From: Hydrogenophaga sp.
Lineage (GTDB): Bacteria > Pseudomonadota > Gammaproteobacteria > Burkholderiales > Burkholderiaceae_C
Assembly (NCBI RefSeq): GCF_026125785.1
Contig: NZ_JAHCKL010000003.1
Location: forward strand, 124,001 to 188,000
DNA: 64,000 bases
Direction of reading: 5' to 3'
The notes under the pieces are model-generated. The model saw nothing but the letters and a program-made list of their open reading frames with translations. It was not told the origin of the DNA and did not search any database. Position 1 is the stretch's first letter; each line of letters opens with the position of its first letter. Shown here piece by piece: positions 1 to 64,000 of this stretch. The translations under genes were made by a program, and so were the position numbers.

Positions 1-610
1 TGCCCTTGAACTGCGGGTTCAGCAGCTCGGCCCAGGAACTGATCGGGCGCTTGATCAGGTCGGGGCGGATGCCCAGCGTGTCGGCGTTGTACACGGTGGG
101 GATGAGCGTCATGTACTGCGTGGGCGTCGCGGAGAATTTCTTGCTCTTCTCGCTCTCCAGGAACATCACCTTCTTGGGCGCCGTGCCCTGGTCGCCCACG
201 GCCTTGCCGGCGATCTCACCCTTGGTGAAGAGCGGGGTGATCTTGTCGGCGTTCTTGATCTTTCTGGTGTCGATGCCCTTGAGGTTGCCGGTGGGCACGA
301 TCTTCTTGAGCGAGAAGTACTCGGTGTCGATCAGGTCGAAGCTGTTGGGCGCGGTCACGGCGCGCTTGGTCACGTCGTCCGTGGTCACGGCGACGTACTG
401 GATCTCGATGCCGGTGTCGGCCTTGAATTTCTCTGCAATGGCCTTGTCCTGGTTCACCGCGGTGCCCAGGTAGCGCAGCACGATCTTCTCCTGGGCGTGC
501 ACGAAGGGGGCAACGCCGCTGGCCAGGATGCCGGCCGTGCCTTGCAGCAGGCTGCGTCGGCTCAGGCCCGTCTGGGTGGAAAAAGTGGGTTCGAGTTCGG
601 TTTTCGACAT
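1..610 (-). CDS. ABC transporter periplasmic substrate-binding protein, polyamine type (3' part cut by window edge)
   Basis: Only the first 203 codons are visible; the gene runs off the left edge. The start is the ATG at 610-608. The N-terminus carries a twin-arginine-like motif SRRSLLQG at residues 17-24, then a hydrophobic stretch and a VHA-Q cleavage site, so the product is probably exported by Tat. The mature part (EKIVLRYLGTAVNQDKAIAE onward) resembles PotD/PotF-type solute-binding proteins for spermidine or putrescine and related ligands. It lies 71 bp downstream of the ATP-binding subunit on the same strand, so the two are probably one operon with permeases beyond the edge. The ligand is not determined. 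Confidence 0.8.
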   Translation of the reverse strand, partial: MSKTELEPTFSTQTGLSRRSLLQGTAGILASGVAPFVHAQEKIVLRYLGTAVNQDKAIAEKFKADTGIEIQYVAVTTDDVTKRAVTAPNSFDLIDTEYFSLKKIVPTGNLKGIDTRKIKNADKITPLFTKGEIAGKAVGDQGTAPKKVMFLESEKSKKFSATPTQYMTLIPTVYNADTLGIRPDLIKRPISSWAELLNPQFKG

Positions 611-681
611 GGCGAATCTCCAGCGGTTCGGGTGGTGGGAGGAATGAAAAAAGAAGGAAGGAAAACGCGGGTGGTGGTGAT

Positions 682-1695
682 TCAGCCCGCGAAGCTGTGT
701 GCCTGCCAGGCCGCCCAGCTCAGGCTCACACGATCGCCGGGGGCATAGGGCCGCTCGGTGAACCGGGATTCGGGCAGCATCACGGAGATGCTCTCACCGC
801 CGCCCTCGCTGAGGTGCAGGCCCAGCAGCACATACGTGCCCTGGTACTCGACGTCGTTCACCGTCGCGGGCCAGCCGTTCGCCCCGCTGTCCAGCGGAGC
901 GACATGGATGTGGTCGTTGCGCACAGCCACCTTGCCCTGCGTGGTCTGCAGCACGTTGTGGCCGCCCATGAAGCGCGCCACGAATTCGGTGGCCGGCCGG
1001 TTGTAGACCTCGTGCGGCGAGCCGATCTGCTCGATACGCCCCTGGTTCATCACCACCATGGTGTCGGCCAGTGCCATGGCCTCTTCCTGGGAATGCGTGA
1101 CGTGGATGAAGGTCAGGCCGAGTTCCTTCTGCCAGCGCCGCAATTCGGCGCGCATCTGGATGCGCAGGAAGGGGTCGAGGGCGGACAGCGGCTCGTCCAG
1201 CAGCAGCACGCGGGGTTGCGTGATGAGCGCACGGGCCAGGGCCACCCTCTGCTGCTGGCCGCCGGAGAGTTCGCCCGGCTTGCGCTGCGCCAGATGTCCC
1301 ATGGCCACACGCTCCAGCAGGTCCTGCGCCTGGCGGTGGCGGGCCTCGCGCGCCATGCCCTTCATCTTCAGGCTGAAGGCCACGTTGTCCAGTGCCGAGA
1401 GGTGCGGGAAAAGCGCGAAGCTCTGGAACATCATCGCTGTGCCGCGTTCGGCCGCCGGCAGGTCCGTGATGTTGCGGTTCTCCATCAGGATGTCGCCGCT
1501 GGTGGTGCTCTCGTGCCCTGCGATCATGCGCAGCGTGGTGCTCTTGCCGCAGCCCGAGGGCCCGAGCAGGCAGCAGTAGCTGCCGCTGGCGATGCGCAGG
1601 TGTATGCCGTCCACCGCCACGCTGCCGGCGGCGTACTGCTTGGTCAGCGCAACGAGTTCGATGCCAGCGGCCTGGGAGGCGGCGGAAGTGTTCAT
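682..1695 (-). CDS. ABC transporter ATP-binding protein, spermidine/putrescine (PotA) type
   Basis: A 337-residue ATPase that powers import of the ligand caught by the neighbouring binding protein. Visible motifs: Walker A GPSGCGKST at residues 45-53, signature LSGGQQQRVALARAL, Walker B VLLLDEPLSALD, the switch His in FIHVTHSQEEA, and a C-terminal TOBE-like segment typical of PotA/FbpC importers. The ATG at 1695 gives a normal family length; an upstream in-frame ATG at 1761 would place the start inside the palindrome at 1729-1763 and is not preferred. It is transcribed divergently from dapF. PotA is a family-level call; ferric or sulfonate importers share this architecture. Confidence 0.88.
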   Translation of the reverse strand: MNTSAASQAAGIELVALTKQYAAGSVAVDGIHLRIASGSYCCLLGPSGCGKSTTLRMIAGHESTTSGDILMENRNITDLPAAERGTAMMFQSFALFPHLSALDNVAFSLKMKGMAREARHRQAQDLLERVAMGHLAQRKPGELSGGQQQRVALARALITQPRVLLLDEPLSALDPFLRIQMRAELRRWQKELGLTFIHVTHSQEEAMALADTMVVMNQGRIEQIGSPHEVYNRPATEFVARFMGGHNVLQTTQGKVAVRNDHIHVAPLDSGANGWPATVNDVEYQGTYVLLGLHLSEGGGESISVMLPESRFTERPYAPGDRVSLSWAAWQAHSFAG

Positions 1696-1728
1696 GCCGC
1701 TCGCTGATTGCATAAGCTGTGCCAGGGC

Positions 1729-1763
1729 TTTTGTACGCAATCTGGAGCAGATTGCGTACAAAA
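1729..1763. promoter_or_regulatory. Perfect 35-bp palindrome, probable repressor operator of the ABC transporter operon
   Basis: Two perfect 16-bp arms (TTTTGTACGCAATCTG and its exact complement) flank a 3-bp GAG centre. The site lies 34-68 bp upstream of the ABC ATPase start and 128 bp upstream of dapF. T-tract and A-tract lie at the outer ends, the reverse of a terminator, so a dimeric regulator site is more likely. No regulator gene is adjacent, so the binding protein is unknown. Confidence 0.6.
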
Positions 1764-1890
1764 AGGCACCTTGCCTGTGCGCATGGGCACCTCAGGCCGG
1801 GTTGGATGGCCAAGGTGGTGCGCCTGCGCCGGGCGACCTCGGTGCTCGCGCCAGCGCGGTGCGCACCGTGCTGGGCGGATAATCCGCACC

Positions 1891-2784
1891 ATGCACATCC
1901 GATTCACCAAGATGCAGGGCGCGGGCAACGATTTCGTGGTGCTCGACGAGACCCGCGGTCGGCTGGGCCTGAGCGCGGCCCAGTACCGCTTCCTGGCCGA
2001 CCGCCATTTCGGTGTGGGTGCCGACCAGATCCTGAGCGTGCGTCCCTCTCCAGGCCCCGGGCTGGACTTCGAATACGCCATCCACAACGCCGATGGCGGC
2101 GAGGTGGAGCATTGCGGCAACGGGGCGCGCTGCTTTGTGCGCTTCGTGCACGACAAAGGCCTGAGCCAGCGCAACCCGCTGCGGGTGAAGGTGGTCAATG
2201 GCGAACTGGAACTGCGCATGCACCCCGATGGGCGCGTCACCGTGGACATGGGCCCGCCCGTTTTCGCGCTGGACCGCGTGCCCTTCAAGAACGACGGCCT
2301 GCGCCCCGAGCCGATGGGCGGCTTCGAGCGCTGGCCTTTGGCGCTGCCCTACGCGGGCGACGTGCTGGTGGCTGTCCTGTCCATGGGCAATCCGCACGCG
2401 GTGTTGCTGGTGGACGATGTCGACACCGCCTCTGTCCAGGCCTGGGGGCCGTGGATGGAAGCGCACGAGCGCTTTCCCCAGCGGGTCAATGCCGGTTTTC
2501 TGCAGGTGGTCAGCCGCAGCGAAGTGCGCCTGCGCGTCTACGAGCGCGGCGCGGGCGAAACGCTGGCTTGCGGCACCGGCGCCTGCGCCGCGGTGGTGTC
2601 GGGCATTCGCCTGGGCCTGCTGGACGCGAAGGTCGATGTGCACACCCGTGGTGGCGTGCTCACCATCGAGTGGCACGACAGCCCGCAGCACGACCAGCCG
2701 GTCTCCATGACCGGGCCGGCGACCTCCGTCTTCGAGGGCGAGATCGAGGTGCCCGACCACCTGGCGGATCCGGCCGCGTCCTGA
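1891..2784 (+). CDS. dapF: Diaminopimelate epimerase
   Basis: A cytoplasmic cofactor-free epimerase converting LL- to meso-diaminopimelate, the last step before lysine and the cross-linking residue of peptidoglycan. At 297 residues it is slightly longer than the E. coli enzyme. The N-terminus [16 protein letters not shown] is diagnostic. The two catalytic cysteines are present: C75 in EHCGNGARC and C227 in LACGTGACA. The downstream DUF484 gene starts 17 bp later and then xerC, the classic dapF-DUF484-xerC order of proteobacteria. Its product is the substrate of MurE, encoded about 13 kb further on. Confidence 0.97.
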
Positions 2785-2801
2785 AGGTAAAGTGCTCGAC
2801 C

Positions 2802-3482
2802 ATGAACCCGAACCAGATTCCCCCCATCACCGAAGACGACATTGCCAATTACCTGGTCAACACCCCCGACTTCTTCGAGCGGCAGGCCGGCTTGCTGGCG
2901 TCCGTGCAGCTCACCAGCCCGCATGGACAGCGCGCCGTGAGCCTGCAGGAGCGCCAGGCGGAGATGCTGCGCGAGAAGATCCGTGTGCTGGAGCTCAGGG
3001 CGGCGGAGATGATTCGTCATGGCCATGAAAACACCACCATCGCCGACAAGCTGCAGCGCTGGACCCGTGCCCTGCTGCTCACGCGCGATGCCCGCGACCT
3101 GCCCGCGGTGGTGACGGGCGAGATCGCCGAGCAGTTCATGGTGCCCCAGGTCGCCATCAAGGTCTGGGACGTTGCCTCCGCTTATGCCGCCGAGGGCTTC
3201 GCCCAGGGCGCCAGCGAGGACATCTTGGCGTTCGCGTCCTCGCTCACGCGGCCCTATTGCGGCAGCAACCCCGGGCTGGAAGCGGCCCAGTGGCTGGACG
3301 ACCCGGCGTCGGCTGCGTCGCTGGCGCTGATTCCGCTGCGGGTGGGCATGGCGCCGCAGGCCTTTGGGCTGCTGGTGCTCGCGTCTGCCGACGCGCAGCG
3401 CTTCGCCGCCGACATGGGCACCGATTTCCTGGAGCGCATTGGCGAACTGGCCAGTGCCGCGCTTTCGCGCCTGCGGCCCTGA
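2802..3482 (+). CDS. DUF484 family protein
   Basis: A 226-residue protein of the DUF484 family, whose C-terminal half is thought to be a GAF-like fold. The N-terminus (ITEDDIANYLVNTPDFFERQ) and the following helical region (LQERQAEMLREKIRVLELR) are characteristic. The function is not established; it is almost always found between dapF and xerC, as here. Its TGA stop overlaps the xerC ATG by one base (TGATG), so translation is probably coupled. Confidence 0.9.
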   Translation: MNPNQIPPITEDDIANYLVNTPDFFERQAGLLASVQLTSPHGQRAVSLQERQAEMLREKIRVLELRAAEMIRHGHENTTIADKLQRWTRALLLTRDARDLPAVVTGEIAEQFMVPQVAIKVWDVASAYAAEGFAQGASEDILAFASSLTRPYCGSNPGLEAAQWLDDPASAASLALIPLRVGMAPQAFGLLVLASADAQRFAADMGTDFLERIGELASAALSRLRP

Positions 3483-4480
3483 TGGAGACAGCCGGCACCC
3501 GCGCCGATGACGCCACGCTGGTGCGGGCCTACCTGGAGCATGTCCGGGTGGAGAAACGGCTGGCCGAGCGCACCGTGGCGCTCTACACACTGGACCTGGA
3601 CAAGCTGTCGACCCTGGCGCGCGAGGCCCGCATCGGGCTGACCGCGGTGCAGCCCCCGCATATCCGCCGCTGGGTGGCGGGCATGCATGCCGCCGGACGC
3701 AGTGCACGCGGCATCGCGCTCATTCTCTCGGGTTGGCGCGGCTTCTACATCTGGCTGGGACGCCAGGGCATCGTTGGCCACAACCCGGTGCAGGACGTGC
3801 GTGCGCCCAAAGCCGGCAAGCCCCTGCCCAAGGCCTTGGGTGTGGACGAGGCCGTACAGCTGGCCTCGCACCACGAGACCGCCGATCACCCGGCGCTGGA
3901 GGCGCGCGACGCCTGCATCACCGAGCTGCTGTATGGCTGTGGCCTGCGCATCGGCGAACTGGTGGGGCTGGATCTGGCGGCCAGCGCCACTGCGCGCGGC
4001 TGGATCGACCGGCAGGAGGGCGAGGCCCATGTGCTGGGCAAGGGGGCCAAGCGGCGCAGCGTGCCCGTGGGGCGCCAGGCCCTGCAGGCCCTGGCCCGCT
4101 GGCTGGAACTGCGCGGCGATTGGGCGCGCGACGACCCGGCGCTGTTCATTGGCTCGCGCGGGCAACGCCTCACGCCGCAGCACATCCGGCTGCGGCTGCG
4201 CCGCCGCTCGCGGCTCGCGGGGCTGGCCACGCCGGTGCACCCGCACATGCTCCGGCACTCCTTTGCCAGCCATGTGCTGCAGTCCAGCGGCGATCTGCGC
4301 GCCGTGCAGGAACTGCTGGGCCACGCCAACATCAGCACCACGCAGGTCTACACCCGGCTGGACTTCCAGCACCTGGCCAAGGCCTACGACGCCGCCCACC
4401 CCCGTGCCCATGCCCGTGATGGCGCCGCTGTGCCGGGCGCCCCGGCTCCAGCGGTTGGTACCAGGCGGTCCAAGGGTTGA
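3482..4480 (+). CDS. xerC: Tyrosine recombinase XerC
   Basis: A 332-residue site-specific recombinase that with XerD resolves chromosome dimers at dif. An N-terminal SAM-like core-binding domain (about residues 8-95) precedes the catalytic domain. The catalytic set is intact: R156 in GCGLRIGEL, a Lys in GKGAKRR, H255 and R258 in HMLRHSF, H281 in ELLGHAN and the nucleophile Y290 in QVYTRLDF. Position after dapF-DUF484 supports XerC rather than XerD. The start overlaps the upstream stop by one base. Confidence 0.95.
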   Translation: METAGTRADDATLVRAYLEHVRVEKRLAERTVALYTLDLDKLSTLAREARIGLTAVQPPHIRRWVAGMHAAGRSARGIALILSGWRGFYIWLGRQGIVGHNPVQDVRAPKAGKPLPKALGVDEAVQLASHHETADHPALEARDACITELLYGCGLRIGELVGLDLAASATARGWIDRQEGEAHVLGKGAKRRSVPVGRQALQALARWLELRGDWARDDPALFIGSRGQRLTPQHIRLRLRRRSRLAGLATPVHPHMLRHSFASHVLQSSGDLRAVQELLGHANISTTQVYTRLDFQHLAKAYDAAHPRAHARDGAAVPGAPAPAVGTRRSKG

Positions 4481-4572
4481 GAGGCCCCTGGGGCCGTCCG
4501 AAGGGGACATTGCCTGTAGGATGCGGGCTCGTTTTTCGCCCAAGCCGCCCCCCGAACACCCTGGAGACCCTG

Positions 4573-5013
4573 ATGACCAAGATCCTCGCAGCCCTCAAGA
4601 CCCTGTTGCTGGGCGCCGTGATGGCCGTGTCCCTTCAGGCGCACGCCCAGGCCCAGGCACCCATCAAGGTGGTCTACCACATGAGCGAGGGCATTGCGCA
4701 GGCCTCGCGCGCGGTGAATAACATCCGCAACCACCTGGCGGCCGACCCGACGGCCAAGATCGTCGTGGTCACCCACGGCGCTGGCATCGATTTCCTGCTG
4801 GACGGTGCCACCAACGCCAACGGGCAATCCTTTGCCGGCGCCATCGGCGACCTCTCGGCCAAAGGCGTGGGTTTCTTCGTCTGCAACAACACCCTGGTCT
4901 CGCGCAACATAGACCCCGCCAAGGTGGCGATGGAGGCCAAGATCGTGCCCTCCGGTGTGGCCGAAGTCGCCCGGCTGCAGGCGCGCGAAGGCTACGTCTA
5001 CCTGCGCCCCTGA
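4573..5013 (+). CDS. Periplasmic DsrE/DsrF-like family protein
   Basis: A 146-residue protein with a Sec signal peptide (hydrophobic core LLLGAVMAVSLQ, cleavage near AHAQA). The mature part has the alternating beta-alpha pattern of DsrE-like folds (IKVVYHMSEG, KIVVVTHGAGIDFLL, VGFFVCNNTL, YVYLRP) with a single Cys in FFVCNNTL, the position often occupied by a reactive Cys in this superfamily. Exported single-domain DsrE proteins are common in betaproteobacteria; a role in sulfur or redox chemistry is plausible but unproven. An upstream in-frame ATG at 4477 would put non-signal residues first and is not preferred. Confidence 0.8.
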   Translation: MTKILAALKTLLLGAVMAVSLQAHAQAQAPIKVVYHMSEGIAQASRAVNNIRNHLAADPTAKIVVVTHGAGIDFLLDGATNANGQSFAGAIGDLSAKGVGFFVCNNTLVSRNIDPAKVAMEAKIVPSGVAEVARLQAREGYVYLRP

Positions 5014-5093
5014 GCCCAGGGGCGTCACAGGGCTCGCATACACTTGCCCGTCGCCCCGGTCGCCAGTTCATCTGTCTTTCCCCTGCATCCGCC

Positions 5094-6158
5094 ATGTCCT
5101 TGATTCCCGCCACCATCCTCACAGGCTTCCTCGGTTCGGGAAAGACCACCTTGCTTAAACGTGTGCTTACCGAGGCTCACGGTCAGAAGATCGCCGTGGT
5201 GGAGAACGAGTTCGGCGAGGAAAACATCGACAACGAGATCCTGGTGGCCGACACCACCGAGAACATCATCCAGATGAGCAACGGCTGCATCTGTTGCACC
5301 ATCCGCGACGATTTGCGTGCCACGCTGCAGGACCTGGCGCAGAAGAAGCGCAAGGGAGAGCTCGATTTCGAGCGCGTGGTGATCGAGACCACCGGGCTGG
5401 CCGACCCTGGGCCGGTGGCCCAGACCTTCTTCATGGACGACGAAGTGGCCGAGCAGTACCTGCTGGACTCCATCCTCACCCTGGTGGACGCAAAGCATGC
5501 GGTCGACCAATTGAACGACCGCCAGGAAGCCCGCCGCCAGGTCGGGTTTGCCGACCAGATCTTCATCAGCAAGGCCGACCTGGTCAGCCAGGATGAGCTG
5601 GATGCGCTGGTGCACCGCCTCAAGCACATGAACCCGCGCGCGCCCATGCGCCCTGTGCACTTCGGCGAAGTCGCCCTCAAGGAGGTGTTCGATCTGCGTG
5701 GCTTCAACCTGAATGCCAAGCTGGACATCGATCCGGATTTCCTCAGCGCCGATGACCATGATCACGCGCACCATGGGCACGATCATGACCATCAGCACGG
5801 CGAGCACTGCGACCACCCCTCGCACCAGCACCATGGGCATGGGCACCACCATCACCACGACGACGACGTCAAGAGCTTCGTCTACCGTGCCACGCGGCCC
5901 TTCAGCCCGGCCAAGCTGGAGGACTTCCTGGGCGCCATCGTGCAGGTCTACGGCCCACGCATGCTGCGTTACAAAGGGGTGCTGCACATGGAGGGCACCG
6001 AGCGCAAGGTGATCTTCCAGGGCGTGCACCAGCTCATGGGCAGCGATCTGGGGCCGGTGTGGGCCGAAGGCGAACCGCGGGTGAGCAAGATGGTGTTCAT
6101 CGGCATCGACCTTCCTCGGGACATCCTGGTCCAGGGGCTGGACCAGAGCCTGGCCTGA
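5094..6158 (+). CDS. CobW/G3E-family GTPase, putative metallochaperone with His-rich loop
   Basis: A 354-residue G3E P-loop GTPase. Visible: Walker A GFLGSGKTT (11-19), the metal-binding CxCC motif at C65-C67-C68 (NGCICC), switch residues ETTGLADPGP, a guanine-specificity-like region SKADLV, and a CobW C-terminal domain (FVYRATRPFSPAKLEDFL). A segment at about residues 220-258 is dominated by His and Asp, as in zinc-linked members of the YeiR/ZigA/YciC group. It probably delivers zinc or another divalent metal to a client enzyme. No Zur-type site or metal enzyme is obvious next to it, so the client is unknown. Confidence 0.87.
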   Translation: MSLIPATILTGFLGSGKTTLLKRVLTEAHGQKIAVVENEFGEENIDNEILVADTTENIIQMSNGCICCTIRDDLRATLQDLAQKKRKGELDFERVVIETTGLADPGPVAQTFFMDDEVAEQYLLDSILTLVDAKHAVDQLNDRQEARRQVGFADQIFISKADLVSQDELDALVHRLKHMNPRAPMRPVHFGEVALKEVFDLRGFNLNAKLDIDPDFLSADDHDHAHHGHDHDHQHGEHCDHPSHQHHGHGHHHHHDDDVKSFVYRATRPFSPAKLEDFLGAIVQVYGPRMLRYKGVLHMEGTERKVIFQGVHQLMGSDLGPVWAEGEPRVSKMVFIGIDLPRDILVQGLDQSLA

Positions 6159-6437
6159 ACCGGCCGCCTCTCCGTGTTGTTTGTCTCGCTTCTCCAACGT
6201 CTGGGCTTCCCCGGCGGACAGGAATCCGGGGCGCCAGGGGCAGTCTCGTTACAATCCCGGCCCAAGTCGGCAGGCCGGCGGTCTGCCCCGCTCGACACCG
6301 CTCCACGTCCAGGAAAGCCTGGCGATGGGGGTATAACAACGAATCCGTCGGTCAGGCCGGCCCGCCGTGATGCCTCTCGGGGTAGCGTCGCCCCGTCCCC
6401 AGATCCCGCATCGTCAGGTACACAGAGGAGATCCGTT

Positions 6438-7544
6438 GTGAAAGCCCCGGCAACCAGGACAGCGAAATCAGGCAAGCCCGCCGCATCGGGCGCCAAGGCA
6501 CGCGCGACGGTGGCCCGCAAGACCGCGACGACAGCCAAGGTGCCGGCCAAGGCCGCCGCCAAGCAGCCTCCTGCGAAGAAGACCCCTGCCAAGAAGGTTC
6601 CGGTGAAGGCGACGCCGCTGAAACCCGCCCCGAAGAAGGCGCCCGAAAAGAAGCCTGTGGCCAAACCTGCGGCGAAAGTGACCAAGGCCGTTGCCAAGCC
6701 CACCACCAAGGCAGCGGTTGGCAAGAAGGCCGCGCCGCCGACGCGCAAGGTGGTTCCCGTACCCAAAGCGCCGGCAAAGGCCAAGGCGGTGAAAACCGTC
6801 AAGGCCACGCCGCCCAAGCCGGTGGGGAAGGCCGCTGTGGCTCCCGTGCCCCGGCCGGTAGCCAAGTCGGCCGTTGCCAGACCGACGCCTCCCGTGCCCG
6901 TGGCACCTGCCGCCCCGGTGGTGGTGGAAGCCACGCGCCCCCTGGGCAAGCGCGCCGCCAAGAAGGTCATGCTCGAGCAGATGACCCAGGCGGCCGTGGT
7001 GCCCACCCATGCCCCCGATGCCGCCAAGGCCACTTTTTCCCAAATGAACGAACGTGCCGTCATGACCCCACCCGTTCCCTCCACGATCCAGAAGGATCCC
7101 AAGCGCGCCAACAACTGGAAGACCCTGCCGGTCGAGCAGTGGACTGACCAGGACGTGCTGGCCATGCCCGACAGCGAGTACATGAACGACCTTCAGCTCG
7201 CCTTTTTCCGTCGCAAGCTCCAGCAGCTCAAGTCCGACATGCTGGCCAACGCTGGCGAGACCACCGAGCATCTGCGGGAGGACACGGTGGTCGTCCCCGA
7301 CCCCGCCGACCGCGCCACGATCGAGGAAGAGCACGCGCTGGAGCTGCGCACGCGCGACCGTGAACGCAAGCTGCTCAAGAAGATCGAACAGGCGATTGCC
7401 CGCATCGACTCCGGCGACTACGGCTACTGCGAAGAGACCGGAGAACCGATTGGCGTGGGGCGCCTCATGGCCCGGCCTACCGCCAGTCTGTCCCTGGAGG
7501 CGCAGCAGCGTCGCGAGCTCAAGCAGAAGATGTTCGGCGACTGA
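6438..7544 (+). CDS. dksA: RNA polymerase-binding transcription factor DksA with long Ala/Lys/Pro-rich N-terminal extension
   Basis: The C-terminal about 150 residues are DksA: LPVEQWTDQDVLAMPDSEYM, a coiled-coil region, then the globular finger with ARPTASLSLEAQQRRELKQK. DksA enters the RNA polymerase secondary channel and mediates the stringent response with ppGpp. Residues 1 to about 175 are a low-complexity Ala/Lys/Pro stretch like bacterial histone H1-like tails. The start is taken as GTG 6438, preceded by GAGGAG at proper spacing; an ATG at 6969 would give a product without the tail. Of the four zinc-finger cysteines only C331 remains (others are Thr, Ser, Ala), so the finger is probably zinc-free as in DksA2-type proteins. 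Confidence 0.88.
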   Translation: MKAPATRTAKSGKPAASGAKARATVARKTATTAKVPAKAAAKQPPAKKTPAKKVPVKATPLKPAPKKAPEKKPVAKPAAKVTKAVAKPTTKAAVGKKAAPPTRKVVPVPKAPAKAKAVKTVKATPPKPVGKAAVAPVPRPVAKSAVARPTPPVPVAPAAPVVVEATRPLGKRAAKKVMLEQMTQAAVVPTHAPDAAKATFSQMNERAVMTPPVPSTIQKDPKRANNWKTLPVEQWTDQDVLAMPDSEYMNDLQLAFFRRKLQQLKSDMLANAGETTEHLREDTVVVPDPADRATIEEEHALELRTRDRERKLLKKIEQAIARIDSGDYGYCEETGEPIGVGRLMARPTASLSLEAQQRRELKQKMFGD

Positions 7545-7583
7545 GCCCGCTTTTTCAACGACCCCACCCCGCACCGATCTCTC

Positions 7584-9473
7584 ATGGCCAAGGACGATTC
7601 CAACGGCGGCTTCCTGTCGAAGGTGGTGAAGTTCGTTCGCCACCCGACCACGAGCTGGGCCGATCTGGATACCCGCTCGGCCGACCGCGAGAGCGAGTAC
7701 AGCAAGGCTGCGCTCAAGGAAATGATCGAGCGCAAGCGCCGCAACGATTTCGTGCGCAAGCGCGAGTTCGACATGCTGCGCAAGATCCGCAGCCGCGAAG
7801 GCACCCCCGGCGAAGGACAGGGTGTGCGGCCTTCGTTCTTCCAGAGCAGCCTGCCCTCCAAGCCGGACGACCGGGCCGAGACGCTCAAGAAGATCGACGA
7901 GATCGAAGCCCAGATGTCGATGCAGTGGTGGAAGACCAAGGGCCCCGACTCCCTGGTGAGCACCGGCTCCGGCCTCAATACTGCGCCACATGGCCCGAGC
8001 AGCGGCCCGCCCAGCAAGAAGGACGACAGTGCCGTGCCTGCCACGCCGGATCCTCTGGTCCGGCAGCGCAAGGCGCAGTACGACGAGACCGAACCCGGCC
8101 CCTTGCCCGGGCCGCCGGGTTCTACGCCCTCTGAAATACAGGCCTTGGACCGCTCGATGCAGGACACCGTGCCCGCCAGTGCGCCCATGCCTCTGCGCAA
8201 AGCCTGGTCGCCGTCGCGCGAGCGCGAACTGGCTGCGGACCTGCCAATGGCACCGGCCTCCTTGCCGGCGCCTCTGGTGCGCACGGGTCTCATGGCACCC
8301 ACCTCGCTGCGGCAGTCTGGCAGTCCCGTCTCGCGCTTCTCGGCGTCGCACTACTATGCGTTGGACGTGCAGGAGATTGCCCAGGATCCCGAAGTGGAGG
8401 AGGCCGCCATCCGGTTCGCCAACGGCGACGACGCCGGCGCCGAACAAGGCCTGCTCGAGGTGCTGGCCGATGGCGGCACCAAGGCCGACCAACAGGAAGA
8501 CTGGCTCGCGCTGTTCGATCTGTACCGCGCCACCGGCCAACTGGCACCGTTCGAAAGCCGCGCGGTGGATTTCGTCAACCGGTTCGACCGCTCCGCGCCG
8601 CAGTGGTACGACATGCCCGACGCCGTGTCCCGCCTCACCGGTCGCGTGTACACGCCTTCGACCGGTCAGAACCGGGCGATCTGGGTCAGCGAGCCCGAAC
8701 TCGACGCGCATGCCGTAGGGACTTTGCAGAACGTCCTGCTGCGTGCGCAGCAACCCTGGGTGCTGGACTGGACCCCGCTGGAGGCCATGGATCTCAAGGC
8801 TGCGCGGGCGTTGCTGGGCATCTTCACGCTCTGGGGCGACCAGGACGTCGAGCTGCGCTTTCAGGGGGCCAGTGCCTTCCGCGATCTGCTCAAGGCGCAG
8901 ACGCAGTCGGGACGCCGCGATGTGGAACAGCTCTGGTGGGAGCTGCGCATGGCGGTTCTGCGCGTCATGAACCGCCCCGATGAATTCGAGCTCACCGCCC
9001 TGGATTTCTGCGTGACCTATGAGGTTTCGCCGCCCGGCTGGGAGAAGCCGCGTTGCCACTACCTGTCCGTCGCCATCGACAAGCCCGGTGAGGCGGGCCA
9101 GTCGGTGCTGGGTGAATCGGTGCTGGAGCAGGTCGCTTCGGGCTATCCCGGTGCCGAGTCCGTGCTCGACAGCCAAGGCACGGAGTCCAACCAGATCGGC
9201 TTGGTCGAGCTTTCGGGCGAGATCCGGGGTGATCCGCAGGCCACGCTGGAAGCCCTGGAGCGCAAGCTCAAGGGGGCGGACGTGTTCATCATTTCCTGCC
9301 GCCACCTGATCCGGGTGGATTTCTCCGCCGCGGGCACCTTGCTCAACTGGGTCTCCGGCCACCATGCCGAAGGCCGCATGGTGCAGTTCGTGGACGCCCA
9401 CCGGCTGGTGTCGGCGTTCTTCCACGTCATCGGCATCACCGAGTACGCCAAGGTCGTCGTGCGCGTCGACTGA
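7584..9473 (+). CDS. Large STAS-domain protein of unknown function
   Basis: A 629-residue protein. The N-terminal third is charged and low in complexity ([20 protein letters not shown], then a Pro/Ser-rich stretch), the middle is helical and TPR-like in feel ([20 protein letters not shown]), and the last 110 residues resemble a STAS domain ([40 protein letters not shown]). STAS domains act in anti-sigma antagonist switches and transporters; no kinase or sigma partner is encoded nearby. It starts 39 bp after dksA and lies 95 bp before hslV. From memory, genes of this type precede hslVU in other Burkholderiales. Function unknown. Confidence 0.75.
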
Positions 9474-9509
9474 ACGGTGGCGGGCGGCTGCCGCTGCCGA
9501 TACGAATCC

Positions 9510-9539
9510 TTGCAAGGCGGCGCCGCGAGGCGCTTGCAA
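9510..9539. repeat. Hairpin (inverted repeat) between STAS gene and hslV
   Basis: Arms TTGCAAG (9510-9516) and CTTGCAA (9533-9539), with further G/C pairing possible inside. A pyrimidine-rich stretch TCCTTTCTTC follows at once, so it may be a weak terminator or RNA processing site ahead of hslV. Confidence 0.4.
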
Positions 9540-9568
9540 TCCTTTCTTCAGCCCCCAGTTCAGAAGCC

Positions 9569-10114
9569 ATGGAATCTTTTCACGGAACCACCATTGTCTG
9601 CGTGCGCCGTCAGACCCCGCAAGGCGTGCAGGTGGCGATCGGCGGCGACGGGCAGGTGACGCTGGGCCACATCGTCGTCAAAGGCACGGCCCGCAAGGTG
9701 CGCAAGCTGTACCGCGACCAGGTGCTGGCCGGGTTTGCCGGTGCCACCGCCGATGCCTTCACACTGTTCGAACGCTTTGAGGCCAAGCTGGAGAAGCACC
9801 AAGGACATCTCGCGCGCGCGGCGATCGAACTCACCCGCGACTGGCGCACCGACCGCGTGCTGCGCCGCCTGGAGGCCATGCTCGCCGTGGCCGATCACAG
9901 CGCTTCGCTCATCATCACCGGCAATGGCGATGTGCTGGAGCCTGAGCATGGCATCGTCGCCATCGGCTCCGGCGGCGCGTATGCCCAGGCCGCGGCCAAG
10001 GCCCTGATCGACCATACCGATCTGAGTGCCGAAGACGTGGTGCGTCGTTCGCTGGCCATTGCTGGCGAGCTGTGCATCTACACCAACATGAACCACACCA
10101 TCGAAGTGCTGTGA
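9569..10114 (+). CDS. hslV: ATP-dependent protease subunit HslV (ClpQ)
   Basis: A 181-residue proteolytic subunit of the HslUV (ClpYQ) complex, which degrades misfolded and regulatory proteins in the cytoplasm. The N-terminus reads MESFHG then TTIVCVRR; cleavage after Gly6 exposes the catalytic Thr, so there is a six-residue propeptide. GGDGQVTLG and the [14 protein letters not shown] motif are typical. hslU follows 76 bp downstream after a small inverted repeat. Confidence 0.96.
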
Positions 10115-10126
10115 GGCGAGGTTGCA

Positions 10127-10187
10127 CGTTGGGCGTTCAACGTTCAGCGTGAAGACGCGCCCAAGGCTCATCACCCAACGCCCAACG
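10127..10187. repeat. Inverted repeat between hslV and hslU
   Basis: Arms CGTTGGGCGTT (10127-10137) and AACGCCCAACG (10177-10187) form a perfect 11-bp stem with a 39-nt loop, ending 3 nt before the hslU start codon. It could modulate hslU translation or simply be one of the GTTGGGCG-type intergenic repeats common in bacteria. Confidence 0.5.
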
Positions 10188-10190
10188 ACC

Positions 10191-11528
10191 ATGTCTTCCA
10201 TGACGCCCCAGGAGATCGTCTCCGAACTCGACCGCTTCATCATTGGCCAGAAAGGCGCCAAACGTGCCGTGGCCATTGCCCTGCGCAACCGCTGGCGGCG
10301 CCAGCACGTCGAGGAAAAGCTGCGGCCCGAGATCACGCCCAAGAACATCCTCATGATCGGCCCCACCGGCGTTGGCAAGACGGAGATCGCGCGCCGTCTG
10401 GCGCGCCTGGCCGATGCGCCTTTCATCAAGGTCGAGGCCACCAAGTTCACCGAGGTGGGCTATGTGGGCAAGGACGTGGACAGCATCATCCGCGACCTGG
10501 CCGAAGTCGCCATCAAGCAAACACGTGAAATCGAGATGCGCAAGCACCGCACTCGGGCCGAGGATGCCGCGGAAGACCGCATCCTCGACATCCTCATTCC
10601 ACCGCCGCGCAGCATGGCTGCGGAACCGGCCAGTGTCGTGTCCAGTGCAGAAGGTGCCGCGCGGCAGAACTTTCGCAAACGCCTGCGCGAGGGTGCGCTG
10701 GACGACCGCGAGATCGAGATCGATCTGACCGAGGCCCGTCCGTCCATGGAGATCATGGGGCCGGCCGGCATGGAGGAAATGGCCGAGCAGTTGCGCGGCA
10801 TGTTCAGTCAGCTCAATGCCGGCAAGAAGCAGACCCGTCGGCTGCGCATCGCCGAAGCGATGAAGCTCCTGATCGATGAGGAAGCGGCCAAGCTGGTCAA
10901 TGAGGAAGAGATCCGATCCAGGGCGCTGCACAACGCCGAACAGAACGGCATCGTGTTCATCGACGAGATCGACAAGGTCACCTCGCGTGCCGAATCCGGC
11001 AGCGCAGAGGTCTCTCGCCAGGGCGTGCAGCGGGACCTGCTGCCCCTGGTGGAGGGCACCGCCGTGTCCACCAAGTACGGTGTGATCAAGACCGACCACA
11101 TCCTCTTCATCGCCAGTGGTGCCTTCCACCTGGCCAAGCCCAGCGACCTCATTCCCGAGCTGCAGGGACGCTTTCCCATCCGGGTGGAGTTGCAATCGCT
11201 GTCGGTCGATGACTTCGAGGCCATACTGACCCAGACGCACGCTTCCCTGGTGCGCCAGTACCAGGCCCTGCTCGCGACGGAGGGCGTGACGGTCGAGTTC
11301 GCGGCCGATGGCATCCGCCGCCTGGCGCAGATCGCCTGCGAAGTGAATGAGCGTACCGAGAACATCGGTGCGCGCCGCCTTGCCACCGTGATGGAGCACC
11401 TGCTCGATGAGGTGAGCTTCAACGCCGCCCATCTGCACGGACAAACCTTGACCATCGATGCCGCCTACGTCGATGGCCGGCTGGGTGAACTCAGCCGCGA
11501 CGAGGACCTTTCGCGCTTCATTCTCTGA
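10191..11528 (+). CDS. hslU: ATP-dependent protease ATPase subunit HslU (ClpY)
   Basis: A 445-residue AAA+ unfoldase that feeds substrates to HslV. Walker A GPTGVGKT at residues 57-64, Walker B IVFIDEID, the pore loop GYVGKDV, an inserted I-domain (about residues 110-235) and the C-terminal end FIL, which docks into HslV. The N-terminus [16 protein letters not shown] is diagnostic. The ATG at 10191 sits directly after the second arm of the inverted repeat. It is probably cotranscribed with hslV. Confidence 0.97.
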
Positions 11529-11760
11529 AGCCGCGCGGCCAGGCCGTCAGGTCTGGCTGATCTGTGCGATTTTTCACGCTTTCCGTGCCGCACCCATGGC
11601 GGGTGGCGGCATGCCTGCGCTCGCGCGACACATCAGGGTTCTCAACCAACACATTCAGAGGCCTTTGTAAGTGCTTGCTTTTACTGCACTTTTACAGTGC
11701 ATAGATTCTCTGAATGCGTTCTAAGTGGTTGATTTCATTGAAAAAAACTGTAGCCGCGGC
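11529..11760. other. Intergenic region hslU-mraZ: possible hslU terminator, otherwise no gene
   Basis: A hairpin at 11539-11556 (CCAGGCC / GGTCTGG, loop GTCA, one G-U pair) is followed by a T stretch at 11570-11574, 13 nt later, so it is at best a weak terminator. Further on, TGCAC and GTGCA flank TTTTACA near 11690 as a small dyad. Composition shifts from GC-rich to AT-rich from about 11640 toward the mraZ promoter. No coding region is supported here. Confidence 0.45.
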
Positions 11761-11819
11761 TTGCACGCAAGGCTTTTCCTGCTAAAGTGGGGAAAAGTGC
11801 AATTAAGTGGTGAAAAGTG
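11761..11819 (+). promoter_or_regulatory. dcw cluster promoter with four-copy MraZ-box repeat
   Basis: A -35 TTGCAC (11761-11766) and a -10 TAAAGT (11783-11788) are 16 bp apart. Overlapping and following the -10 are four AAGTG pentamers at 11785, 11795, 11805 and 11815, exactly 10 nt apart, two of them reading AAGTGG. MraZ binds tandem GTGG-type boxes with a helical-turn period upstream of its own gene, so this is very probably the autorepression site controlling the cluster. Confidence 0.75.
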
Positions 11820-11839
11820 TTTTTCAGGGTTTGATCACG

Positions 11840-12265
11840 GTGTTCCAGGGCGCCTCATCTCTCAGTCTCGATGCCAAGGGTCGGCTGTCCGTGCCGACCC
11901 GGCACCGTGACGCCCTGGGCGCTCGCGAGAACCAGGTCACCATCACCAAACACCCGCATGGCTGCCTCATGGTCTTCCCGCGTGAGGCGTGGGAGGCGTT
12001 CCGTGACCGCATCGCGGCGTTGCCGATGTCTGCTCAATGGTGGAAGCGTATTTTCCTGGGCAATGCCATGGATGTGGACATGGATGCCTCCGGCCGTCTG
12101 CTGATTTCGCCCGAGTTGCGCGCCGCCGCAGGCATCACCAAGGACGCGGTGTTGCTGGGGATGGGTGCCTACCTGGAGCTCTGGGATGCGCCCACCTACG
12201 AGGCGCGGGAAGCCGAAGCCATGAAGGCGGACATGCCGGATGTCTTCAATGACTTCTCTTTCTGA
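11840..12265 (+). CDS. mraZ: Transcriptional regulator MraZ
   Basis: A 141-residue DNA-binding protein of the AbrB-like (SpoVT-AbrB) double-domain type that autoregulates the division and cell wall cluster. The GTG at 11840 is chosen because translation from it ([20 protein letters not shown]) matches the conserved N-terminus and usual length; an in-frame GTG at 11807 lies within the AAGTG repeats. The two half-sites are visible as [15 protein letters not shown] and [15 protein letters not shown]. rsmH begins 5 bp downstream. Confidence 0.94.
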
Positions 12266-12270
12266 GGACG

Positions 12271-13197
12271 ATGGTGCAAGCGACATGGATTCACCACACC
12301 GTCCTGTTGAACGAAGCCGTGCAGGCATTGGCGATCAACCCGGACGGACACTACGTCGACGCCACTTTCGGTCGCGGCGGGCACTCGCGTCTGGTGTTGG
12401 AGCACCTGTCGCCGCAAGGCCATCTGACCGCCTTCGACAAGGATCCACAGGCGGTGGCGGTGGCGCAGGAACTGGCGGCCAGCGATGGCCGCTTTTCCAT
12501 TCGCCACGAGGGCTTCGCGAACCTGGCTGCGCTGGGTGTGGCCAGCGTGGACGGCGTGTTGATGGATCTTGGCGTGAGCTCGCCGCAGATCGACGACCCC
12601 TCGCGGGGATTTTCCTTTCGCCACGACGGTCCGCTGGACATGCGCATGGACACCACGCGTGGCCAGAGCGTGGCGCAATGGCTGGAGACAGCCGACGTAC
12701 CAACCCTGTCGGAGGTCATCCGTGACTATGGCGAAGAACGGTTTGCTCAATCGATTGCAAAGGCGATTGATCGTCGCCGACAGGAACGGGGCGCTTTTCG
12801 AACCACCGGCGAGCTGGCCGAAGTCGTGGCTGGCGCGGTCAAAACCCGCGAGCCGGGCAAGGACCCTGCAACGCGCACATTTCAGGCTTTTCGGATTTTC
12901 ATCAACGCCGAGCTTGAAGAGCTGCAACAGGCGCTAGAGGCGAGTCTGCAGGTATTGCGCCCAGGAGGAAAACTGGTGGTCATCAGCTTCCATTCGCTCG
13001 AAGACCGCATCGTCAAGCGGTTCATGGCGGCGCACTCCCGCGCCGTGGTGGATCGCCGGGTGCCTTTTGCGGAGCCGTCGCCGATGGCCCTGCGCGCGCC
13101 GTCGAGGGTGATGCCTTCGGAGGCCGAGGTGGCCGCCAATCCGCGCGCGCGCAGCGCGGTGATGCGGGTGGCCGAGCGCACGGAGGTCCGCGCATGA
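12271..13197 (+). CDS. rsmH: 16S rRNA (cytosine(1402)-N(4))-methyltransferase RsmH
   Basis: A 308-residue SAM-dependent methyltransferase (formerly MraW) modifying C1402 of 16S rRNA. The N-terminus [15 protein letters not shown]-binding loop [31 protein letters not shown] and the C-terminal [16 protein letters not shown] are diagnostic. The stop overlaps the ftsL start by 4 nt (ATGA). Confidence 0.97.
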
Positions 13198-13511
13198 TCC
13201 GGCTGAATCTGGTGTTGCTGGCGGCGGTGATCGCGAGCGCGTTCTATCTGGTGCACACGCAGTACGAGTCTCGCCGCCTGTACACCGCGCTGGACCGCGC
13301 CCAGGCGCAGTCGCGCAAGCTGGACGCCGAGCACGAGCAACTGCAGGTGCAGAAGCGCGCGCAGGCCACGCCGGCACGGGTGCAGATGCTGGCGTCGCGC
13401 CAGTTGCAGATGCGCCCGGTCACGCCAGGCATCACGCAGTACGTCACGGTGTTCGAGGCGCAGCCTCAGCCCGCAACGCCGTCCAACCCGCCGCAGCGTC
13501 GCACGCCATGA
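13194..13511 (+). CDS. ftsL: Cell division protein FtsL
   Basis: A 105-residue bitopic membrane protein: short cytoplasmic N-terminus, one transmembrane segment (about residues 3-21, [20 protein letters not shown]) and a periplasmic helical domain that forms the FtsQLB complex and activates FtsWI. Length, topology and position between rsmH and ftsI support the call; sequence identity in this family is always low. A Pro-rich C-terminal end follows the helix. It overlaps both neighbours by 4 nt. Confidence 0.93.
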
Positions 13512-15241
13512 GCCGCAGCATCAACTATTCCGCGAGCCCCCTGCTGGCCAGCCGCACGCCGGTGTGGCGCAGCAAGTTCATCGTCGCTGCGCTGGCGGTG
13601 GCGTTCGCGGGCCTGGCTGGGCGGGCTGCCTATGTGCAGGTGTTCGGCAATGACTTCTTCCAGCGCCAGGGAGAGGTGCGGTTTGCCCGCACGCTGGAGT
13701 TGCCCGCCAACCGGGGCCGCGTGCTCGATCGCAATGGCCTGATTCTGGCCTCCAGCGTGGTGGCACAGAGCATCTGGGCCATCCCTGAAGACGTGGACCG
13801 CAACGAGCCCAAGCTGCGGCAGCTCGCCAAGCTGCTGGACATGCCCGTCGCCGATCTGCGCAAGCGGCTGGCCAACGAGGACAAGACCTTCGTCTGGATC
13901 AAGCGCCAGGTGGATGAGCCGGTGGCCAAGGACATCGCCGCCTTGAACATCAAAGGGATCTACCAGCGGCGTGAGTACAAGCGTGAGTACCCAGAAGGCG
14001 AAGCGGCCGCCCACGTGGTCGGCTTCACCAACGTGGAAGACATTGGCCAGGAAGGCGTGGAACTGGCGTTCAACCGGCAGCTCGCGGGCAAGAGCGGTTC
14101 GCGCCGGGTGATCAAGGACCGCCTGGGTCGTGTGGTGGAGGACGTGCGCGACGTGGTGCCGCCGGTGGATGGGCCTGACCTGCAGTTGTCCATTGACAGC
14201 AAGGTGCAGTACTTCGCCTACCAGAAGCTGCGTGACGCGGTGCTGGCCCACAAGGCCAAGGCCGGCAGCGTGATCGTGATCGACACGCTGACCGGCGAGG
14301 TCCTGGCGCTGGCCAACTACCCCAGCTACAACCCGAACAGGCGCCAGAACCTCAGTGGTGAGCAACTGCGCAACCGTGTGTTGACCGACAGCTTCGAGCC
14401 GGGGTCGACCATGAAGCCCTTCGTCGTCGGTCTGGCGCTCGACAAGGGGTTGGTCACGCCGAACACGCCGATCAACACCGCACCAGGGCGCATCACCATC
14501 GGCGGCTCGACCATCAGCGACACGCACCCCAACGACGTGCTGACGGTGTCGCAGGTGATCCAGAAGTCGAGCAACGTGGGCACGGTCAAGATGGCCATGC
14601 AGATGAGCCCGCGCGAGATGTGGGAAACCTATGCCCAGGCGGGCTTTGGCCAGAAGCCGCTGGTGCCATTCCCTGGCGCGGTCGCGGGCCGCTTGCGCCC
14701 TTACAAGAACTGGCGGCCGATCGAACAGGCCACCATGAGCTATGGCTACGGGCTCTCGACTTCGCTGTTCCAGCTCGCGCATGCCTATACCGTCTTTGCG
14801 CGCGATGGCGAGCTGATTCCGCTGACGCTGGAGCGCTCTCCCGATCCAGTGGCGGGCGTTCGGGTGTTCAGCGCAAAGAATGCGGTCGCCGTGCGCCAGA
14901 TGCTGGGCCTGGCCGCCGGGCCGGGTGGCACTGGCTCGCGGGCGCAGACCATGGGCTATTCGGTGGGCGGCAAGAGCGGTACCGCGCGCAAGCAGGAAGG
15001 CAAGGGCTACGCCGATCGCAAGTACAGGAGCTGGTTCGTGGGCCTGGCGCCGGTGGAACAGCCGCGCATCGTGGTGGCGGTGATGGTGGACGAGCCCAGC
15101 AATGGGGTGTTCTATGGCGGCGTGGTCGCCGCACCCGTGTTCAGCGAGACGGTGCAGCAGACGCTGCGCATCCTGGGTGTGCAGCCGGACATGAATGTCA
15201 AGCCACAGATCGTGAGCGATGTGGTGGAGGAGTCGTTCTGA
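13508..15241 (+). CDS. ftsI: Peptidoglycan transpeptidase FtsI (PBP3)
   Basis: A 577-residue class B penicillin-binding protein that cross-links septal peptidoglycan. Single N-terminal transmembrane helix (about 20-40), a pedestal domain (PANRGRVLDRNGLILA), then the transpeptidase domain with active-site S300-T-M-K303, S354-S-N356 and K489-S-G-T. The length matches the family. The stop is followed by a 76-bp gap before murE, one of the few non-overlapping junctions in the cluster. Confidence 0.97.
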   Translation: MSRSINYSASPLLASRTPVWRSKFIVAALAVAFAGLAGRAAYVQVFGNDFFQRQGEVRFARTLELPANRGRVLDRNGLILASSVVAQSIWAIPEDVDRNEPKLRQLAKLLDMPVADLRKRLANEDKTFVWIKRQVDEPVAKDIAALNIKGIYQRREYKREYPEGEAAAHVVGFTNVEDIGQEGVELAFNRQLAGKSGSRRVIKDRLGRVVEDVRDVVPPVDGPDLQLSIDSKVQYFAYQKLRDAVLAHKAKAGSVIVIDTLTGEVLALANYPSYNPNRRQNLSGEQLRNRVLTDSFEPGSTMKPFVVGLALDKGLVTPNTPINTAPGRITIGGSTISDTHPNDVLTVSQVIQKSSNVGTVKMAMQMSPREMWETYAQAGFGQKPLVPFPGAVAGRLRPYKNWRPIEQATMSYGYGLSTSLFQLAHAYTVFARDGELIPLTLERSPDPVAGVRVFSAKNAVAVRQMLGLAAGPGGTGSRAQTMGYSVGGKSGTARKQEGKGYADRKYRSWFVGLAPVEQPRIVVAVMVDEPSNGVFYGGVVAAPVFSETVQQTLRILGVQPDMNVKPQIVSDVVEESF

Positions 15242-15317
15242 TGTGGCGCTCCTTTGTCGCTCGTCCGCTTTGTCCGGGAGGCGCCCCGGTGGGCATGTCC
15301 TGCGAGAGGTGGGCTGC

Positions 15318-16877
15318 ATGAGAACCTTGTTGCATCCCCATGCCGTGGCCGAATGGTTGCGCGAGCGGGTGAGTGGCGATCTGCATTGCGACAGCCGACG
15401 CCTGCGTGAAGGGGACGGGTTTGTCGCCTGGCCGGGGGCTGCCACCGATGGTCGCCGTTTCGTGGGAGCGGCGCTGCATGCGGGTGCACGCGCCGCACTG
15501 GTGGAGCTCGATGGTGCCGAGGCCTATGGTTTCGAGGACGAGGAGCGCGTGGCCGCCGTGCCGGGGCTCAAGGCCTCGGCGGGAGCCATTGCGAGCGCGT
15601 ACCACGGTGTGCCCAGTGCCTCGCTGGACATGGTGGCCATCACAGGAACCAATGGCAAGACATCCACGGCCTGGTGGACCGCGCAACTGCTGTCGGCCTG
15701 CCGCAGGCCATGCGCCGTGGTCGGCACGCTGGGCATGGGGCGTCCGCCGGAGGCCGGGGGCGTGGCTCCCGTGCTGGTGCCCACCGGACTGACCACGCCC
15801 GATCCGTTCATGCTGCAGTCCCAGTTGCGGCACTTCGTGGACGAAGGACTGAAGGCCTGTGCCATCGAGGCCTCGTCCATCGGTCTTGAAGAGGGGCGCC
15901 TCAACGCCACCCGCTTGCGCGTGGCCGTGTTCACCAACTTCACCCAGGACCATCTGGACTACCACGGCGGCATGGAGGCCTACTGGGCTGCCAAGGCCTC
16001 CCTGTTCGACTGGCCGGGGCTGGCCAGCGCGGTGGTGAACCTGGACGATGCACGTGGCGTGGCGCTGGCGGGTGCCCTGGCTGGCCGTGGCCTGGACCTG
16101 TGGCCCGTGGCCATCGAGACAGAGCACGCCGATGCGACGCAGAGCGTGACCAAGGCCCGTCTGTTTGCGCGTGGATTGCGCTTCACCGATCACGGCATGG
16201 CCATGCAGGTGGGCGAACGTGATGCGCAGCAGCGCGAGATCGCACGCCATGATCTGGCGCTGCCGCTGGTGGGCCGCTACAACGTCTCGAACCTGTTGTG
16301 CGTGCTGGCCAGTGCACGGGCGCTGGGCGTGCCCCTGCAGGACGCCGTGCAGGCCTGCGCCGCGCTCACACCCGTGCCGGGACGTATGGAGCAGGCTTCT
16401 TCCACACCGGGGCAGCCCCTGGTGCTGATCGACTATGCCCACACGCCCGACGCGCTGGAGAAGGCCTTGCAGGCCTTGCAGCCCTTGGTGCAACAGCGGG
16501 GTGGAGCACTCTGGGTCGTGGTGGGTTGCGGCGGAGACCGCGACGCCAGCAAGCGCCCCCTGATGGCGGCGGCGGCCGAGCGCGGCGCCACGCACCCCGT
16601 GCTCACCAGCGACAACCCACGCAGCGAAGATCCCGGTGCGATTCTCGACCAGATGCTGGCAGGGCTGTCTCGCCGCGATGCCGCGCGGGTCGAGCCCGAC
16701 CGGGCGCAGGCCATCGCCTGGACCGTATCGCAGGCCCAGGCACACGACGTGGTGCTGATCGCAGGCAAGGGGCACGAGGACTACCAGGACGTGCAGGGGG
16801 TCAAGCGCCCCTTCTCGGACCTGCTGCAGGCGCGCGCCGCGCTGGAGCGCCGCGCACCGCAAGGAGCCGCCGCATGA
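15318..16877 (+). CDS. murE: UDP-N-acetylmuramoyl-L-alanyl-D-glutamate--2,6-diaminopimelate ligase
   Basis: A 519-residue Mur ligase adding the third stem residue. ATP-binding motif [10 protein letters not shown], central-domain GRYNVSNLLCVL, and the acceptor motif D432-N-P-R435, which marks meso-diaminopimelate specificity and agrees with dapF in this window. The ATG at 15318 follows GCGAGAGGTGGG and gives a normal N-terminal domain; in-frame upstream codons would read back into ftsI. The end overlaps murF by 4 nt. Confidence 0.96.
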   Translation: MRTLLHPHAVAEWLRERVSGDLHCDSRRLREGDGFVAWPGAATDGRRFVGAALHAGARAALVELDGAEAYGFEDEERVAAVPGLKASAGAIASAYHGVPSASLDMVAITGTNGKTSTAWWTAQLLSACRRPCAVVGTLGMGRPPEAGGVAPVLVPTGLTTPDPFMLQSQLRHFVDEGLKACAIEASSIGLEEGRLNATRLRVAVFTNFTQDHLDYHGGMEAYWAAKASLFDWPGLASAVVNLDDARGVALAGALAGRGLDLWPVAIETEHADATQSVTKARLFARGLRFTDHGMAMQVGERDAQQREIARHDLALPLVGRYNVSNLLCVLASARALGVPLQDAVQACAALTPVPGRMEQASSTPGQPLVLIDYAHTPDALEKALQALQPLVQQRGGALWVVVGCGGDRDASKRPLMAAAAERGATHPVLTSDNPRSEDPGAILDQMLAGLSRRDAARVEPDRAQAIAWTVSQAQAHDVVLIAGKGHEDYQDVQGVKRPFSDLLQARAALERRAPQGAAA

Positions 16878-18316
16878 CCAAGACGCTGGGCGAACTGCTC
16901 CCGCAACTCGACGCAGCCCGGGTGGTCGGCGATCCGGCCGCGCTGGCGCTGACGCGCGTGCACACCGACACGCGCAGCCTGCGGGCCGGCGATGTGTTCG
17001 TGGCGCTCAAGGGCGAGCGCTTCGACGCGCATGCGTTCCTGCCGCAGGCCCGTGCCCACGGTGCCTTGGCCGCCGTGGCGGAGCAGGGCCTGGCCGAGGC
17101 CGGCCTGCCGGGCGTGCTGGTGCCCGATACACGCCGCGCACTGGGTCAGCTGGCCACGTTGTGGCGAAGCCAGTTCACGCTGCCGTTGATCGCCGTGACG
17201 GGGAGCAATGGCAAGACCACGGTGACACAGATGATCGCGAGCATCCTGCGCGCAGCCGTGGGCGATGCCGCGCACGCCACGGCGGGCAATTTCAACAACG
17301 ACATCGGCGTGCCGCTTACCCTGTTGAAGTTGCACGCCGGACACCGCCTGTCGGTGGTGGAACTGGGCATGAACCACCCCGGCGAGATCGCCGAACTGGC
17401 GGCCATGGCCAGGCCGACGGTGGCGCTGGTCAACAACGCGCAGCGCGAGCATCAGGAGTTCATGGCCACGGTGGAGGCCGTGGCGCGTGAAAACGGACAG
17501 GTCATCCAGGCGCTGGCGGGAGAGGGCGTGGCCGTGTTCCCGTCGGACGACGCCTTCACTCCCCTGTGGCGCGAACTCGCCGCAGGGCGCCGCGTGATGA
17601 CTTTCAGCGACACCGATGCCGGCGCGGACGTGACCGCCACCCGCGCCGATTGGCAGGACGGCGCCTGGTCGCTGGACCTGCGTGCGCCCGCGGGCCGGGC
17701 CACGGTTCGCCTGCACATAGCGGGCCGCCACAACGTGCGCAACGCCCTCGCGGCCACTGCCTGCGCGCTGGCCGCCGGCGTGCCGCTGGACGCCGTTGTT
17801 CGGGGCCTGGACGCTTTCCAGCCGGTAGGTGGACGCTCGCGTGCGCTCTCGCTGCAGTTGGAGGGGCGCGCGCTCACGCTGGTCGACGACACCTACAACG
17901 CCAACCCCGATTCGGTGCGCGCAGCCATCGACGTGCTGGCCGAGTTGCCCGGGCCACGCCTGCTGGCGCTGGGCGACATGGGCGAGGTTGGCGAACAAGG
18001 GCTGGCCTTCCATGAAGAAGTGCTTCGCCACGCGCAAGCCCGCGGCATCGAAGCCGTGCACGTCACCGGCGACTGGATGGCGCGCGCCTGCGCCGCTCTG
18101 CGCGAGGCCGGAGCGCCGGAGCCGGTGCACTGGGTCGAGGTGCCGGCCATGGCGGGGGCGGTGTGCGCTGCCGTCACCGACGACCGCCCGGTGTTCCGCA
18201 GCGTGCTGGTGAAAGGTTCCCGGTTCATGCGCATGGAGCGTGTGGTGCAGGCCCTGCAGGGGCTGGAGCGCCCGGACGCCAACGACTCACACAAGGACAA
18301 CGCCCATGCTGCCTAG
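16874..18316 (+). CDS. murF: UDP-N-acetylmuramoyl-tripeptide--D-alanyl-D-alanine ligase
   Basis: A 480-residue Mur ligase adding the D-Ala-D-Ala dipeptide made by Ddl. N-terminal substrate domain with [23 protein letters not shown] loop [28 protein letters not shown], and the C-terminal domain with [17 protein letters not shown]. It starts inside the murE stop (ATGA) and ends 11 nt inside mraY. Confidence 0.97.
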
Positions 18317-19484
18317 CCTGGCCCTCTGGCTGCAAGGCCTTTCTCCCGAGTTCGGATTCCTGCGGGTGTTCCAGTACCTGACGTTCCGCGCGGTGATGGC
18401 CGCCATGACGGCGCTGCTCGTGGGGCTGGTGGCCGGTCCCTATTTCATCCGCCGCCTCGCCGCGCTCAAGATCGGCCAGCCGATCCGTGAGTACGCCATG
18501 CAGACACACCTGAGCAAAGGCGGTACGCCCACCATGGGTGGCGTTCTGATCCTGTTTGCCATTGCGCTGTCGACATTGCTCTGGTTCAACTGGTCCAACC
18601 GTTTCGTGTGGATCGTGCTGCTGGTGACGCTGGGTTTCGGCGCGATTGGCTGGGTGGACGATTGGCGCAAGGTGGTGCGCAAGGATCCTGAAGGCATGCG
18701 CTCGCGTGAAAAGTACTTCTGGCAATCGGTGATCGGCCTGGTGGCCGCTTTCTACCTGGTGTTCGCGGTGTCCGAGACCAGCAACCTGCGTGTGTTCGAG
18801 CTGTTCGTCGAATGGGTCCGCTCCGGTTTCACGCTGGATCTGCCACCGCAGTCGGGTTTCCTGGTGCCCTTCTTCAAGGAGGTCAGCTATCCCCTGGGCG
18901 TGGCGGGCTTCGTCATCCTGACCTACCTGGTCATTGTCGGTTCCAGCAACGCGGTCAACCTCACCGACGGCCTGGATGGTCTGGCCATCATGCCGGTGGT
19001 GATGGTGGGGTCGGCACTGGGTGTCTTTGCCTACGTGACGGGCAACTCCGTGTTTGCCCGGTACCTGCTGCTGCCGCACATTCCCGGTGCCGGTGAGCTG
19101 ATGATCTTCTGTGCCGCCATGGCTGGCGCAGGCCTGGCCTTCCTCTGGTACAACACGCACCCCGCGCAAGTCTTCATGGGTGACGTGGGGGCGCTGGCAC
19201 TGGGGGGGGCGCTGGGCACCGTCGCCGTCATCGTGCGCCAGGAGATCGTGCTCGCCATCATGGGTGGCATCTTCGTCGTCGAAGCCCTCTCGGTGATGCT
19301 GCAGGTGACCTGGTTCAAATACACCAAGCGCCGCTTCGGTACCGGCCGTCGCCTGTTCCAGATGGCTCCGCTGCACCACCACTTCGAGAAGAAGGGCTGG
19401 AAGGAGACGCAGGTGGTCGTGCGTTTCTGGATCGTCACCATGCTCCTGTGCCTCGTGGGGCTGTCCACGTTGAAGCTGCGGTGA
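18306..19484 (+). CDS. mraY: Phospho-N-acetylmuramoyl-pentapeptide-transferase MraY
   Basis: A 392-residue polytopic membrane enzyme with about ten transmembrane helices that moves phospho-MurNAc-pentapeptide to undecaprenyl phosphate, giving lipid I. Conserved motifs: [23 protein letters not shown] (Mg-binding Asp pair), [26 protein letters not shown] and the cytoplasmic HHH signature in [12 protein letters not shown]. The family usually has about 360 residues; the extra length is mostly in a periplasmic loop near residues 155-190. Confidence 0.97.
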
Positions 19485-21256
19485 TGAAAGACCAAGCCGT
19501 TCTCATCCTCGGTCTCGGCGCCTCCGGTCTGGCCATGGCACGCTGGTGCGTGCGCCAGGGCGCGCAGGTGACCGTGGCCGATACGCGCGAGGCTCCGCCC
19601 CAGCTTGCCGCGCTTCGGGCCGAATGCCCGCAGGCCCATTTTGTGGCGGGGGCATTCGACGACGCGCTGCTGGCGCGTGCCGACTGGCGGCTGATCGCCC
19701 GCAGCCCGGGGCTGGCACCGGCCGCGTTGCAGGCGGTGACGGACTGGGCGCGTGAGCGCGAGGTGGCCGTGGTGGGCGAGCTGGAGCTCTTCGCCCGTGC
19801 GCTGCGTGAACTGGCGGCGCGCGAGCGTCTGCCGTACCGGCCCAAGGTGCTGGCCATCACAGGCACGAACGGCAAGACGACCGTGACCTCGCTCACCGGC
19901 CTTTTGCTGCAGCGGGCAGGCTTGAACGTCGCCGTTGCGGGCAATATTGGTCCAGCGCTGCTGGACGTGCTCGGCGCCGCGTTGGACCATGAGGCGGTGG
20001 CACAGAAGGCCGACGACGAGCGTGCCGAAGCCGAGGCGAGCGAAGCGCGGACGCAGCAACCGGCGCCGCCGGACGAGGTCCCGGAGGGTGCCGAGGTGCA
20101 GGAAGGGGCGGCACCTGACAGCGACCTGGTGGCCGTGGTGGCGAACGAAGAAGACGAGGGCGGTCCTGCGCCCATCGTGCCGCCTCCGGTCGAACCGCCT
20201 CAACCTGCCCACCTGCCAGCGGTCTGGGTGCTGGAGCTCTCCAGCTTCCAGCTCGATGGCACGCCGGGTGGCGCCTGGGACGGCGTGCCCACCGCCGCGA
20301 CCGTGCTCAACATCACCGAGGATCACCTCGACTGGCATGGCAGCATGCAGGCCTATACCGCCGCCAAGGCGGCGGTGTTCGGGCGGCAGGCACTCATGCT
20401 GCTCAACCGGGATGACCCGCAGGTCATGGCCCTGCAGCCGGGGCTGGTCACGGTCAAGGTGGGCAACCGCAACCGCCAGCAAAGTGCACGGCCCTGGGCG
20501 AGCTTCGGCTTCGATGCGCCGGTGCGTGCCGGCGACTGGGGCATCGAGTCGGTCAACGGCATGGACTGGCTGGTGCGCGCGCTGGCGCTCGACGAAACCC
20601 GCAAGCGCGGACGGGGCGCCGAAGAGGAAGAGGAGCTCTACTTCCAGCGCCTGATGCCGGTGGATGCGTTGCGCATACGGGGCCGCCACAACGCCGCCAA
20701 CGCGCTGGCCGCGCTGGCACTGGCCTCGTCCACGGGCGCCGCCCTCGGGCCCATGCTGCATGGCCTGCGCGAATACCGGGGCGAGCCGCACCGCGTGGAG
20801 CCAGTGGCCATCGTCGACGAGGTCGAGTACTTCGACGACAGCAAGGGCACCAACGTGGGTGCGACGCTCGCTGCCGTGCGGGGGCTGGGTGCCGAGCGCC
20901 GGTTGGTGGTGATCCTGGGCGGTGACGGCAAAGGCCAGGACTTCACGCCGCTGGCCGCGCCGCTGGCGCGCCATGCGCGGGCCGTGGTCTACATCGGCCG
21001 CGATGCGGGCTTGTTGCGTGCTGCCGTGGGCGCCGCACTGGACCAGACGCAGGTGCCGCAGCTCGATGCCGCCACACTGCCACAGGCCGTGACCCTGGCA
21101 GCGGAACAGGCCAAGCCGGGTGATGCGGTGCTGATGTCACCCGCCTGCGCCAGCCTGGACATGTTCGACAACTATGTGCACCGCGCCCGTGTGTTCGTGG
21201 CCTCGGTGCAGGCGCTGGCGCTCGAGCGCGGCGTGAGCCTGGAGGCGGGTCAATGA
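19484..21256 (+). CDS. murD: UDP-N-acetylmuramoylalanine--D-glutamate ligase with large acidic insertion
   Basis: MurD adds D-Glu to UDP-MurNAc-L-Ala. Motifs: N-terminal [17 protein letters not shown] loop [13 protein letters not shown] (about residues 124-136), [23 protein letters not shown] and the C-terminal [14 protein letters not shown]. At 590 residues it is about 150 longer than E. coli MurD. Most of the excess is an Asp/Glu/Ala/Pro-rich insertion at about residues 169-244, between the ATP loop and LELSSFQ; a second, charged addition ([15 protein letters not shown]) occurs near residue 380. The reading frame is intact and the catalytic motifs remain. It overlaps mraY by one base and ftsW by four. 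Confidence 0.96.
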
Positions 21257-22566
21257 AGAAAAAGGCGCAGGGCGCCATGGCGCCGTCCTGGCCCCAAAGG
21301 CTGCTGGCCTGGCTGCCGCGCCTGGGTGGGCGCGATCTGGCCGGCGCCGCGGCCGGCGCTGGCAAAGGCGATCCGTTGCCGGTTCGCCTGTCCAGCCGCA
21401 CCTACGCCGGCACGCGCAACGTGGCGGTGCGCGAACTCGGGTTCGACCAGCCCCTGCTCTGGGTTGCGGTGGCGCTGCTGCTGTGGGGACTGGTGATGGT
21501 CTATTCGGCCTCGGTCGCACTGCCTGACAACCCGCGCTTCTCGAACTATGCGCACACGCACTTCGTGCTGCGCCACGCCATGTTCATCGGTATCGGCGTG
21601 GGTGCGGCACTGTTCGCATTCCAGGTGCCGCTCAAGAGCTGGGAGCGCATGGCGCCCTGGCTGTTCGCGTTCGCCCTGCTGCTCATGGTGCTGGTGCTCA
21701 TTCCCGGCATCGGCAAAGGCGTCAACGGTGCACGGCGCTGGATATCCCTCGGTTTCCTGAACTTCCAGCCTTCGGAACTGGGCAAGCTCACCATCCTGCT
21801 CTACGCGGCCAGCTACATGGTGCGCAAGATGGAGATCAAGCAGAACTTCTGGCAGGCGGTCTGGCCCATGGCGGTGGCGCTGGGCGTGGTGGGCATGCTG
21901 CTGCTGGCGCAGCCAGACATGGGCGCCTTCATGGTGATCGTGGTCATCGCCATGGGCATCCTGTTCCTGGGCGGCGTGAACGCGCGCATGTTCTTCCTCA
22001 TCGCTACCGTGGTGGTGGGCGCCTTCGCGCTGATGATCATGGGCAGCGAGTGGCGGCGCGAACGCATCTTTGCCTACCTGGACCCGTGGAGCGAAGAACA
22101 TGCGCTGGGCAAGGGCTACCAGCTTTCACACTCGCTCATCGCCTTCGGCCGCGGCGAGATCTTTGGTGTCGGCCTGGGCGGCAGCGTGGAAAAGCTGAGC
22201 TGGCTGCCGGAGGCGCACACGGACTTTCTGCTGGCCGTCATCGGCGAGGAGTTCGGCCTCGTGGGCGTGGTGACGCTGATCGCCCTGTTTCTCTGGATCA
22301 CCCGCCGCATCATGCACATCGGCCGTCAGGCCATTGCGCTGGACCAGGTCTTCTCTGGCCTGGTGGCGCAAGGGGTGGGGCTGTGGGTCGGCTTCCAGGC
22401 GTTCATCAACATCGGTGTGAACCTGGGTGCCTTGCCCACCAAAGGGCTCACACTGCCGCTCATGAGCTATGGCGGCTCCGCCGTCCTCATGAACCTGGTG
22501 GCCATTGCCATCGTGCTGCGGGTCGACTACGAGAACCGGCAGATGATGAAAGGCGGGCGGTCATGA
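21253..22566 (+). CDS. ftsW: Septal peptidoglycan glycosyltransferase FtsW
   Basis: A 437-residue SEDS-family polymerase with about ten transmembrane helices; with FtsI it makes septal peptidoglycan. Motifs: [55 protein letters not shown] and [17 protein letters not shown]. The first 55 residues form a basic, Gly-rich cytoplasmic tail ([20 protein letters not shown]). It sits between murD and murG with 4-nt overlaps at both ends. A paralogue, rodA, lies at 50296. Confidence 0.96.
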
Positions 22567-23726
22567 TGGGCGCAGTGTCAGGCCATTCCCAGGCAACGGG
22601 TACCCCTCTGAGCGGGAGCCTTGCGCAGGAGCGGCGCAGCGCGGGAGCCGCGCCTGCGCCCTGCGCGCTCATCATGGCCGGCGGTACGGGTGGCCACATT
22701 TTTCCCGGCCTGGCCGTGGCCGAAGCGCTGCGCGAGCGTGGCTGGCATGTGCACTGGCTGGGTGCGCCGGACAGCATGGAGAGCCGCCTCGTGCCTCCGC
22801 GTGGATTTGCCCTGGAGACGATCGACTTCGGCGGCGTCCGTGGCAAAGGGCTGGTGACGCTGGCGCTGTTGCCTTTGCGCCTGCTGCGCGCCTTCTGGCA
22901 GGCGCTGCAAGTGGTGCGGCGCGTGCGCCCCGACGTGGTGCTGGGCCTGGGCGGCTACATCAGCTTTCCGGGCGGCATGATGGGGGTGCTCGCCGGCAAA
23001 CCTCTGGTGCTGCACGAGCAGAACTCTGTTGCCGGCATGGCCAACAAGGTGCTGGCAGGCGTGGCCGACCGGGTGTTCACCGCCTTTCCCGACGTGTTGG
23101 GCAAGGCACAGTGGGTGGGCAACCCGCTGCGCGCGGCTTTCCTGCGGCAACCCACACCTGCGGCCCGGTTTGCCGGACGCAGCGGGCCGCTGCGCCTGCT
23201 CGTGGTGGGTGGCAGCCTGGGCGCGCGTGCGCTCAACGACACCGTCCCCAAGGCCCTTGCCTTGTTGCCCGAGGCCGAGAGGCCGCTGGTGATCCACCAG
23301 AGTGGCGAGAAGCAGATCGACGAATTGCGCGCGGGTTACGCGGCTGCCGGGGTGCGGGCCGAGCTGACCCCTTTCATCGACGACACCGCGCAGGCCTTTG
23401 CCGATGCCGATCTCGTGGTCTGCCGCGCTGGCGCGAGCACGGTGACGGAACTCGCCGCGGTTGGGGCGGCGGCCTTGTTCGTGCCGTTCCCGGCCGCCGT
23501 GGACGACCACCAGACCACCAATGCCCGTTTCCTGGTGGACGCGGGTGCTGCCTGGCTGGTGCCGCAGCCACAGTTCACGCCGCAGGCACTGGCGCAGACG
23601 CTGCAGAGCGTGCGCCGGGAACAGCTTGCGGCCATGGCCGGCAAGGCCAAGCAGATGGAAAAAACAGACGCCGTGGCGGCCGTGGTCGCCGCCTGCGAGC
23701 AACTCGCCAAGGTACAGACAGCATGA
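22563..23726 (+). CDS. murG: UDP-GlcNAc--undecaprenyl-pyrophosphoryl-MurNAc-pentapeptide GlcNAc transferase
   Basis: A 387-residue GT28-family membrane-associated enzyme converting lipid I to lipid II. Donor and acceptor site motifs: [57 protein letters not shown] and [16 protein letters not shown]. The start at 22563 overlaps the ftsW stop (ATGA) and leaves about 36 residues before the conserved [11 protein letters not shown]; most homologues have under 10, so this leader is an extension or part of it is untranslated. It overlaps murC by 4 nt. Confidence 0.95.
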
Positions 23727-25135
23727 AGCACGCCATCCGGCACATCCATTTCGTGGGCATCGGCGGCGCCGGCATGAGCGGCATCGCGGAGGTGCTGCTC
23801 AACCAGGGCTACCGCATCTCCGGCAGCGACCTGGGTGAGAGCACCGTCACGCGCCGCCTGGTGTCGTTGGGCGCGGAAGTGTTCGTGGGCCACGATGCCG
23901 CGCACATCCAGGGGGCGGACGCCATCGTCACGTCCACCGCCGTGAAGGCCGACAACCCCGAAGTGGTTGCCGCGCACGCCAGGCTGGTGCCCGTGGTGCC
24001 GCGTGCGGTGATGCTGGCCGAACTGATGCGCATGAAGAAGGGCGTGGCGATTGCGGGTACGCACGGCAAGACCACCACCACCAGCCTCGTGACCAGCGTG
24101 CTGGCCGCCGGCCGGCTGGACCCGACCTTCGTGATTGGCGGGCGCCTGAACAGCGCCAATGCGAACGCCCAGCTGGGTTCGGGTGAGTACATCGTGGTCG
24201 AGGCCGACGAGTCCGATGCGTCTTTCCTCAACCTGCTGCCGGTGATCTCGGTCGTTACCAACATCGACGCCGACCACATGGACACCTATGGCCATGATTT
24301 CGGCAAGCTCAAGTCGGCCTTCGTCGACTTTCTGCACCGCATGCCGTTCTATGGCGCGGCCGTGGTCTGCGTGGACGATCCCGCCATCCGCGAGATCCTG
24401 CCCCAGATCGCCCGCCCCATCACCAGTTACGGCCTGTCGGAAGACGCGCAAGTGCGCGCCCTGGACGTGCGGGCCGTGGGTACGCAGATGCATTTCACCG
24501 TGCAGCGCCGCAATGGCGTGGAGCTGCCGGACCTGGACGTGGTGCTCAACCTGCCCGGCCAGCACAACGTGCTCAATGCGCTGGCTGCCATCGGTATCGC
24601 GGTGGAGCTTGGCGTCGACGACGAGGCGGTGCTGCGCGCACTGGCCGAATTCAAGGGTGTGGGCCGCCGCTTCCAGCGGTATGGCGAGGCGACCCTGCCC
24701 GGTGGTGGTCATTGCACCGTGGTCGACGACTACGGCCACCATCCGGTCGAGATGGCTGCTACCCTGTCCGCCGCGCGCGGTGCCTTCCCCGGGCGCCGGC
24801 TGGTGCTGGCTTTCCAGCCGCACCGCTACACCCGCACACGCGACTGCTTCGAGGACTTCGTCAAGGTGATCGGCCAGGCCGACGCGGTGCTGCTGGCCGA
24901 GGTCTATGCCGCGGGTGAGGCACCCATCGTCGCAGCCGATGGCCGTTCCCTGGCGCGCGCGCTGCGCGTGGCCGGCAAGCTGGAGCCGGTCTTCGTGGAC
25001 GACATCGGCGCCATGGCGCAGGCCGTGATCGACAACGCGCAGGACGGCGACGTGGTGCTCTGCATGGGTGCCGGCACCATCGGCTCGGTGGCGGCGCAGG
25101 TGATGGAACTGGCGCAGCAGGGAGCACACGCATGA
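23723..25135 (+). CDS. murC: UDP-N-acetylmuramate--L-alanine ligase
   Basis: A 470-residue Mur ligase adding the first stem amino acid. N-terminal [22 protein letters not shown] loop [26 protein letters not shown], and the C-terminal [16 protein letters not shown] and [16 protein letters not shown] are diagnostic. It ends with a 4-nt overlap into ddl. A paralogous recycling ligase, mpl, lies at 54889. Confidence 0.97.
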
Positions 25136-26100
25136 ACACGACCATGGAGGATCGGGCGGTGGATACACAGGCACTGGGTAAGGTCGCGGTGCTCATGGGC
25201 GGACGCTCCGCCGAGCGCGAGGTGTCGCTCATGTCAGGCCACGGTGTGCTGGCCGCGCTGCGTTCCAAAGGCGTGGACGCCCATGCCTTTGACCCGGCCG
25301 AGCGCGACCTCACCGAACTCCGGCGCGAAGGCTTCCAGCGCTGCTTCATCGCGCTGCATGGCCGTTTCGGCGAGGACGGCACAGTGCAGGGCGCTCTTGA
25401 ACTTCTGGGCATCCCCTACACCGGTCCGGGCGTCATGGCGTCCTCGGTCGCCATGGACAAGCTCATGACCAAGCGCATCTGGGTCGCCGAGGGGCTGCCC
25501 ACGCCGGCATGGCGCCAGGTGCGCAGCGCCGCCCAGACGCTGGAGGCCTTCAAGGCCCTGGGCTCGCCCATGATCGTCAAGCCGGTGCGCGAAGGTTCCA
25601 CCATCGGCCTGACCAAGGTGACCGACGCCTCCCAGTGCGAGGCCGCCTACGCACTCGCGGCCCGTCTCGACCCCATGGTGATGTGCGAACAGTTCATCGC
25701 GGGTGACGAAGTGACCTGTCCGGTGCTGGGCACCGGAGACCAGGCGCGTGCGCTGCCGGTCATCCGCATCGTCGCGCCCGACGGCAACTACGACTACCAG
25801 AACAAGTACTTCACCGACGACACCCAGTACATCGTGCCCTGCGGCCTGCCCGATGGCGAGGAGGCGCACATCCAGGCTCTGGTGCTCAAGGCCTACCAGA
25901 CGCTTGATGGCCGGGGTTGGTCGCGCGCGGACGTGATGATCGATGCCCGCACGCGCAAGCCCTACCTGCTGGAGCTCAACACCTCGCCCGGCATGACCGG
26001 CCACTCCCTGGTGCCGATGTCGGCCAAGGCAGCCGGCCTGTCCTATGAAGACCTCTGCGTGCGCCTGCTGGCCAGCGCCGCCCTGGACAACCCCGCCTGA
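25132..26100 (+). CDS. ddl: D-alanine--D-alanine ligase
   Basis: A 322-residue ATP-grasp ligase supplying D-Ala-D-Ala to MurF. N-terminal [42 protein letters not shown] region, ATP-grasp [14 protein letters not shown] and the metal-binding end [17 protein letters not shown]. Position within the dcw cluster matches the DdlB type. The ATG at 25132 overlaps murC; a second in-frame ATG (25144) is possible. Confidence 0.96.
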
Positions 26101-26123
26101 GGCTTCACCTCCGTCCATTCACC

Positions 26124-26924
26124 ATGGCCACCACCCTGCCTCAACCGCTGCCACTGGACGTCCGGCTCATGTCGCTGGTCACGCGCCTGTTGCTGGTGGT
26201 GTTTGCCGTCGCGTGCACCGCGCTGCTGGGTACCTGGCTGGTGCAGCACCCGGTGTGGTCGCTGCGCGCCATTTCGGTGGAAGGCGACGTGTCGCACCAG
26301 AACGCGGTGAGTTTTCGTGCGCAACTGGCCACGCAGATGAAGACGCGGCTCACCGGCAGTTTCCTGACCGTGGACCTGAACCAGGTGCGCGAACTCTTCG
26401 AGTCGGTGCCGTGGGTGCGCCAGGCGGTGGTGCAGCGCGAATTCCCCAACCGCTTGCGTGTCACGCTCGAAGAACACCAGGCCGTGGCCTGGTGGGGCGA
26501 GACGGGTTCCGGCCAACTGGTCAACCGGCAGGGAGAGGTGTTTGACGCCAGCCCCGACGACATCGATAACCTGCCCGAGCTCGATGGTCCGCGCGGGCAG
26601 TCCGAACGGGTGTGGACGCTGTTCCAGACGCTCAAGACGGAGTTCGAACGCATGGAGCTGGTGCTGGAACGCCTGGAACTCAGCGAACGCGGCAGTTGGC
26701 GTGCACGGCTGGACAACGGCGCCCTCATCGAACTCGGCCGTGGCACGCCCGAGGACCTGCTCGCTCGCACGCAGCGGTTCACCGCCACCCTGGGCCAGCT
26801 CACCGAGCGCTATCCCACCGCCCTGCAGTCGGTCGATCTGCGCTACCCCAACGGCTACGCGCTGCGCATGCGCGGCGTGACGACCCTTACCGAACCGCAC
26901 CCCGGGACTCAGACCAGAAGGTAA
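26124..26924 (+). CDS. ftsQ: Cell division protein FtsQ
   Basis: A 266-residue bitopic divisome protein. Short cytoplasmic end, one transmembrane helix (about residues 17-38, LVTRLLLVVFAVACTALLGT), a POTRA domain (WSLRAISVEGDVSHQNAVSF, VRELFESVPWVRQAVVQREF) and the beta domain (LRVTLEEHQAVAWWGETGSG). Identity within the family is low but the VPWVRQA-REFPNRLRVTLEEH signature and the position before ftsA are decisive. It lies 23 bp after ddl and 13 bp before ftsA. Confidence 0.95.
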   Translation: MATTLPQPLPLDVRLMSLVTRLLLVVFAVACTALLGTWLVQHPVWSLRAISVEGDVSHQNAVSFRAQLATQMKTRLTGSFLTVDLNQVRELFESVPWVRQAVVQREFPNRLRVTLEEHQAVAWWGETGSGQLVNRQGEVFDASPDDIDNLPELDGPRGQSERVWTLFQTLKTEFERMELVLERLELSERGSWRARLDNGALIELGRGTPEDLLARTQRFTATLGQLTERYPTALQSVDLRYPNGYALRMRGVTTLTEPHPGTQTRR

Positions 26925-26937
26925 TCAAGAAGCAATC

Positions 26938-28167
26938 ATGGCCAAGGAATACAAGGATTTGGTGGTCGGACTCGACATTGGCACCGCCAAGATCATGGTG
27001 GTGGTCGCCGAGGTCCAACCCAGTGGCGAGCTCAAGCTCGCGGGGCTTGGCGTGTCCGAGAGCCATGGCCTCAAGCGCGGCGTGGTGGTCAACATCGACG
27101 CCACCGTGCAGAGCATCCAGCAGGCACTCAAGGAGGCCGAGCTGATGGCGGACTGCCGCATCGCGCGCGTCTACACCGGCATCACCGGCAGCCACATCCG
27201 GGGCATCAACTCCAGCGGCATGGTCGCCATCAAGGACCGCGAGGTTTCCGCAACCGATGTGGCCCGTGTCATCGAAACGGCCAAGGCCATCAACATTTCC
27301 ACCGACCAGCGCCTGCTGCTGGTGGAGCCGCAGGAGTTCGTGATCGACGGCCAGGAGGTCAAGGAGCCGATCGGCATGAGCGGCATCCGGTTGGAGGCCA
27401 AGGTGCACATCGTCACCGGCGCTCAGAGCGCGGCGGAGAACATCATCAAGTGCGTGCGCCGCTGTGGCCTGGAAGTGGACCAGCTCATGCTCAACCCGCT
27501 GGCGTCCAGCCAGGCCGTGTTGACCGAAGACGAAAAGGACCTGGGCGTGGCGCTGGTCGACATCGGCGCGGGTACCACCGACGTGGCCATCTTTTCCGGT
27601 GGCGCCATCCGCCACACCGCGGTGATCCCGATCGCCGGTGACCTGATCACCAGCGACATCGCCATGGCGTTGCGCACGCCCACCAAGGACGCCGAGGACA
27701 TCAAGGTGGAGAGCGGCTGCGCCAAGCAACTGCTGGCGGACCCCGAGACCCAGGTGGAAGTCCCCGGCCTGGGCGATCGTGGTCCTCGGATGCTCAGCCG
27801 CCAGGCCCTGGCCGGCGTGATCGAACCGCGTGTGGAAGAAATCTTCTCCCTGGTGCAACAGGTGCTGCGCGATTCTGGCCACGAGGAAATGCTGTCGTCC
27901 GGCATCGTCCTCACAGGCGGCAGCGCCGTCATGCCGGGCATGGTGGAGCTGGGCGAGGACATTTTTCTCAAGCCGGTGCGCCGTGGCATACCGAACTACA
28001 CCAGCGCGCTGTCGGACATGGTGGCCCAGACGCGTGCTGCCACGGTCATGGGCCTGCTCGAAGAGGCACGCCTGGCGCGCGTGCGTGGGCACAAGGTGGC
28101 TCAGAAGGCGGGCTCCATGCAGGGCGCCTTCGAGCGCATCAAGAACTGGTTTGTGGGGACGTTCTGA
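26938..28167 (+). CDS. ftsA: Cell division protein FtsA
   Basis: A 409-residue actin-like ATPase that tethers FtsZ to the membrane. Phosphate-1 motif VVGLDIGTAKIMVVV, the SHS2/1C domain (LLLVEPQEFVIDGQEV), phosphate-2 VALVDIGAGTTDVAIF, adenosine motif IVLTGGSAVMPGM and a C-terminal amphipathic end FERIKNWFVGTF for membrane binding. It is followed by a 226-bp gap before ftsZ. Confidence 0.97.
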   Translation: MAKEYKDLVVGLDIGTAKIMVVVAEVQPSGELKLAGLGVSESHGLKRGVVVNIDATVQSIQQALKEAELMADCRIARVYTGITGSHIRGINSSGMVAIKDREVSATDVARVIETAKAINISTDQRLLLVEPQEFVIDGQEVKEPIGMSGIRLEAKVHIVTGAQSAAENIIKCVRRCGLEVDQLMLNPLASSQAVLTEDEKDLGVALVDIGAGTTDVAIFSGGAIRHTAVIPIAGDLITSDIAMALRTPTKDAEDIKVESGCAKQLLADPETQVEVPGLGDRGPRMLSRQALAGVIEPRVEEIFSLVQQVLRDSGHEEMLSSGIVLTGGSAVMPGMVELGEDIFLKPVRRGIPNYTSALSDMVAQTRAATVMGLLEEARLARVRGHKVAQKAGSMQGAFERIKNWFVGTF

Positions 28168-28393
28168 TGAAGCACTCCCGCCACGCTGCGCGTGACCCCT
28201 CCAAGGGGGCGGTGCCTGAGGCCCGGCAGAGCCGGTTCCTCGGCACCTCTGGGTTGGACCCAGGCGTTCGAAGACGCAGACGAAGGGGTCGGTGTGTCGA
28301 ACACACCGGTCCCCCGAATGACCCGAACCGATACCCCAGCGAACTTTCAGCAATCGCCTGCATCAAGGCAACAGTCAGTACAAGGAGCACCAC
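28168..28393. repeat. ftsA-ftsZ intergenic region: degenerate intergenic repeat and strong hairpin
   Basis: The first 80 bases (CGCCACGCTGCGCGTGACCC, CTCCAAGGGGGCGGTGCC, TCGGCACCTCTGGGTTGG) resemble the segment at 51451-51643, which has TCGGCATCTCTGGGTTGG, suggesting two diverged copies of one intergenic repeat. A hairpin follows at 28285-28313 (GGGGTCGGTGTG pairing with CACACCGGTCCC, loop TCGAA, two G-U pairs), 80 nt before ftsZ. There is no T tract, so an RNA processing or stability element is as likely as a terminator. CAAGGAG before the ftsZ ATG is a good ribosome binding site. Confidence 0.5.
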
Positions 28394-29623
28394 ATGAGCA
28401 TCGAAATGATCGAAGTCGAAGAATTCAACCAAGGCACCCAGATCAAGGTGATCGGCGTGGGCGGTGGCGGCGGCAACGCGGTCGAGCACATGATTTCTCG
28501 CAGTGTGCAGGGCGTGGAGTTCATCTGCGCCAACACCGATGCGCAAGCCCTCACGCGCAGCGCAGCGCACAAGACCATCCAGCTGGGCACCAGTGGCCTG
28601 GGCGCGGGCAGCAAGCCCGAGAAGGGCCGCGATGCCGCCGAGGTGGCCGTGGACGACATCCGTGAGGCCATTGCCGGCGCGCACATGCTCTTCATCACCG
28701 CGGGCATGGGTGGCGGCACCGGCACCGGCGCCGCGCCGGTGATCGCGCGCGTGGCCAAGGAGATGGGCATCCTCACCGTCGGCGTGGTCACCAAGCCCTT
28801 TGACTGGGAAGGCGGCCGCCGCATGACCAACGCCGACAACGGCCTGGCCGAGCTGGAGGCCAACGTCGACTCGCTCATCGTGGTGCTCAACGAGAAGCTG
28901 CTCGAGGTGCTGGGCGATGAAGTGACGCAGGACGAGGCTTTCGCCCATGCCAACGACGTGCTCAAGAATGCCGTCGGAGGCATCGCCGAGATCATCAACG
29001 AATACGGCAACGTGAACGTCGACTTCGAAGACGTGCGAACCGTGATGGGCGAACCCGGCAAGGCCATGATGGGTACCGCCGTGGCCGCCGGCCCTGATCG
29101 CGCTCGCATTGCCGCCGAACAGGCCGTGGCCTGCCCGCTGCTGGAAGGCATCGATCTCTCGGGCGCCAAGGGCGTTCTGGTGCTGGTCACCGCTGCCAAG
29201 GGCTCGCTCAAGCTGGCCGAGTCCAAGCTGGCAATGAACACCATCCGCGCCTACGCATCGGCCGAAGCGCATGTCATCTACGGTGCCGCCTACGACGACT
29301 CCCTGGGCGACGAAATGCGCGTCACCGTGGTGGCCACGGGCCTGTCGCGTCAGCAGGGCGCACGCCGCACTGCGCCTCCCCTGCAGGTGCTGCGCACCGG
29401 TACGGACAACGTGCCGTTCAACGTGCCCACGGTCAACGCCGCCGTGGGCGGCCCTGGCGTCACCGGCGCGGCGGGCGTCGCTCAGCCCGACTACAACTCC
29501 ATGGCCGTGCCCAGCGTCTGGCGCACCAACCGCACCCAGGCGGCGGCCAAGGTCGATGCGCTGGCCTCCGGAGGCATGGACGACTTCGAGATCCCGGCCT
29601 TCCTGCGCAAGCAGGCGGATTGA
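28394..29623 (+). CDS. ftsZ: Cell division protein FtsZ
   Basis: A 409-residue tubulin-like GTPase that forms the Z ring. KVIGVGGGGGNAVEHM at the N-terminus, the tubulin signature GMGGGTGTGAAPVIA, T7-loop region NADNGLAELEANVDSL and the C-terminal conserved peptide DDFEIPAFLRKQ, which contacts FtsA and ZipA-type partners. A Pro/Ala-rich linker of about 60 residues precedes that peptide. Confidence 0.98.
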   Translation: MSIEMIEVEEFNQGTQIKVIGVGGGGGNAVEHMISRSVQGVEFICANTDAQALTRSAAHKTIQLGTSGLGAGSKPEKGRDAAEVAVDDIREAIAGAHMLFITAGMGGGTGTGAAPVIARVAKEMGILTVGVVTKPFDWEGGRRMTNADNGLAELEANVDSLIVVLNEKLLEVLGDEVTQDEAFAHANDVLKNAVGGIAEIINEYGNVNVDFEDVRTVMGEPGKAMMGTAVAAGPDRARIAAEQAVACPLLEGIDLSGAKGVLVLVTAAKGSLKLAESKLAMNTIRAYASAEAHVIYGAAYDDSLGDEMRVTVVATGLSRQQGARRTAPPLQVLRTGTDNVPFNVPTVNAAVGGPGVTGAAGVAQPDYNSMAVPSVWRTNRTQAAAKVDALASGGMDDFEIPAFLRKQAD

Positions 29624-29631
29624 GGCCATCT

Positions 29632-29668
29632 CCCCTGCGCGGCGCGGCCGTGCAGGGGGGCATAAAAT
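29632..29668 (+). promoter_or_regulatory. ftsZ-lpxC intergenic hairpin and possible lpxC -10
   Basis: CCCCTGC (29632-29638) pairs with GCAGGGG (29652-29658) after the ftsZ stop; no T tract follows, so termination would be weak. Directly after it, ATAAAAT (29662-29668) looks like a -10 element, but it lies only 7 bp before the lpxC ATG and no clear -35 is seen. Confidence 0.35.
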
Positions 29669-29674
29669 GTTTCC

Positions 29675-30598
29675 ATGCTTGCGCAACGTACGCTCAAATC
29701 CCTGACCAAGGCGGTGGGCGTTGGCCTGCACAGTGGCCAGCGTGTGGAACTGACGCTGCGGCCCGCGGCGCCGGACACCGGTATCGTGTTCCGGCGGGTG
29801 GACCTGCCCGAGCCGGTGGAGATTCCCGTCAACGCGACCGCGGTGAGCGACACACGCCTGGCGTCGACCATCTCCAACGGCAATGTCAAGGTGCACACCA
29901 TCGAGCACCTCATGAGCGCCTGTGCGGGTCTGGGGCTGGACAACCTCTATGTGGACATCACAGCGGAGGAAGTGCCCATTCTGGACGGTTCATCCGCTTC
30001 CTTCGTCTATCTCCTGCAGAGTGCGGGCATCGTGATGCAGAACGCGCCCAAGCGCTTCATCCGGGTGACCCGGCCGGTCGAGGTGCGTGAGGGCGAGGGG
30101 CGCAACGTCAAATGGGCGCGGCTGGAGCCCTTCCACGGCTACAAGCTGGCCTTTGAGATCGAGTTCGATCACCCCGCAGTGAACTCCACCGGCCAACGCG
30201 TGGAGTTCGACTTTGGCAGCGGTCAGTACGCGCGCGAGATCGCGCGGGCTCGCACGTTCGGCTTCACCCGCGATGTGGAGGCCATGCGCTCGCATGGCCT
30301 GGCGCTGGGCGGGGGGCTGGACAACGCCATCGTGATGGACGACGTCAAGGTGCTCAACGCCGACGGCCTGCGCTACCAGGACGAGTTCGTCAAGCACAAG
30401 ATCCTTGATGCCATGGGCGATCTCTACATCGTGGGCAAGCCGCTGCTGGCCGCGTACAGCGCATTCCGCAGCGGCCACGCCATGAACAACCAGCTGCTGC
30501 GTGCCCTGCTGGCACGCACCGATGCCTGGGAGATCGTGAGCTTCGAGCAGGAACGCGAGGCCCCGCGCGGCTTTGCTCAGCTGGCGCCCGCCTGGTAG
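29675..30598 (+). CDS. lpxC: UDP-3-O-acyl-N-acetylglucosamine deacetylase LpxC
   Basis: A 307-residue zinc amidase catalysing the committed step of lipid A synthesis. N-terminal [20 protein letters not shown]; zinc ligands in [16 protein letters not shown] (His) and [15 protein letters not shown] (His and Asp); catalytic His in [14 protein letters not shown]. It closes the dcw cluster as in other proteobacteria. ATG 29675 gives the standard N-terminus. Confidence 0.97.
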
Positions 30599-30618
30599 CG
30601 CGGGCGCGTTTCTCCAGC

Positions 30619-30795
30619 ATGTTGCTGTTTCGCTGGACGGTCATGCTGCTGCTCATTGCGGCGGCGGTGTGCTTTGCCTTCTACATCGGCACGGGCCAGG
30701 CGCGCTACCGAACCTGGGGTCTGCTGGTCCTCAAGTGGACCCTCATCGCGGCCCTCGGATTTTTCGGGGTGCTGGTGCTGGAACGCGTGTTCTGA
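30619..30795 (+). CDS. Small two-helix membrane protein downstream of lpxC
   Basis: A 58-residue ORF starting at ATG 30619, 20 bp after the lpxC stop. It has two hydrophobic segments (WTVMLLLIAAAVCFAFYIGT and LLVLKWTLIAALGFFGVLVL) separated by a short polar loop GQARYRT. No function is recognised. Codon use resembles its neighbours and the ORF ends before a GAAGGCC hairpin, which supports it as a real gene of the lpxC transcript. From memory, similar small membrane proteins follow lpxC in related bacteria. Confidence 0.65.
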   Translation: MLLFRWTVMLLLIAAAVCFAFYIGTGQARYRTWGLLVLKWTLIAALGFFGVLVLERVF

Positions 30796-30796
30796 A

Positions 30797-30815
30797 GAAG
30801 GCCGCCAAGGCCTTC
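30797..30815 (+). terminator. Hairpin after the lpxC operon, possible terminator
   Basis: GAAGGCC (30797-30803) and GGCCTTC (30809-30815) enclose a GCCAA loop, directly after the stop of the small membrane protein. No T tract follows (GATCTCCCTC), so it is only a weak or Rho-assisted candidate. Confidence 0.35.
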
Positions 30816-31080
30816 GATCTCCCTCTACCGTTTGATGACCAGGGCACGCCAGGCCGGCGGCCCGGCGAGGCTTCGCCACGCGGCGCATGGCCTTCTTGGC
30901 CGCAACCCGACGGGCATCGGGTGAAAACAGCGCCACTCGTCGTTGCACTCCCAGGTCACACATCCGCCTGACCGTCGTCGCGCGCCTCGATTGGCGCCGC
31001 TTCCACCCGATTCGCACTTGAAAAAATAAGGTGAACAGGCCTTAGGCCGGCTGCCTTGTTCTGTGGCCTTGCCGTCGATC
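30816..31080. other. Intergenic region without recognisable gene at the left border of the catabolic island
   Basis: The first 150 bp are GC-rich and read openly on the minus strand (basic, Arg-rich translation with no family resemblance and no ribosome binding site), so they are treated as non-coding. From about 31010 the sequence turns sharply AT-rich (GAAAAAATAAGG and onward), marking the border between the housekeeping part and the accessory cluster. No direct repeat or integrase remnant was found. Confidence 0.4.
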
Positions 31081-31135
31081 TTGCAAATCTCATTATTTGA
31101 TATTTCATTGACAATCCATAAATTTGGTACAAAAT
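31081..31135 (+). promoter_or_regulatory. P450 operon promoter with IclR-type operator candidate
   Basis: A -35 TTGACA (31108-31113) and -10 CAAAAT (31130-31135) are 16 bp apart. Just upstream is TTGCAAATCTC (31081-31091), then TCTCATTATTTGAT (31088-31101) overlapping TGATATTTCAT (31098-31108). The 11-mer TGATATTTCAT recurs on the opposite strand at 38915-38925 in the promoter next to the second IclR gene, where TTGCAAAT also precedes it. A shared regulator is likely. Confidence 0.6.
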
Positions 31136-31205
31136 GCAAGCCTTGTTCAGAACCGCCGGGCCAGAACAGGCACGGTGACCCTACTCAGAGAGACAGGCGA
31201 AGACC

Positions 31206-32447
31206 ATGGAAACCCTCGCATCCCGCACCACCAGCGACGTCCCCTATTCCCATGAACTGGCCTGGCCCGAATCGCTCGGGCCTTTTGAAGCGCAAGACTT
31301 CGAGGTGCAGAAAGACCCGTTCGCGCACTACGCTTGGATGCGCAAACACGCGCCGGTATTGCGCACGAAGACCCCGGGAGCGGACGTCTGGTTCATCTCA
31401 CGTTTTGCCGATGTGCAGGCCGCGCTGCGCGCGCACAAAGTCTTCTCCTCTGTCGTGGTGGACCCGCCGCCGCTGGTGTTCCTGACCTTGCTGGACCCGC
31501 CCGACCAGACGCGCCTGCGCCAGGTGGTGGCGGCCACCTTCACGCCCAAGGCGGTGGCACGCCTGGAAGATCAGATCCGCCATTTCGCCAACCAGTATGT
31601 CGACGCCCTGGTGGACGCGGGCGGTGGCGATGCCGTCGACGCGGTGGCGCTGCGGCTCACGATGGCGACCATCAGCGGCCTGCTGGGTGTACCGGCCTCG
31701 GACTTCGAGCAGATGAAGGCATGGTCGGACGACATGTCGAGCTACTTCGGACGGGTGGCGCGCAACGCGCCTGGCAGCGCGACGGACGAGCAGGGTGCAC
31801 AGGATTTCTTCGCGTACATCAAGGCCACGCTGGAGCGTTCGGCCGGCACCAGCGAAGAGACGGTGTCCGCCCACATCGGACGCTTGTGGAAACAGGGCGT
31901 TCTCACCGAACGCGAAGCCACGCATTTCTGCGCCTTCCTCTTCGTGGCGGGCCACGAGACCACCACGGTGCTGATCGCCAATGCCTTCGTGCAGATGGCT
32001 GAGCAGCCTGACCTGCTGGCGCGGCTGCGCGCGCAGCCGGCGGACGCGCCGCGATTCGTGGAAGAGATCGCACGCTACAAAGGCACGGTGCAGCGCCTGA
32101 GCCGCATCACCCGCGAGGCGGTGGAGGTGGCGGGCGTCACCATTCCCGCGCAGTCCTTCGTCAAGCTGCTGCCGGGTTCCGCCAACCGGGATGAAGACCG
32201 CTTTCCGCATGCAGACCGCTTCGACATGGACCGTGACACCGCTGGCCACGTAGGCTTCGGGCACGGCATCCACAGTTGCCTGGGCGCGCATCTGGCCCGC
32301 CTGGAAGGGCGCATCGCCACCGAGGTGATCGCTGCGCGCATCGGCCACCTCGAACTGGACGCGGCCAAACCGCCGGTGTACGTGGTGGGCGGCAACATGG
32401 CCAACAGCGGCCCCAGCGCCCTGCATGTCAAGGTGCGGCCGGTCTGA
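31206..32447 (+). CDS. Cytochrome P450 (soluble bacterial class I)
   Basis: A 413-residue heme monooxygenase. I-helix oxygen-activation motif AGHETT at residues 248-253, K-helix E287-I-A-R290 and heme-ligand loop FGHGIHSCLGAHLAR with the axial thiolate C358. The N-terminus has no membrane anchor, so it is soluble. FAD reductase and [2Fe-2S] ferredoxin genes follow directly, giving a complete three-component system of the P450cam/CYP101 organisation. It should hydroxylate a small organic compound taken up by the neighbouring transporters; the substrate and CYP family cannot be told from sequence alone. An aromatic, terpenoid or alicyclic acid would fit. Confidence 0.93.
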   Translation: METLASRTTSDVPYSHELAWPESLGPFEAQDFEVQKDPFAHYAWMRKHAPVLRTKTPGADVWFISRFADVQAALRAHKVFSSVVVDPPPLVFLTLLDPPDQTRLRQVVAATFTPKAVARLEDQIRHFANQYVDALVDAGGGDAVDAVALRLTMATISGLLGVPASDFEQMKAWSDDMSSYFGRVARNAPGSATDEQGAQDFFAYIKATLERSAGTSEETVSAHIGRLWKQGVLTEREATHFCAFLFVAGHETTTVLIANAFVQMAEQPDLLARLRAQPADAPRFVEEIARYKGTVQRLSRITREAVEVAGVTIPAQSFVKLLPGSANRDEDRFPHADRFDMDRDTAGHVGFGHGIHSCLGAHLARLEGRIATEVIAARIGHLELDAAKPPVYVVGGNMANSGPSALHVKVRPV

Positions 32448-32455
32448 CGCGCACC

Positions 32456-33694
32456 ATGAGCGGACCTCAGACTCTGATCCTGGGCGCCGGACATGCCGGT
32501 GTCCAGACCGCGGCGGCACTGCGCGCCAAAGGCCACACGGCACGCCTTGTGCTGATTGACCAGCAGGCGGCGCTGCCCTACGAGCGTCCACCGCTGTCGA
32601 AAGATGTGCTGGTGAAGGATGTGCCGTCTCCGCTGCTGCGCAAGGAGGCTTTTTATGCCGAGCGCGGCATCGAATTGCTGCGAGGGGTGGCTACCGAGTC
32701 CATCGACCGTGCCGCCAGCGTCGTGCGCATGGCCGATGGCCGCTCGATAGGCTACGAACGGCTGGTGCTCGCCACCGGCTCGTTGCCGCGCGCGCTGCCC
32801 GTGCCCGGTGCCGGACTGGAGGGTGTGGTCACTCTGCGCACCGAACGCGATGCCCTGCGCATCCGCGACGGACTGCGGGCGGGCGCGCGCCTGGTGGTGA
32901 TCGGTGCGGGTTACGTGGGTCTGGAGGTGGCCGCTGCCGCGGTGAGCCGAGGCGCCGAGGTGACAGTGCTCGAACGCGAGCCTCGGGTGTTGGCGCGTGT
33001 CGCTTCGCCCGAGGTGTCGTCCAGGGTCCGGTCGCTGCACGAATCGCATGGTGTGCGCTTCCTGATGGAGTGCGGTGTCACCGCGATCGAAGGCGATGGG
33101 CGGGTCCGTCGTGTCCTGACGACGCAGGGCCGGGCGATCGATGCAGACCTGGTCGTTGCGGGGATCGGTGTGGTCGCCGCCGACGAACTGGCCCGCGCGG
33201 CGGGCCTGGCCTGCGACAACGGCATCCTCGTCGACGAAGACTGCCGCACCTCTGATCCTTCCGTGCACGCCATTGGCGACGTGGCGCGTTTCCATCACCC
33301 GCTGCTGGGCGCGCAGGTCCGGCTGGAGTGCATCGCCAACGCGATGGCACAGGCCGATCGTGTGGCCGAAGCGCTGCTGGGGCGCGAGCGTACGCCCTAC
33401 GACATACCCTGGTTCTGGAGCGTGCAGTACGACGCTCGCCTGCAGTCTGTCGGTTTCTGGCAGGACGGCAGCGACACCGTCGTGCGCGGCGCGCCCGCGC
33501 AAGGCCGCTTCTCCGTGCTGCACCTGCGAGGCCCGCGCCTCGCTGCCATCGAGACGATGGGCATGGGCGGCGATTTCATCGCGGCCCGCAAGCTCATTCG
33601 CTCCGGCGCAAGCTTGCGGCGCGACTCGCTGGCCGATGCGTCGATTCCCCTGTCCTCTCTTGCCTTGACCGAAGACACACCATGTCCCAACTGA
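32456..33694 (+). CDS. FAD/NAD-dependent ferredoxin reductase of the P450 system
   Basis: A 412-residue flavoprotein of the putidaredoxin reductase/rubredoxin reductase family. FAD-binding GAGHAG at residues 10-15 followed by LIDQQAALPYERPPLSKDVL, NAD-binding VVIGAGYVGLEVAAAAV, and the second FAD motif VHAIGDVARFHH. It passes electrons from NADH to the ferredoxin encoded next, with which it overlaps by 13 nt. It starts 9 nt after the P450 stop. The assignment as the P450 partner rests on gene order. Confidence 0.93.
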   Translation: MSGPQTLILGAGHAGVQTAAALRAKGHTARLVLIDQQAALPYERPPLSKDVLVKDVPSPLLRKEAFYAERGIELLRGVATESIDRAASVVRMADGRSIGYERLVLATGSLPRALPVPGAGLEGVVTLRTERDALRIRDGLRAGARLVVIGAGYVGLEVAAAAVSRGAEVTVLEREPRVLARVASPEVSSRVRSLHESHGVRFLMECGVTAIEGDGRVRRVLTTQGRAIDADLVVAGIGVVAADELARAAGLACDNGILVDEDCRTSDPSVHAIGDVARFHHPLLGAQVRLECIANAMAQADRVAEALLGRERTPYDIPWFWSVQYDARLQSVGFWQDGSDTVVRGAPAQGRFSVLHLRGPRLAAIETMGMGGDFIAARKLIRSGASLRRDSLADASIPLSSLALTEDTPCPN

Positions 33695-34023
33695 ATAACG
33701 ACGAACTGCCCCGCATCGATGCCACCGATCGCGAAGGCGTTTCCCACGCGCTGAGCTGGGAGCCTGACCAGTCCCTCATGGAGGTGTTGCGCGACAACGG
33801 CCTGCCGCTTCTGGCGTCCTGTGGGGGCTGCTGTTCCTGCGCGACCTGCCACGTCCATGTCGATCCCGAATGGCTCGACCGGCTGCCGCCGCGCGGCCAG
33901 GACGAGTTGGACCTGCTGTCGGAGACAGGTGCCTTCGACCCTGTCCGTTCGCGGCTGTCTTGCCAGATTCCGTTTGATGCCTCGCTGGCCGGTTTGCGCG
34001 TGACCTTGGCCGCGGACGACTGA
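33682..34023 (+). CDS. [2Fe-2S] ferredoxin, adrenodoxin/putidaredoxin type
   Basis: A 113-residue electron carrier. The cluster ligands are C47, C53 and C56 (C-x5-C-x2-C in ASCGGCCSCATCHV) and C94 in RLSCQI, the spacing of P450-associated adrenodoxin-like ferredoxins. Two further cysteines (C50, C51) lie inside the ligand loop, which is unusual. ATG 33682 overlaps the reductase gene. A hairpin follows at 34059, ending the three-gene unit. Confidence 0.93.
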   Translation: MSQLNNDELPRIDATDREGVSHALSWEPDQSLMEVLRDNGLPLLASCGGCCSCATCHVHVDPEWLDRLPPRGQDELDLLSETGAFDPVRSRLSCQIPFDASLAGLRVTLAADD

Positions 34024-34058
34024 GCGCGCGCCAGCGTCTTTTCTTCGCCCGCTTCGTT

Positions 34059-34085
34059 GCACGGTCCGATGGCCCTGGACCGTGC
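34059..34085 (+). terminator. Hairpin after the ferredoxin gene
   Basis: GCACGGTCC (34059-34067) and GGACCGTGC (34077-34085) form a perfect 9-bp stem with a 9-nt loop, 36 bp after the ferredoxin stop. There is no T tract, so it may act with Rho or as a 3' stabiliser between the P450 and TRAP units. Confidence 0.5.
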
Positions 34086-34145
34086 GCTTGAGTGCGCGCG
34101 TGTGCCTGTCGATTTATGAATCACTATGAGAGATACGATTGCAGT

Positions 34146-34193
34146 TTCTCAAAATGATAGTTAATTGACAGGCTCAAAATATGAGACTAGCAT
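34146..34193 (+). promoter_or_regulatory. TRAP transporter operon promoter with palindromic operator
   Basis: A consensus -35 TTGACA (34165-34170) and -10 TAGCAT (34188-34193) are separated by 17 bp. The palindrome CTCAAAATATGAG (34173-34185) fills the spacer, and CTCAAAAT also occurs at 34149-34156, 24 bp upstream. On the complementary strand the site reads TCTCATATTTTGAG, close to TCTCATTATTTGAT in the P450 promoter. The location between -35 and -10 suggests repression. Confidence 0.6.
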
Positions 34194-34262
34194 CCGATGC
34201 CGGTCTTGCCTGAGGCCTGACCGCCACAAACCTTTTCAGATGCTTCCTGGAGACAAAACGTC

Positions 34263-35279
34263 ATGAAACTTCGGCTCCTCGTCACGGCGGCCTGTGCCGC
34301 CATCGCCCTCAACGCCGCAACGCTGTCCTCTGCTGCTGCACAGGAAATCCGCGAGCGGACCATCAAATTTGGCCACCTCGTGGCCACCGAACACCCCATT
34401 GCTGTGGGCGTGCGCAGGTTCGGGGAACTGGTGGCCCAGAAGAGCGGCGGCAAGATCAAGGTGCGTGAATTCGGCTCGTCGGTGCTCGGCAGCGAACAGC
34501 AGCAGCAGTCCGCGCTGCAGGGCGGTACGCAGGAGATGTTCGCGCCGGCGACGACCTCGGTGGTGGGCATCGTCAAGGAGCTTGGCCTGTTCGACCTGCC
34601 CTTCGGTGTCTCGACCGCCGAACAGGCCTATGCCTTGATGGACGGACCACTCGGACAGCACCTGCTGGACAAGCTGCCCGCCCGCAACCTGGTGGGCCTG
34701 ACCTACTGGGAAAACGGCTTTCGCAATGTGACCAACAGCCGCCGTCCCATCCAGAAGCTGGAAGATCTCTCTGGCCTGAAGATGCGCGTGATCGCCAACC
34801 CTGTGTTTCTGGAGAGCTTCAAGGCACTCGGCGTCAACCCCGTGCCAATGGCTTTCGGTGAACTGTATGGCGCACTCGAGTCGCGTGCTGTTGATGCCCA
34901 GGAGAACCCGTATCCGGTGCTGCTGAGCGCCAAGTTCTACGAGGTGCAGAAGTACGTCAGCAACACCAACCATGTCTACAGCCCCATCGTGGTGCTGGTG
35001 AGCAAGAAGTTCTGGGATCAGCTCACGCCCACGGAGCAGAAGATCCTGCGCGAGGCAGCGAACGAGTCGCGTGACTTCCAGCGGGCAGCCAGCCGTGAGT
35101 ATTCTGCGAAGGCGTTGGGTGAACTCAAGGCCAAGGGCATGCAGGTCAACGACCTCGCTCCGGCCGAAATGGCCCGCCTGCAGGCGGCGGTCAAGCCCGT
35201 GACCGAGAAGTTCGGGGCGTCCTACGAGCCCGAGACGCTCAAGCTCTACATGTCCGAACTCGACCGCATCCGCAAGTGA
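34263..35279 (+). CDS. TRAP transporter solute-binding protein, DctP family
   Basis: A 338-residue periplasmic receptor with a clear signal peptide (LVTAACAAIALNAATLSSAA, cleavage before QEIRERT). The mature protein shows DctP features: IKFGHLVATEHPIAVGVRRF, LSGLKMRVIANPVFLESF with the conserved Arg that salt-bridges a carboxylate, and ALESRAVDAQENP. It therefore binds an organic acid. The small and large permeases follow, completing a tripartite ATP-independent periplasmic importer driven by an ion gradient. Confidence 0.92.
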   Translation: MKLRLLVTAACAAIALNAATLSSAAAQEIRERTIKFGHLVATEHPIAVGVRRFGELVAQKSGGKIKVREFGSSVLGSEQQQQSALQGGTQEMFAPATTSVVGIVKELGLFDLPFGVSTAEQAYALMDGPLGQHLLDKLPARNLVGLTYWENGFRNVTNSRRPIQKLEDLSGLKMRVIANPVFLESFKALGVNPVPMAFGELYGALESRAVDAQENPYPVLLSAKFYEVQKYVSNTNHVYSPIVVLVSKKFWDQLTPTEQKILREAANESRDFQRAASREYSAKALGELKAKGMQVNDLAPAEMARLQAAVKPVTEKFGASYEPETLKLYMSELDRIRK

Positions 35280-35341
35280 TCGGCTGAAGACAGGACGCGG
35301 ACAGGTGCCCCGAAAAGTGCCTGCCCGCTCAGGAGACTGCC

Positions 35342-35851
35342 TTGAATTCTCTTTTCGACAAGATGTGCCGTCTGATGGACGGCCTGGCCGCCTGCATGCT
35401 GGCCGCCATCGTGCTGCTGGTGTTTGGCAATGTGCTGCTGCGCTACGGCTTCAACTCGGGCTTTACCCTGTCCGAGGAGTTGTCCAGGTGGGTATTCGTC
35501 TGGATGGTGTTCATGGGTGCCGGCGTCGCGCTCGGCGAGGGCAAGCACCTGGGCACCGACCTGGTGACGTCGAGGCTGCCCCGCTTCGCGCGCCAGGTCT
35601 GCTTCGCCATTGGCCACGTGCTGATGCTGTATGTGTGCTGGCTGATGCTCCTGGGGAGCTGGGCACAGGCCGTGGTCAACCTGGACGTGACGGCGCCCGC
35701 TTCCGGTCTGCCGGTGGCGTATTTCTATGCCAGTGGTGTCTTCTTTTCGGTTTTCGCCGCTCTGATCCTGTTGAGGCAACTGGCCCTGCTGCTGACAGGA
35801 CAACTCTCCGACGGACAACTCCATGAAGTGCGCGAATCCGAAGATCTGTAG
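35342..35851 (+). CDS. TRAP transporter small permease, DctQ type
   Basis: A 169-residue membrane protein with four predicted helices (MLAAIVLLVFGNVLLRYGF, WVFVWMVFMGAGVALGEG, and two later). The start is assigned to TTG 35342 because AGGAG lies 6 nt upstream; the first ATG (35363) lacks such a site. The conserved ELSRWVFVWMVFMGA of DctQ proteins is present. It lies between dctP and dctM in the usual order. Confidence 0.9.
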   Translation: MNSLFDKMCRLMDGLAACMLAAIVLLVFGNVLLRYGFNSGFTLSEELSRWVFVWMVFMGAGVALGEGKHLGTDLVTSRLPRFARQVCFAIGHVLMLYVCWLMLLGSWAQAVVNLDVTAPASGLPVAYFYASGVFFSVFAALILLRQLALLLTGQLSDGQLHEVRESEDL

Positions 35852-35884
35852 CGCACCACACGCCAGGTTCCCTGGATTGAAACC

Positions 35885-37168
35885 ATGACACTTTTTATCT
35901 TCGTTGGATCGCTGCTCGCCGCCATGGCGCTGGGCATCCCGATTGCCTTTGCCCTGCTGATTTCCGGTGTCGCGTTGATGCTCCACATGGACATGTTCGA
36001 TGCCCAGATCCTGGCGCAGAACGTCGTCAACGGTACCGACAGCTTTCCCCTGCTGGCGATACCGTTCTTCATGTTGGCCGGCGAGATCATGAACGTGGGA
36101 GGCCTCTCGCAGCGCATCGTGCAACTCGCCATGCGGCTGGTGGGCCACAAGCGGGGCGGGCTGGGCTACGTGACCATCCTGGCGGCCGTGTTGATGGCCG
36201 CGCTCTCGGGGTCCGCGGTGGCGGACACGGCGGCGCTGGCCGTCCTGCTGCTTCCCATGATGGTCAAGGCCGGGCACGACAAGGCACGTGCGGCGGGCCT
36301 GATCGCGTCGGCCGGCATCATCGCGCCCATCATTCCGCCCTCGATTGCCTTCGTGATCTTCGGCGTGGCGGCGAACGTTTCGATCAGCAAGCTGTTCATG
36401 GCGGGCATCGTGCCAGGCCTGATGATGGCGGTGGCGCTGGCGTTCACCTGGGCCTGGGTGGCGCAGCGCGAAAACGTGGAGCCACCGCCCAAGGCCACCC
36501 GGGCCGAGGTCATGGTCGCGCTGAAGGAGTCGGTTTGGGCACTGTTCCTGCCGGTAATCATCCTGGTGGGTCTGAAGTTCGGCATCTTCACGCCCACCGA
36601 AGCCGGCGTCGTGGCAGCCGTCTATGCGCTGGCCGTGTCGGTATTCGTTTACCGCAGCCTGGGCTGGCGGGAGGTCCGCGAGGTGCTGACCAGCGCGGCC
36701 AAGACCACTTCGGTCATCATGTTCCTGGTCGCTGCCGCCATGGTCTCCGCCTGGCTCATCACGGTGGCCGACATTCCCAGCGACATGATCCGCCTGCTAG
36801 AACCGGTGATGGGGAACCAGACCCTGCTGATGCTGTCCATCATGCTGCTGATCGTGGTCATCGGCACCGCCATGGACATGACGCCCACCGTGCTGATCAT
36901 GACGCCCGTGTTGATGCCGGTGGTGCGGGAGGCCGGGATAGACCCGGTCTACTTCGGGGTGTTGTTCGTGATGTGCAATGTCATCGGCCTGCTCACGCCA
37001 CCCGTGGGCACCGTGCTCAACGTGGTGGCCGGCGCCGGTCGCATGAAACTCGACGCCGTGGCGCGCGGCGTGCTTCCGTTCATGGCCGCCCAGGTCACGG
37101 TGATGCTCCTGCTGGTGTTTTTCCCCGCGCTGGTGACCGTGCCAGCCCGCTGGCTGAGCGGGTCCTGA
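35885..37168 (+). CDS. TRAP transporter large permease, DctM type
   Basis: A 427-residue transport subunit with about twelve hydrophobic segments. DctM motifs: PFFMLAGEIMNVGGLSQRIV, LSGSAVADTAAL, IIAPIIPPSIAFVIFG and LTPPVGTVLNVVAG. Its TGA stop directly abuts, with no spacer, the stop of the convergent IclR gene. It works with the two preceding gene products to import the DctP ligand. Confidence 0.94.
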   Translation: MTLFIFVGSLLAAMALGIPIAFALLISGVALMLHMDMFDAQILAQNVVNGTDSFPLLAIPFFMLAGEIMNVGGLSQRIVQLAMRLVGHKRGGLGYVTILAAVLMAALSGSAVADTAALAVLLLPMMVKAGHDKARAAGLIASAGIIAPIIPPSIAFVIFGVAANVSISKLFMAGIVPGLMMAVALAFTWAWVAQRENVEPPPKATRAEVMVALKESVWALFLPVIILVGLKFGIFTPTEAGVVAAVYALAVSVFVYRSLGWREVREVLTSAAKTTSVIMFLVAAAMVSAWLITVADIPSDMIRLLEPVMGNQTLLMLSIMLLIVVIGTAMDMTPTVLIMTPVLMPVVREAGIDPVYFGVLFVMCNVIGLLTPPVGTVLNVVAGAGRMKLDAVARGVLPFMAAQVTVMLLLVFFPALVTVPARWLSGS

Positions 37169-37969
37169 TCAGGTGCGCGCCGGCGGGCGCGCCCGTTGCA
37201 GGCTGGCGCTGATCTTCCTGCCCATTTCGGTGGCCAGGTTGCCCAGGTGTTCGACCTGGGCGGCATCGGTTTCCTTCTTGATCCGAACCAGACAGATGCT
37301 GCCAATCACGGTCGATGGCGTCACGAAGATGGGAGCTGCTATGCCCACCAGCTTCTTGTCGATGTCGCTGGCCACGACGTAGCCCTGCTGCCGGACCTCT
37401 CGCATGTGGTCGCGGAACTCGATCCAGTTGCCGCCCAGACCCGCAGCGAGGATGTCCTGCGCGTGGTGCAGATAGATGCGTTGCAGCTGCTGCGGGCCGA
37501 GGTGCGCGAGGATCACGCGAGAAGGTGCGCCGAGAAACAGGCCGAAAGGGCGCCCACGGTCGAAGCTGGTCTTGATCCGCTCGTCGGTATGGTCGTCGTG
37601 GATGCTGACGACACGCTCGCCATAGTAGCGACACAGCAGTTGCGCGCCGCCGAATGCATCCCGTTGGGCCGCCATGATGGGTTTGGCGACCTGCAGCAGC
37701 GGATCGCTCAGACGGATCTGGCGGTCCATCTCGATCACGCGCGGCCCCAGCGAGTAGCTGCCGTCGCCCGATGGCGAGAGGAAACCCGTTTCGACCAGCG
37801 CGCGCAGGTAGCGGTACAGGGTGGCGCGGGCCATGGAGCGCAGCGCCATGAGCTCTTCCACCGTCCAGACCGGCGCATCCTCCGTGAACAGCTCGAGGAG
37901 CGACAGCACGCGGTCGGTGCTGCTGTCGGTGCGCGGTCGCGCGGAGGATGTCTTGCGGGAGGTGGCCAT
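37169..37969 (-). CDS. IclR-family transcriptional regulator (first copy)
   Basis: A 266-residue regulator: N-terminal winged helix-turn-helix (about residues 20-75, with MARATLYRYLRALVETGFLS) and a C-terminal IclR effector domain (IMAAQRDAFGGAQLLCRYYG, GRPFGLFLGAPSRVILAHLG, GYVVASDIDKKLVGIAAPIF). It resembles the next gene through almost its whole length (shared RQIRLSDPLLQ, LGPR, GAQLLC, GAPSR/GSPSR, GLGxNWxEF), so the pair arose by duplication. It is the second gene of a probable two-gene unit, 46 bp after its paralogue, and convergent with dctM. Likely controls the surrounding catabolic genes. Confidence 0.9.
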   Translation of the reverse strand: MATSRKTSSARPRTDSSTDRVLSLLELFTEDAPVWTVEELMALRSMARATLYRYLRALVETGFLSPSGDGSYSLGPRVIEMDRQIRLSDPLLQVAKPIMAAQRDAFGGAQLLCRYYGERVVSIHDDHTDERIKTSFDRGRPFGLFLGAPSRVILAHLGPQQLQRIYLHHAQDILAAGLGGNWIEFRDHMREVRQQGYVVASDIDKKLVGIAAPIFVTPSTVIGSICLVRIKKETDAAQVEHLGNLATEMGRKISASLQRARPPART

Positions 37970-38015
37970 CTTGCCGTTTCCTGGGGTGGCGGGTGAGGGG
38001 GAGCGATAAGCCGGG

Positions 38016-38834
38016 TCAGCGGCTGCGGGCTCCGCGGCTGCGGAGTTGCGGAACAGGTGTGGAGGGCGTCAGGCCGGAGGCGATTTCCTCGGCGGCGGCC
38101 CGGGTCGCCTGGATGACGCGCTCCAGTTCGGTCGTTCGCCGTTCGCGCAGCGGCATGATGGTGGTCAGGCTGCCCACCACATCGCCGTCGTCCCGCAGGA
38201 TGGGTACGCCCACGCCCATCAGGTCCTCGTCGATTTCGCCGCGTCCGATGTAGTGGCCATCTGCCCGTATCGCGCGCACCTTCTGCTTGAACTCGTTCCA
38301 GTTCGCGCCCAGCCCGGCGGCGTGGATTTCTTGTGCGTGCGCCAGCATGAGGCTGCGCAACTGGCTGTCTGGCAGCCAGGCCAGTATGGCGCGCGAGGGT
38401 GAGCCGCGGAACAGTGGGAAAGGCCGGCCACGCTCCATGCTGGAGTGGATGGCGGGGTCCACCGACTCCTGGTGGATGCACAGCACCTGGTCGCCAAAGT
38501 AGGTGCACAGCAACTGCGCGGCACCCAGCTTGCGGCTGGCGCGGGCCATCACTGGGGGGCCAAGCTGCAGCAGGGGGTCGGACAAGCGGATCTGCCGGTC
38601 CAGTACGACGAAACGCGGGCCGAGGCGGTAGCCGCCATCTCCAGCCCCGGCCGAGGCCAGCAGGCCGGACGAGGTCAGCGCCTTGATGTAGCGGTATTGC
38701 GTGGCCCGGGAGACGCCCATCACCTGGCCGATCTCGTCCGCGGTCCACTGCGGGCGGTCCGGTGTGAACAGGTCGATGACGCGCAGCAGCCGGTCCAGGC
38801 TGCTGGATGAGGGGGCGGGCGTGTCCGGCTTCAT
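38016..38834 (-). CDS. IclR-family transcriptional regulator (second copy)
   Basis: A 272-residue IclR regulator with HTH MGVSRATQYRYIKALTSSGL and effector domain (GAAQLLCTYFGDQVLCIHQE, GSPSRAILAWLPDSQLRSLM, GVPILRDDGDVVGSL). ATG 38834 is chosen because upstream in-frame sequence lacks IclR similarity and reaches into the palindromic operator. It is transcribed divergently from the catabolic gene at 38981, the usual layout of an IclR regulator and its target, with the palindrome TGATATGAAATATCA between them. Confidence 0.9.
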   Translation of the reverse strand: MKPDTPAPSSSSLDRLLRVIDLFTPDRPQWTADEIGQVMGVSRATQYRYIKALTSSGLLASAGAGDGGYRLGPRFVVLDRQIRLSDPLLQLGPPVMARASRKLGAAQLLCTYFGDQVLCIHQESVDPAIHSSMERGRPFPLFRGSPSRAILAWLPDSQLRSLMLAHAQEIHAAGLGANWNEFKQKVRAIRADGHYIGRGEIDEDLMGVGVPILRDDGDVVGSLTTIMPLRERRTTELERVIQATRAAAEEIASGLTPSTPVPQLRSRGARSR

Positions 38835-38896
38835 GGCTTGGGGAGGTGGCGTGATTCTGCCAGCAAGGTCAGACCAGAACGCGTTTCCGGTGATGC

Positions 38897-38926
38897 TTGC
38901 AAATGTCTTTTGATATGAAATATCAT
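38897..38926 (+). promoter_or_regulatory. Promoter and palindromic operator between IclR gene and catabolic operon
   Basis: A -35 TTGCAA (38897-38902) and -10 TATCAT (38921-38926) are 18 bp apart. The 15-bp palindrome TGATATGAAATATCA (38911-38925) covers the spacer and most of the -10, a typical repressor position. The start codon is at 38981 with AAAAGGAG upstream. The element TTGCAAAT plus TTTGATAT is shared with the P450 promoter. Confidence 0.65.
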
Positions 38927-38980
38927 ATGCATCCACTTATTAAAAGACATCAGATAAAATCTCACAAAAGGAGACTTTAC

Positions 38981-39820
38981 ATGAGCATTCATGCACCTGA
39001 AATCGTTTCTTCGCCGCACGGCCGCGTGCTGGTCTTCGACTCGGCCACGCACGTCGAGGGCTATGTTGCCCAGGCGCCGTGCCAGGGGGATGTCGTGGTG
39101 GCCGCCTCGTACGCAGGGGTGCTGTGCGCGCGCATGGTGATGTCGGCCGCGCCGCGTGCCGCCATCGGCCTGGATTGCGCGATTGGCAAGGATGGAGCCG
39201 GCATCGCGGGCCTCTGGTACTACGAGGCCCTGGGCGTGCCCGCTGCCGCGGTGGACACCCGCACCGCCGAGATGGGCAATGGCAAGGACATGTTCCAGCA
39301 CGGTGTCATCAGCCGGGTCAACGATGCAGCCGAACGGCTGGGCCTGATGCCAGGCATGGGTGTGCAGGAGGCGGTGGACGCGGTGCTCACAGGGTCGCGC
39401 AAACCGGCACATTTCGACCCTGCGCGAAGGCTTGTGGTGCATACCGGCGCGCAGGGGCGCAGCATCGTGTGCACGGACTCGATCGCCTTCGCGCTGCCCG
39501 AAGACCGTGACACCAACGTGCTGTGCACGGCAGGCCACACGGGGCGCAGCGTGATCGAGTATTTCCGCGGTTTCCGTCCCTGGGGCTTCATCTGCTCCGA
39601 CGGTGGCATCGGCAAGAACGACAGCGGCATCTCTGCCCTGGCGGAGGTTGATCGCGATGGCATCGCCGGTTGCTCGGTGGATGCCCTCACCGCGCGCATG
39701 GGCGACGGCCGCAGCACCTATTTCGATGGCGTGATCAGCGCCGTCAACCAGACCGCCGCCGCCAAGGGTGTGCGCATCGGCCAGACGGCGCGCGAAGCCG
39801 CGCTGCACCTGCTCAACTGA
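38981..39820 (+). CDS. Unrecognised protein made of two homologous halves
   Basis: A 279-residue protein with no family that I recognise. It consists of two related units (about 1-135 and 140-279). Matching segments: AIGLDCAIGKDGAGIAGL (61-78) with GFICSDGGIGKNDSGISAL (202-220), and AEMGNGKDMFQHGVISRVN (96-114) with ARMGDGRSTYFDGVISAVN (238-256). The shared G-I-G-K-[DN]-x(1,2)-G-I, M-G-[ND]-G-[KR] and G-V-I-S-x-V-N cores suggest a conserved ligand or catalytic site in each half. No signal peptide or membrane segment is seen. It is first in the operon with a cupin, flavoprotein and NIPSNAP protein, so a catabolic enzyme role is inferred only from context. Confidence 0.8.
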   Translation: MSIHAPEIVSSPHGRVLVFDSATHVEGYVAQAPCQGDVVVAASYAGVLCARMVMSAAPRAAIGLDCAIGKDGAGIAGLWYYEALGVPAAAVDTRTAEMGNGKDMFQHGVISRVNDAAERLGLMPGMGVQEAVDAVLTGSRKPAHFDPARRLVVHTGAQGRSIVCTDSIAFALPEDRDTNVLCTAGHTGRSVIEYFRGFRPWGFICSDGGIGKNDSGISALAEVDRDGIAGCSVDALTARMGDGRSTYFDGVISAVNQTAAAKGVRIGQTAREAALHLLN

Positions 39821-39845
39821 CAGACAGACACATAAGGACACGACC

Positions 39846-40244
39846 ATGGCCCACACGCCCTACCTGGAAGGTGAGAACCGGCTCGCCGAACTCGACTCGC
39901 GCTACGTCAGCGTCGGGAACCTGCCCTGGAAGCCGACGCCAACGCCGGGCATCGACATGAAGATCCTGCTGGAGGACAAGGCCACCGGTCTGTTGACCGC
40001 GCTGTTCCGCTGGCAGCCGGGGACCGCGCTGGATCTGCACGAACATGTGGAGATCGAGCAGACCTATGTGCTCGAAGGCAGCCTGGTGGACGACGAGGGC
40101 GAGGTCAAGGCGGGCGACTATGTCTGGCGTCCCAGGGGCAACCGGCACATTGCCCGTTCGCCGAACGGTGCGCTGGTGCTGTCCTTCTTCCTCAAGCCCA
40201 ATAAATTCATCGGTGGTCGTCTGGATGGACAGGAACTCAAGTAA
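39846..40244 (+). CDS. Cupin-domain protein, ChrR/dihydroxyacetophenone dioxygenase-like
   Basis: A 132-residue single cupin. Metal-ligand motif 1 is seen in LDLHEHVEIEQTYVLEGSLV and motif 2 in VWRPRGNRHIARSPNGALVL. The arrangement resembles cupins annotated as ChrR-like or 2,4'-dihydroxyacetophenone dioxygenase-like, some of which cleave carbon-carbon bonds with Fe(II). Whether it is a dioxygenase, isomerase or binding protein is open. It starts 25 bp after the two-unit protein and overlaps the flavoprotein gene by 20 nt. Confidence 0.85.
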   Translation: MAHTPYLEGENRLAELDSRYVSVGNLPWKPTPTPGIDMKILLEDKATGLLTALFRWQPGTALDLHEHVEIEQTYVLEGSLVDDEGEVKAGDYVWRPRGNRHIARSPNGALVLSFFLKPNKFIGGRLDGQELK

Positions 40245-42006
40245 AGCGGTGGCCGCGAATGCGGTGCCGGACCATGTCGATGTGATCGTGGTCGGCTCGG
40301 GCGCCGGCGGTCTCTCGGCCGCGGTGGTGGCCCGCCATGCCGGCCTGGATGTGCTGGTGCTCGAGAAGGAGTCGCTCTACGGGGGTACCACGGCCCGTTC
40401 GGGCGGTGTTCTGTGGGTGCCGGGCCACGGCAAGAACCCCGCCAGCGCGCCCGCGGACAGCTTCGACGACGCGCTGACCTATATGCGCCACGAGGCGGGA
40501 GCCCAGTTTGACGAGGACCGGGTGCGGGCCTTCCTGGAGAACGGTCCCGCCATGGTGCGGTTTTTCGAGAGCGAGACCTCGGTTGCCTTTTTGCCGGTGC
40601 CGGAGTTCTCGGACTACCACCCAGGCGCTCCTGGCGCGCGGTCGGGCGGTCGCTCGCTGGTCGCGGCGCCCTATGACGCGGGCGCCCTGGGGGACGAGGT
40701 CAGGCGTCTGCGGCCTCCGCTGCGGGAGATCACCTTCGTCGGCATGATGTTCAACGCCAGCCAGGAGGTGGCGCACTTCTTCAATTGCACGCGCTCGCTG
40801 CGCTCGGCCGCATACGTCACCAAGCGCCTTTTCCAGCACGCGCTCGAGATGCTGCGCCACGGCCGGGCACAACGCCTGACCAATGGGAATGCCCTGGTCG
40901 CACGGCTGGCGCGCAGCGCCTTCGACCTGGGTGTGACGGTGCGCACCGAGGCGCCCGTGCAATCGCTGGTGTTCGAGGAGGGCCGGGTGACCGGCGTGCG
41001 TGCCCGCATCGGCGGCGAACTGCGCACCGTGCGTGCGCGGCGTGGCGTGGTGTTGGCCAGCGGCGGGTTCCCGCAGGATCCGGTGCTGCGCGCGCGCCTG
41101 TTCTCCCACGCACCCACAGGGTCTGAGCACTGGTCGCCCGCGCCGCCTGGCAATACCGGTGACGGCTGGCGCCTGGCCGAGTCGGTCGGCGGGCTCACCA
41201 GCTCGGCGCTGCCGAACGCGGCCGCCTGGATCCCGGTCTCGCGCGTGCCGCGGGGTGGCGACCGTTTCGGCGTGTTTCCACACCTGATCGACCGCTACAA
41301 GCCCGGCATCATTGCCGTCACGCGCGATGGCCAACGCTTTGTCAACGAGGCTCACTCGTACCACGACTTCGGTCAGGCGCTGCGCGCCAAGTGCGCGCAA
41401 GGCGAAGACACCTGCGCCTGGCTCATCGCCGACCACCGGGCCATGCGCCGCTATGGCCTGGGTTTCGCCAAGCCGTTCCCCGTGCCCCTGCTGCCGCACC
41501 TCTGGTCGGGCTACCTGCTGCGTGGGCGCACCCCAGCCGAGCTGGCGCAGCGCGCGGGCATCGATGCACAGGTGTTCGAGCGCACGGTGGCCAACTTCAA
41601 CGCGGACGCGGTGCACGGCCGAGATCCGGCCTTTGGCAAAGGCGACACCGCGTACAACCGCTACCTCGGCGATGCGTCCCACCAGCCCAACCCTTGCGTG
41701 GCACCGCTGGACAAAGGCCCGTACTACGCGGTCAAGCTGGTCATGGGCGACCTGGGAACTTTCGCCGGCGTTCGCACCGACGCCAGCGCACGCGTGCTGG
41801 GCGCCAGCGGCGGGCCCATTGCGGGACTCTATGCGGTGGGCAACGATGCGTTGAGCGTGATGGGCGGCAACTACCCCGGAGGTGGCATTACCCTGGGGCC
41901 GGCCATGACCTTTGGCTACATCGCCGCCCGCCACCTGGCGCAACCACAGGCCACGAAGGCGCGGCCCGCGTCCGGGCCGCGTGCCGCGCCGCTGGCCGCT
42001 GCCTGA
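40225..42006 (+). CDS. FAD-dependent dehydrogenase, 3-ketosteroid-delta1-dehydrogenase/fumarate reductase superfamily
   Basis: A 593-residue flavoprotein. FAD-binding VIVVGSGAGGLSAAVVARHA and YGGTTARSGGVLWVPGHG near the N-terminus; the C-terminus has FAGVRTDASARVL, AVGNDALSVMGGNYPGGGIT and LGPAMTFGYIAARHL, the hallmark of KstD-like dehydrogenases. Such enzymes introduce a double bond next to a ketone or in an enoate. ATG 40225 is used; GTG 40249 is a possible alternative. A low-complexity Ala/Pro/Lys tail ends the protein. The substrate is unknown; similarity to KstD does not prove a steroid. Confidence 0.87.
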   Translation: MDRNSSKAVAANAVPDHVDVIVVGSGAGGLSAAVVARHAGLDVLVLEKESLYGGTTARSGGVLWVPGHGKNPASAPADSFDDALTYMRHEAGAQFDEDRVRAFLENGPAMVRFFESETSVAFLPVPEFSDYHPGAPGARSGGRSLVAAPYDAGALGDEVRRLRPPLREITFVGMMFNASQEVAHFFNCTRSLRSAAYVTKRLFQHALEMLRHGRAQRLTNGNALVARLARSAFDLGVTVRTEAPVQSLVFEEGRVTGVRARIGGELRTVRARRGVVLASGGFPQDPVLRARLFSHAPTGSEHWSPAPPGNTGDGWRLAESVGGLTSSALPNAAAWIPVSRVPRGGDRFGVFPHLIDRYKPGIIAVTRDGQRFVNEAHSYHDFGQALRAKCAQGEDTCAWLIADHRAMRRYGLGFAKPFPVPLLPHLWSGYLLRGRTPAELAQRAGIDAQVFERTVANFNADAVHGRDPAFGKGDTAYNRYLGDASHQPNPCVAPLDKGPYYAVKLVMGDLGTFAGVRTDASARVLGASGGPIAGLYAVGNDALSVMGGNYPGGGITLGPAMTFGYIAARHLAQPQATKARPASGPRAAPLAAA

Positions 42007-42050
42007 CGGGCCACTTCCAACCTGACAACACAGACCTTCAGAGGACCGAC

Positions 42051-42371
42051 ATGCTCGTCGAAGAACGCACCTATGTGATCCGCCCGGAGTACACGCCGGC
42101 ACAGTACCTCGAGATCTATGCGTCCACCGGCGCGCTGGAACTGCAGCAGCGCGTGCTGGGGCGCATGCTCGGCTACTTCACCACCGAGATCGGCACGCTG
42201 AACGCACTGGTGCACCTCTGGGGGTACGACAGTTTCGAGGAGCGGGCCCGTCGCCGCGCCCTGCTGGCGCAGGAGCCGGCCTGGCACACCTACCTGGACC
42301 GCATCCGGCCCATGCTGCAGTCCATGGAGAACCGGTTGCTGCAGCCCACCGTGTTCTCTCCCATACGCTGA
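42051..42371 (+). CDS. NIPSNAP family protein
   Basis: A 106-residue alpha/beta-barrel (ferredoxin-like) protein. The N-terminus VEERTYVIRPEYTPAQYLEI and the central TEIGTLNALVHLWGYDSFEE, with the conserved LNxxxHLWxYxSxEER pattern, identify NIPSNAP. Members commonly sit in bacterial catabolic operons, but their role is unclear; a small-molecule binding or accessory function is likely. It is the last plus-strand gene of the island and converges on the MFS gene with 15 bp between stops. Confidence 0.88.
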   Translation: MLVEERTYVIRPEYTPAQYLEIYASTGALELQQRVLGRMLGYFTTEIGTLNALVHLWGYDSFEERARRRALLAQEPAWHTYLDRIRPMLQSMENRLLQPTVFSPIR

Positions 42372-42386
42372 CCAACCGACCGTGCC

Positions 42387-43655
42387 TCAGGCGCGTCTTG
42401 GCAGGGGCATGGCCGCCATGGGCGGGTCGGCACGCCCGGGCAGGCGCGTGGACACATAGGCCGCCGCGATCAGCAGTGCGCCAGCCGAGCCGAAGGACAC
42501 CCAATGCGTGCCGCACAGGTCGTACGCCCAGCCCCCCAGCAGGGAACTGATGGTGGCACCCACCTGATGGCCGAGGTAGGCCCAGCCATAGAGCACGCCG
42601 ACCAGACGCACACCGTAGACGTCGGCCAGGATGGCCGATGACAGCGCGATGCTGCCAGCCCAGGCGAGACCGCCGATGGCGGCGGTGGTGAACAGTTCCC
42701 ACTGCAGCGTGACCGCTGTCATCGCCAGGAAGCCCAGGCCGCGCACCAGGTAGATGGCCGCCAGGATCATGCGCCGGGGCATCACGTCCGACAGGCGTCC
42801 CAGGAACAGCGTGCTGAAAATGGCCACCAGGCCAATGGTGCCGATGCCCAGTGAACTGGTGGTCGCGTCAAAGCCGTGGTCCATCAGCATGGGCACGCCG
42901 TGGGTGCCCATGAGGTTCATGCTGTAGCCACAGGTGAAAAGGCCGAAGCAGATCAGCCAGAAGGGCTTGGTGCGGATGGCATCGCGCAAGCGCATGCCGC
43001 CTGCCGCTGCCTGTGCGGGCGTGGGTGCCGCCGAAGATGCCGCGGCAGCGGGCAGGTCGGCCTGTGCCGGCGCGTCGTCCTTCATCACGAACAAGACCGT
43101 GGGCACCGCCAGGGCCACGAACACCGCGGCAAAGCCCAGCAGCGTGGCTTGCCAGCCAAAGGCGCCTATGGCCCAGGAGAACACTGGCGTCAGGATGGCG
43201 ATGCCGGCCATCGAGCCCGTGGATAGGAAGAACAAGGCGGTGCCGCGACGCCGCACGAACCAGCGGCTGATCACCGGCGTGAGCGCCACCGGGCTGGTAA
43301 AGGCCAGGCCGATGGAAGAGCCGACGCCGAAGGCCAGGAAGAAGCTCACCGGGTCGCGGGCCAGCACGGTGCCGATGGTGGAGACCACGGTGATCGCCGT
43401 GCCCAGCAGCAGCACGAAGCGGGTGCCTCGCACCGCCACCAGGTAGCCCGCCAGAGGCATCCCGATGCCATAGAACATCATGCCAGCGGCCACGATGCCC
43501 GAGAGCAGACTGCGGCTGAACCCCAGGTCCAGCACCATGGGAATGAAGAAGGGGCCGATGCTCATGCGCATGCCCACGGTGAGCAGGGTCAGCGCGGTGG
43601 CGGCGGCCACGATGTTCCAGCCGAAGTACCAGCCGGGCTTTGTTTTTGTGTCCAA
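42387..43655 (-). CDS. MFS transporter, monocarboxylate/oxalate-formate antiporter type
   Basis: A 422-residue major facilitator with twelve predicted helices. The N-terminus (KTKPGWYFGWNIVAAATALT, MSIGPFFIPMVLDLGFSRSLL) and GFGVGSSIGLAFTSPVALTP fit the MCT-like group that moves organic acids. A central loop of about 30 residues is Ala/Pro-rich. It has its own promoter with a TGGT-N3-ACCA operator 43 bp upstream and a clear AGGAG site. It lies at the border of the island on the strand of ruvC, 73 bp downstream of that gene. Confidence 0.88.
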   Translation of the reverse strand: MDTKTKPGWYFGWNIVAAATALTLLTVGMRMSIGPFFIPMVLDLGFSRSLLSGIVAAGMMFYGIGMPLAGYLVAVRGTRFVLLLGTAITVVSTIGTVLARDPVSFFLAFGVGSSIGLAFTSPVALTPVISRWFVRRRGTALFFLSTGSMAGIAILTPVFSWAIGAFGWQATLLGFAAVFVALAVPTVLFVMKDDAPAQADLPAAAASSAAPTPAQAAAGGMRLRDAIRTKPFWLICFGLFTCGYSMNLMGTHGVPMLMDHGFDATTSSLGIGTIGLVAIFSTLFLGRLSDVMPRRMILAAIYLVRGLGFLAMTAVTLQWELFTTAAIGGLAWAGSIALSSAILADVYGVRLVGVLYGWAYLGHQVGATISSLLGGWAYDLCGTHWVSFGSAGALLIAAAYVSTRLPGRADPPMAAMPLPRRA

Positions 43656-43675
43656 GCGTGTTGTCTCCTGATGGC

Positions 43676-43708
43676 AATATACCTCAGGCCGACAAAATGG
43701 TCATACCA
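43676..43708 (-). promoter_or_regulatory. MFS gene promoter with FadR/GntR-type operator
   Basis: Read on the minus strand: -35 ATGACC (43704-43699), 17 bp, -10 TATATT (43681-43676). The perfect palindrome TGGTCATACCA (43698-43708) covers the -35 and matches the TGGT-N3-ACCA consensus of FadR-subfamily GntR regulators. No GntR gene lies in the window. Confidence 0.6.
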
Positions 43709-43728
43709 ATCGATGGTGCCCGCTCGGC

Positions 43729-44277
43729 TCAGTAATGCCGGCCGCCCTTGTAGGCAGCGTGCGTGCGGGCCTGCAGCGACGAGACCTTGTTGATCGCCTG
43801 CGCGGTGCGGCTGACCTGCGCGTGGGTGATGGCCAGGCCCAGCGCATCGGCGGCGTCCTTGCCGGGAAGCCCAGGCAACTGCAACAGCCGGCGCACCATT
43901 TCCTGCATCTGCGGCTTGGAGGCACGGCCATAGCCGACCACCGCCTTCTTGAGTTGCAGCGCCGTGTACTCGGCCACGGGCAGTCCGCTGGCCACCAATG
44001 CGGTCAGGCAGGCACCGCGCGCCTGCCCCAGCAGCAGCGTGGCCTGCGGGTTGACGTTGACGAACACGATCTCGCAGGCGGACACCTCGGGCTGGTAGCG
44101 TTGCACGATTTCCGAGATGCCCTCGAACAACACCTTCAGGCGTTCGGGCAGCAGCGCGCCGTCCCGCGGGCTGGTCTGGATGGTGCCGCTGGCCACATAG
44201 GCCATGCGGCTGCCCTCGGCGTCGATCACGCCGAAGCCCGTGCATTGCAAGCCGGGATCGATGCCGAGAATCCTCAT
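43729..44277 (-). CDS. ruvC: Crossover junction endodeoxyribonuclease RuvC
   Basis: A 182-residue Holliday junction resolvase. Catalytic acidic residues are visible in [10 protein letters not shown] (D7), [20 protein letters not shown] (Glu) and [13 protein letters not shown] (Asp). ATG 44277 overlaps the stop of the upstream cdsA-like gene (ATGA). It is the last gene of the minus-strand envelope operon; ruvA and ruvB are not in the window. Confidence 0.96.
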
Positions 44278-45263
44278 AGATCGAAGGTCCAGCGCACCGA
44301 GTGGAAGAAGACCGGCGCGGCAAAGCACAGCGCGTCCACCCGGTCAAGCAGGCCGCTGGCACCGGTGACCGAACGGCCGTCCATGCCCCAGTGCGTCACT
44401 CCGCGGTCGCGCTTGATGGCTTTCATGACGAGGTGGCCCAGGCTGCCGGCCACGCAGGCCACCAGCGCCATGGCCAGCGCGGGCAAGGGCTTGAAGGGCG
44501 TGAAGCCCGCCAGCACGGCGCCCAGCAGGCCGCCCGCCGCCAGACCCATGAGCCAGCTGCGCCAGTGAAAGCTCGCGCTGATGGCCGGTGCCACCGGTCT
44601 GCGCAGGCCACGCGCGGCGATGTGCTGCACCAGCATGCAGGTCTGCACCACCAGCACCAGGAAGAACACCAGGAAGGCGGTCCTGCCGGCAAAGCCCGGA
44701 AAGCTCAGCAACAGCAGCGCCGGCACATGGCTCATGCCATAGACGCAGACCATGATGCCCCACTGCAGCTTGGCATTGCGTTCCAGGAAGCGCTGCGGGT
44801 CGTTGCGCAGCGCGCTCACCACGGGAATGGCCAGAAAAACGTAGACCGGGATGAAGACCGTGAAGAGGTTGAAGCGCTCGGTCCAGACCAGTGCGTACTG
44901 CAGCGGCAGCACCGCGAAGAAGGCGAGCACCAGGCTGCGGTGGTCGCCGCGACGGGTCGGCGACAGGCTGATGAACTCGCGCAGGATGAAAAACGAGACC
45001 AGGCCGAACAGCACGATGGCGACGCCTTCGCCCGCCGCCCAGCCAACCCAGAACACCAGCATCATCACCCACGAACTGCGCAGCAAGGCCTGGTTGTCGC
45101 GCAACCGCAGGGCGCGTTCGCCAGTGGGGTCTTCGCCTGCGCGGCGCTCGCGCAGCGACAACAGCAGGCCGATGCCGCTGGCGATGGTCAGCAAGCCAAA
45201 CAGCACGACGAACACCAGGCTGACCTGCTGGTCTGGCGTGAGGCTGCGCAGAAAGGAACCCAT
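44274..45263 (-). CDS. Phosphatidate cytidylyltransferase-like membrane protein (CdsA/YnbB type)
   Basis: A 329-residue polytopic protein with about eight hydrophobic helices. The C-terminal end carries a degenerate CTP-transferase signature ([18 protein letters not shown], then [20 protein letters not shown]), which points to CDP-diacylglycerol synthesis. The usual K-R-x4-K-D and H-G-G elements are only partly conserved, as in YnbB-like paralogues. It lies directly downstream of a PlsC-like acyltransferase, whose phosphatidic acid product would be its substrate. Activity is inferred. Confidence 0.8.
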
Positions 45264-45274
45264 GGACGGACCGT

Positions 45275-45892
45275 TCAGACGTCGCGCAGCGCCATGACGG
45301 CCTGTCGCGCGCGGGTGAGGAAATCGGCACGCGGCTCATCGGTGCCGAGCACCACGGGTTCACCGAACGTGACCGAGCACAGCACCGGCACCGGAACCAC
45401 CTCGCCCTTGGGAATCACGCGCTGCACGTTGTGGATCCAGGCCGGCACCAGCACCACGTCCGGAAAGCGTCGGGCCAGGTTGTACAGGCCCGACTTGAAG
45501 GGCTGCGGATCCTCCTCGTGGCCACGCGTGCCTTCGGGAAACAGGATCAGCGAGTCGCCACTCTCCAGGGCCTGGATCAGCGGGGCCAGCGGATCCTCCT
45601 CGCCCTTGCGTTCGCGCTCCACATAGACCGCGTGGAAAACTTCGGTGGTGATCCAGCGTTTGAAGTTCGAGGCCGTCCAGTAGTCCCTGGCGGCGATGGG
45701 CCGGGTGATACTGCGCAGTTCCTGCGGCAGCGCGGCCCAGATCAGCACCAGGTCGGCATGGCTCTGGTGGTTGGCGAAGTAGATGCGCTGCTCGGCCTTG
45801 GGCGGGCAGCCGTGCCAGCGCGCCTGCGCGCCGGTCAGCAGGCGCACCAACCCGAGCAGGAACATGCTCATGAGTGAGGCCGGGATATTCAT
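45275..45892 (-). CDS. 1-acyl-sn-glycerol-3-phosphate acyltransferase-like protein (PlsC family)
   Basis: A 205-residue membrane-associated acyltransferase. Catalytic motif NHQSHADLVL (family NHx4D; here NHQSHAD) and the acyl-acceptor motif LFPEGTRGHEEDPQPFKSG are intact. The N-terminus is one hydrophobic helix (LMSMFLLGLVRLLTGAQA). ATG 45892 overlaps the mtgA stop. It would make phosphatidic acid for the CdsA-like enzyme encoded 11 bp downstream. Confidence 0.88.
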   Translation of the reverse strand: MNIPASLMSMFLLGLVRLLTGAQARWHGCPPKAEQRIYFANHQSHADLVLIWAALPQELRSITRPIAARDYWTASNFKRWITTEVFHAVYVERERKGEEDPLAPLIQALESGDSLILFPEGTRGHEEDPQPFKSGLYNLARRFPDVVLVPAWIHNVQRVIPKGEVVPVPVLCSVTFGEPVVLGTDEPRADFLTRARQAVMALRDV

Positions 45893-46635
45893 GGTGGCGT
45901 GATGGCGCCAATGCGCGCGACGATGGTAACGGTGCGCCGCGCCAGGTAGGCCGAGCCTTGGCGGGTCTCGAAGAACTTGGGGGAGGGCAGCATCACGGCC
46001 AGGCGGGCCGCCTCGTGTGGGCTGAGGCGGCTGGCGGGCTTGTTGAAATAGTGCTGGGCCGCGGCCTCGGCGCCGAAGATGCCTTCGCCCCATTCCACGC
46101 TGTTGAGGTAGATCTCCAGGATGCGGCGCTTGTCCAGCAGGGTCTCCAGTGCAAGGGCCAGCACCAGTTCCTGGCCTTTGCGCAGAAACTGCCGTTCACC
46201 CGAGAGCAGCAGGTTCTTGGCCAATTGCTGGGTGATGGTCGACCCGCCGACGATCTTCGGTTCGCGAGCGGCTTGCTCCGGCTGGCGTGCGGCGCGGCGC
46301 TCGGCCTGCTGCTGGCGGCGTTCGTTTTTCTGCCAGGCGGTTTCGATGGCGGCCCAGTCCACGCCGCGATGGTCCATGAAACCGGCGTCCTCCGAGGCGA
46401 TCACCGCGCGCTTGAGGTGCGGACTGATCTGCGCCTCGTCCACCCATTGGTGCGACCAGCGCCAGGGTTTGTCGCCCTCCAGGCGGTCGCCCGCGATGCG
46501 CCAAGCCTCCGACCGCATGAACGAGGTGCTCACCGGGTCCACCACCGCCATGAGCGCGATGCGCAGCACGAAGAACAGCTGCAGGGCCACGCCAGCGAGG
46601 AGGATCCACAGCAACCAGCGTCCGAACGATCTCAT
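45889..46635 (-). CDS. mtgA: Monofunctional peptidoglycan transglycosylase MtgA
   Basis: A 248-residue GT51 glycosyltransferase that polymerises lipid II. N-terminal transmembrane helix (LLWILLAGVALQLFFVLRIA), catalytic Glu82 in IASEDAGFMDHRGVDW, then GGSTITQQLAKNLLLSGERQ, RKGQELVLALALE and EIYLNSVEWGEGIFG. A Gln/Arg/Ala-rich insertion (QKNERRQQQAERRAARQPEQ) lies between the first and second conserved motifs and makes that loop longer than in E. coli. It overlaps the plsC-like gene by 4 nt. Confidence 0.95.
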   Translation of the reverse strand: MRSFGRWLLWILLAGVALQLFFVLRIALMAVVDPVSTSFMRSEAWRIAGDRLEGDKPWRWSHQWVDEAQISPHLKRAVIASEDAGFMDHRGVDWAAIETAWQKNERRQQQAERRAARQPEQAAREPKIVGGSTITQQLAKNLLLSGERQFLRKGQELVLALALETLLDKRRILEIYLNSVEWGEGIFGAEAAAQHYFNKPASRLSPHEAARLAVMLPSPKFFETRQGSAYLARRTVTIVARIGAITPP

Positions 46636-46638
46636 GGG

Positions 46639-47505
46639 CTATTGCGACGAAAGCTGGGTCTGCAGCGTTTCGTCGCGCGTGAAGCGAAAGCGCGAGACGA
46701 CCACGATCTGGTCTGCCTGGCGCCGCATGGCATCGTTGAAACGGCCAAAACTCAGGCTGCGCACGATGGCCTGTGCCCGGCGATCCAGCAGCGCGATCCC
46801 GGAGGTCTGCACCACCTCGGTGTCCAGCACGCCGCCGCTGTGGTTCACCGTGATCACCATGGTCAGCTCGCCATACAGCTTGCGTCCGCCGGCCTCGGGG
46901 AAATTGCTGGTGCCCCGCTCTTCGATGCGGCGGCGCAACTCGTCGTAGTAGATGGCATAGATCTCCTCGCGCGTCGCCGGGCTGATGTAGCGCTTCTTCG
47001 GGCGGCTGTTCTCTTCGTTGATGCGCTTCTCGATCTCGGCCAGCACCTTGACCAGGGCCTTGCGCTTCTCTTCGCGCTCGATGGCTTCGCGGCTGGGCGT
47101 GAGCGATGCCACGTCGGGCGGTGGCATGTTGGCCAGTTCCCGCCGCACCTGGGCCAGCAACTGGTTCTGCTGTTCGCGCATGGCCTCGATCATGCGCTCG
47201 TCGTCTTCCGGGGTGTCGCCCACGCGAGCCGTCATCGACGGCGGCAGTGGAGAGGTGGCGCGCCCGCGCTCGGCATCGCCGCCACCCGCCAGGGAAGCCT
47301 GTGCAATGGCCAGCGCCTTTTCGGGCTTTTCGTCGCTGCGCGCGTTGACCAGTATCACTTCCAGGGGGGTGTCCTGGAACACCCGGTTGAAGCCTTCGGG
47401 GTTCACGAACCGCACCGTCAGCAGCGCGGCATGCACCGCCACCGAGACGCCCAGCGCCAGTTGCAGCGTGCTCAGTTGCTTCAGGAACTTCGTGGCGGAC
47501 TTCAC
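46639..47505 (-). CDS. TonB-family energy transducer-like protein
   Basis: A 288-residue protein with a short cytoplasmic N-terminus, one transmembrane helix (QLALGVSVAVHAALLTVRFV with the TonB-typical S-x3-H), a charged periplasmic spacer with coiled-coil potential (EREEKRKALVKVLAEIEKRI) and a TonB C-terminal domain (KLYGELTMVITVNHSGGVLD, LDRRAQAIVRSLSFGRF). No exbBD genes adjoin it. Linked to mtgA and the RNB gene, it may serve an envelope function rather than siderophore uptake. Confidence 0.88.
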   Translation of the reverse strand: MKSATKFLKQLSTLQLALGVSVAVHAALLTVRFVNPEGFNRVFQDTPLEVILVNARSDEKPEKALAIAQASLAGGGDAERGRATSPLPPSMTARVGDTPEDDERMIEAMREQQNQLLAQVRRELANMPPPDVASLTPSREAIEREEKRKALVKVLAEIEKRINEENSRPKKRYISPATREEIYAIYYDELRRRIEERGTSNFPEAGGRKLYGELTMVITVNHSGGVLDTEVVQTSGIALLDRRAQAIVRSLSFGRFNDAMRRQADQIVVVSRFRFTRDETLQTQLSSQ

Positions 47506-47538
47506 GGGCGCATTATCCGTGCTGCTTGTCCAGGAGCG

Positions 47539-49611
47539 TCAGTGCCCCGCCGGGCCGGGCGTTTGAGGCGCCTGGGCGGCATCGTCGGTGTCGCTGACGT
47601 CGATGGCCAACGCCAGAGGCGTGGCCAGGGCCTCGTCTTCCTCGTCCTCGCTGGCCTGGGCTCCGTCGGCAGGACTGTCCGCCTGCAGGTCGAGGCGTTC
47701 GATCACCGTGCCGTGCACGTCCAGTGTGATGTCGTCGATCTCGCCCAGCCGCAGACGCACGTGGGCGCCACGCGGCAGACCCTCGGCGCCCAGCACCGGC
47801 AGCACCAGCGGCAGGGTGTCGGCGCGCACCAGGTTGTCCTTGATCAGGCTGGCCGTCAGTTCGGTGATACCGTTCTGGCGCAGGAATTGCAGCGTCCAGT
47901 AGCGCTCCATGCCGTTCTGGAACCCGTTGTAGGCCGTGTAAGCCGCGTCAAAGGCACTGATGACCGAGAACAGGTTGGCGTCCTTGGGCTTGAAGGGGGC
48001 CGCCAGGGCCGCGGTTTTGCCAAAGCGCGCGCAGGCGATGATCTGCCACTGGTTGACCAGGTCCACATAGCGGCGCAGCGGTGAGGTGCTCCAGGCGTAG
48101 CACTTCACGCCGATGCCCGCGTGTGGCAATGCCTTGGTGCCCATGCGCACCTTCATGCCGGGCGCCAGGCTGGCCTGGCTGCGGTAGATGCCGGGCACGC
48201 CGCAGTCGGCCAGCCACTGGCCCCAGCGGCTGTTGGCCAGGATCATGGCCTCGGCGACCATCAGGTCCAGCGGCGCGCCGCGCTGGCGGGTGCCGATGAG
48301 CACGCGCTCGTCGCCGGTCGGCTCGCTGCCTTGCACGCCTTGCAGGCGGAAGGTGTAGTCCGGGCGGTTGAAGGTTTCGGGCTTGCCGCGCGCCAGTTCG
48401 CGTTGGGCCTTGAGGTGGCGCGCCAGGCGGTGAAGAAATGCCAACTCTGGCTGCAACGCGGCGATCTCCGCCGCTGCGGTGGCGGCTGCGGTGCGGCCCT
48501 CCAGCCAGTCCTCGGTGATCACGGTGTCGAGCTGGTCGTGCCGCAAATTGAGGGCGATGGGCACGCGCTCCAGCACGGTGCGGCTCTCGCGCGGCTCCAG
48601 CGTCGCCTCGTCGATGTCCACGTACAGCGACACCGCCGGGCAGTCGCGCCCGGCTTCCAGCGTGTAGGCCTGCACCACGTCGTCGGGCAGCATGGTGATC
48701 TTGTGGCCCGGCATGTAGACCGTGGACAGGCGCGTGCGCGCGACCTGGTCCAACGCGTCCTCCGGCTGGATGGCCAGCCCCGGCGCGGCGATGTGGATAC
48801 CCAGCGTCACGGTGCCCGTGCCCAGGCCTTGCAGCGAGAGTGCATCGTCGATCTCGGTGGTGTGGGAGTCGTCGATGGAGAACGCCCGCACCCTGGCCGT
48901 GGGCAACTCGTCGGCGATGGCCGGGGCCTGCAGCGCCGGAAAGCCGGTCCCCTTGGGGAACTGGTCGAACAGGAAGCGCTGCCAGTGGAACTGGTAGGCG
49001 CTGCTGATCGCGCCCGCTTTCTGCAGCAGTTCCAGCGGCGCGGTGTGGCTGTTGCGCGCGGCCTCCACCACCGCCTTGTACTCGGGGGCGTTCTTGTCGG
49101 GACGGAACAGGATGCGGTAGAGCTGCTCGCGCACCGGCGGCGGGCATTGGCCGGCGGCCAGATCGGCGGCCCAGCCGTCGATCTGGGCCTGAACCTGCTT
49201 CTTCTTCTCGATCGCGGCCAGGGCCTGAGCCAGGACGTCGGGCGGCGCCTTCTTGTAACGGCCCTTGCCGGCTCGGCGGAAGTAGTGCGGGGCGCCCTGC
49301 AGGCAGAGGAGGGCGGCCACTTGCTCCGGGATGCCCGCGTCGGCGCTGAAATACTCCTGCGCAAGATCGATGAAGCCGAACTCGTCTTCCGGCGCAAACT
49401 CGTAGGCCAGTTCCAGTTCCATCGACGCCGCCAGTTCGCTGGCCCGGGGCATGAGTTCCGAGGGGGCGGGTTTCTCGAAACGCAGCAGTGCGTTGGCGGA
49501 CTTGACCTTGACCCGTTTGCCGGAATCCAGCTCGACCTGGAGCGAACTTTCGGCTTCGGACAGCAGGCGGCCGGTCAGCAGTTTGCCGGCTTCATCGAAC
49601 AGAATGTGCAT
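47539..49611 (-). CDS. RNB-domain exoribonuclease (RNase II/R family)
   Basis: A 690-residue 3'-5' exoribonuclease. The RNB catalytic motif is at about residues 244-260 (AFSIDDSHTTEIDDALSLQG, with the conserved Asp set), followed by VTLGIHIAAPGLAI, TVYMPGHKITMLPDDVV and AYAWSTSPLRRYVDLVNQW-like end motifs. The N-terminal region lacks the lysine-rich tail of RNase R, and the C-terminal S1-like part ends in an acidic tail (ASEDEEDEALATPLALAIDV). It is the second gene of the operon starting at 50271. Confidence 0.9.
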   Translation of the reverse strand: MHILFDEAGKLLTGRLLSEAESSLQVELDSGKRVKVKSANALLRFEKPAPSELMPRASELAASMELELAYEFAPEDEFGFIDLAQEYFSADAGIPEQVAALLCLQGAPHYFRRAGKGRYKKAPPDVLAQALAAIEKKKQVQAQIDGWAADLAAGQCPPPVREQLYRILFRPDKNAPEYKAVVEAARNSHTAPLELLQKAGAISSAYQFHWQRFLFDQFPKGTGFPALQAPAIADELPTARVRAFSIDDSHTTEIDDALSLQGLGTGTVTLGIHIAAPGLAIQPEDALDQVARTRLSTVYMPGHKITMLPDDVVQAYTLEAGRDCPAVSLYVDIDEATLEPRESRTVLERVPIALNLRHDQLDTVITEDWLEGRTAAATAAAEIAALQPELAFLHRLARHLKAQRELARGKPETFNRPDYTFRLQGVQGSEPTGDERVLIGTRQRGAPLDLMVAEAMILANSRWGQWLADCGVPGIYRSQASLAPGMKVRMGTKALPHAGIGVKCYAWSTSPLRRYVDLVNQWQIIACARFGKTAALAAPFKPKDANLFSVISAFDAAYTAYNGFQNGMERYWTLQFLRQNGITELTASLIKDNLVRADTLPLVLPVLGAEGLPRGAHVRLRLGEIDDITLDVHGTVIERLDLQADSPADGAQASEDEEDEALATPLALAIDVSDTDDAAQAPQTPGPAGH

Positions 49612-49650
49612 GGGGCGGATTGTCCCACGCGGGAACGGCGCCCCTCTGTC

Positions 49651-50271
49651 TCAACCGGCGGGAAACAGGAAGTCGAAGACCGCATCGATGTGCTGGTCGA
49701 AGTCGCTGATGGCGTGGTCGCTGCCAGGCAGCAGGCGCAACCCGCCACCGGCGCAAAAGGCCTGCATTTCGCGCCAGTCCAGCACCTCGTCGCCCTGCGC
49801 CACGATGGCGAACTGCCGCTGCGGCGTGGCAGGACGCAGCGCCGCCTGGCGTGCGATGTCGCTCTCCAGCTCGCGCAGTTCGTCGACGTAGGTGGGTTGG
49901 AAAAAAATGCGCTCCTGAGGTGCGTGCCAGACGGTCTGCTCGCCGACGTAGGCCTTCAGGTCGCGGGCGGGATGCACCGCCGGATTGAGCAGTACCGCGC
50001 GGCAATCGGCCTGCAGCGCGAGCCATCGGGCGTAAAAGCCGCCCAGCGACGACCCGGCAACGGCCATGGTCGCTCGGGGCCAGGCGCGCACGCCCTCCAC
50101 CACCATGGCCATGGCCTGCGCCGGGGACGCCGGCAGAGCAGGGCACCACCAGACGACGTCCGGATGGCGCTCCTGCACACGCGCACCCACCTGCTGCGCC
50201 TTCATGGACAAAGGGGAAGAACGGAAGCCATGCAGGTAGAGCAGATGGGTGGTGGCTGAGGTCGGGTTCAT
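49651..50271 (-). CDS. YqiA/UPF0227-like alpha/beta-hydrolase
   Basis: A 206-residue small esterase-like protein. Oxyanion region LLYLHGFRSSPLSMKAQQ, nucleophile elbow AVAGSSLGGFYARW (G-S-S-L-G), Asp in AIVAQGDEVLDW and His in LPGSDHAISDF give a full catalytic triad. E. coli YqiA hydrolyses short acyl esters; the physiological substrate is unknown. ATG 50271 is only 24 bp from the divergent rodA start, so their promoters must lie within each other's coding sequence. Confidence 0.87.
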   Translation of the reverse strand: MNPTSATTHLLYLHGFRSSPLSMKAQQVGARVQERHPDVVWWCPALPASPAQAMAMVVEGVRAWPRATMAVAGSSLGGFYARWLALQADCRAVLLNPAVHPARDLKAYVGEQTVWHAPQERIFFQPTYVDELRELESDIARQAALRPATPQRQFAIVAQGDEVLDWREMQAFCAGGGLRLLPGSDHAISDFDQHIDAVFDFLFPAG

Positions 50272-50295
50272 GGCGCGAAGGATAATCGGTGCTCC

Positions 50296-51450
50296 ATGGC
50301 CGTCGTTCTTGACAAACCCACCCTGCTGCAGCGCATAGTCCCCGTCTTCCAGGGCTTCGATCTGTGGCTGCTGGCCGCCATCCTGCTCATGGCCGGTATT
50401 GGTCTGGCCACCATGTATTCCGTGGGTTTCGACCATGGCCTGCGGTTCGTGCAGCACGGCCGCAACATGCTGCTGGCCGCGGGTGTGCTGTTCCTCGTCT
50501 CGCAGATACCGCCTCATCGCCTGATGAGCCTGGCGGTGCCGATCTACCTGGTGGGGGTCGTGCTGCTGCTGGGCGTCGAATTCTTTGGCATTGCGCGCAA
50601 AGGCGCCCAACGCTGGCTCAACGTCGGTATCGTCATCCAGCCCAGTGAATTGCTCAAGATCGCCATGCCCCTGATGCTGGCCTGGTGGTTTCACCGACGC
50701 GAAGGCCAGCTCAAGCCGCTGGACTTCGTGGTGGCCGGCGTGCTGCTGGCGTTTCCTCTGGCGCTCATCGTCAAGCAACCCGACTTGGGCACCTCGCTGC
50801 TGGTGCTGTCATCGGGGCTGTTCGTCATCTTTTTTGCCGGTCTGAGCTGGAAGCTGATCCTGCCGCCGGTGGTGCTGGGTGCCGTGGGCGTGGTGCTGCT
50901 GATCGCTTTCGAGCCGCAGCTTTGCATGCCCGACGTCGACTGGCGCGTGCTGCACGAGTACCAGCGGCAGCGTGTCTGTACCCTGCTCGACCCCTCCAAG
51001 GACCCTCTGGGCAAGGGCTTCCACATCATTCAGGGGATGATCGCCATCGGCTCCGGTGGCGTCTGGGGGAAGGGTTTCATGCAGGGCACACAGACCCACC
51101 TGGAGTTCATTCCCGAGCGCACGACCGATTTCATCTATGCCGCCTTCTCCGAGGAATTCGGTCTCATGGGCGTGCTGGGCCTCATGGCCGGCTTTGTCTT
51201 TCTCATCGCGCGTGGCCTGGTGATCGCGGTGGAGGCGCCCACCCTGTTTGCGCGCTTGCTGGCCGGTGCGATCACCCTCAACATCTTCGTCTACGCCTTC
51301 GTCAACATGGGCATGGTCAGCGGCATCCTGCCTGTGGTGGGCGTGCCTCTGCCCTTCGTGAGCTACGGCGGCACCGCCATGGTCACCATGGGGGTGGGCC
51401 TGGGCATCCTGATGTCCATCGCCAAGTCCCGGCGATTCATGCAGTCGTAG
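50296..51450 (+). CDS. rodA: Rod-shape determining peptidoglycan glycosyltransferase RodA
   Basis: A 384-residue SEDS polymerase of the elongasome, with about ten transmembrane helices. Motifs: GIARKGAQRWLNVGIVIQPS, DLGTSLLVLSSGLFVIFFAG, ERTTDFIYAAFSEEFGLMG and GMVSGILPVVGVPLPFVSYG. The PVVGVPLPFVSYGG signature separates RodA from FtsW ([13 protein letters not shown], encoded at 21253). The partner mrdA (PBP2) is not encoded directly upstream here. Confidence 0.95.
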   Translation: MAVVLDKPTLLQRIVPVFQGFDLWLLAAILLMAGIGLATMYSVGFDHGLRFVQHGRNMLLAAGVLFLVSQIPPHRLMSLAVPIYLVGVVLLLGVEFFGIARKGAQRWLNVGIVIQPSELLKIAMPLMLAWWFHRREGQLKPLDFVVAGVLLAFPLALIVKQPDLGTSLLVLSSGLFVIFFAGLSWKLILPPVVLGAVGVVLLIAFEPQLCMPDVDWRVLHEYQRQRVCTLLDPSKDPLGKGFHIIQGMIAIGSGGVWGKGFMQGTQTHLEFIPERTTDFIYAAFSEEFGLMGVLGLMAGFVFLIARGLVIAVEAPTLFARLLAGAITLNIFVYAFVNMGMVSGILPVVGVPLPFVSYGGTAMVTMGVGLGILMSIAKSRRFMQS

Positions 51451-51643
51451 AGGGGCTCCCCCCTGCGCCGCTGCGCGGCTTCCCCCCTCTCTGGCGCGCC
51501 TTCGGCGCTGGGAGGGGGGACGATGCCTTGGGCCGGCGGAGCCGGACCCTCGGCATCTCTGGGTTGGGCGCTTCGCTTCGCTCGCCCTGGGGGCGGATGA
51601 CCCTGTCGCCAGCGGCGATTGCGGGGGTTCTTACAATGGGGCG
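51451..51643. repeat. GC-rich intergenic repeat, Comamonadaceae type, between rodA and tldD
   Basis: The segment is built of small hairpins: CGCCGCTGCGCGGC, GGCGCGCCTTCGGCGC inside a CCCCCCTC/GAGGGGGG stem, GGGCCGGCGGAGCCGG, and CGCTTCGCTTCGCTCG. It shares TCGGCATCTCTGGGTTGG with TCGGCACCTCTGGGTTGG near 28236. Such elements recur between genes in this family of bacteria, to my knowledge; their role (terminator, REP-like) is not settled. No gene is present. Confidence 0.6.
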
Positions 51644-53104
51644 ATGATTGCTCGTGAACCTACCCTGGCCCGGTTGGCCACCGCTCAAGGCTTGCTTCTG
51701 GAACCTTTCGGGCTGACGCCTTCGCACCTTCAGCGTGCGTTGGGCGAGATCATGTCGCATGGGGTGGACGATGCGGACTTGTACTTCCAGACCACGCGCA
51801 GCGAGGGCTGGAGTCTGGAGGAAGGCATCGTCAAGACCGGCAGCTTCAGCATCGATCAAGGGGTTGGCGTGCGCGCGGTCAGTGGCGAGAAGACCGCTTT
51901 TGCCTATTCCGATGACCTTTCCTGGGACTCGCTGCTGGATGCGGCCCACACGGTGCGGTCGATTTCGGCGCAAGGCCAGGTGCGCAAGGCACGCGTGCCT
52001 TCGGCCAAGGTGGCGAAGTCACGCTCCCTCTATGCTGGACTGGACCCCATCGCCACCCTGGACAGTACGGCCAAGGTGGCCCTGCTGGAGAAGGTGGAAC
52101 GCCTGGCCAAGGCCAAGGATCCGCGGGTCAAGCAGGTCATGGCCGGTCTGGCCAGCGAGTACGACGTGGTGCTGGTGGCGCGTGCCGACGGCACGCTGGC
52201 GGCCGACGTGCGGCCGCTGATCCGCCTCTCCGTGACGGTGATCGCCGAGCAGGGGGGGCGCCGCGAGTCCGGCACTTCGGGAGGCGGCGGCCGGTTCGGC
52301 CTGGCCTACTTTGACGATGCCATGGTGCAGTCCTATGTGGACGAAGCCGTGTCCTATGCGCTCACCAACCTCGACGCCCGGCCCGCGCCGGCGGGTGAAA
52401 TGGTGGTGGTGCTGGGCTCGGGCTGGCCCGGCATCCTGTTGCACGAGGCCGTGGGCCACGGCCTGGAAGGAGACTTCAACCGCAAGGGCTCCAGCGCCTT
52501 CGCGGGCCGTGTTGGCCAGCGCGTGGCGGCCAAGGGCGTGACCGTGCTGGACGATGGCACCATCGCCGACCGGCGTGGCTCGCTCAACGTGGACGACGAG
52601 GGCCATGCGTCGCAGCGCAACGTACTGATCGAAGACGGCATCCTGCGCGGCTACATCCAGGACGCCATGAATGCGCGCCTCATGGGCGTCAAGCCCACGG
52701 GCAACGGTCGGCGCGAGAGCTACGCCCATGTGCCCATGCCCCGCATGACCAATACCTACATGCTCGGTGGCGACAAGGCACCCGAAGAGATCGTGGCCAG
52801 CATCAAGAAGGGGCTGTACGCCACCAACTTCGGTGGTGGCCAGGTCGACATCACCAGTGGCAAGTTCGTGTTCTCCGCCAGCCAGGCGTATTGGGTGGAG
52901 AACGGCCAGGTCCAGTACCCGGTGAAGGGCGCGACCCTGGTCGGCAACGGCCCGGACGCGCTCACGCGCGTCTCCATGATCGGCAACGACATGCGCCTGG
53001 ACAGTGGCGTGGGCACCTGCGGCAAGGAAGGCCAGAGCGTGCCGGTGGGCGTTGGCCAGCCTACTCTGCGCATCGACGGCCTGACCGTCGGCGGCACCGC
53101 CTGA
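51644..53104 (+). CDS. tldD: Metalloprotease TldD
   Basis: A 486-residue zinc protease subunit that with PmbA (TldE) trims peptides such as microcins and degrades antitoxins. The metal site H267-E-A-V-G-H272 followed by GLEGDFNRKGSSAFAG is diagnostic, as are GSGWPGILLHEAVGH and the distal MPRMTNTYMLGGDKAPEEIV and LVGNGPDALTRVSMIGNDM. pmbA is not in the window. The ATG at 51644 gives the standard length. Confidence 0.95.
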   Translation: MIAREPTLARLATAQGLLLEPFGLTPSHLQRALGEIMSHGVDDADLYFQTTRSEGWSLEEGIVKTGSFSIDQGVGVRAVSGEKTAFAYSDDLSWDSLLDAAHTVRSISAQGQVRKARVPSAKVAKSRSLYAGLDPIATLDSTAKVALLEKVERLAKAKDPRVKQVMAGLASEYDVVLVARADGTLAADVRPLIRLSVTVIAEQGGRRESGTSGGGGRFGLAYFDDAMVQSYVDEAVSYALTNLDARPAPAGEMVVVLGSGWPGILLHEAVGHGLEGDFNRKGSSAFAGRVGQRVAAKGVTVLDDGTIADRRGSLNVDDEGHASQRNVLIEDGILRGYIQDAMNARLMGVKPTGNGRRESYAHVPMPRMTNTYMLGGDKAPEEIVASIKKGLYATNFGGGQVDITSGKFVFSASQAYWVENGQVQYPVKGATLVGNGPDALTRVSMIGNDMRLDSGVGTCGKEGQSVPVGVGQPTLRIDGLTVGGTA

Positions 53105-53154
53105 GCGCGATGATCGCTGGCTGCTGCGAGGCATTGCAGGCGATGGCCCATCGT

Positions 53155-53180
53155 TTGGCTTTCTGCGGCTGTGCTACATT
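53155..53180 (+). promoter_or_regulatory. Candidate aroG promoter placing transcription start near the leader ATG
   Basis: TACATT (53175-53180) is a good -10; the best -35-like match TTGGCT (53155-53160) is 14 bp away, shorter than ideal. Transcription would start around 53187, almost at the leader-peptide ATG (53188), and no Shine-Dalgarno sequence precedes that ATG. The leader may therefore be translated from a leaderless transcript. Confidence 0.4.
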
Positions 53181-53187
53181 TGCGGCC

Positions 53188-53262
53188 ATGACTGCGCGTG
53201 CGTATTTCTTCGGCTTTTACTTTTGGTTCTCTGTCCCCGGCGGACGAGAGGCGAGGCCGTAG
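53188..53262 (+). CDS. Aromatic-rich leader peptide of the aroG attenuator
   Basis: A 24-codon ORF reading MTARA, then YFFGFYFWF, then SVPGGREARP and a TAG stop. Eight of nine residues in the core (codons 6-14, 53203-53229) are aromatic: five Phe, two Tyr, one Trp. Such a run is the hallmark of ribosome-mediated attenuation sensing charged tRNA, and sensing all three amino acids fits the first enzyme of their common pathway, encoded 104 bp downstream. The stop lies 25 nt before the terminator hairpin. It is too short for normal gene finders. Confidence 0.85.
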   Translation: MTARAYFFGFYFWFSVPGGREARP

Positions 53263-53293
53263 GCGCATCACCGAATCTCGAATCAACCGCCGG
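53237..53293 (+). promoter_or_regulatory. Antiterminator of the aroG attenuator
   Basis: CCGGCGG (53237-53243), inside the leader reading frame just after the aromatic codons, is complementary to CCGCCGG (53287-53293), the 5' arm of the terminator. Pairing of these would block the terminator. A ribosome stalled on the early aromatic codons leaves 53237-53243 free; one reaching the stop codon covers it. Confidence 0.7.
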
Positions 53294-53319
53294 CGCTGCA
53301 AGCCCGGCGGTTTTTTTTT
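53285..53319 (+). terminator. Intrinsic terminator (attenuator) upstream of aroG
   Basis: AACCGCCGG (53285-53293) and CCGGCGGTT (53304-53312) form a 9-bp stem with a 10-nt loop, followed by nine T (53311-53319). It lies between the leader peptide and aroG, 47 bp before the aroG ATG, so it can only be an attenuator for aroG. Confidence 0.9.
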
Positions 53320-53365
53320 GTCCCTTCGTTCCTTTTTCACCCGCATCACCCTCAGGAGCTCCACG

Positions 53366-54499
53366 ATGAACGCACGAAACGTTTCCGCCCAAGGCGACGC
53401 CTGGCATGCCCGTCCCGTCGACAAGACCAGTCAGACCGACGACGAACGCATCAAGGACATCACCGTGCTACCCCCTCCTGAACACCTGATTCGCTTCTTC
53501 CCCATCGGCGGTACGCCGGTGGAGGCCCTGATCAGCCAGACGCGCAGGCGCGTGCACCGCATCCTGCAGGGACAGGACGATCGCCTGCTGGTGGTGATTG
53601 GCCCGTGTTCCATTCACGACCCCGCCGCCGCGCTGGACTACGCGCGTCGCCTCAAGCCGCTGCGCGAACAGTACGCGGATTCGCTGGAGATCGTGATGCG
53701 GGTGTATTTCGAGAAGCCCCGTACCACGGTCGGCTGGAAGGGCCTGATCAACGACCCGTACCTGGACGAGAGTTTCCGCATCGATGAAGGTCTGCGCATT
53801 GCGCGGCAATTGCTGATCGAAATCAACCGCGTGGGGGTGCCGGCGGGCAGCGAGTTCCTGGACGTGATCTCGCCTCAGTACATTGGTGACCTGATCGCCT
53901 GGGGGGCGATCGGTGCGCGCACCACCGAAAGTCAGGTGCACCGCGAGCTCGCTTCCGGCCTGTCTGCGCCCATCGGGTTCAAGAACGGTACCGACGGCAA
54001 CATCCGGATTGCCACCGACGCCATCCAGGCGGCGGCGCGCGGTCACCACTTCCTTTCGGTGCACAAGAATGGCCAGGTGGCCATCGTGCGGACCAATGGC
54101 AACAAGGACTGCCACGTGATCCTGCGTGGCGGCAAGACGCCCAACTACGACGCCGTCAGTGTGGCCGCGGCCGTCAAGGACCTGGAAGCCGCCAAGCTCA
54201 CGCCGCGCCTGATGATCGACTGCAGCCACGCCAACAGCAGCAAGCAGCATGAAAGGCAGATGGATGTGGCGCGCGACATCGCCGGCCAGATTGCAGGAGG
54301 CTCGCGCAGCATCTTCGGCGTGATGATCGAAAGCCACATCGAGGCCGGCGCCCAGAAGTTCTCGCCCGGCAAGGACAGCGTGACCGATCTCCGGTACGGC
54401 CAGAGCATCACCGATGCCTGCCTGGGCTGGGACGATTCGGTGCAGACGCTGGCGCTGTTGTCTGACGCGGTCCTCGCGGCGCGGCGCGCCAAAGGCTGA
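53366..54499 (+). CDS. aroG: 3-deoxy-7-phosphoheptulonate synthase (DAHP synthase), class I
   Basis: A 377-residue enzyme joining phosphoenolpyruvate and erythrose-4-phosphate, the entry to the shikimate pathway. Motifs of the AroFGH type: LVVIGPCSIHDPAAALDYAR, YFEKPRTTVGWKGLINDP, WGAIGARTTESQVHRELAS, PIGFKNGTDGN and IDCSHANSSKQ. The N-terminus (IKDITVLPPPEHL) belongs to the feedback-sensitive form, but which amino acid inhibits it cannot be read safely. AGGAG precedes the ATG. Expression is very probably set by the attenuator at 53188-53319. Confidence 0.95.
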   Translation: MNARNVSAQGDAWHARPVDKTSQTDDERIKDITVLPPPEHLIRFFPIGGTPVEALISQTRRRVHRILQGQDDRLLVVIGPCSIHDPAAALDYARRLKPLREQYADSLEIVMRVYFEKPRTTVGWKGLINDPYLDESFRIDEGLRIARQLLIEINRVGVPAGSEFLDVISPQYIGDLIAWGAIGARTTESQVHRELASGLSAPIGFKNGTDGNIRIATDAIQAAARGHHFLSVHKNGQVAIVRTNGNKDCHVILRGGKTPNYDAVSVAAAVKDLEAAKLTPRLMIDCSHANSSKQHERQMDVARDIAGQIAGGSRSIFGVMIESHIEAGAQKFSPGKDSVTDLRYGQSITDACLGWDDSVQTLALLSDAVLAARRAKG

Positions 54500-54578
54500 G
54501 TGGGCTGCCAGCGGGGTTTCACGGGGTGGCGCATCGCCGGGCTGCGGTCCACAATGGGCCCTTGCCAGGAGACACGCC

Positions 54579-54899
54579 ATGCGCAGCCAAGTGACCGTCA
54601 GCTGGGGTGGATCTTCCACCTACCACTTTGATCTGGAAGAAGTCCAGCCGATGCCGCATGACCAGGCGCGCCATTGGCTGGACGAGCAGTTCACATTCCT
54701 GGGCTGTGACCCGATCCGTGCCACCGGCAAGGTGTTGACCGCGGACAAGATCCTGTGCGTGGCGCAGGCGGCCGGGGAATCACGTTTCCGCGACGCAACG
54801 CACCGCCCTTGGGCACTGGTGTTCGCCCGGGCCACGAGCGCGGCGCTGGCCAAGCCGGTGGTGTCGGTGGACGTGCCGGCTCAGACGCTCAACTACTAG
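54579..54899 (+). CDS. Conserved hypothetical protein
   Basis: A 106-residue cytoplasmic protein with no recognised domain (VTVSWGGSSTYHFDLEEVQP, HWLDEQFTFLGCDPIRATGK, TADKILCVAQAAGESRF). AGGAG lies 8 nt upstream of the ATG. It is 79 bp after aroG on the same strand and converges with mpl, the two stops overlapping by 11 nt. Codon use matches the neighbours, so it is likely a real gene. Confidence 0.7.
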   Translation: MRSQVTVSWGGSSTYHFDLEEVQPMPHDQARHWLDEQFTFLGCDPIRATGKVLTADKILCVAQAAGESRFRDATHRPWALVFARATSAALAKPVVSVDVPAQTLNY

Positions 54900-56367
54900 C
54901 CTGCAACGCCTGCAACAGGCGCGGGTGGATGCCACCGAAGCCGCCGTTGCTCATGCAGACGATATGGTCGCCAGGCCGTGCCGCTGCGCTGACTTGTTGC
55001 ACGAGTTCGTCGATGTCGCGGCCCACGCGCGCGCGCGCGCCCATGGCAGCCAGCGCTTCGGTGGCGTCCCAATCCAGTCCACCCGCATGGCAGAAGGCCA
55101 GATCGGCGCTCTCCAGGCTCCAGGGCAATTGCGATTTCATCGTGCCCAGCTTCATGGTGTTGCTGCGTGGTTCGAACACCGCCAGGATGCGGCCGGGCGC
55201 CGCGCCGAGGCGACGACGCAGGCCGTCCAGCGTGGTGCGTATGGCCGTGGGGTGGTGGGCGAAGTCGTCGTAGACGGTGATGACGCCGCCTGCGCGCGGA
55301 ACCGTGCCACGTACTTCCATGCGGCGGCGCACGTTCTGGAAGCTGCCCAGCGCTTTTGCTGCTTGTGCCGGTGGCACGCCCACATGCTCCGCCGCCGCGA
55401 TGGCCGCCAGCGCGTTGAGCTGGTTGTGCTGGCCCGTGAGGTCCCATTCCACCCGGCCTGCCACCTCGCCTTGTTGCAGCACGTCGAAGGCATGGGGCTC
55501 GCCGCGCGCGGTGAAGTCGCTCACCGTGGCGCCGAAACTGCGTACTTCGCTCCACAGGCCTTTGTGCAGCACGCGCTCCAGGCTCTCTTCGAGTCCGTTG
55601 ACCACCACGCGGCCGCTGGCAGGGACGGTGCGCACCAGGTGGTGGAACTGTCGTTCGATCGCAGCCAGGTCATCGAAGATGTCTGCGTGGTCGAACTCCA
55701 GGTTGTTGAGGATGGCGGTACGCGGGCGGTAGTGGACAAACTTGCTGCGTTTGTCGAAGAACGCGGTGTCGTACTCATCTGCCTCTATGACGAAAGGCGC
55801 GCGCGCCATTGCGTGGGGTTCGCTTCTCTTCGCGGGGCTTGCGGGAGTCTGGGACGGCTCGGTGGCAAAACGGCCGTCGTCCACGGCTGTCGCGCCCAGG
55901 CGGGCCGACACGCCGAAGTTCATGGGTACGCCGCCGATCAGGAAGCCGGGCTGGTGTCCGGCCGACTCCAGGATCCAGGTCAGCATGGCCGTTGTGGTGG
56001 TCTTGCCGTGCGTGCCGGCCACGGCCAGCACATGGCGGCCCTGCAGCACATGCTCCGCCAGCCATTGTGGGCCGCTGGTGTAGGGTGCGCTGCTGTCCAT
56101 GATGGCTTCCATCAGCGGGAACTTGGGCTCGCCGCTGGCCAACCGCGCACGGCTGACCACGTTGCCCACCACGAACAGGTCGGGCTTGAGGTCGAGTTGG
56201 CTGGCGCTGAAGCCCTCGATGAGGTCGATGCCCAGCGCGCGCAATTGGTCGCTCATGGGGGGGTAGACGCCAGCGTCGCAGCCGGTCACGCGGTGCCCGG
56301 CTTCGCGAGCGAGGGCAGCGAGGCCGCCCATGAACGTGCCGCAGATGCCCAGAATGTGAATATGCAT
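54889..56367 (-). CDS. mpl: UDP-N-acetylmuramate:L-alanyl-gamma-D-glutamyl-meso-diaminopimelate ligase
   Basis: A 492-residue Mur ligase family enzyme that reattaches recycled murein tripeptide to UDP-MurNAc, saving the MurC, MurD and MurE steps. N-terminal HIHILGICGTFMGGLAALAR, ATP loop [37 protein letters not shown] and ILNNLEFDHADIFDDL are diagnostic of Mpl rather than MurC. An extra Pro/Ser-rich loop (about residues 165-190, ATEPSQTPASPAKRSEP) precedes the EADEYD motif. It overlaps the convergent hypothetical gene by 11 nt. Confidence 0.96.
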   Translation of the reverse strand: MHIHILGICGTFMGGLAALAREAGHRVTGCDAGVYPPMSDQLRALGIDLIEGFSASQLDLKPDLFVVGNVVSRARLASGEPKFPLMEAIMDSSAPYTSGPQWLAEHVLQGRHVLAVAGTHGKTTTTAMLTWILESAGHQPGFLIGGVPMNFGVSARLGATAVDDGRFATEPSQTPASPAKRSEPHAMARAPFVIEADEYDTAFFDKRSKFVHYRPRTAILNNLEFDHADIFDDLAAIERQFHHLVRTVPASGRVVVNGLEESLERVLHKGLWSEVRSFGATVSDFTARGEPHAFDVLQQGEVAGRVEWDLTGQHNQLNALAAIAAAEHVGVPPAQAAKALGSFQNVRRRMEVRGTVPRAGGVITVYDDFAHHPTAIRTTLDGLRRRLGAAPGRILAVFEPRSNTMKLGTMKSQLPWSLESADLAFCHAGGLDWDATEALAAMGARARVGRDIDELVQQVSAAARPGDHIVCMSNGGFGGIHPRLLQALQASS

Positions 56368-56501
56368 GGGGCGATTCTAGGGAAGGTCGGCACGGTCCCT
56401 GCCGTACGTGTCCGGGCAGTGGTGATCTTCTCCTGCAGGCGCCCGTGCGGGTTTGGGCGGACGGGCCGGCATGGGGTGGCGTCAGCGGGCACAATCCCTG
56501 A

Positions 56502-57125
56502 ATGGAACTTGTGCGCCGGGATGACCTCACCGCCGAAATCGCCGCCGTCGCTGCCCGCTTCGTGGTCGACGAGGGCCTGGAGTACGCGGCGGCCAAGCGC
56601 CGTGCGCTCAAGCAGCTCGGCCTGCCGCCACGCACACCGCTGCCGGACAATGCGACGCTGGAGTCCGCGATCCGCGATGACATCGCGGTGTTCTGCGCCG
56701 ACACCCAACCCCGGGAACTGCGCGCCTTGCGCGAGTTGGCGCTGGTGTGGATGGAGCGTTTGCAGGCTTTCCGCCCACACTTGGGCGGCGCGGTCTGGCA
56801 TGGCACCGCCACCCGCCACAGTGACATATACATTCACCTGTTCTGCGACGATTCCAAGGCCCCTGAATGGGCCTTGCTGGACCATCGCGTGGACTACCAC
56901 CCCGGCGAAGTTCAGGGTGCGAGAGGTGAGTCTGTGCCGGCGCTGAGCCTGCGCGAGCGCAGCGGGGCGCTGGAGCAGTGGGTGCTGGTTCACCTGCTGG
57001 TGCATGCCCATGACGATGTCCGTGGGGCGCTCAAGCCCGACGCCCAGGGGCGCAAGCCGCGTGGGGACGTGGCGGCCGTGCGGCGTCTGATGGTGGTGCA
57101 AAACGAAGGGGAAGCCTCCACATGA
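56502..57125 (+). CDS. Hypothetical protein, possible nucleotidyltransferase-like
   Basis: A 207-residue cytoplasmic protein. The N-terminal half is helical (LEYAAAKRRALKQLGLPPRT). The middle reads AVWHGTATRHSDIYIHLFCD, which loosely resembles the G-x(6,8)-S-D-[IL]-x-[IL] active-site pattern of minimal nucleotidyltransferases, but a second catalytic carboxylate is not obvious. It overlaps the tlpA-like gene by 4 nt (ATGA), so the two are cotranscribed. No firm function. Confidence 0.7.
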   Translation: MELVRRDDLTAEIAAVAARFVVDEGLEYAAAKRRALKQLGLPPRTPLPDNATLESAIRDDIAVFCADTQPRELRALRELALVWMERLQAFRPHLGGAVWHGTATRHSDIYIHLFCDDSKAPEWALLDHRVDYHPGEVQGARGESVPALSLRERSGALEQWVLVHLLVHAHDDVRGALKPDAQGRKPRGDVAAVRRLMVVQNEGEAST

Positions 57126-57685
57126 GCGAAGTCGTTGGAGAGGGTGATCGGCGTCCGGTGGGGCTGCGGCGACGTGTGTTGTGGTCGGCCGGCGTGGCTC
57201 TGGCCGCGGGCGCTGCCGGGGTGTGGTTCTCGCACCGCCGGTTGCAGTTGCAGCCAGTTCTGGCGGAGGCCGAGTCGGCCTTCTGGCTTGGCGAGTTCGA
57301 TGGCCCGAATGGCGAAAAGCTGCGTATGGCAGATCTTCGCGGCAAGCCGTTGCTGGTGAATTTCTGGGCTACATGGTGTCCCCCGTGTGTGGAGGAGTTG
57401 CCCATGCTCAACGCCTTCCACCGCGCCAACGCGGCGCGAGGCTGGCAGGTGCTCGGGCTGGCGGTGGACCAGCCCAGCGCGGTGCGCGGTTTTCTCCAGA
57501 AACTGCCGCTGGTGTTCCCGGTGGGCATGGCGGGATTGGGCGGTACCGAGCTCAGCCGCAGCTTGGGCAATGCCACCGGTGGCCTGCCGTTCACGGTGGT
57601 GTTCGGCGCTTCTGGCGAGGTGCTGCATCGCAAGATCGGCAAGGTGTCCGACGCCGACCTCGCGCAGTGGGCCCAATTGGCTTGA
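57122..57685 (+). CDS. TlpA-like thiol:disulfide oxidoreductase
   Basis: A 187-residue membrane-anchored periplasmic thioredoxin. After a basic start comes one hydrophobic segment (VLWSAGVALAAGAAGVWFSH) that is a signal anchor. The active site is C86-P-P-C89 in NFWATWCPPCVEELPML, with the cis-Pro region GLPFTVVFGASG. It probably reduces disulfides in cytochrome c maturation or another envelope pathway. In related bacteria a tlpA gene sits before accB, as here. Confidence 0.92.
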   Translation: MSEVVGEGDRRPVGLRRRVLWSAGVALAAGAAGVWFSHRRLQLQPVLAEAESAFWLGEFDGPNGEKLRMADLRGKPLLVNFWATWCPPCVEELPMLNAFHRANAARGWQVLGLAVDQPSAVRGFLQKLPLVFPVGMAGLGGTELSRSLGNATGGLPFTVVFGASGEVLHRKIGKVSDADLAQWAQLA

Positions 57686-57831
57686 GCTCCAGCGCCATTG
57701 GTCATCTCGCTGCAAACAACCCCTAAATCGAGGTAAATTCCGACTTCTTTGGAAAAGGCCGCAGGAACGGCCCAGGCCCTTGAGCCGCCACGCCTGGAGC
57801 GGGGGCTACAGAAAATGGGGGGCACCTCGTG

Positions 57832-57837
57832 TACACT
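57832..57837 (+). promoter_or_regulatory. Weak -10 candidate for accBC
   Basis: The 239-bp tlpA-accB gap has no gene. TACACT (57832-57837) within GTGTACAC is the best -10 match; no clear -35 lies 16-18 bp upstream. GTTGGAGAAATC before the accB ATG is a good ribosome binding site. Confidence 0.3.
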
Positions 57838-57924
57838 GCGGCACCCCGGCGAATTGATGGACTGGCAATTCAACGAAATTGGCAGACGTTTAAATCAATT
57901 TGACCGAAATTCGTTGGAGAAATC

Positions 57925-58392
57925 ATGGATTTGAGAAAACTGAAGACACTGATCGATCTGGTGTCCGAGTCGAACGTGTCCGAGCTGGAGATCACCGAAG
58001 CCGAAGGCAAGGTGCGCATCGTCAAAAGCGCTCCCGTGGTGGCAGCCGCTCCCGTGACCTACAGCATGGCACCGGCGCCCGTGGCACCTACGGTGGTGCC
58101 GGCGGTGGAGGTGGCTGCGGCACCTGCGTCTGCCCCGTCCGCTCCGGCGGCCCCGGCAGGCCATACGGTGAAGTCGCCGATGGTGGGCACTTTCTACCGC
58201 GCTTCGAGCCCGGGCGCCAAGGCCTTTGTCGAAGTGGGTTCCGTGGTCAAGGAAGGCGAGACCATCTGCATCGTCGAAGCGATGAAGATCCTCAACGAGA
58301 TCGAGGCCGACAAGTCCGGTACCGTGACGCAGATCCTGGTCGAGAACGGTCAGGCGGTGGAGTACGGCCAACCTTTGTTCGTGATCGAGTAA
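57925..58392 (+). CDS. accB: Acetyl-CoA carboxylase biotin carboxyl carrier protein
   Basis: A 155-residue carrier of the carboxylase that makes malonyl-CoA for fatty acids. N-terminal [20 protein letters not shown], an Ala/Pro-rich flexible linker (about residues 45-75) and the biotinyl domain with the modified Lys121 in [12 protein letters not shown]. It forms an operon with accC, 20 bp downstream. Confidence 0.97.
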
Positions 58393-58412
58393 ACCCGGAA
58401 GACGCCGTACCC

Positions 58413-59762
58413 ATGTTCAAGAAAATCCTGATTGCCAACCGGGGAGAGATCGCGCTGCGGGTGCAGCGGGCCTGCCGGGAGATGGGCATCAAGGCGGTGA
58501 TGGTGTATTCCGAAGCCGATCGAGACGCCAAGTATGTGCGTCTGGCTGACGAAGCGGTCTGCATCGGCCCGGCGCCCAGCGCCCAGAGCTACCTCAATAT
58601 GCCGGCGATCATCTCGGCCGCGGAAGTCACCGATGCCGAGGCCATCCACCCGGGCTATGGCTTTCTTTCCGAGAACGCGGACTTCGCAGAGCGCGTGGAG
58701 AAAAGCGGATTCACCTTCATCGGGCCGACGCCCGAGTCCATCCGCATCATGGGGGACAAGGTGTCGGCCAAGCAGGCCATGATCCGCGCGGGCGTGCCCT
58801 GCGTGCCGGGTTCGGAGGGCGCATTGCCCGACGATCCGGTGGTCATCAAGCGCACTGCCAAGGCGGTCGGCTACCCGGTGATCATCAAGGCTGCGGGGGG
58901 TGGTGGAGGCCGCGGGATGCGCGTGGTACACACCGAGGCCGCGCTGCTGCACGCGGTGCAGACGACCAAGGCCGAGGCTGGCGCCGCGTTCGGCAATCCC
59001 GAGGTTTACATGGAGAAGTTTCTCCAGAACCCGCGCCACATCGAGATCCAGATCCTGGCGGACCAGCACCGCAACGCGGTCTACCTGGGCGAGCGGGATT
59101 GCTCCATGCAGCGCCGCCACCAGAAGGTGATCGAGGAAGCCCCGGCGCCGGGCATTCCGCGTCGTCTGATCGAGAAGATCGGCGAGCGCTGTGCTGCCGC
59201 CTGCAAGAAGATCGGTTATCGCGGGGCCGGTACGTTTGAGTTCCTGTACGAGAACGGCGAGTTCTATTTCATCGAGATGAACACCCGCGTTCAGGTGGAG
59301 CATCCGGTGACCGAGTGGATCACGGGCGTTGACATCGTGCGGACGCAGATCGCGGTGGCGGCCGGCGAGAAGTTGCCGTTCACGCAGCGCCAGATCCAGT
59401 TGCGCGGCCACGCGATCGAGTGCCGCGTCAATGCCGAGGACGCCTACAAGTTCACCCCCTCTCCGGGGCGGGTCACGACCTGGCACATGCCGGGCGGTCC
59501 GGGTGTCCGGGTGGATTCGCATGTCTATGCCAACTATTTCGTGCCACCCAACTACGACTCCATGATCGGGAAGATCATCGTGCACGGCGACACCCGCGAA
59601 CAGGCGCTGGCGCGCATGCGCACCGCCCTGGCCGAGACCGTGATCGAAGGGATCCAGACCAACGTGCCGCTGCACCGAGAACTGATGGTCGACGCCAGCT
59701 TCGTTGCCGGCGGCACCAATATCCATTACCTGGAAGAGTGGTTGTCTCAACGTGAACGCTGA
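58413..59762 (+). CDS. accC: Acetyl-CoA carboxylase biotin carboxylase subunit
   Basis: A 449-residue ATP-grasp enzyme carboxylating biotin on AccB. N-terminal [40 protein letters not shown], glycine-rich ATP loop [36 protein letters not shown]-like region (here [20 protein letters not shown]) and [20 protein letters not shown] are diagnostic. The stop overlaps the prmA start by 11 nt. Confidence 0.98.
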
Positions 59763-60681
59763 AGCCGCCCTGGAGACCCAGCCGCCCAGCGGTTGCCTCT
59801 TTGAACTGGTGCTGCTGGTGCCTGAGGCATCGGTGGACCCGGTGGGTGATGCCTTTGTGGCCCTGGATGCACTGAGCGTTTCGGTGGAAGACGCCGACGC
59901 GATGACCGACGCCGAGTCGGCCTTGTTCGGTGAGCCCGGCATGCCGCCGCCCAAGGAGGGCTGGCAGCGCTCGCGCATGGTGGCCCTGTTTCCCACGCAG
60001 GCCGCTGCGCAGGAGGCAGCGGGTCTTCTCAAGCTGCAGGACTTTTTTGAAGGCTGCGCGGTGCAGGGCGTGCGCCCGGTGCTGGAGCAGGACTGGGTCC
60101 GCCTGACACAGTCGCAGTTCGATCCTGTGCCGATCACTCCCGGGTTCTGGATCGTGCCCTCATGGCATGAGCCGCCCGCGGATGCGCAGCAGGTGATTCG
60201 ACTGGACCCGGGCCTGGCATTTGGTACGGGTACCCATCCGACCACCCGCATGTGCCTGCGCTGGATCGCGCGGCACGCGCCCTCGGGCCAGCGTGTGCTC
60301 GACTACGGTTGCGGCTCGGGCATCCTGGCCATTGGCGCTGCTAAATTTGGTGCCGCCCAGATCATCGCGGTGGATATCGATCCCGCGGCGGTGGAGTCCA
60401 CGCGGCTCAATGCCGAGGCCAATCAGGTGAGCCTGGAGGCTGGCCTGCCTCACATGGCCGCAGGCGAGCACGATCTGGTGCTCGCCAACATTCTTGCCAC
60501 GCCGCTGCGTGTCCTCGCTCCCCTGCTGTGCTCGCACGTGCGCTCCGGTGGGCAGCTCGTGCTGGCCGGCATCCTGCTGCGGCAGGCTGAGGAGCTGCGC
60601 AACGCCTATGCGCCCTGGGTGGTGCTGGAGGTGAGCGATGAGGAAGACGGCTGGATTCTCATGACCGCCCGCAAGGCCTGA
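59752..60681 (+). CDS. prmA: Ribosomal protein L11 methyltransferase PrmA
   Basis: A 309-residue SAM-dependent methyltransferase trimethylating ribosomal protein L11. Substrate-binding N-terminal domain, then [23 protein letters not shown] motif [40 protein letters not shown] and [18 protein letters not shown]. The GTG at 59752 overlaps accC and gives a slightly longer product than E. coli (293); no nearer ATG fits the N-terminal domain. Confidence 0.94.
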
Positions 60682-60722
60682 GCGCACGCGGGCCCGCGCC
60701 ACCCGCCTGCAATAATCGGCGC

Positions 60723-61856
60723 ATGAGCTTCACCACCCGTTGCCCGGCTTGCGGAACCACCTTCAGGGTCGTGGCCGACCAACTGAAGATCTCCGAGGGT
60801 TGGGTGCGGTGCGGCCATTGCGCCGATGTGTTTGACGCCACGCTGTACCTGCGGCCCTGGTCGCCCCCCGGTGAGGCGGCGGACGACAGCGCCGCCTCAC
60901 CGGCTTCTGCGTCCGTACGGGAGGAGCCCGCCTACGACGACCCCGACGAGCCCGAGACCGCCATCATGGAAGACGCCGAGATGGCGGGCGAATGGGCTGC
61001 GATGGAAGGGTCTGGCCGCGTGGCCTTTGAGCCTGAGGAGGCTCTGCCGCAGGACCCGCCAGCACCTCTGCCTCCCGAACCCTCTCCGGCGTCGGCCGGC
61101 GTCCATGATCGAGCAGATGAAGTGGACGATGACAGCGAGGTGTCGGATTTCCATTCCGACCTCCAGCGGTTCGCCGAGGGCGTGGGGCGTCTTCCGTCTG
61201 CGGATACGATCGGCAACGACGGCGCAGCCGGAGCGGACGCCGTTGGCGTGCAGAGTCCGTTGGCTCAGGAGGTCGCGCCGATCGCGGCGGACAGTGTGGC
61301 GCCTCTCGGCGAGAGCGTGTTGGACGACGCGCACGCCGAACCCGGTTTTGTGCGCCAGGCGCGCCGGCGTGCGTTCTGGCAGTCGCCGGGCATGCGTGCC
61401 GTGCTGGTGCTCATTGCGTTGTCGTTGACCGCGCTGCTGGCGGGGCAATGGGTCTGGCATGAACGGGACCGGTTGGCCGCCGCGCGGCCAGAGTGGCGCC
61501 CGGCGCTGCAGCAAGCGTGTGATGTGCTGGGCTGCCGGTTGGCTCCGGTGCGGCGCATCGACGCTGTCGTGATCGACAGCACGGCGCTGGTGCGCAAGCT
61601 GGGCAACTTCTATGCCTTTGATCTGGTGCTGCGCAACACGGCCTCCATCCCGCTCGCGGTACCTGCACTCGAGTTGAGTCTGACCGATACGCGCGACGGC
61701 GTCATTGCACGGCGCGTGTTCCTGCCCGAGGAGTGGCCCGATGCACCGGCGCTTCTGCCGGCCCAAGGCTCGGTCACGGTGAATTTCAGCCTGTCGCTTG
61801 CGTTGGGCGAGTCCACACCCATGGCCGGTTACCGCGCCCTGGTTTTCTATCCCTGA
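60723..61856 (+). CDS. Zinc-ribbon and DUF3426 domain membrane protein
   Basis: A 377-residue protein. The N-terminus is an MJ0042-type zinc ribbon with C7-x2-C10 and C30-x2-C33 (TRCPACGTTFRV, VRCGHCADVFDA). A long acidic, Pro-rich linker follows (about residues 50-210), then one transmembrane helix (about 222-242) and a DUF3426 domain (VVIDSTALVRKLGNFYAFDL, PALELSLTDTRDGVIARRVF). The function is unknown; it regularly follows prmA in betaproteobacteria. Confidence 0.88.
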   Translation: MSFTTRCPACGTTFRVVADQLKISEGWVRCGHCADVFDATLYLRPWSPPGEAADDSAASPASASVREEPAYDDPDEPETAIMEDAEMAGEWAAMEGSGRVAFEPEEALPQDPPAPLPPEPSPASAGVHDRADEVDDDSEVSDFHSDLQRFAEGVGRLPSADTIGNDGAAGADAVGVQSPLAQEVAPIAADSVAPLGESVLDDAHAEPGFVRQARRRAFWQSPGMRAVLVLIALSLTALLAGQWVWHERDRLAAARPEWRPALQQACDVLGCRLAPVRRIDAVVIDSTALVRKLGNFYAFDLVLRNTASIPLAVPALELSLTDTRDGVIARRVFLPEEWPDAPALLPAQGSVTVNFSLSLALGESTPMAGYRALVFYP

Positions 61857-61876
61857 ACAGGAAGTCCATTTCCATC

Positions 61877-62761
61877 ATGCCCATTCTCGTCTGCGGTTCG
61901 CTGGCCTTTGACACCATCATGACCTTCGAGGGCCGCTTCGCCGAGCAGATCCTGCCCAGCCAGCTCCACATCCTCAATGTCTCTTTTCTCGTGCCTGGGC
62001 TGCGCCGCGAATACGGTGGCTGCGCAGGCAACATCGCCTACGGCCTGCGCCAGCTGGGTGCACAAGCGGTGCCGCTGGCCATGCTGGGCAACGATGGCCA
62101 GGAGTACCTCGACCGCCTGGCATCGCTCGGCGTCGACACGCGGCATGTGAGCACGGCGTCGGAAAGCTACACCGCGCAGGCGATGATCATGACCGACCGC
62201 GACAACAACCAGATCACGGCCTTCCATCCGGGCGCGATGTCCATGGCGCACGACAACCCGGTGCCTTCGCGTGGCGACATCACGGTGGCCATCATCTCGC
62301 CCGATGGCCGCGATGCCATGCTCACGCATGCACGCCAGTTGCACCGTGCCGGCGTTCCGTTCGTGTTCGACCCAGGCCAGGGCCTGCCCATGTTCAACGG
62401 TGAGGAACTGCGCCAGTTCATCGAGCTGGCCGATTGGGTCACGCTCAACGACTACGAGGCCCGCATGCTCTGCGACCGGACGGGCCTCACGCTGGACGAG
62501 ATCGCCGCCAAGGTGCGCGGCCTGATCGTGACGCTGGGGGAGCAGGGGTGTGATGTGTGGGACGGTGCGCACGCCGTGGTCCGCGTGCCAGGCGTGGCCG
62601 CGGAGGCGGTGGTGGATCCCACGGGTTGTGGCGATGCCTTCCGCGCGGCCTTGCTGCATGGCTTGGAGCAAGGTTGGGCGCTGCAGCGCTGCGCTGAATT
62701 GGGCAACCGCATCGGCGCACTCAAGATTGCCAGCCGGGGCGGCCAGAACTACACGCTCTGA
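61877..62761 (+). CDS. PfkB-family carbohydrate/nucleoside kinase (adenosine kinase-like)
   Basis: A 294-residue sugar kinase. N-terminal ILVCGSLAFDTIMTFEGRFA, the GG-type substrate motif YGGCAGNIAYGLRQLG, and the PfkB signature VVDPTGCGDAFRAALLHGLE with catalytic Asp253. The sequence resembles bacterial adenosine kinase-like PfkB proteins annotated in Burkholderiales; ribokinase-type substrates are also possible. It is separated from the convergent histone-like gene by a shared terminator hairpin. Confidence 0.9.
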   Translation: MPILVCGSLAFDTIMTFEGRFAEQILPSQLHILNVSFLVPGLRREYGGCAGNIAYGLRQLGAQAVPLAMLGNDGQEYLDRLASLGVDTRHVSTASESYTAQAMIMTDRDNNQITAFHPGAMSMAHDNPVPSRGDITVAIISPDGRDAMLTHARQLHRAGVPFVFDPGQGLPMFNGEELRQFIELADWVTLNDYEARMLCDRTGLTLDEIAAKVRGLIVTLGEQGCDVWDGAHAVVRVPGVAAEAVVDPTGCGDAFRAALLHGLEQGWALQRCAELGNRIGALKIASRGGQNYTL

Positions 62762-62794
62762 CCGGCGTCCTGAACAGCGCCTGCCGACATGAAA

Positions 62795-62820
62795 AAGCCC
62801 GGCGCTTGCGCGCCGGGCTT
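62795..62820 (-). terminator. Terminator between convergent PfkB and histone-like genes
   Basis: AAGCCCGGCGC (62795-62805) and GCGCCGGGCTT (62810-62820) form an 11-bp stem with a TTGC loop. On the minus strand it is followed by a run of T (complement of AAAAA at 62792-62796), so it terminates the histone-like gene efficiently; toward the plus strand it has no T tract beyond TT. Confidence 0.85.
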
Positions 62821-62842
62821 GAACGTCAACTCAACGAAGGTA

Positions 62843-63331
62843 TCAGGGCTTGCTGGACGTGGGGAACGGCCAGGCTGCCTGAGGGTTGAGCTTCGTTTGC
62901 GCCGCAGGCGCAGCAGGGGCTGCCGGCTTCTTGGCCGGCTCAGCTTTTTTTGCGGGGGCTGCCTTTTTCGCAGGGGCCTTCTTCGCAGCGGCCTTTTTCG
63001 CAGGAGCCTTCTTCGCCGGGGCCTTCTTGGCGACGGCCTTCTTCGCCGGAGCCTTCTTGGCAGCGGCCTTCTTCGCCGGGGCCTTCTTGGCGACGACCTT
63101 CTTCGCCGGGGCCTTCTTGGCAGCGGCCTTCTTCGCCGGAGCCTTCTTGGCGACGACCTTCTTCGCCGGAGCCTTCTTGGCGACGACCTTCTTCGCCGGG
63201 GCCTTCTTGGCAGCGGCCTTCTTCGCCGGAGCCTTCTTCGCCGGAGCTGCCTTCTTCGCAGCGGGTTTCTTGGCCGGAGCCTTCTTAGCCGGAGCGGCCT
63301 TCTTGGCCGGGGCTTTTTTTGCAGTTGCCAT
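62843..63331 (-). CDS. Histone H1-like Ala/Lys/Pro-rich DNA-binding protein
   Basis: A 162-residue, very basic protein composed almost wholly of repeats of the type KKAPAKK, KKAAAKK and KKVVAKK, ending in a distinct tail ([18 protein letters not shown]). Such proteins resemble eukaryotic H1 tails and AlgP/Hc1-like bacterial proteins that bind DNA non-specifically. ATG 63331 follows AAGGAGAAAACA. The underlying DNA is a tandem array of units of about 12-36 bp, so copy number is prone to vary between strains. The length of the array could change through slippage or recombination. Confidence 0.9.
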
Positions 63332-63410
63332 TGTTTTCTCCTTGATCAAGTTGCAAAGAGCACTTCAGCCGGTCTTGTCGCCGGTGAAGTGATTCAGCGC
63401 CCTGGAGCCA

Positions 63411-63426
63411 CGTGGATGCATCCACG
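63411..63426. promoter_or_regulatory. Perfect 16-bp palindrome upstream of the histone-like gene
   Basis: CGTGGATGCATCCACG is fully self-complementary and lies 80-95 bp upstream of the histone-like start. It may be an operator; no protein can be named. The rest of the 216-bp intergenic region to nrdB has no gene. Confidence 0.4.
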
Positions 63427-63457
63427 GCTGGCCCCAAGGTGTTGAATCCTGTGACAA

Positions 63458-63495
63458 GACCCCGCTGCCGGCGCCATGGCGTCGGGAGCAGGGTC
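63458..63495 (-). terminator. Long imperfect hairpin downstream of nrdB, possible terminator
   Basis: GACCCCGCTGCC and its partner ending in GGGAGCAGGGTC form a long imperfect stem around GCGCCATGGC. On the minus strand it lies 53 bp after the nrdB stop and is followed by TTGT, a poor T tract. Confidence 0.45.
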
Positions 63496-63547
63496 CTGAA
63501 TGTACGGAACACATGTCAATAGAGGGTCATTTCCCATTGGCGTGGCG

Positions 63548-64000
63548 TCAATCCCAGGAAAGCGCCCCGCCGGACTGGTACTCGATCACACGGGTTTCAA
63601 AGAAATTGCGTTCCTTCTTGAGATCGATCATCTCGCTCATCCAGGGGAACGGGTTTTCTTCGTTCGGAAACAATGGCTCCAGGCCGATCTGCGTGGCGCG
63701 CCGGTTGGCGATGTAGCGCAGATAGCCCTTGAACATGGAGGCGTTGAGGCCCAGCACGCCGCGCGGCATGGTGTCCTCGGCATAGCGGTACTCGAGTTCG
63801 ACGGCCTTGAGGAACAGGTCCTTGATCTCGGCTTTGAACTCGCTGGTCCACAGCATCGGGTTCTCCATCTTGATCGCATTGATCAGATCGATACCGAAGT
63901 TGCAGTGCATGGACTCGTCGCGCAGGATGTACTGGTATTGCTCGGCAGCACCGGTCATCTTGTTCTGGCGGCCCAGTGCAAGGATCTGTGTGAAGCCGAC
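63548..64000 (-). CDS. nrdB: Ribonucleoside-diphosphate reductase beta subunit (5' part beyond window)
   Basis: The C-terminal 150 codons of a class Ia R2 protein, the diferric-tyrosyl radical subunit that makes deoxyribonucleotides. Visible: [17 protein letters not shown], the iron-ligand helix [20 protein letters not shown] (Glu and His ligands), [20 protein letters not shown] and the C-terminal tail [18 protein letters not shown], which docks on the alpha subunit. The gene continues past the right edge. Confidence 0.93.

Follow-up and report, generated by a model that had tools for sequence, protein, structure and literature searches.

A predicted transcription attenuator with phenylalanine, tyrosine and tryptophan codons in its leader peptide precedes aroG in Hydrogenophaga and many other Burkholderiales

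How does Hydrogenophaga regulate the first step in making aromatic amino acids? In the 64,000-nucleotide stretch of DNA that we analyzed (the window), the DAHP synthase gene aroG lies behind a short open reading frame with the core YFFGFYFWF (five Phe, two Tyr and one Trp), and the question is what this ORF does there. We propose that it encodes the leader peptide of a ribosome-mediated transcription attenuator of the trpL/pheL kind, which very probably controls aroG. The proposal builds on the parts of the element (Table 1), their spacing, their conservation, and compensatory changes in their pairing, all of which were observed in the DNA.

Table 1. Predicted parts of the aroG leader and their positions in the window.
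Feature	Positions	Strand	Remarks
Promoter-like extended -10, TGCTACATT	53172..53180	+	Ends 7 nt 5' of the leader ATG
Putative leader peptide ORF, MTARAYFFGFYFWFSVPGGREARP	53188..53262	+	ATG at 53188, TAG at 53260-53262; 24 codons plus stop
Aromatic codon cluster (putative sensor), TAT TTC TTC GGC TTT TAC TTT TGG TTC	53203..53229	+	
Segment 1, UUCUCUGUCC	53227..53236	+	Pairs with 53242-53250; overlaps the last Phe codon
Segment 2, CCGGCGGACGAGAGG	53237..53251	+	5' strand of the predicted antiterminator, within the leader ORF
Segment 3, UCUCG ... CCGCCGG	53276..53293	+	Partner of segment 2; its 3' part is alternatively the partner of segment 4
Predicted intrinsic terminator	53285..53319	+	9-bp stem, 10-nt loop, T run
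aroG, class I DAHP synthase, 377 aa	53366..54499	+	Profile match; proposed controlled gene

The trpL and pheL attenuators of E. coli have a four-segment leader layout, and a similar set of parts can be recognized here. CCGGCGG in the leader ORF (53237-53243) can pair with CCGCCGG (53287-53293), which also belongs to the terminator stem, a 9-bp helix of AACCGCCGG (53285-53293) and CCGGCGGTT (53304-53312). The run of nine T's (53311-53319) overlaps the 3' arm, so the last two A-U pairs of the stem are made with T's of the run. A first-pass annotation of this DNA had already read the leader ORF, its core, the CCGGCGG/CCGCCGG pairing, and the 9-bp stem with nine T's as an attenuation switch, and its coordinates and pairings are exact. 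Besides those features, we found a 5' hairpin (segments 1 and 2) and the promoter-like TGCTACATT. aroG itself starts with the ATG at 53366, behind AGGAG at 53354-53358. Its product scores 536.7 bits against the TIGR00034 (aroFGH) profile, with a cut-off of 173.2, and 541.6 bits against NF006723 (AroG), which is below the cut-off of 568.

The leader has 8 aromatic residues in a stretch of 10. No short ORF in 3,000 dinucleotide shuffles of 53100-53365 had more than 6 aromatics per 10 residues (14 shuffles had 6), and because none of the 3,000 reached 7, the leader ORF is not a chance occurrence. Elsewhere in the window, counting both strands, ORFs of 10-45 codons had at most 4 aromatics per 10 residues. 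We also scored 193 regions upstream of aroG: on the sense strand, 107 reach at least 5 aromatics per 10 residues and 75 reach at least 7, while on the antisense strand, as a control, 8 reach 5 and none reaches 7. The RNA of 132 nt that includes the leader folds with a predicted energy of -51.7 kcal/mol (z = -1.95). Since 8 of 200 shuffles were equally stable, the stability of the fold is, alone, modest evidence.

These 193 regions extend up to about 600 bases upstream of each genome's best-scoring DAHP synthase match, so they are a sample of best-scoring matches and not a random draw. They come from 29 of the 30 matched genomes in the genus (G020, which has only fragments of the second type, was left out); from 48 of 117 matched genomes in other genera of the family, plus 2 more; from other families of the order (86 loci in 85 of 113 matched genomes, as G095 was used twice); and from other orders (28 loci, the best-scoring of 104 other genomes matched). 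A region was scored as having a leader if it contained a short ORF with at least 5 aromatics per 10 residues. Four loci that satisfied this rule, L118, L153, L204 and L211, lacked the expected form and were dropped by hand as false positives; L133 and L260, with 4 aromatics per 10 residues, were scored as having no leader.

After the removal of those four, 103 of the 193 regions have a leader. The first-pass annotation had held that a leader or hairpins missing from close relatives would refute attenuation; we found the leader at 27 of 29 loci in the genus and at all 50 loci that we read from other genera of the family. It is present at 26 of 86 loci in other families of the order and was not found at the other 60, nor was it found at any of the 28 loci from other orders, where two rule-passers had been dropped by hand. 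The two misses in the genus are L009, which has no start codon before the core and is from a draft genome, and L030, which is at a contig edge. (L009 retains the aromatic core and the terminator and lacks the start codon and the usual promoter, perhaps because of a rearrangement or an assembly fault.) A scan found the terminator behind 102 of the 103 accepted leaders, and that of the remaining one, L059, was found by eye.

Among loci with species names, 61 meet the leader rule out of 80 (the best 80 of 589 confirmed, with L307 and L308 dropped by hand). Hydrogenophaga pseudoflava (L236) is among the nearest named relatives. The rule-passers include Acidovorax, Variovorax, Polaromonas, Ramlibacter, Comamonas, Rubrivivax, Burkholderia, Paraburkholderia, Caballeronia, Cupriavidus lacunae, Massilia, and Janthinobacterium. 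The 19 that fail include three loci from Polynucleobacter, two from Cupriavidus (one of them on chromosome 2 of C. necator), loci from Thauera, Azoarcus, Rhodocyclus and Dechloromonas, two from gammaproteobacteria, and one at a contig end. As a separate observation, four loci (L279, L280, L282 and L307) are on contigs labelled as Planctomycetota, Verrucomicrobiia, Gemmataceae and Anaerolineae, and their aroG is 64-71% identical to the window's; these contigs may be misbinned.

From 30 family leaders we also built a covariance model, which we ran against 300 genomes of the order at E = 0.01. It matches 75 of the 300, and in the genome of the window its single hit is at aroG. For 33 matched genomes, we compared the hits to the position of aroG: 31 of 39 hits are within 350 bases 5' of aroG on the same strand, and the other 8 have E values of 8.9e-4 or worse. 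In 20 further hit regions, scored for ORF content only, a short ORF with at least 5 aromatics per 10 residues accompanies 14 of the 14 hits with E up to 1.7e-5 and 1 of the 6 weaker ones. Two genomes with accepted leaders (G084 and G126) are absent among the matches listed, and they may lie outside the 300 genomes.

Does selection act on the leader as codons or as RNA? In the 27 leaders of the genus, the Phe and Tyr codons vary synonymously (for instance, 20 TTT and 7 TTC at one position, 17 TAC and 10 TAT at another), while the codons GTC, GGC, GGA, CGA and GAG of segment 2 are invariant in all 27, fourfold sites included. Across 99 leaders, segment 2 begins 5-15 bases 3' of the last aromatic codon, and its core is in any of three frames relative to the aromatic codons (69, 26 and 4 leaders). 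Together, the synonymous variation, the invariant codons downstream, and the three frames imply that it is the codons that are conserved in the aromatic run and the RNA in the stretch behind it; because the core of segment 2 is read in three frames, what is conserved there is the RNA pairing and not the tail of the peptide. We also noticed a bias in codon choice. At three Phe positions, the genus leaders have TTT 20, 23 and 26 times versus TTC 7, 1 and 1 times; by contrast, six genes of the window have 87 TTC versus 20 TTT. The last Phe codon, where segment 1 pairs, is TTC in 27 of 27.

To quantify the pairing, we put 99 leaders into register, leaving out L071, L079 and L174 (which have no segment 2 by our pattern) and L059 (which has no T5 run). 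The segments were located by short patterns (GGCGG-like and CCGCC-like), which by construction inflates the share of paired cells, so that the evidence lies in the free positions and the shuffles. Segments 2 and 3 are paired in 658 of 693 cells and segments 3 and 4 in 669 of 693, with 17 double changes each, and none of 2,000 row shuffles matches any of these four values. With a single row to represent the genus (73 rows in all), the corresponding values are 477 and 489 of 511, again with 17 double changes each and 0 of 2,000 shuffles. Because row shuffles ignore kinship and the double changes sit in few clades, we count them as few events and not as 17. Compensation is clearest in one clade, where segment 2 has an A and segment 3 a U; the terminator there has a G-U pair instead. 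(The UCUCG part of segment 3 is visible in the alignments and is outside these counts.)

The first-pass annotation had suggested a test for covarying hairpins upstream of aroG in Burkholderiales. Compensatory changes are present across the family and the order, but not within the close group of the window (alignment A1). There, the antiterminator is paired in 94.7% of cells, versus 15-61% in slid controls, with no double change, no measure above the shuffles, and a covariation score (0.040) below the shuffled mean (0.053). The hairpin of segments 1 and 2 is nearly invariant in A1 and is paired in 97.4% of cells, versus 44-65% in slid controls; as it has no double change and no measure above the shuffles, the pairing of segment 1 is weakly tested. 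At one antiterminator pair of alignment A2, 15 leaders have G-C, 6 have A-U, and 2 are unpaired; three of five measures beat all 500 shuffles, and the other two are not above them (100 and 447 of the 500). From these alignments, the predicted antiterminator is exclusive with the terminator and, at the scale of the family and the order, is supported by covariation.

Given these parts, we propose the following. RNA polymerase would start at or beside the ATG of the leader, and the ribosome would load onto a leaderless mRNA. If Phe-, Tyr- or Trp-tRNA is scarce, then the ribosome would halt in the aromatic run; segment 2 could then pair with segment 3 as soon as the latter is transcribed, no terminator would form, and aroG would be transcribed. 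If all three tRNAs are charged, then the ribosome would pass the run, cover segment 2, and then sit between segments 2 and 3. With segment 2 covered or blocked, segment 3 would pair with segment 4, and transcription would stop at the T run. Without translation, a fold model of the window's leader keeps segment 2 off segment 3, which would favor termination.

We modelled the effect of the ribosome's position by folding 99 nascent RNAs as they would be before segment 4 is made, with the footprint of the ribosome masked, and by considering the antiterminator as formed if its probability was at least 0.5. With the A site one codon 5' of the last aromatic codon, segments 2 and 3 pair in 97 of 99 leaders; with the A site at the last aromatic codon, in 52 of 99; and three codons past it, in none of 99. 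Two other footprints move the outcome by about one codon. For the window's leader, the probability of the antiterminator is 0.60-0.78 with the A site at Ala5 to Phe8, 0.93-0.99 at Gly9 to Trp13, 0.16 at Phe14, and 0.00 from Ser15 to the last sense codon. In this model, then, a ribosome that is halted at the sensor codons frees the antiterminator, and one that is past them blocks it. A ribosome at the stop codon of the window's leader frees segment 2 again in the model (probability 0.67); we think that it blocks the pairing sterically, from its place between the segments, which the fold model does not represent. Without a ribosome, the probability for the window's leader is 0.00. The antiterminator is predicted to form without a ribosome in 41 of the 99 leaders, so the brake by segments 1 and 2 is not general.

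Where does the message begin? An extended -10 (at least 6 of 8 matches) ends 6-9 nt 5' of the start codon in 75 of 77 family leaders, in 53 of them as the exact TGCTACATT, and none of the 77 has a sequence resembling a Shine-Dalgarno site. Transcription starts a few bases 3' of the -10, which would put the 5' end of the RNA at or next to the leader's ATG. We therefore predict from the sequence that the leader mRNA is leaderless in the window's family. In most of 13 Burkholderia-type loci, a TTATAA-like box is found some 40 bases upstream, so the prediction of a leaderless mRNA is not a general one.

We considered three other explanations. An attenuator that senses only Phe, or Phe and one other amino acid, with the Tyr and Trp codons incidental to the run, seems somewhat unlikely to us. 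The proposed sensing of all three amino acids is predicted from codon content only, and Phe dominates the leaders (family means of 4.57 F, 1.49 Y and 0.96 W). Phe, Tyr and Trp are all present in 74 of 77 family leaders and in 16 of 26 elsewhere; W or Y is missing from the other 3 and 10. Also, the leader aroR of Corynebacterium glutamicum contains Tyr and reportedly does not respond to it (PMC11802643). However, Y is kept in 77 of 77 family leaders and W in 74 of 77. Furthermore, in 70 of 77, W is followed by just one more aromatic residue of the run, which places it near where a halted ribosome still frees segment 2 in the fold model.

The run is also hydrophobic and much alike within the family, as might be expected if the ribosome were stalled by the nascent peptide on sensing a free aromatic amino acid or some other signal (as in TnaC), and not by codon starvation. 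This seems very improbable to us: the order and number of residues differ between families (FFFGYFWFS, FYFYFYGF, FFFGFFLPL), and an arrest that senses excess would act in the wrong direction for the control of a biosynthetic gene. Finally, because the ORF is short and hydrophobic, it could be an ordinary gene for a small membrane protein, followed by a normal terminator and unrelated to the control of aroG. We give this almost no credence, as the stretch after the aromatic codons is kept as RNA and read in different frames; at least 5 bases complementary to the region of the terminator's 5' arm are present in 102 of 102 scanned leaders (a count without a shuffle control); and the element is 5' of aroG in 31 of the 33 genomes compared.

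If the element is an attenuator that senses three amino acids, what role does it have in the order? We tentatively suggest, as a reading that may or may not hold, that it is an OR gate for three charged tRNAs and that, in much of the order, this gate rather than TrpR and TyrR is a main means of controlling, at the level of transcription, the entry into the shikimate pathway. A shortage of any one amino acid would open aroG, and the order of the codons would set the weight of each. The gate would be old: the tail of the peptide, the type of promoter, and the sequences of the segments would have changed over time, but not the logic. In 20 relatives, including the window's own genome and some drafts, we found no Trp repressor (PF01371), which is present in 2 of 14 control genomes (E. 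coli and B. subtilis). Similarly, none of the 20 has a match over the cut-off to NF008085 (PRK10820), which we take to be TyrR, and one control genome does. All 20 have matches below that cut-off, mostly within positions 180-518 of the model. As the relatives are partly drafts, the absence of TrpR and TyrR is not proof.

The second DAHP synthase of the window's genome is 56% identical, and we saw no such leader in the region upstream of it; nor did we see a leader at pheA of this genome. Among 20 regions upstream of DAHP synthases of the second type, only L178 and L189 reach 5 aromatics per 10 residues. The ORF of L178 (5 per 10) appears to overlap the start of the gene, and that of L189 (6 per 10) is rich in W; we take both to be probably chance, although either might be a leader.

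We also noticed a conserved short ORF upstream of trpE in the genus. It ends in W[PL]WRKPA at 15 of 15 loci (L337-L350 and L223, from contig C15 of the window's own genome), as part of GRGAW[PL]WRKPA or, in L345, of GRSVWPWRKPA. Its stop codon is 123-169 nt 5' of trpE, and at 13 of the 15 loci, TGCTACACT or TGTTACACT lies shortly 5' of the ORF. Between the ORF and trpE, none of the 15 loci has a run of more than three T's, and the sequence there is 39-50% C and 25-31% G. Judging from these features, the ORF is a candidate Trp leader, perhaps with Rho-dependent attenuation.

The aroG leader suggests how many bacteria of the order, such as Burkholderia, Acidovorax, Variovorax, and Massilia, may control the first step of aromatic synthesis. 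A single short RNA would combine the signals of three amino acids, and since each codon has its own position relative to segment 2, the weight of each can be tested directly. The leader may also be a control point to relieve in strains that are built to make aromatic compounds.

Is the element already known? At the gathering cut-offs, Rfam has no match anywhere in the window. We considered RF02884 (BcKCsr7) as the same element and rejected it: its full-length match is weak (13.8 bits versus a gathering cut-off of 59), and its sole match over the cut-off in 200 genomes precedes a putative class III aminotransferase gene (as read from the translation), not aroG. A limited literature search found no paper on this aroG leader.

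A comparable leader, aroR, lies upstream of aroF in C. glutamicum and was reportedly described by Mentz in 2013 and Neshat in 2014. According to later sources, aroR has a Phe-Tyr-Phe leader with ribosome-mediated attenuation (PMC4046766, PMC11802643, PMC7356990), and it responds to Phe but not to Tyr (PMC11802643, citing Neshat 2014). The first-pass annotation had called the attenuation of a DAHP synthase by a leader for all three aromatic amino acids much less described than that of the trp and phe operons. The codons for three amino acids stand, but attenuation before a DAHP synthase gene was known from aroR (PMC4046766, PMC11802643). As described there, aroR resembles the aroG leader in function, with aromatic codons in a leader peptide 5' of a DAHP synthase gene. 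Unlike the window's leader, it is actinobacterial and has Phe-Tyr-Phe, with no Trp mentioned.

Like trpL and pheL of E. coli, the aroG leader has sensor codons and a predicted antiterminator that competes with a terminator. But trpL and pheL each sense one amino acid for one branch (PMC11802643), whereas the aroG leader has codons for three and precedes the common first step. Also unlike them, it has segment 2 within the ORF and shows no ribosome binding site. As for trpL (rnTrpL) of Sinorhizobium meliloti, the mRNA begins at the ATG (a prediction in our case) and attenuation controls the gene; the S. meliloti leader senses Trp only, and its RNA and peptide act in trans (PMC7298713). Relative to these known attenuators, what is new in the aroG leader is the codons for three amino acids, the predicted leaderless message (in the family), the placement of segment 2 in the ORF, and the wide spread in the order.
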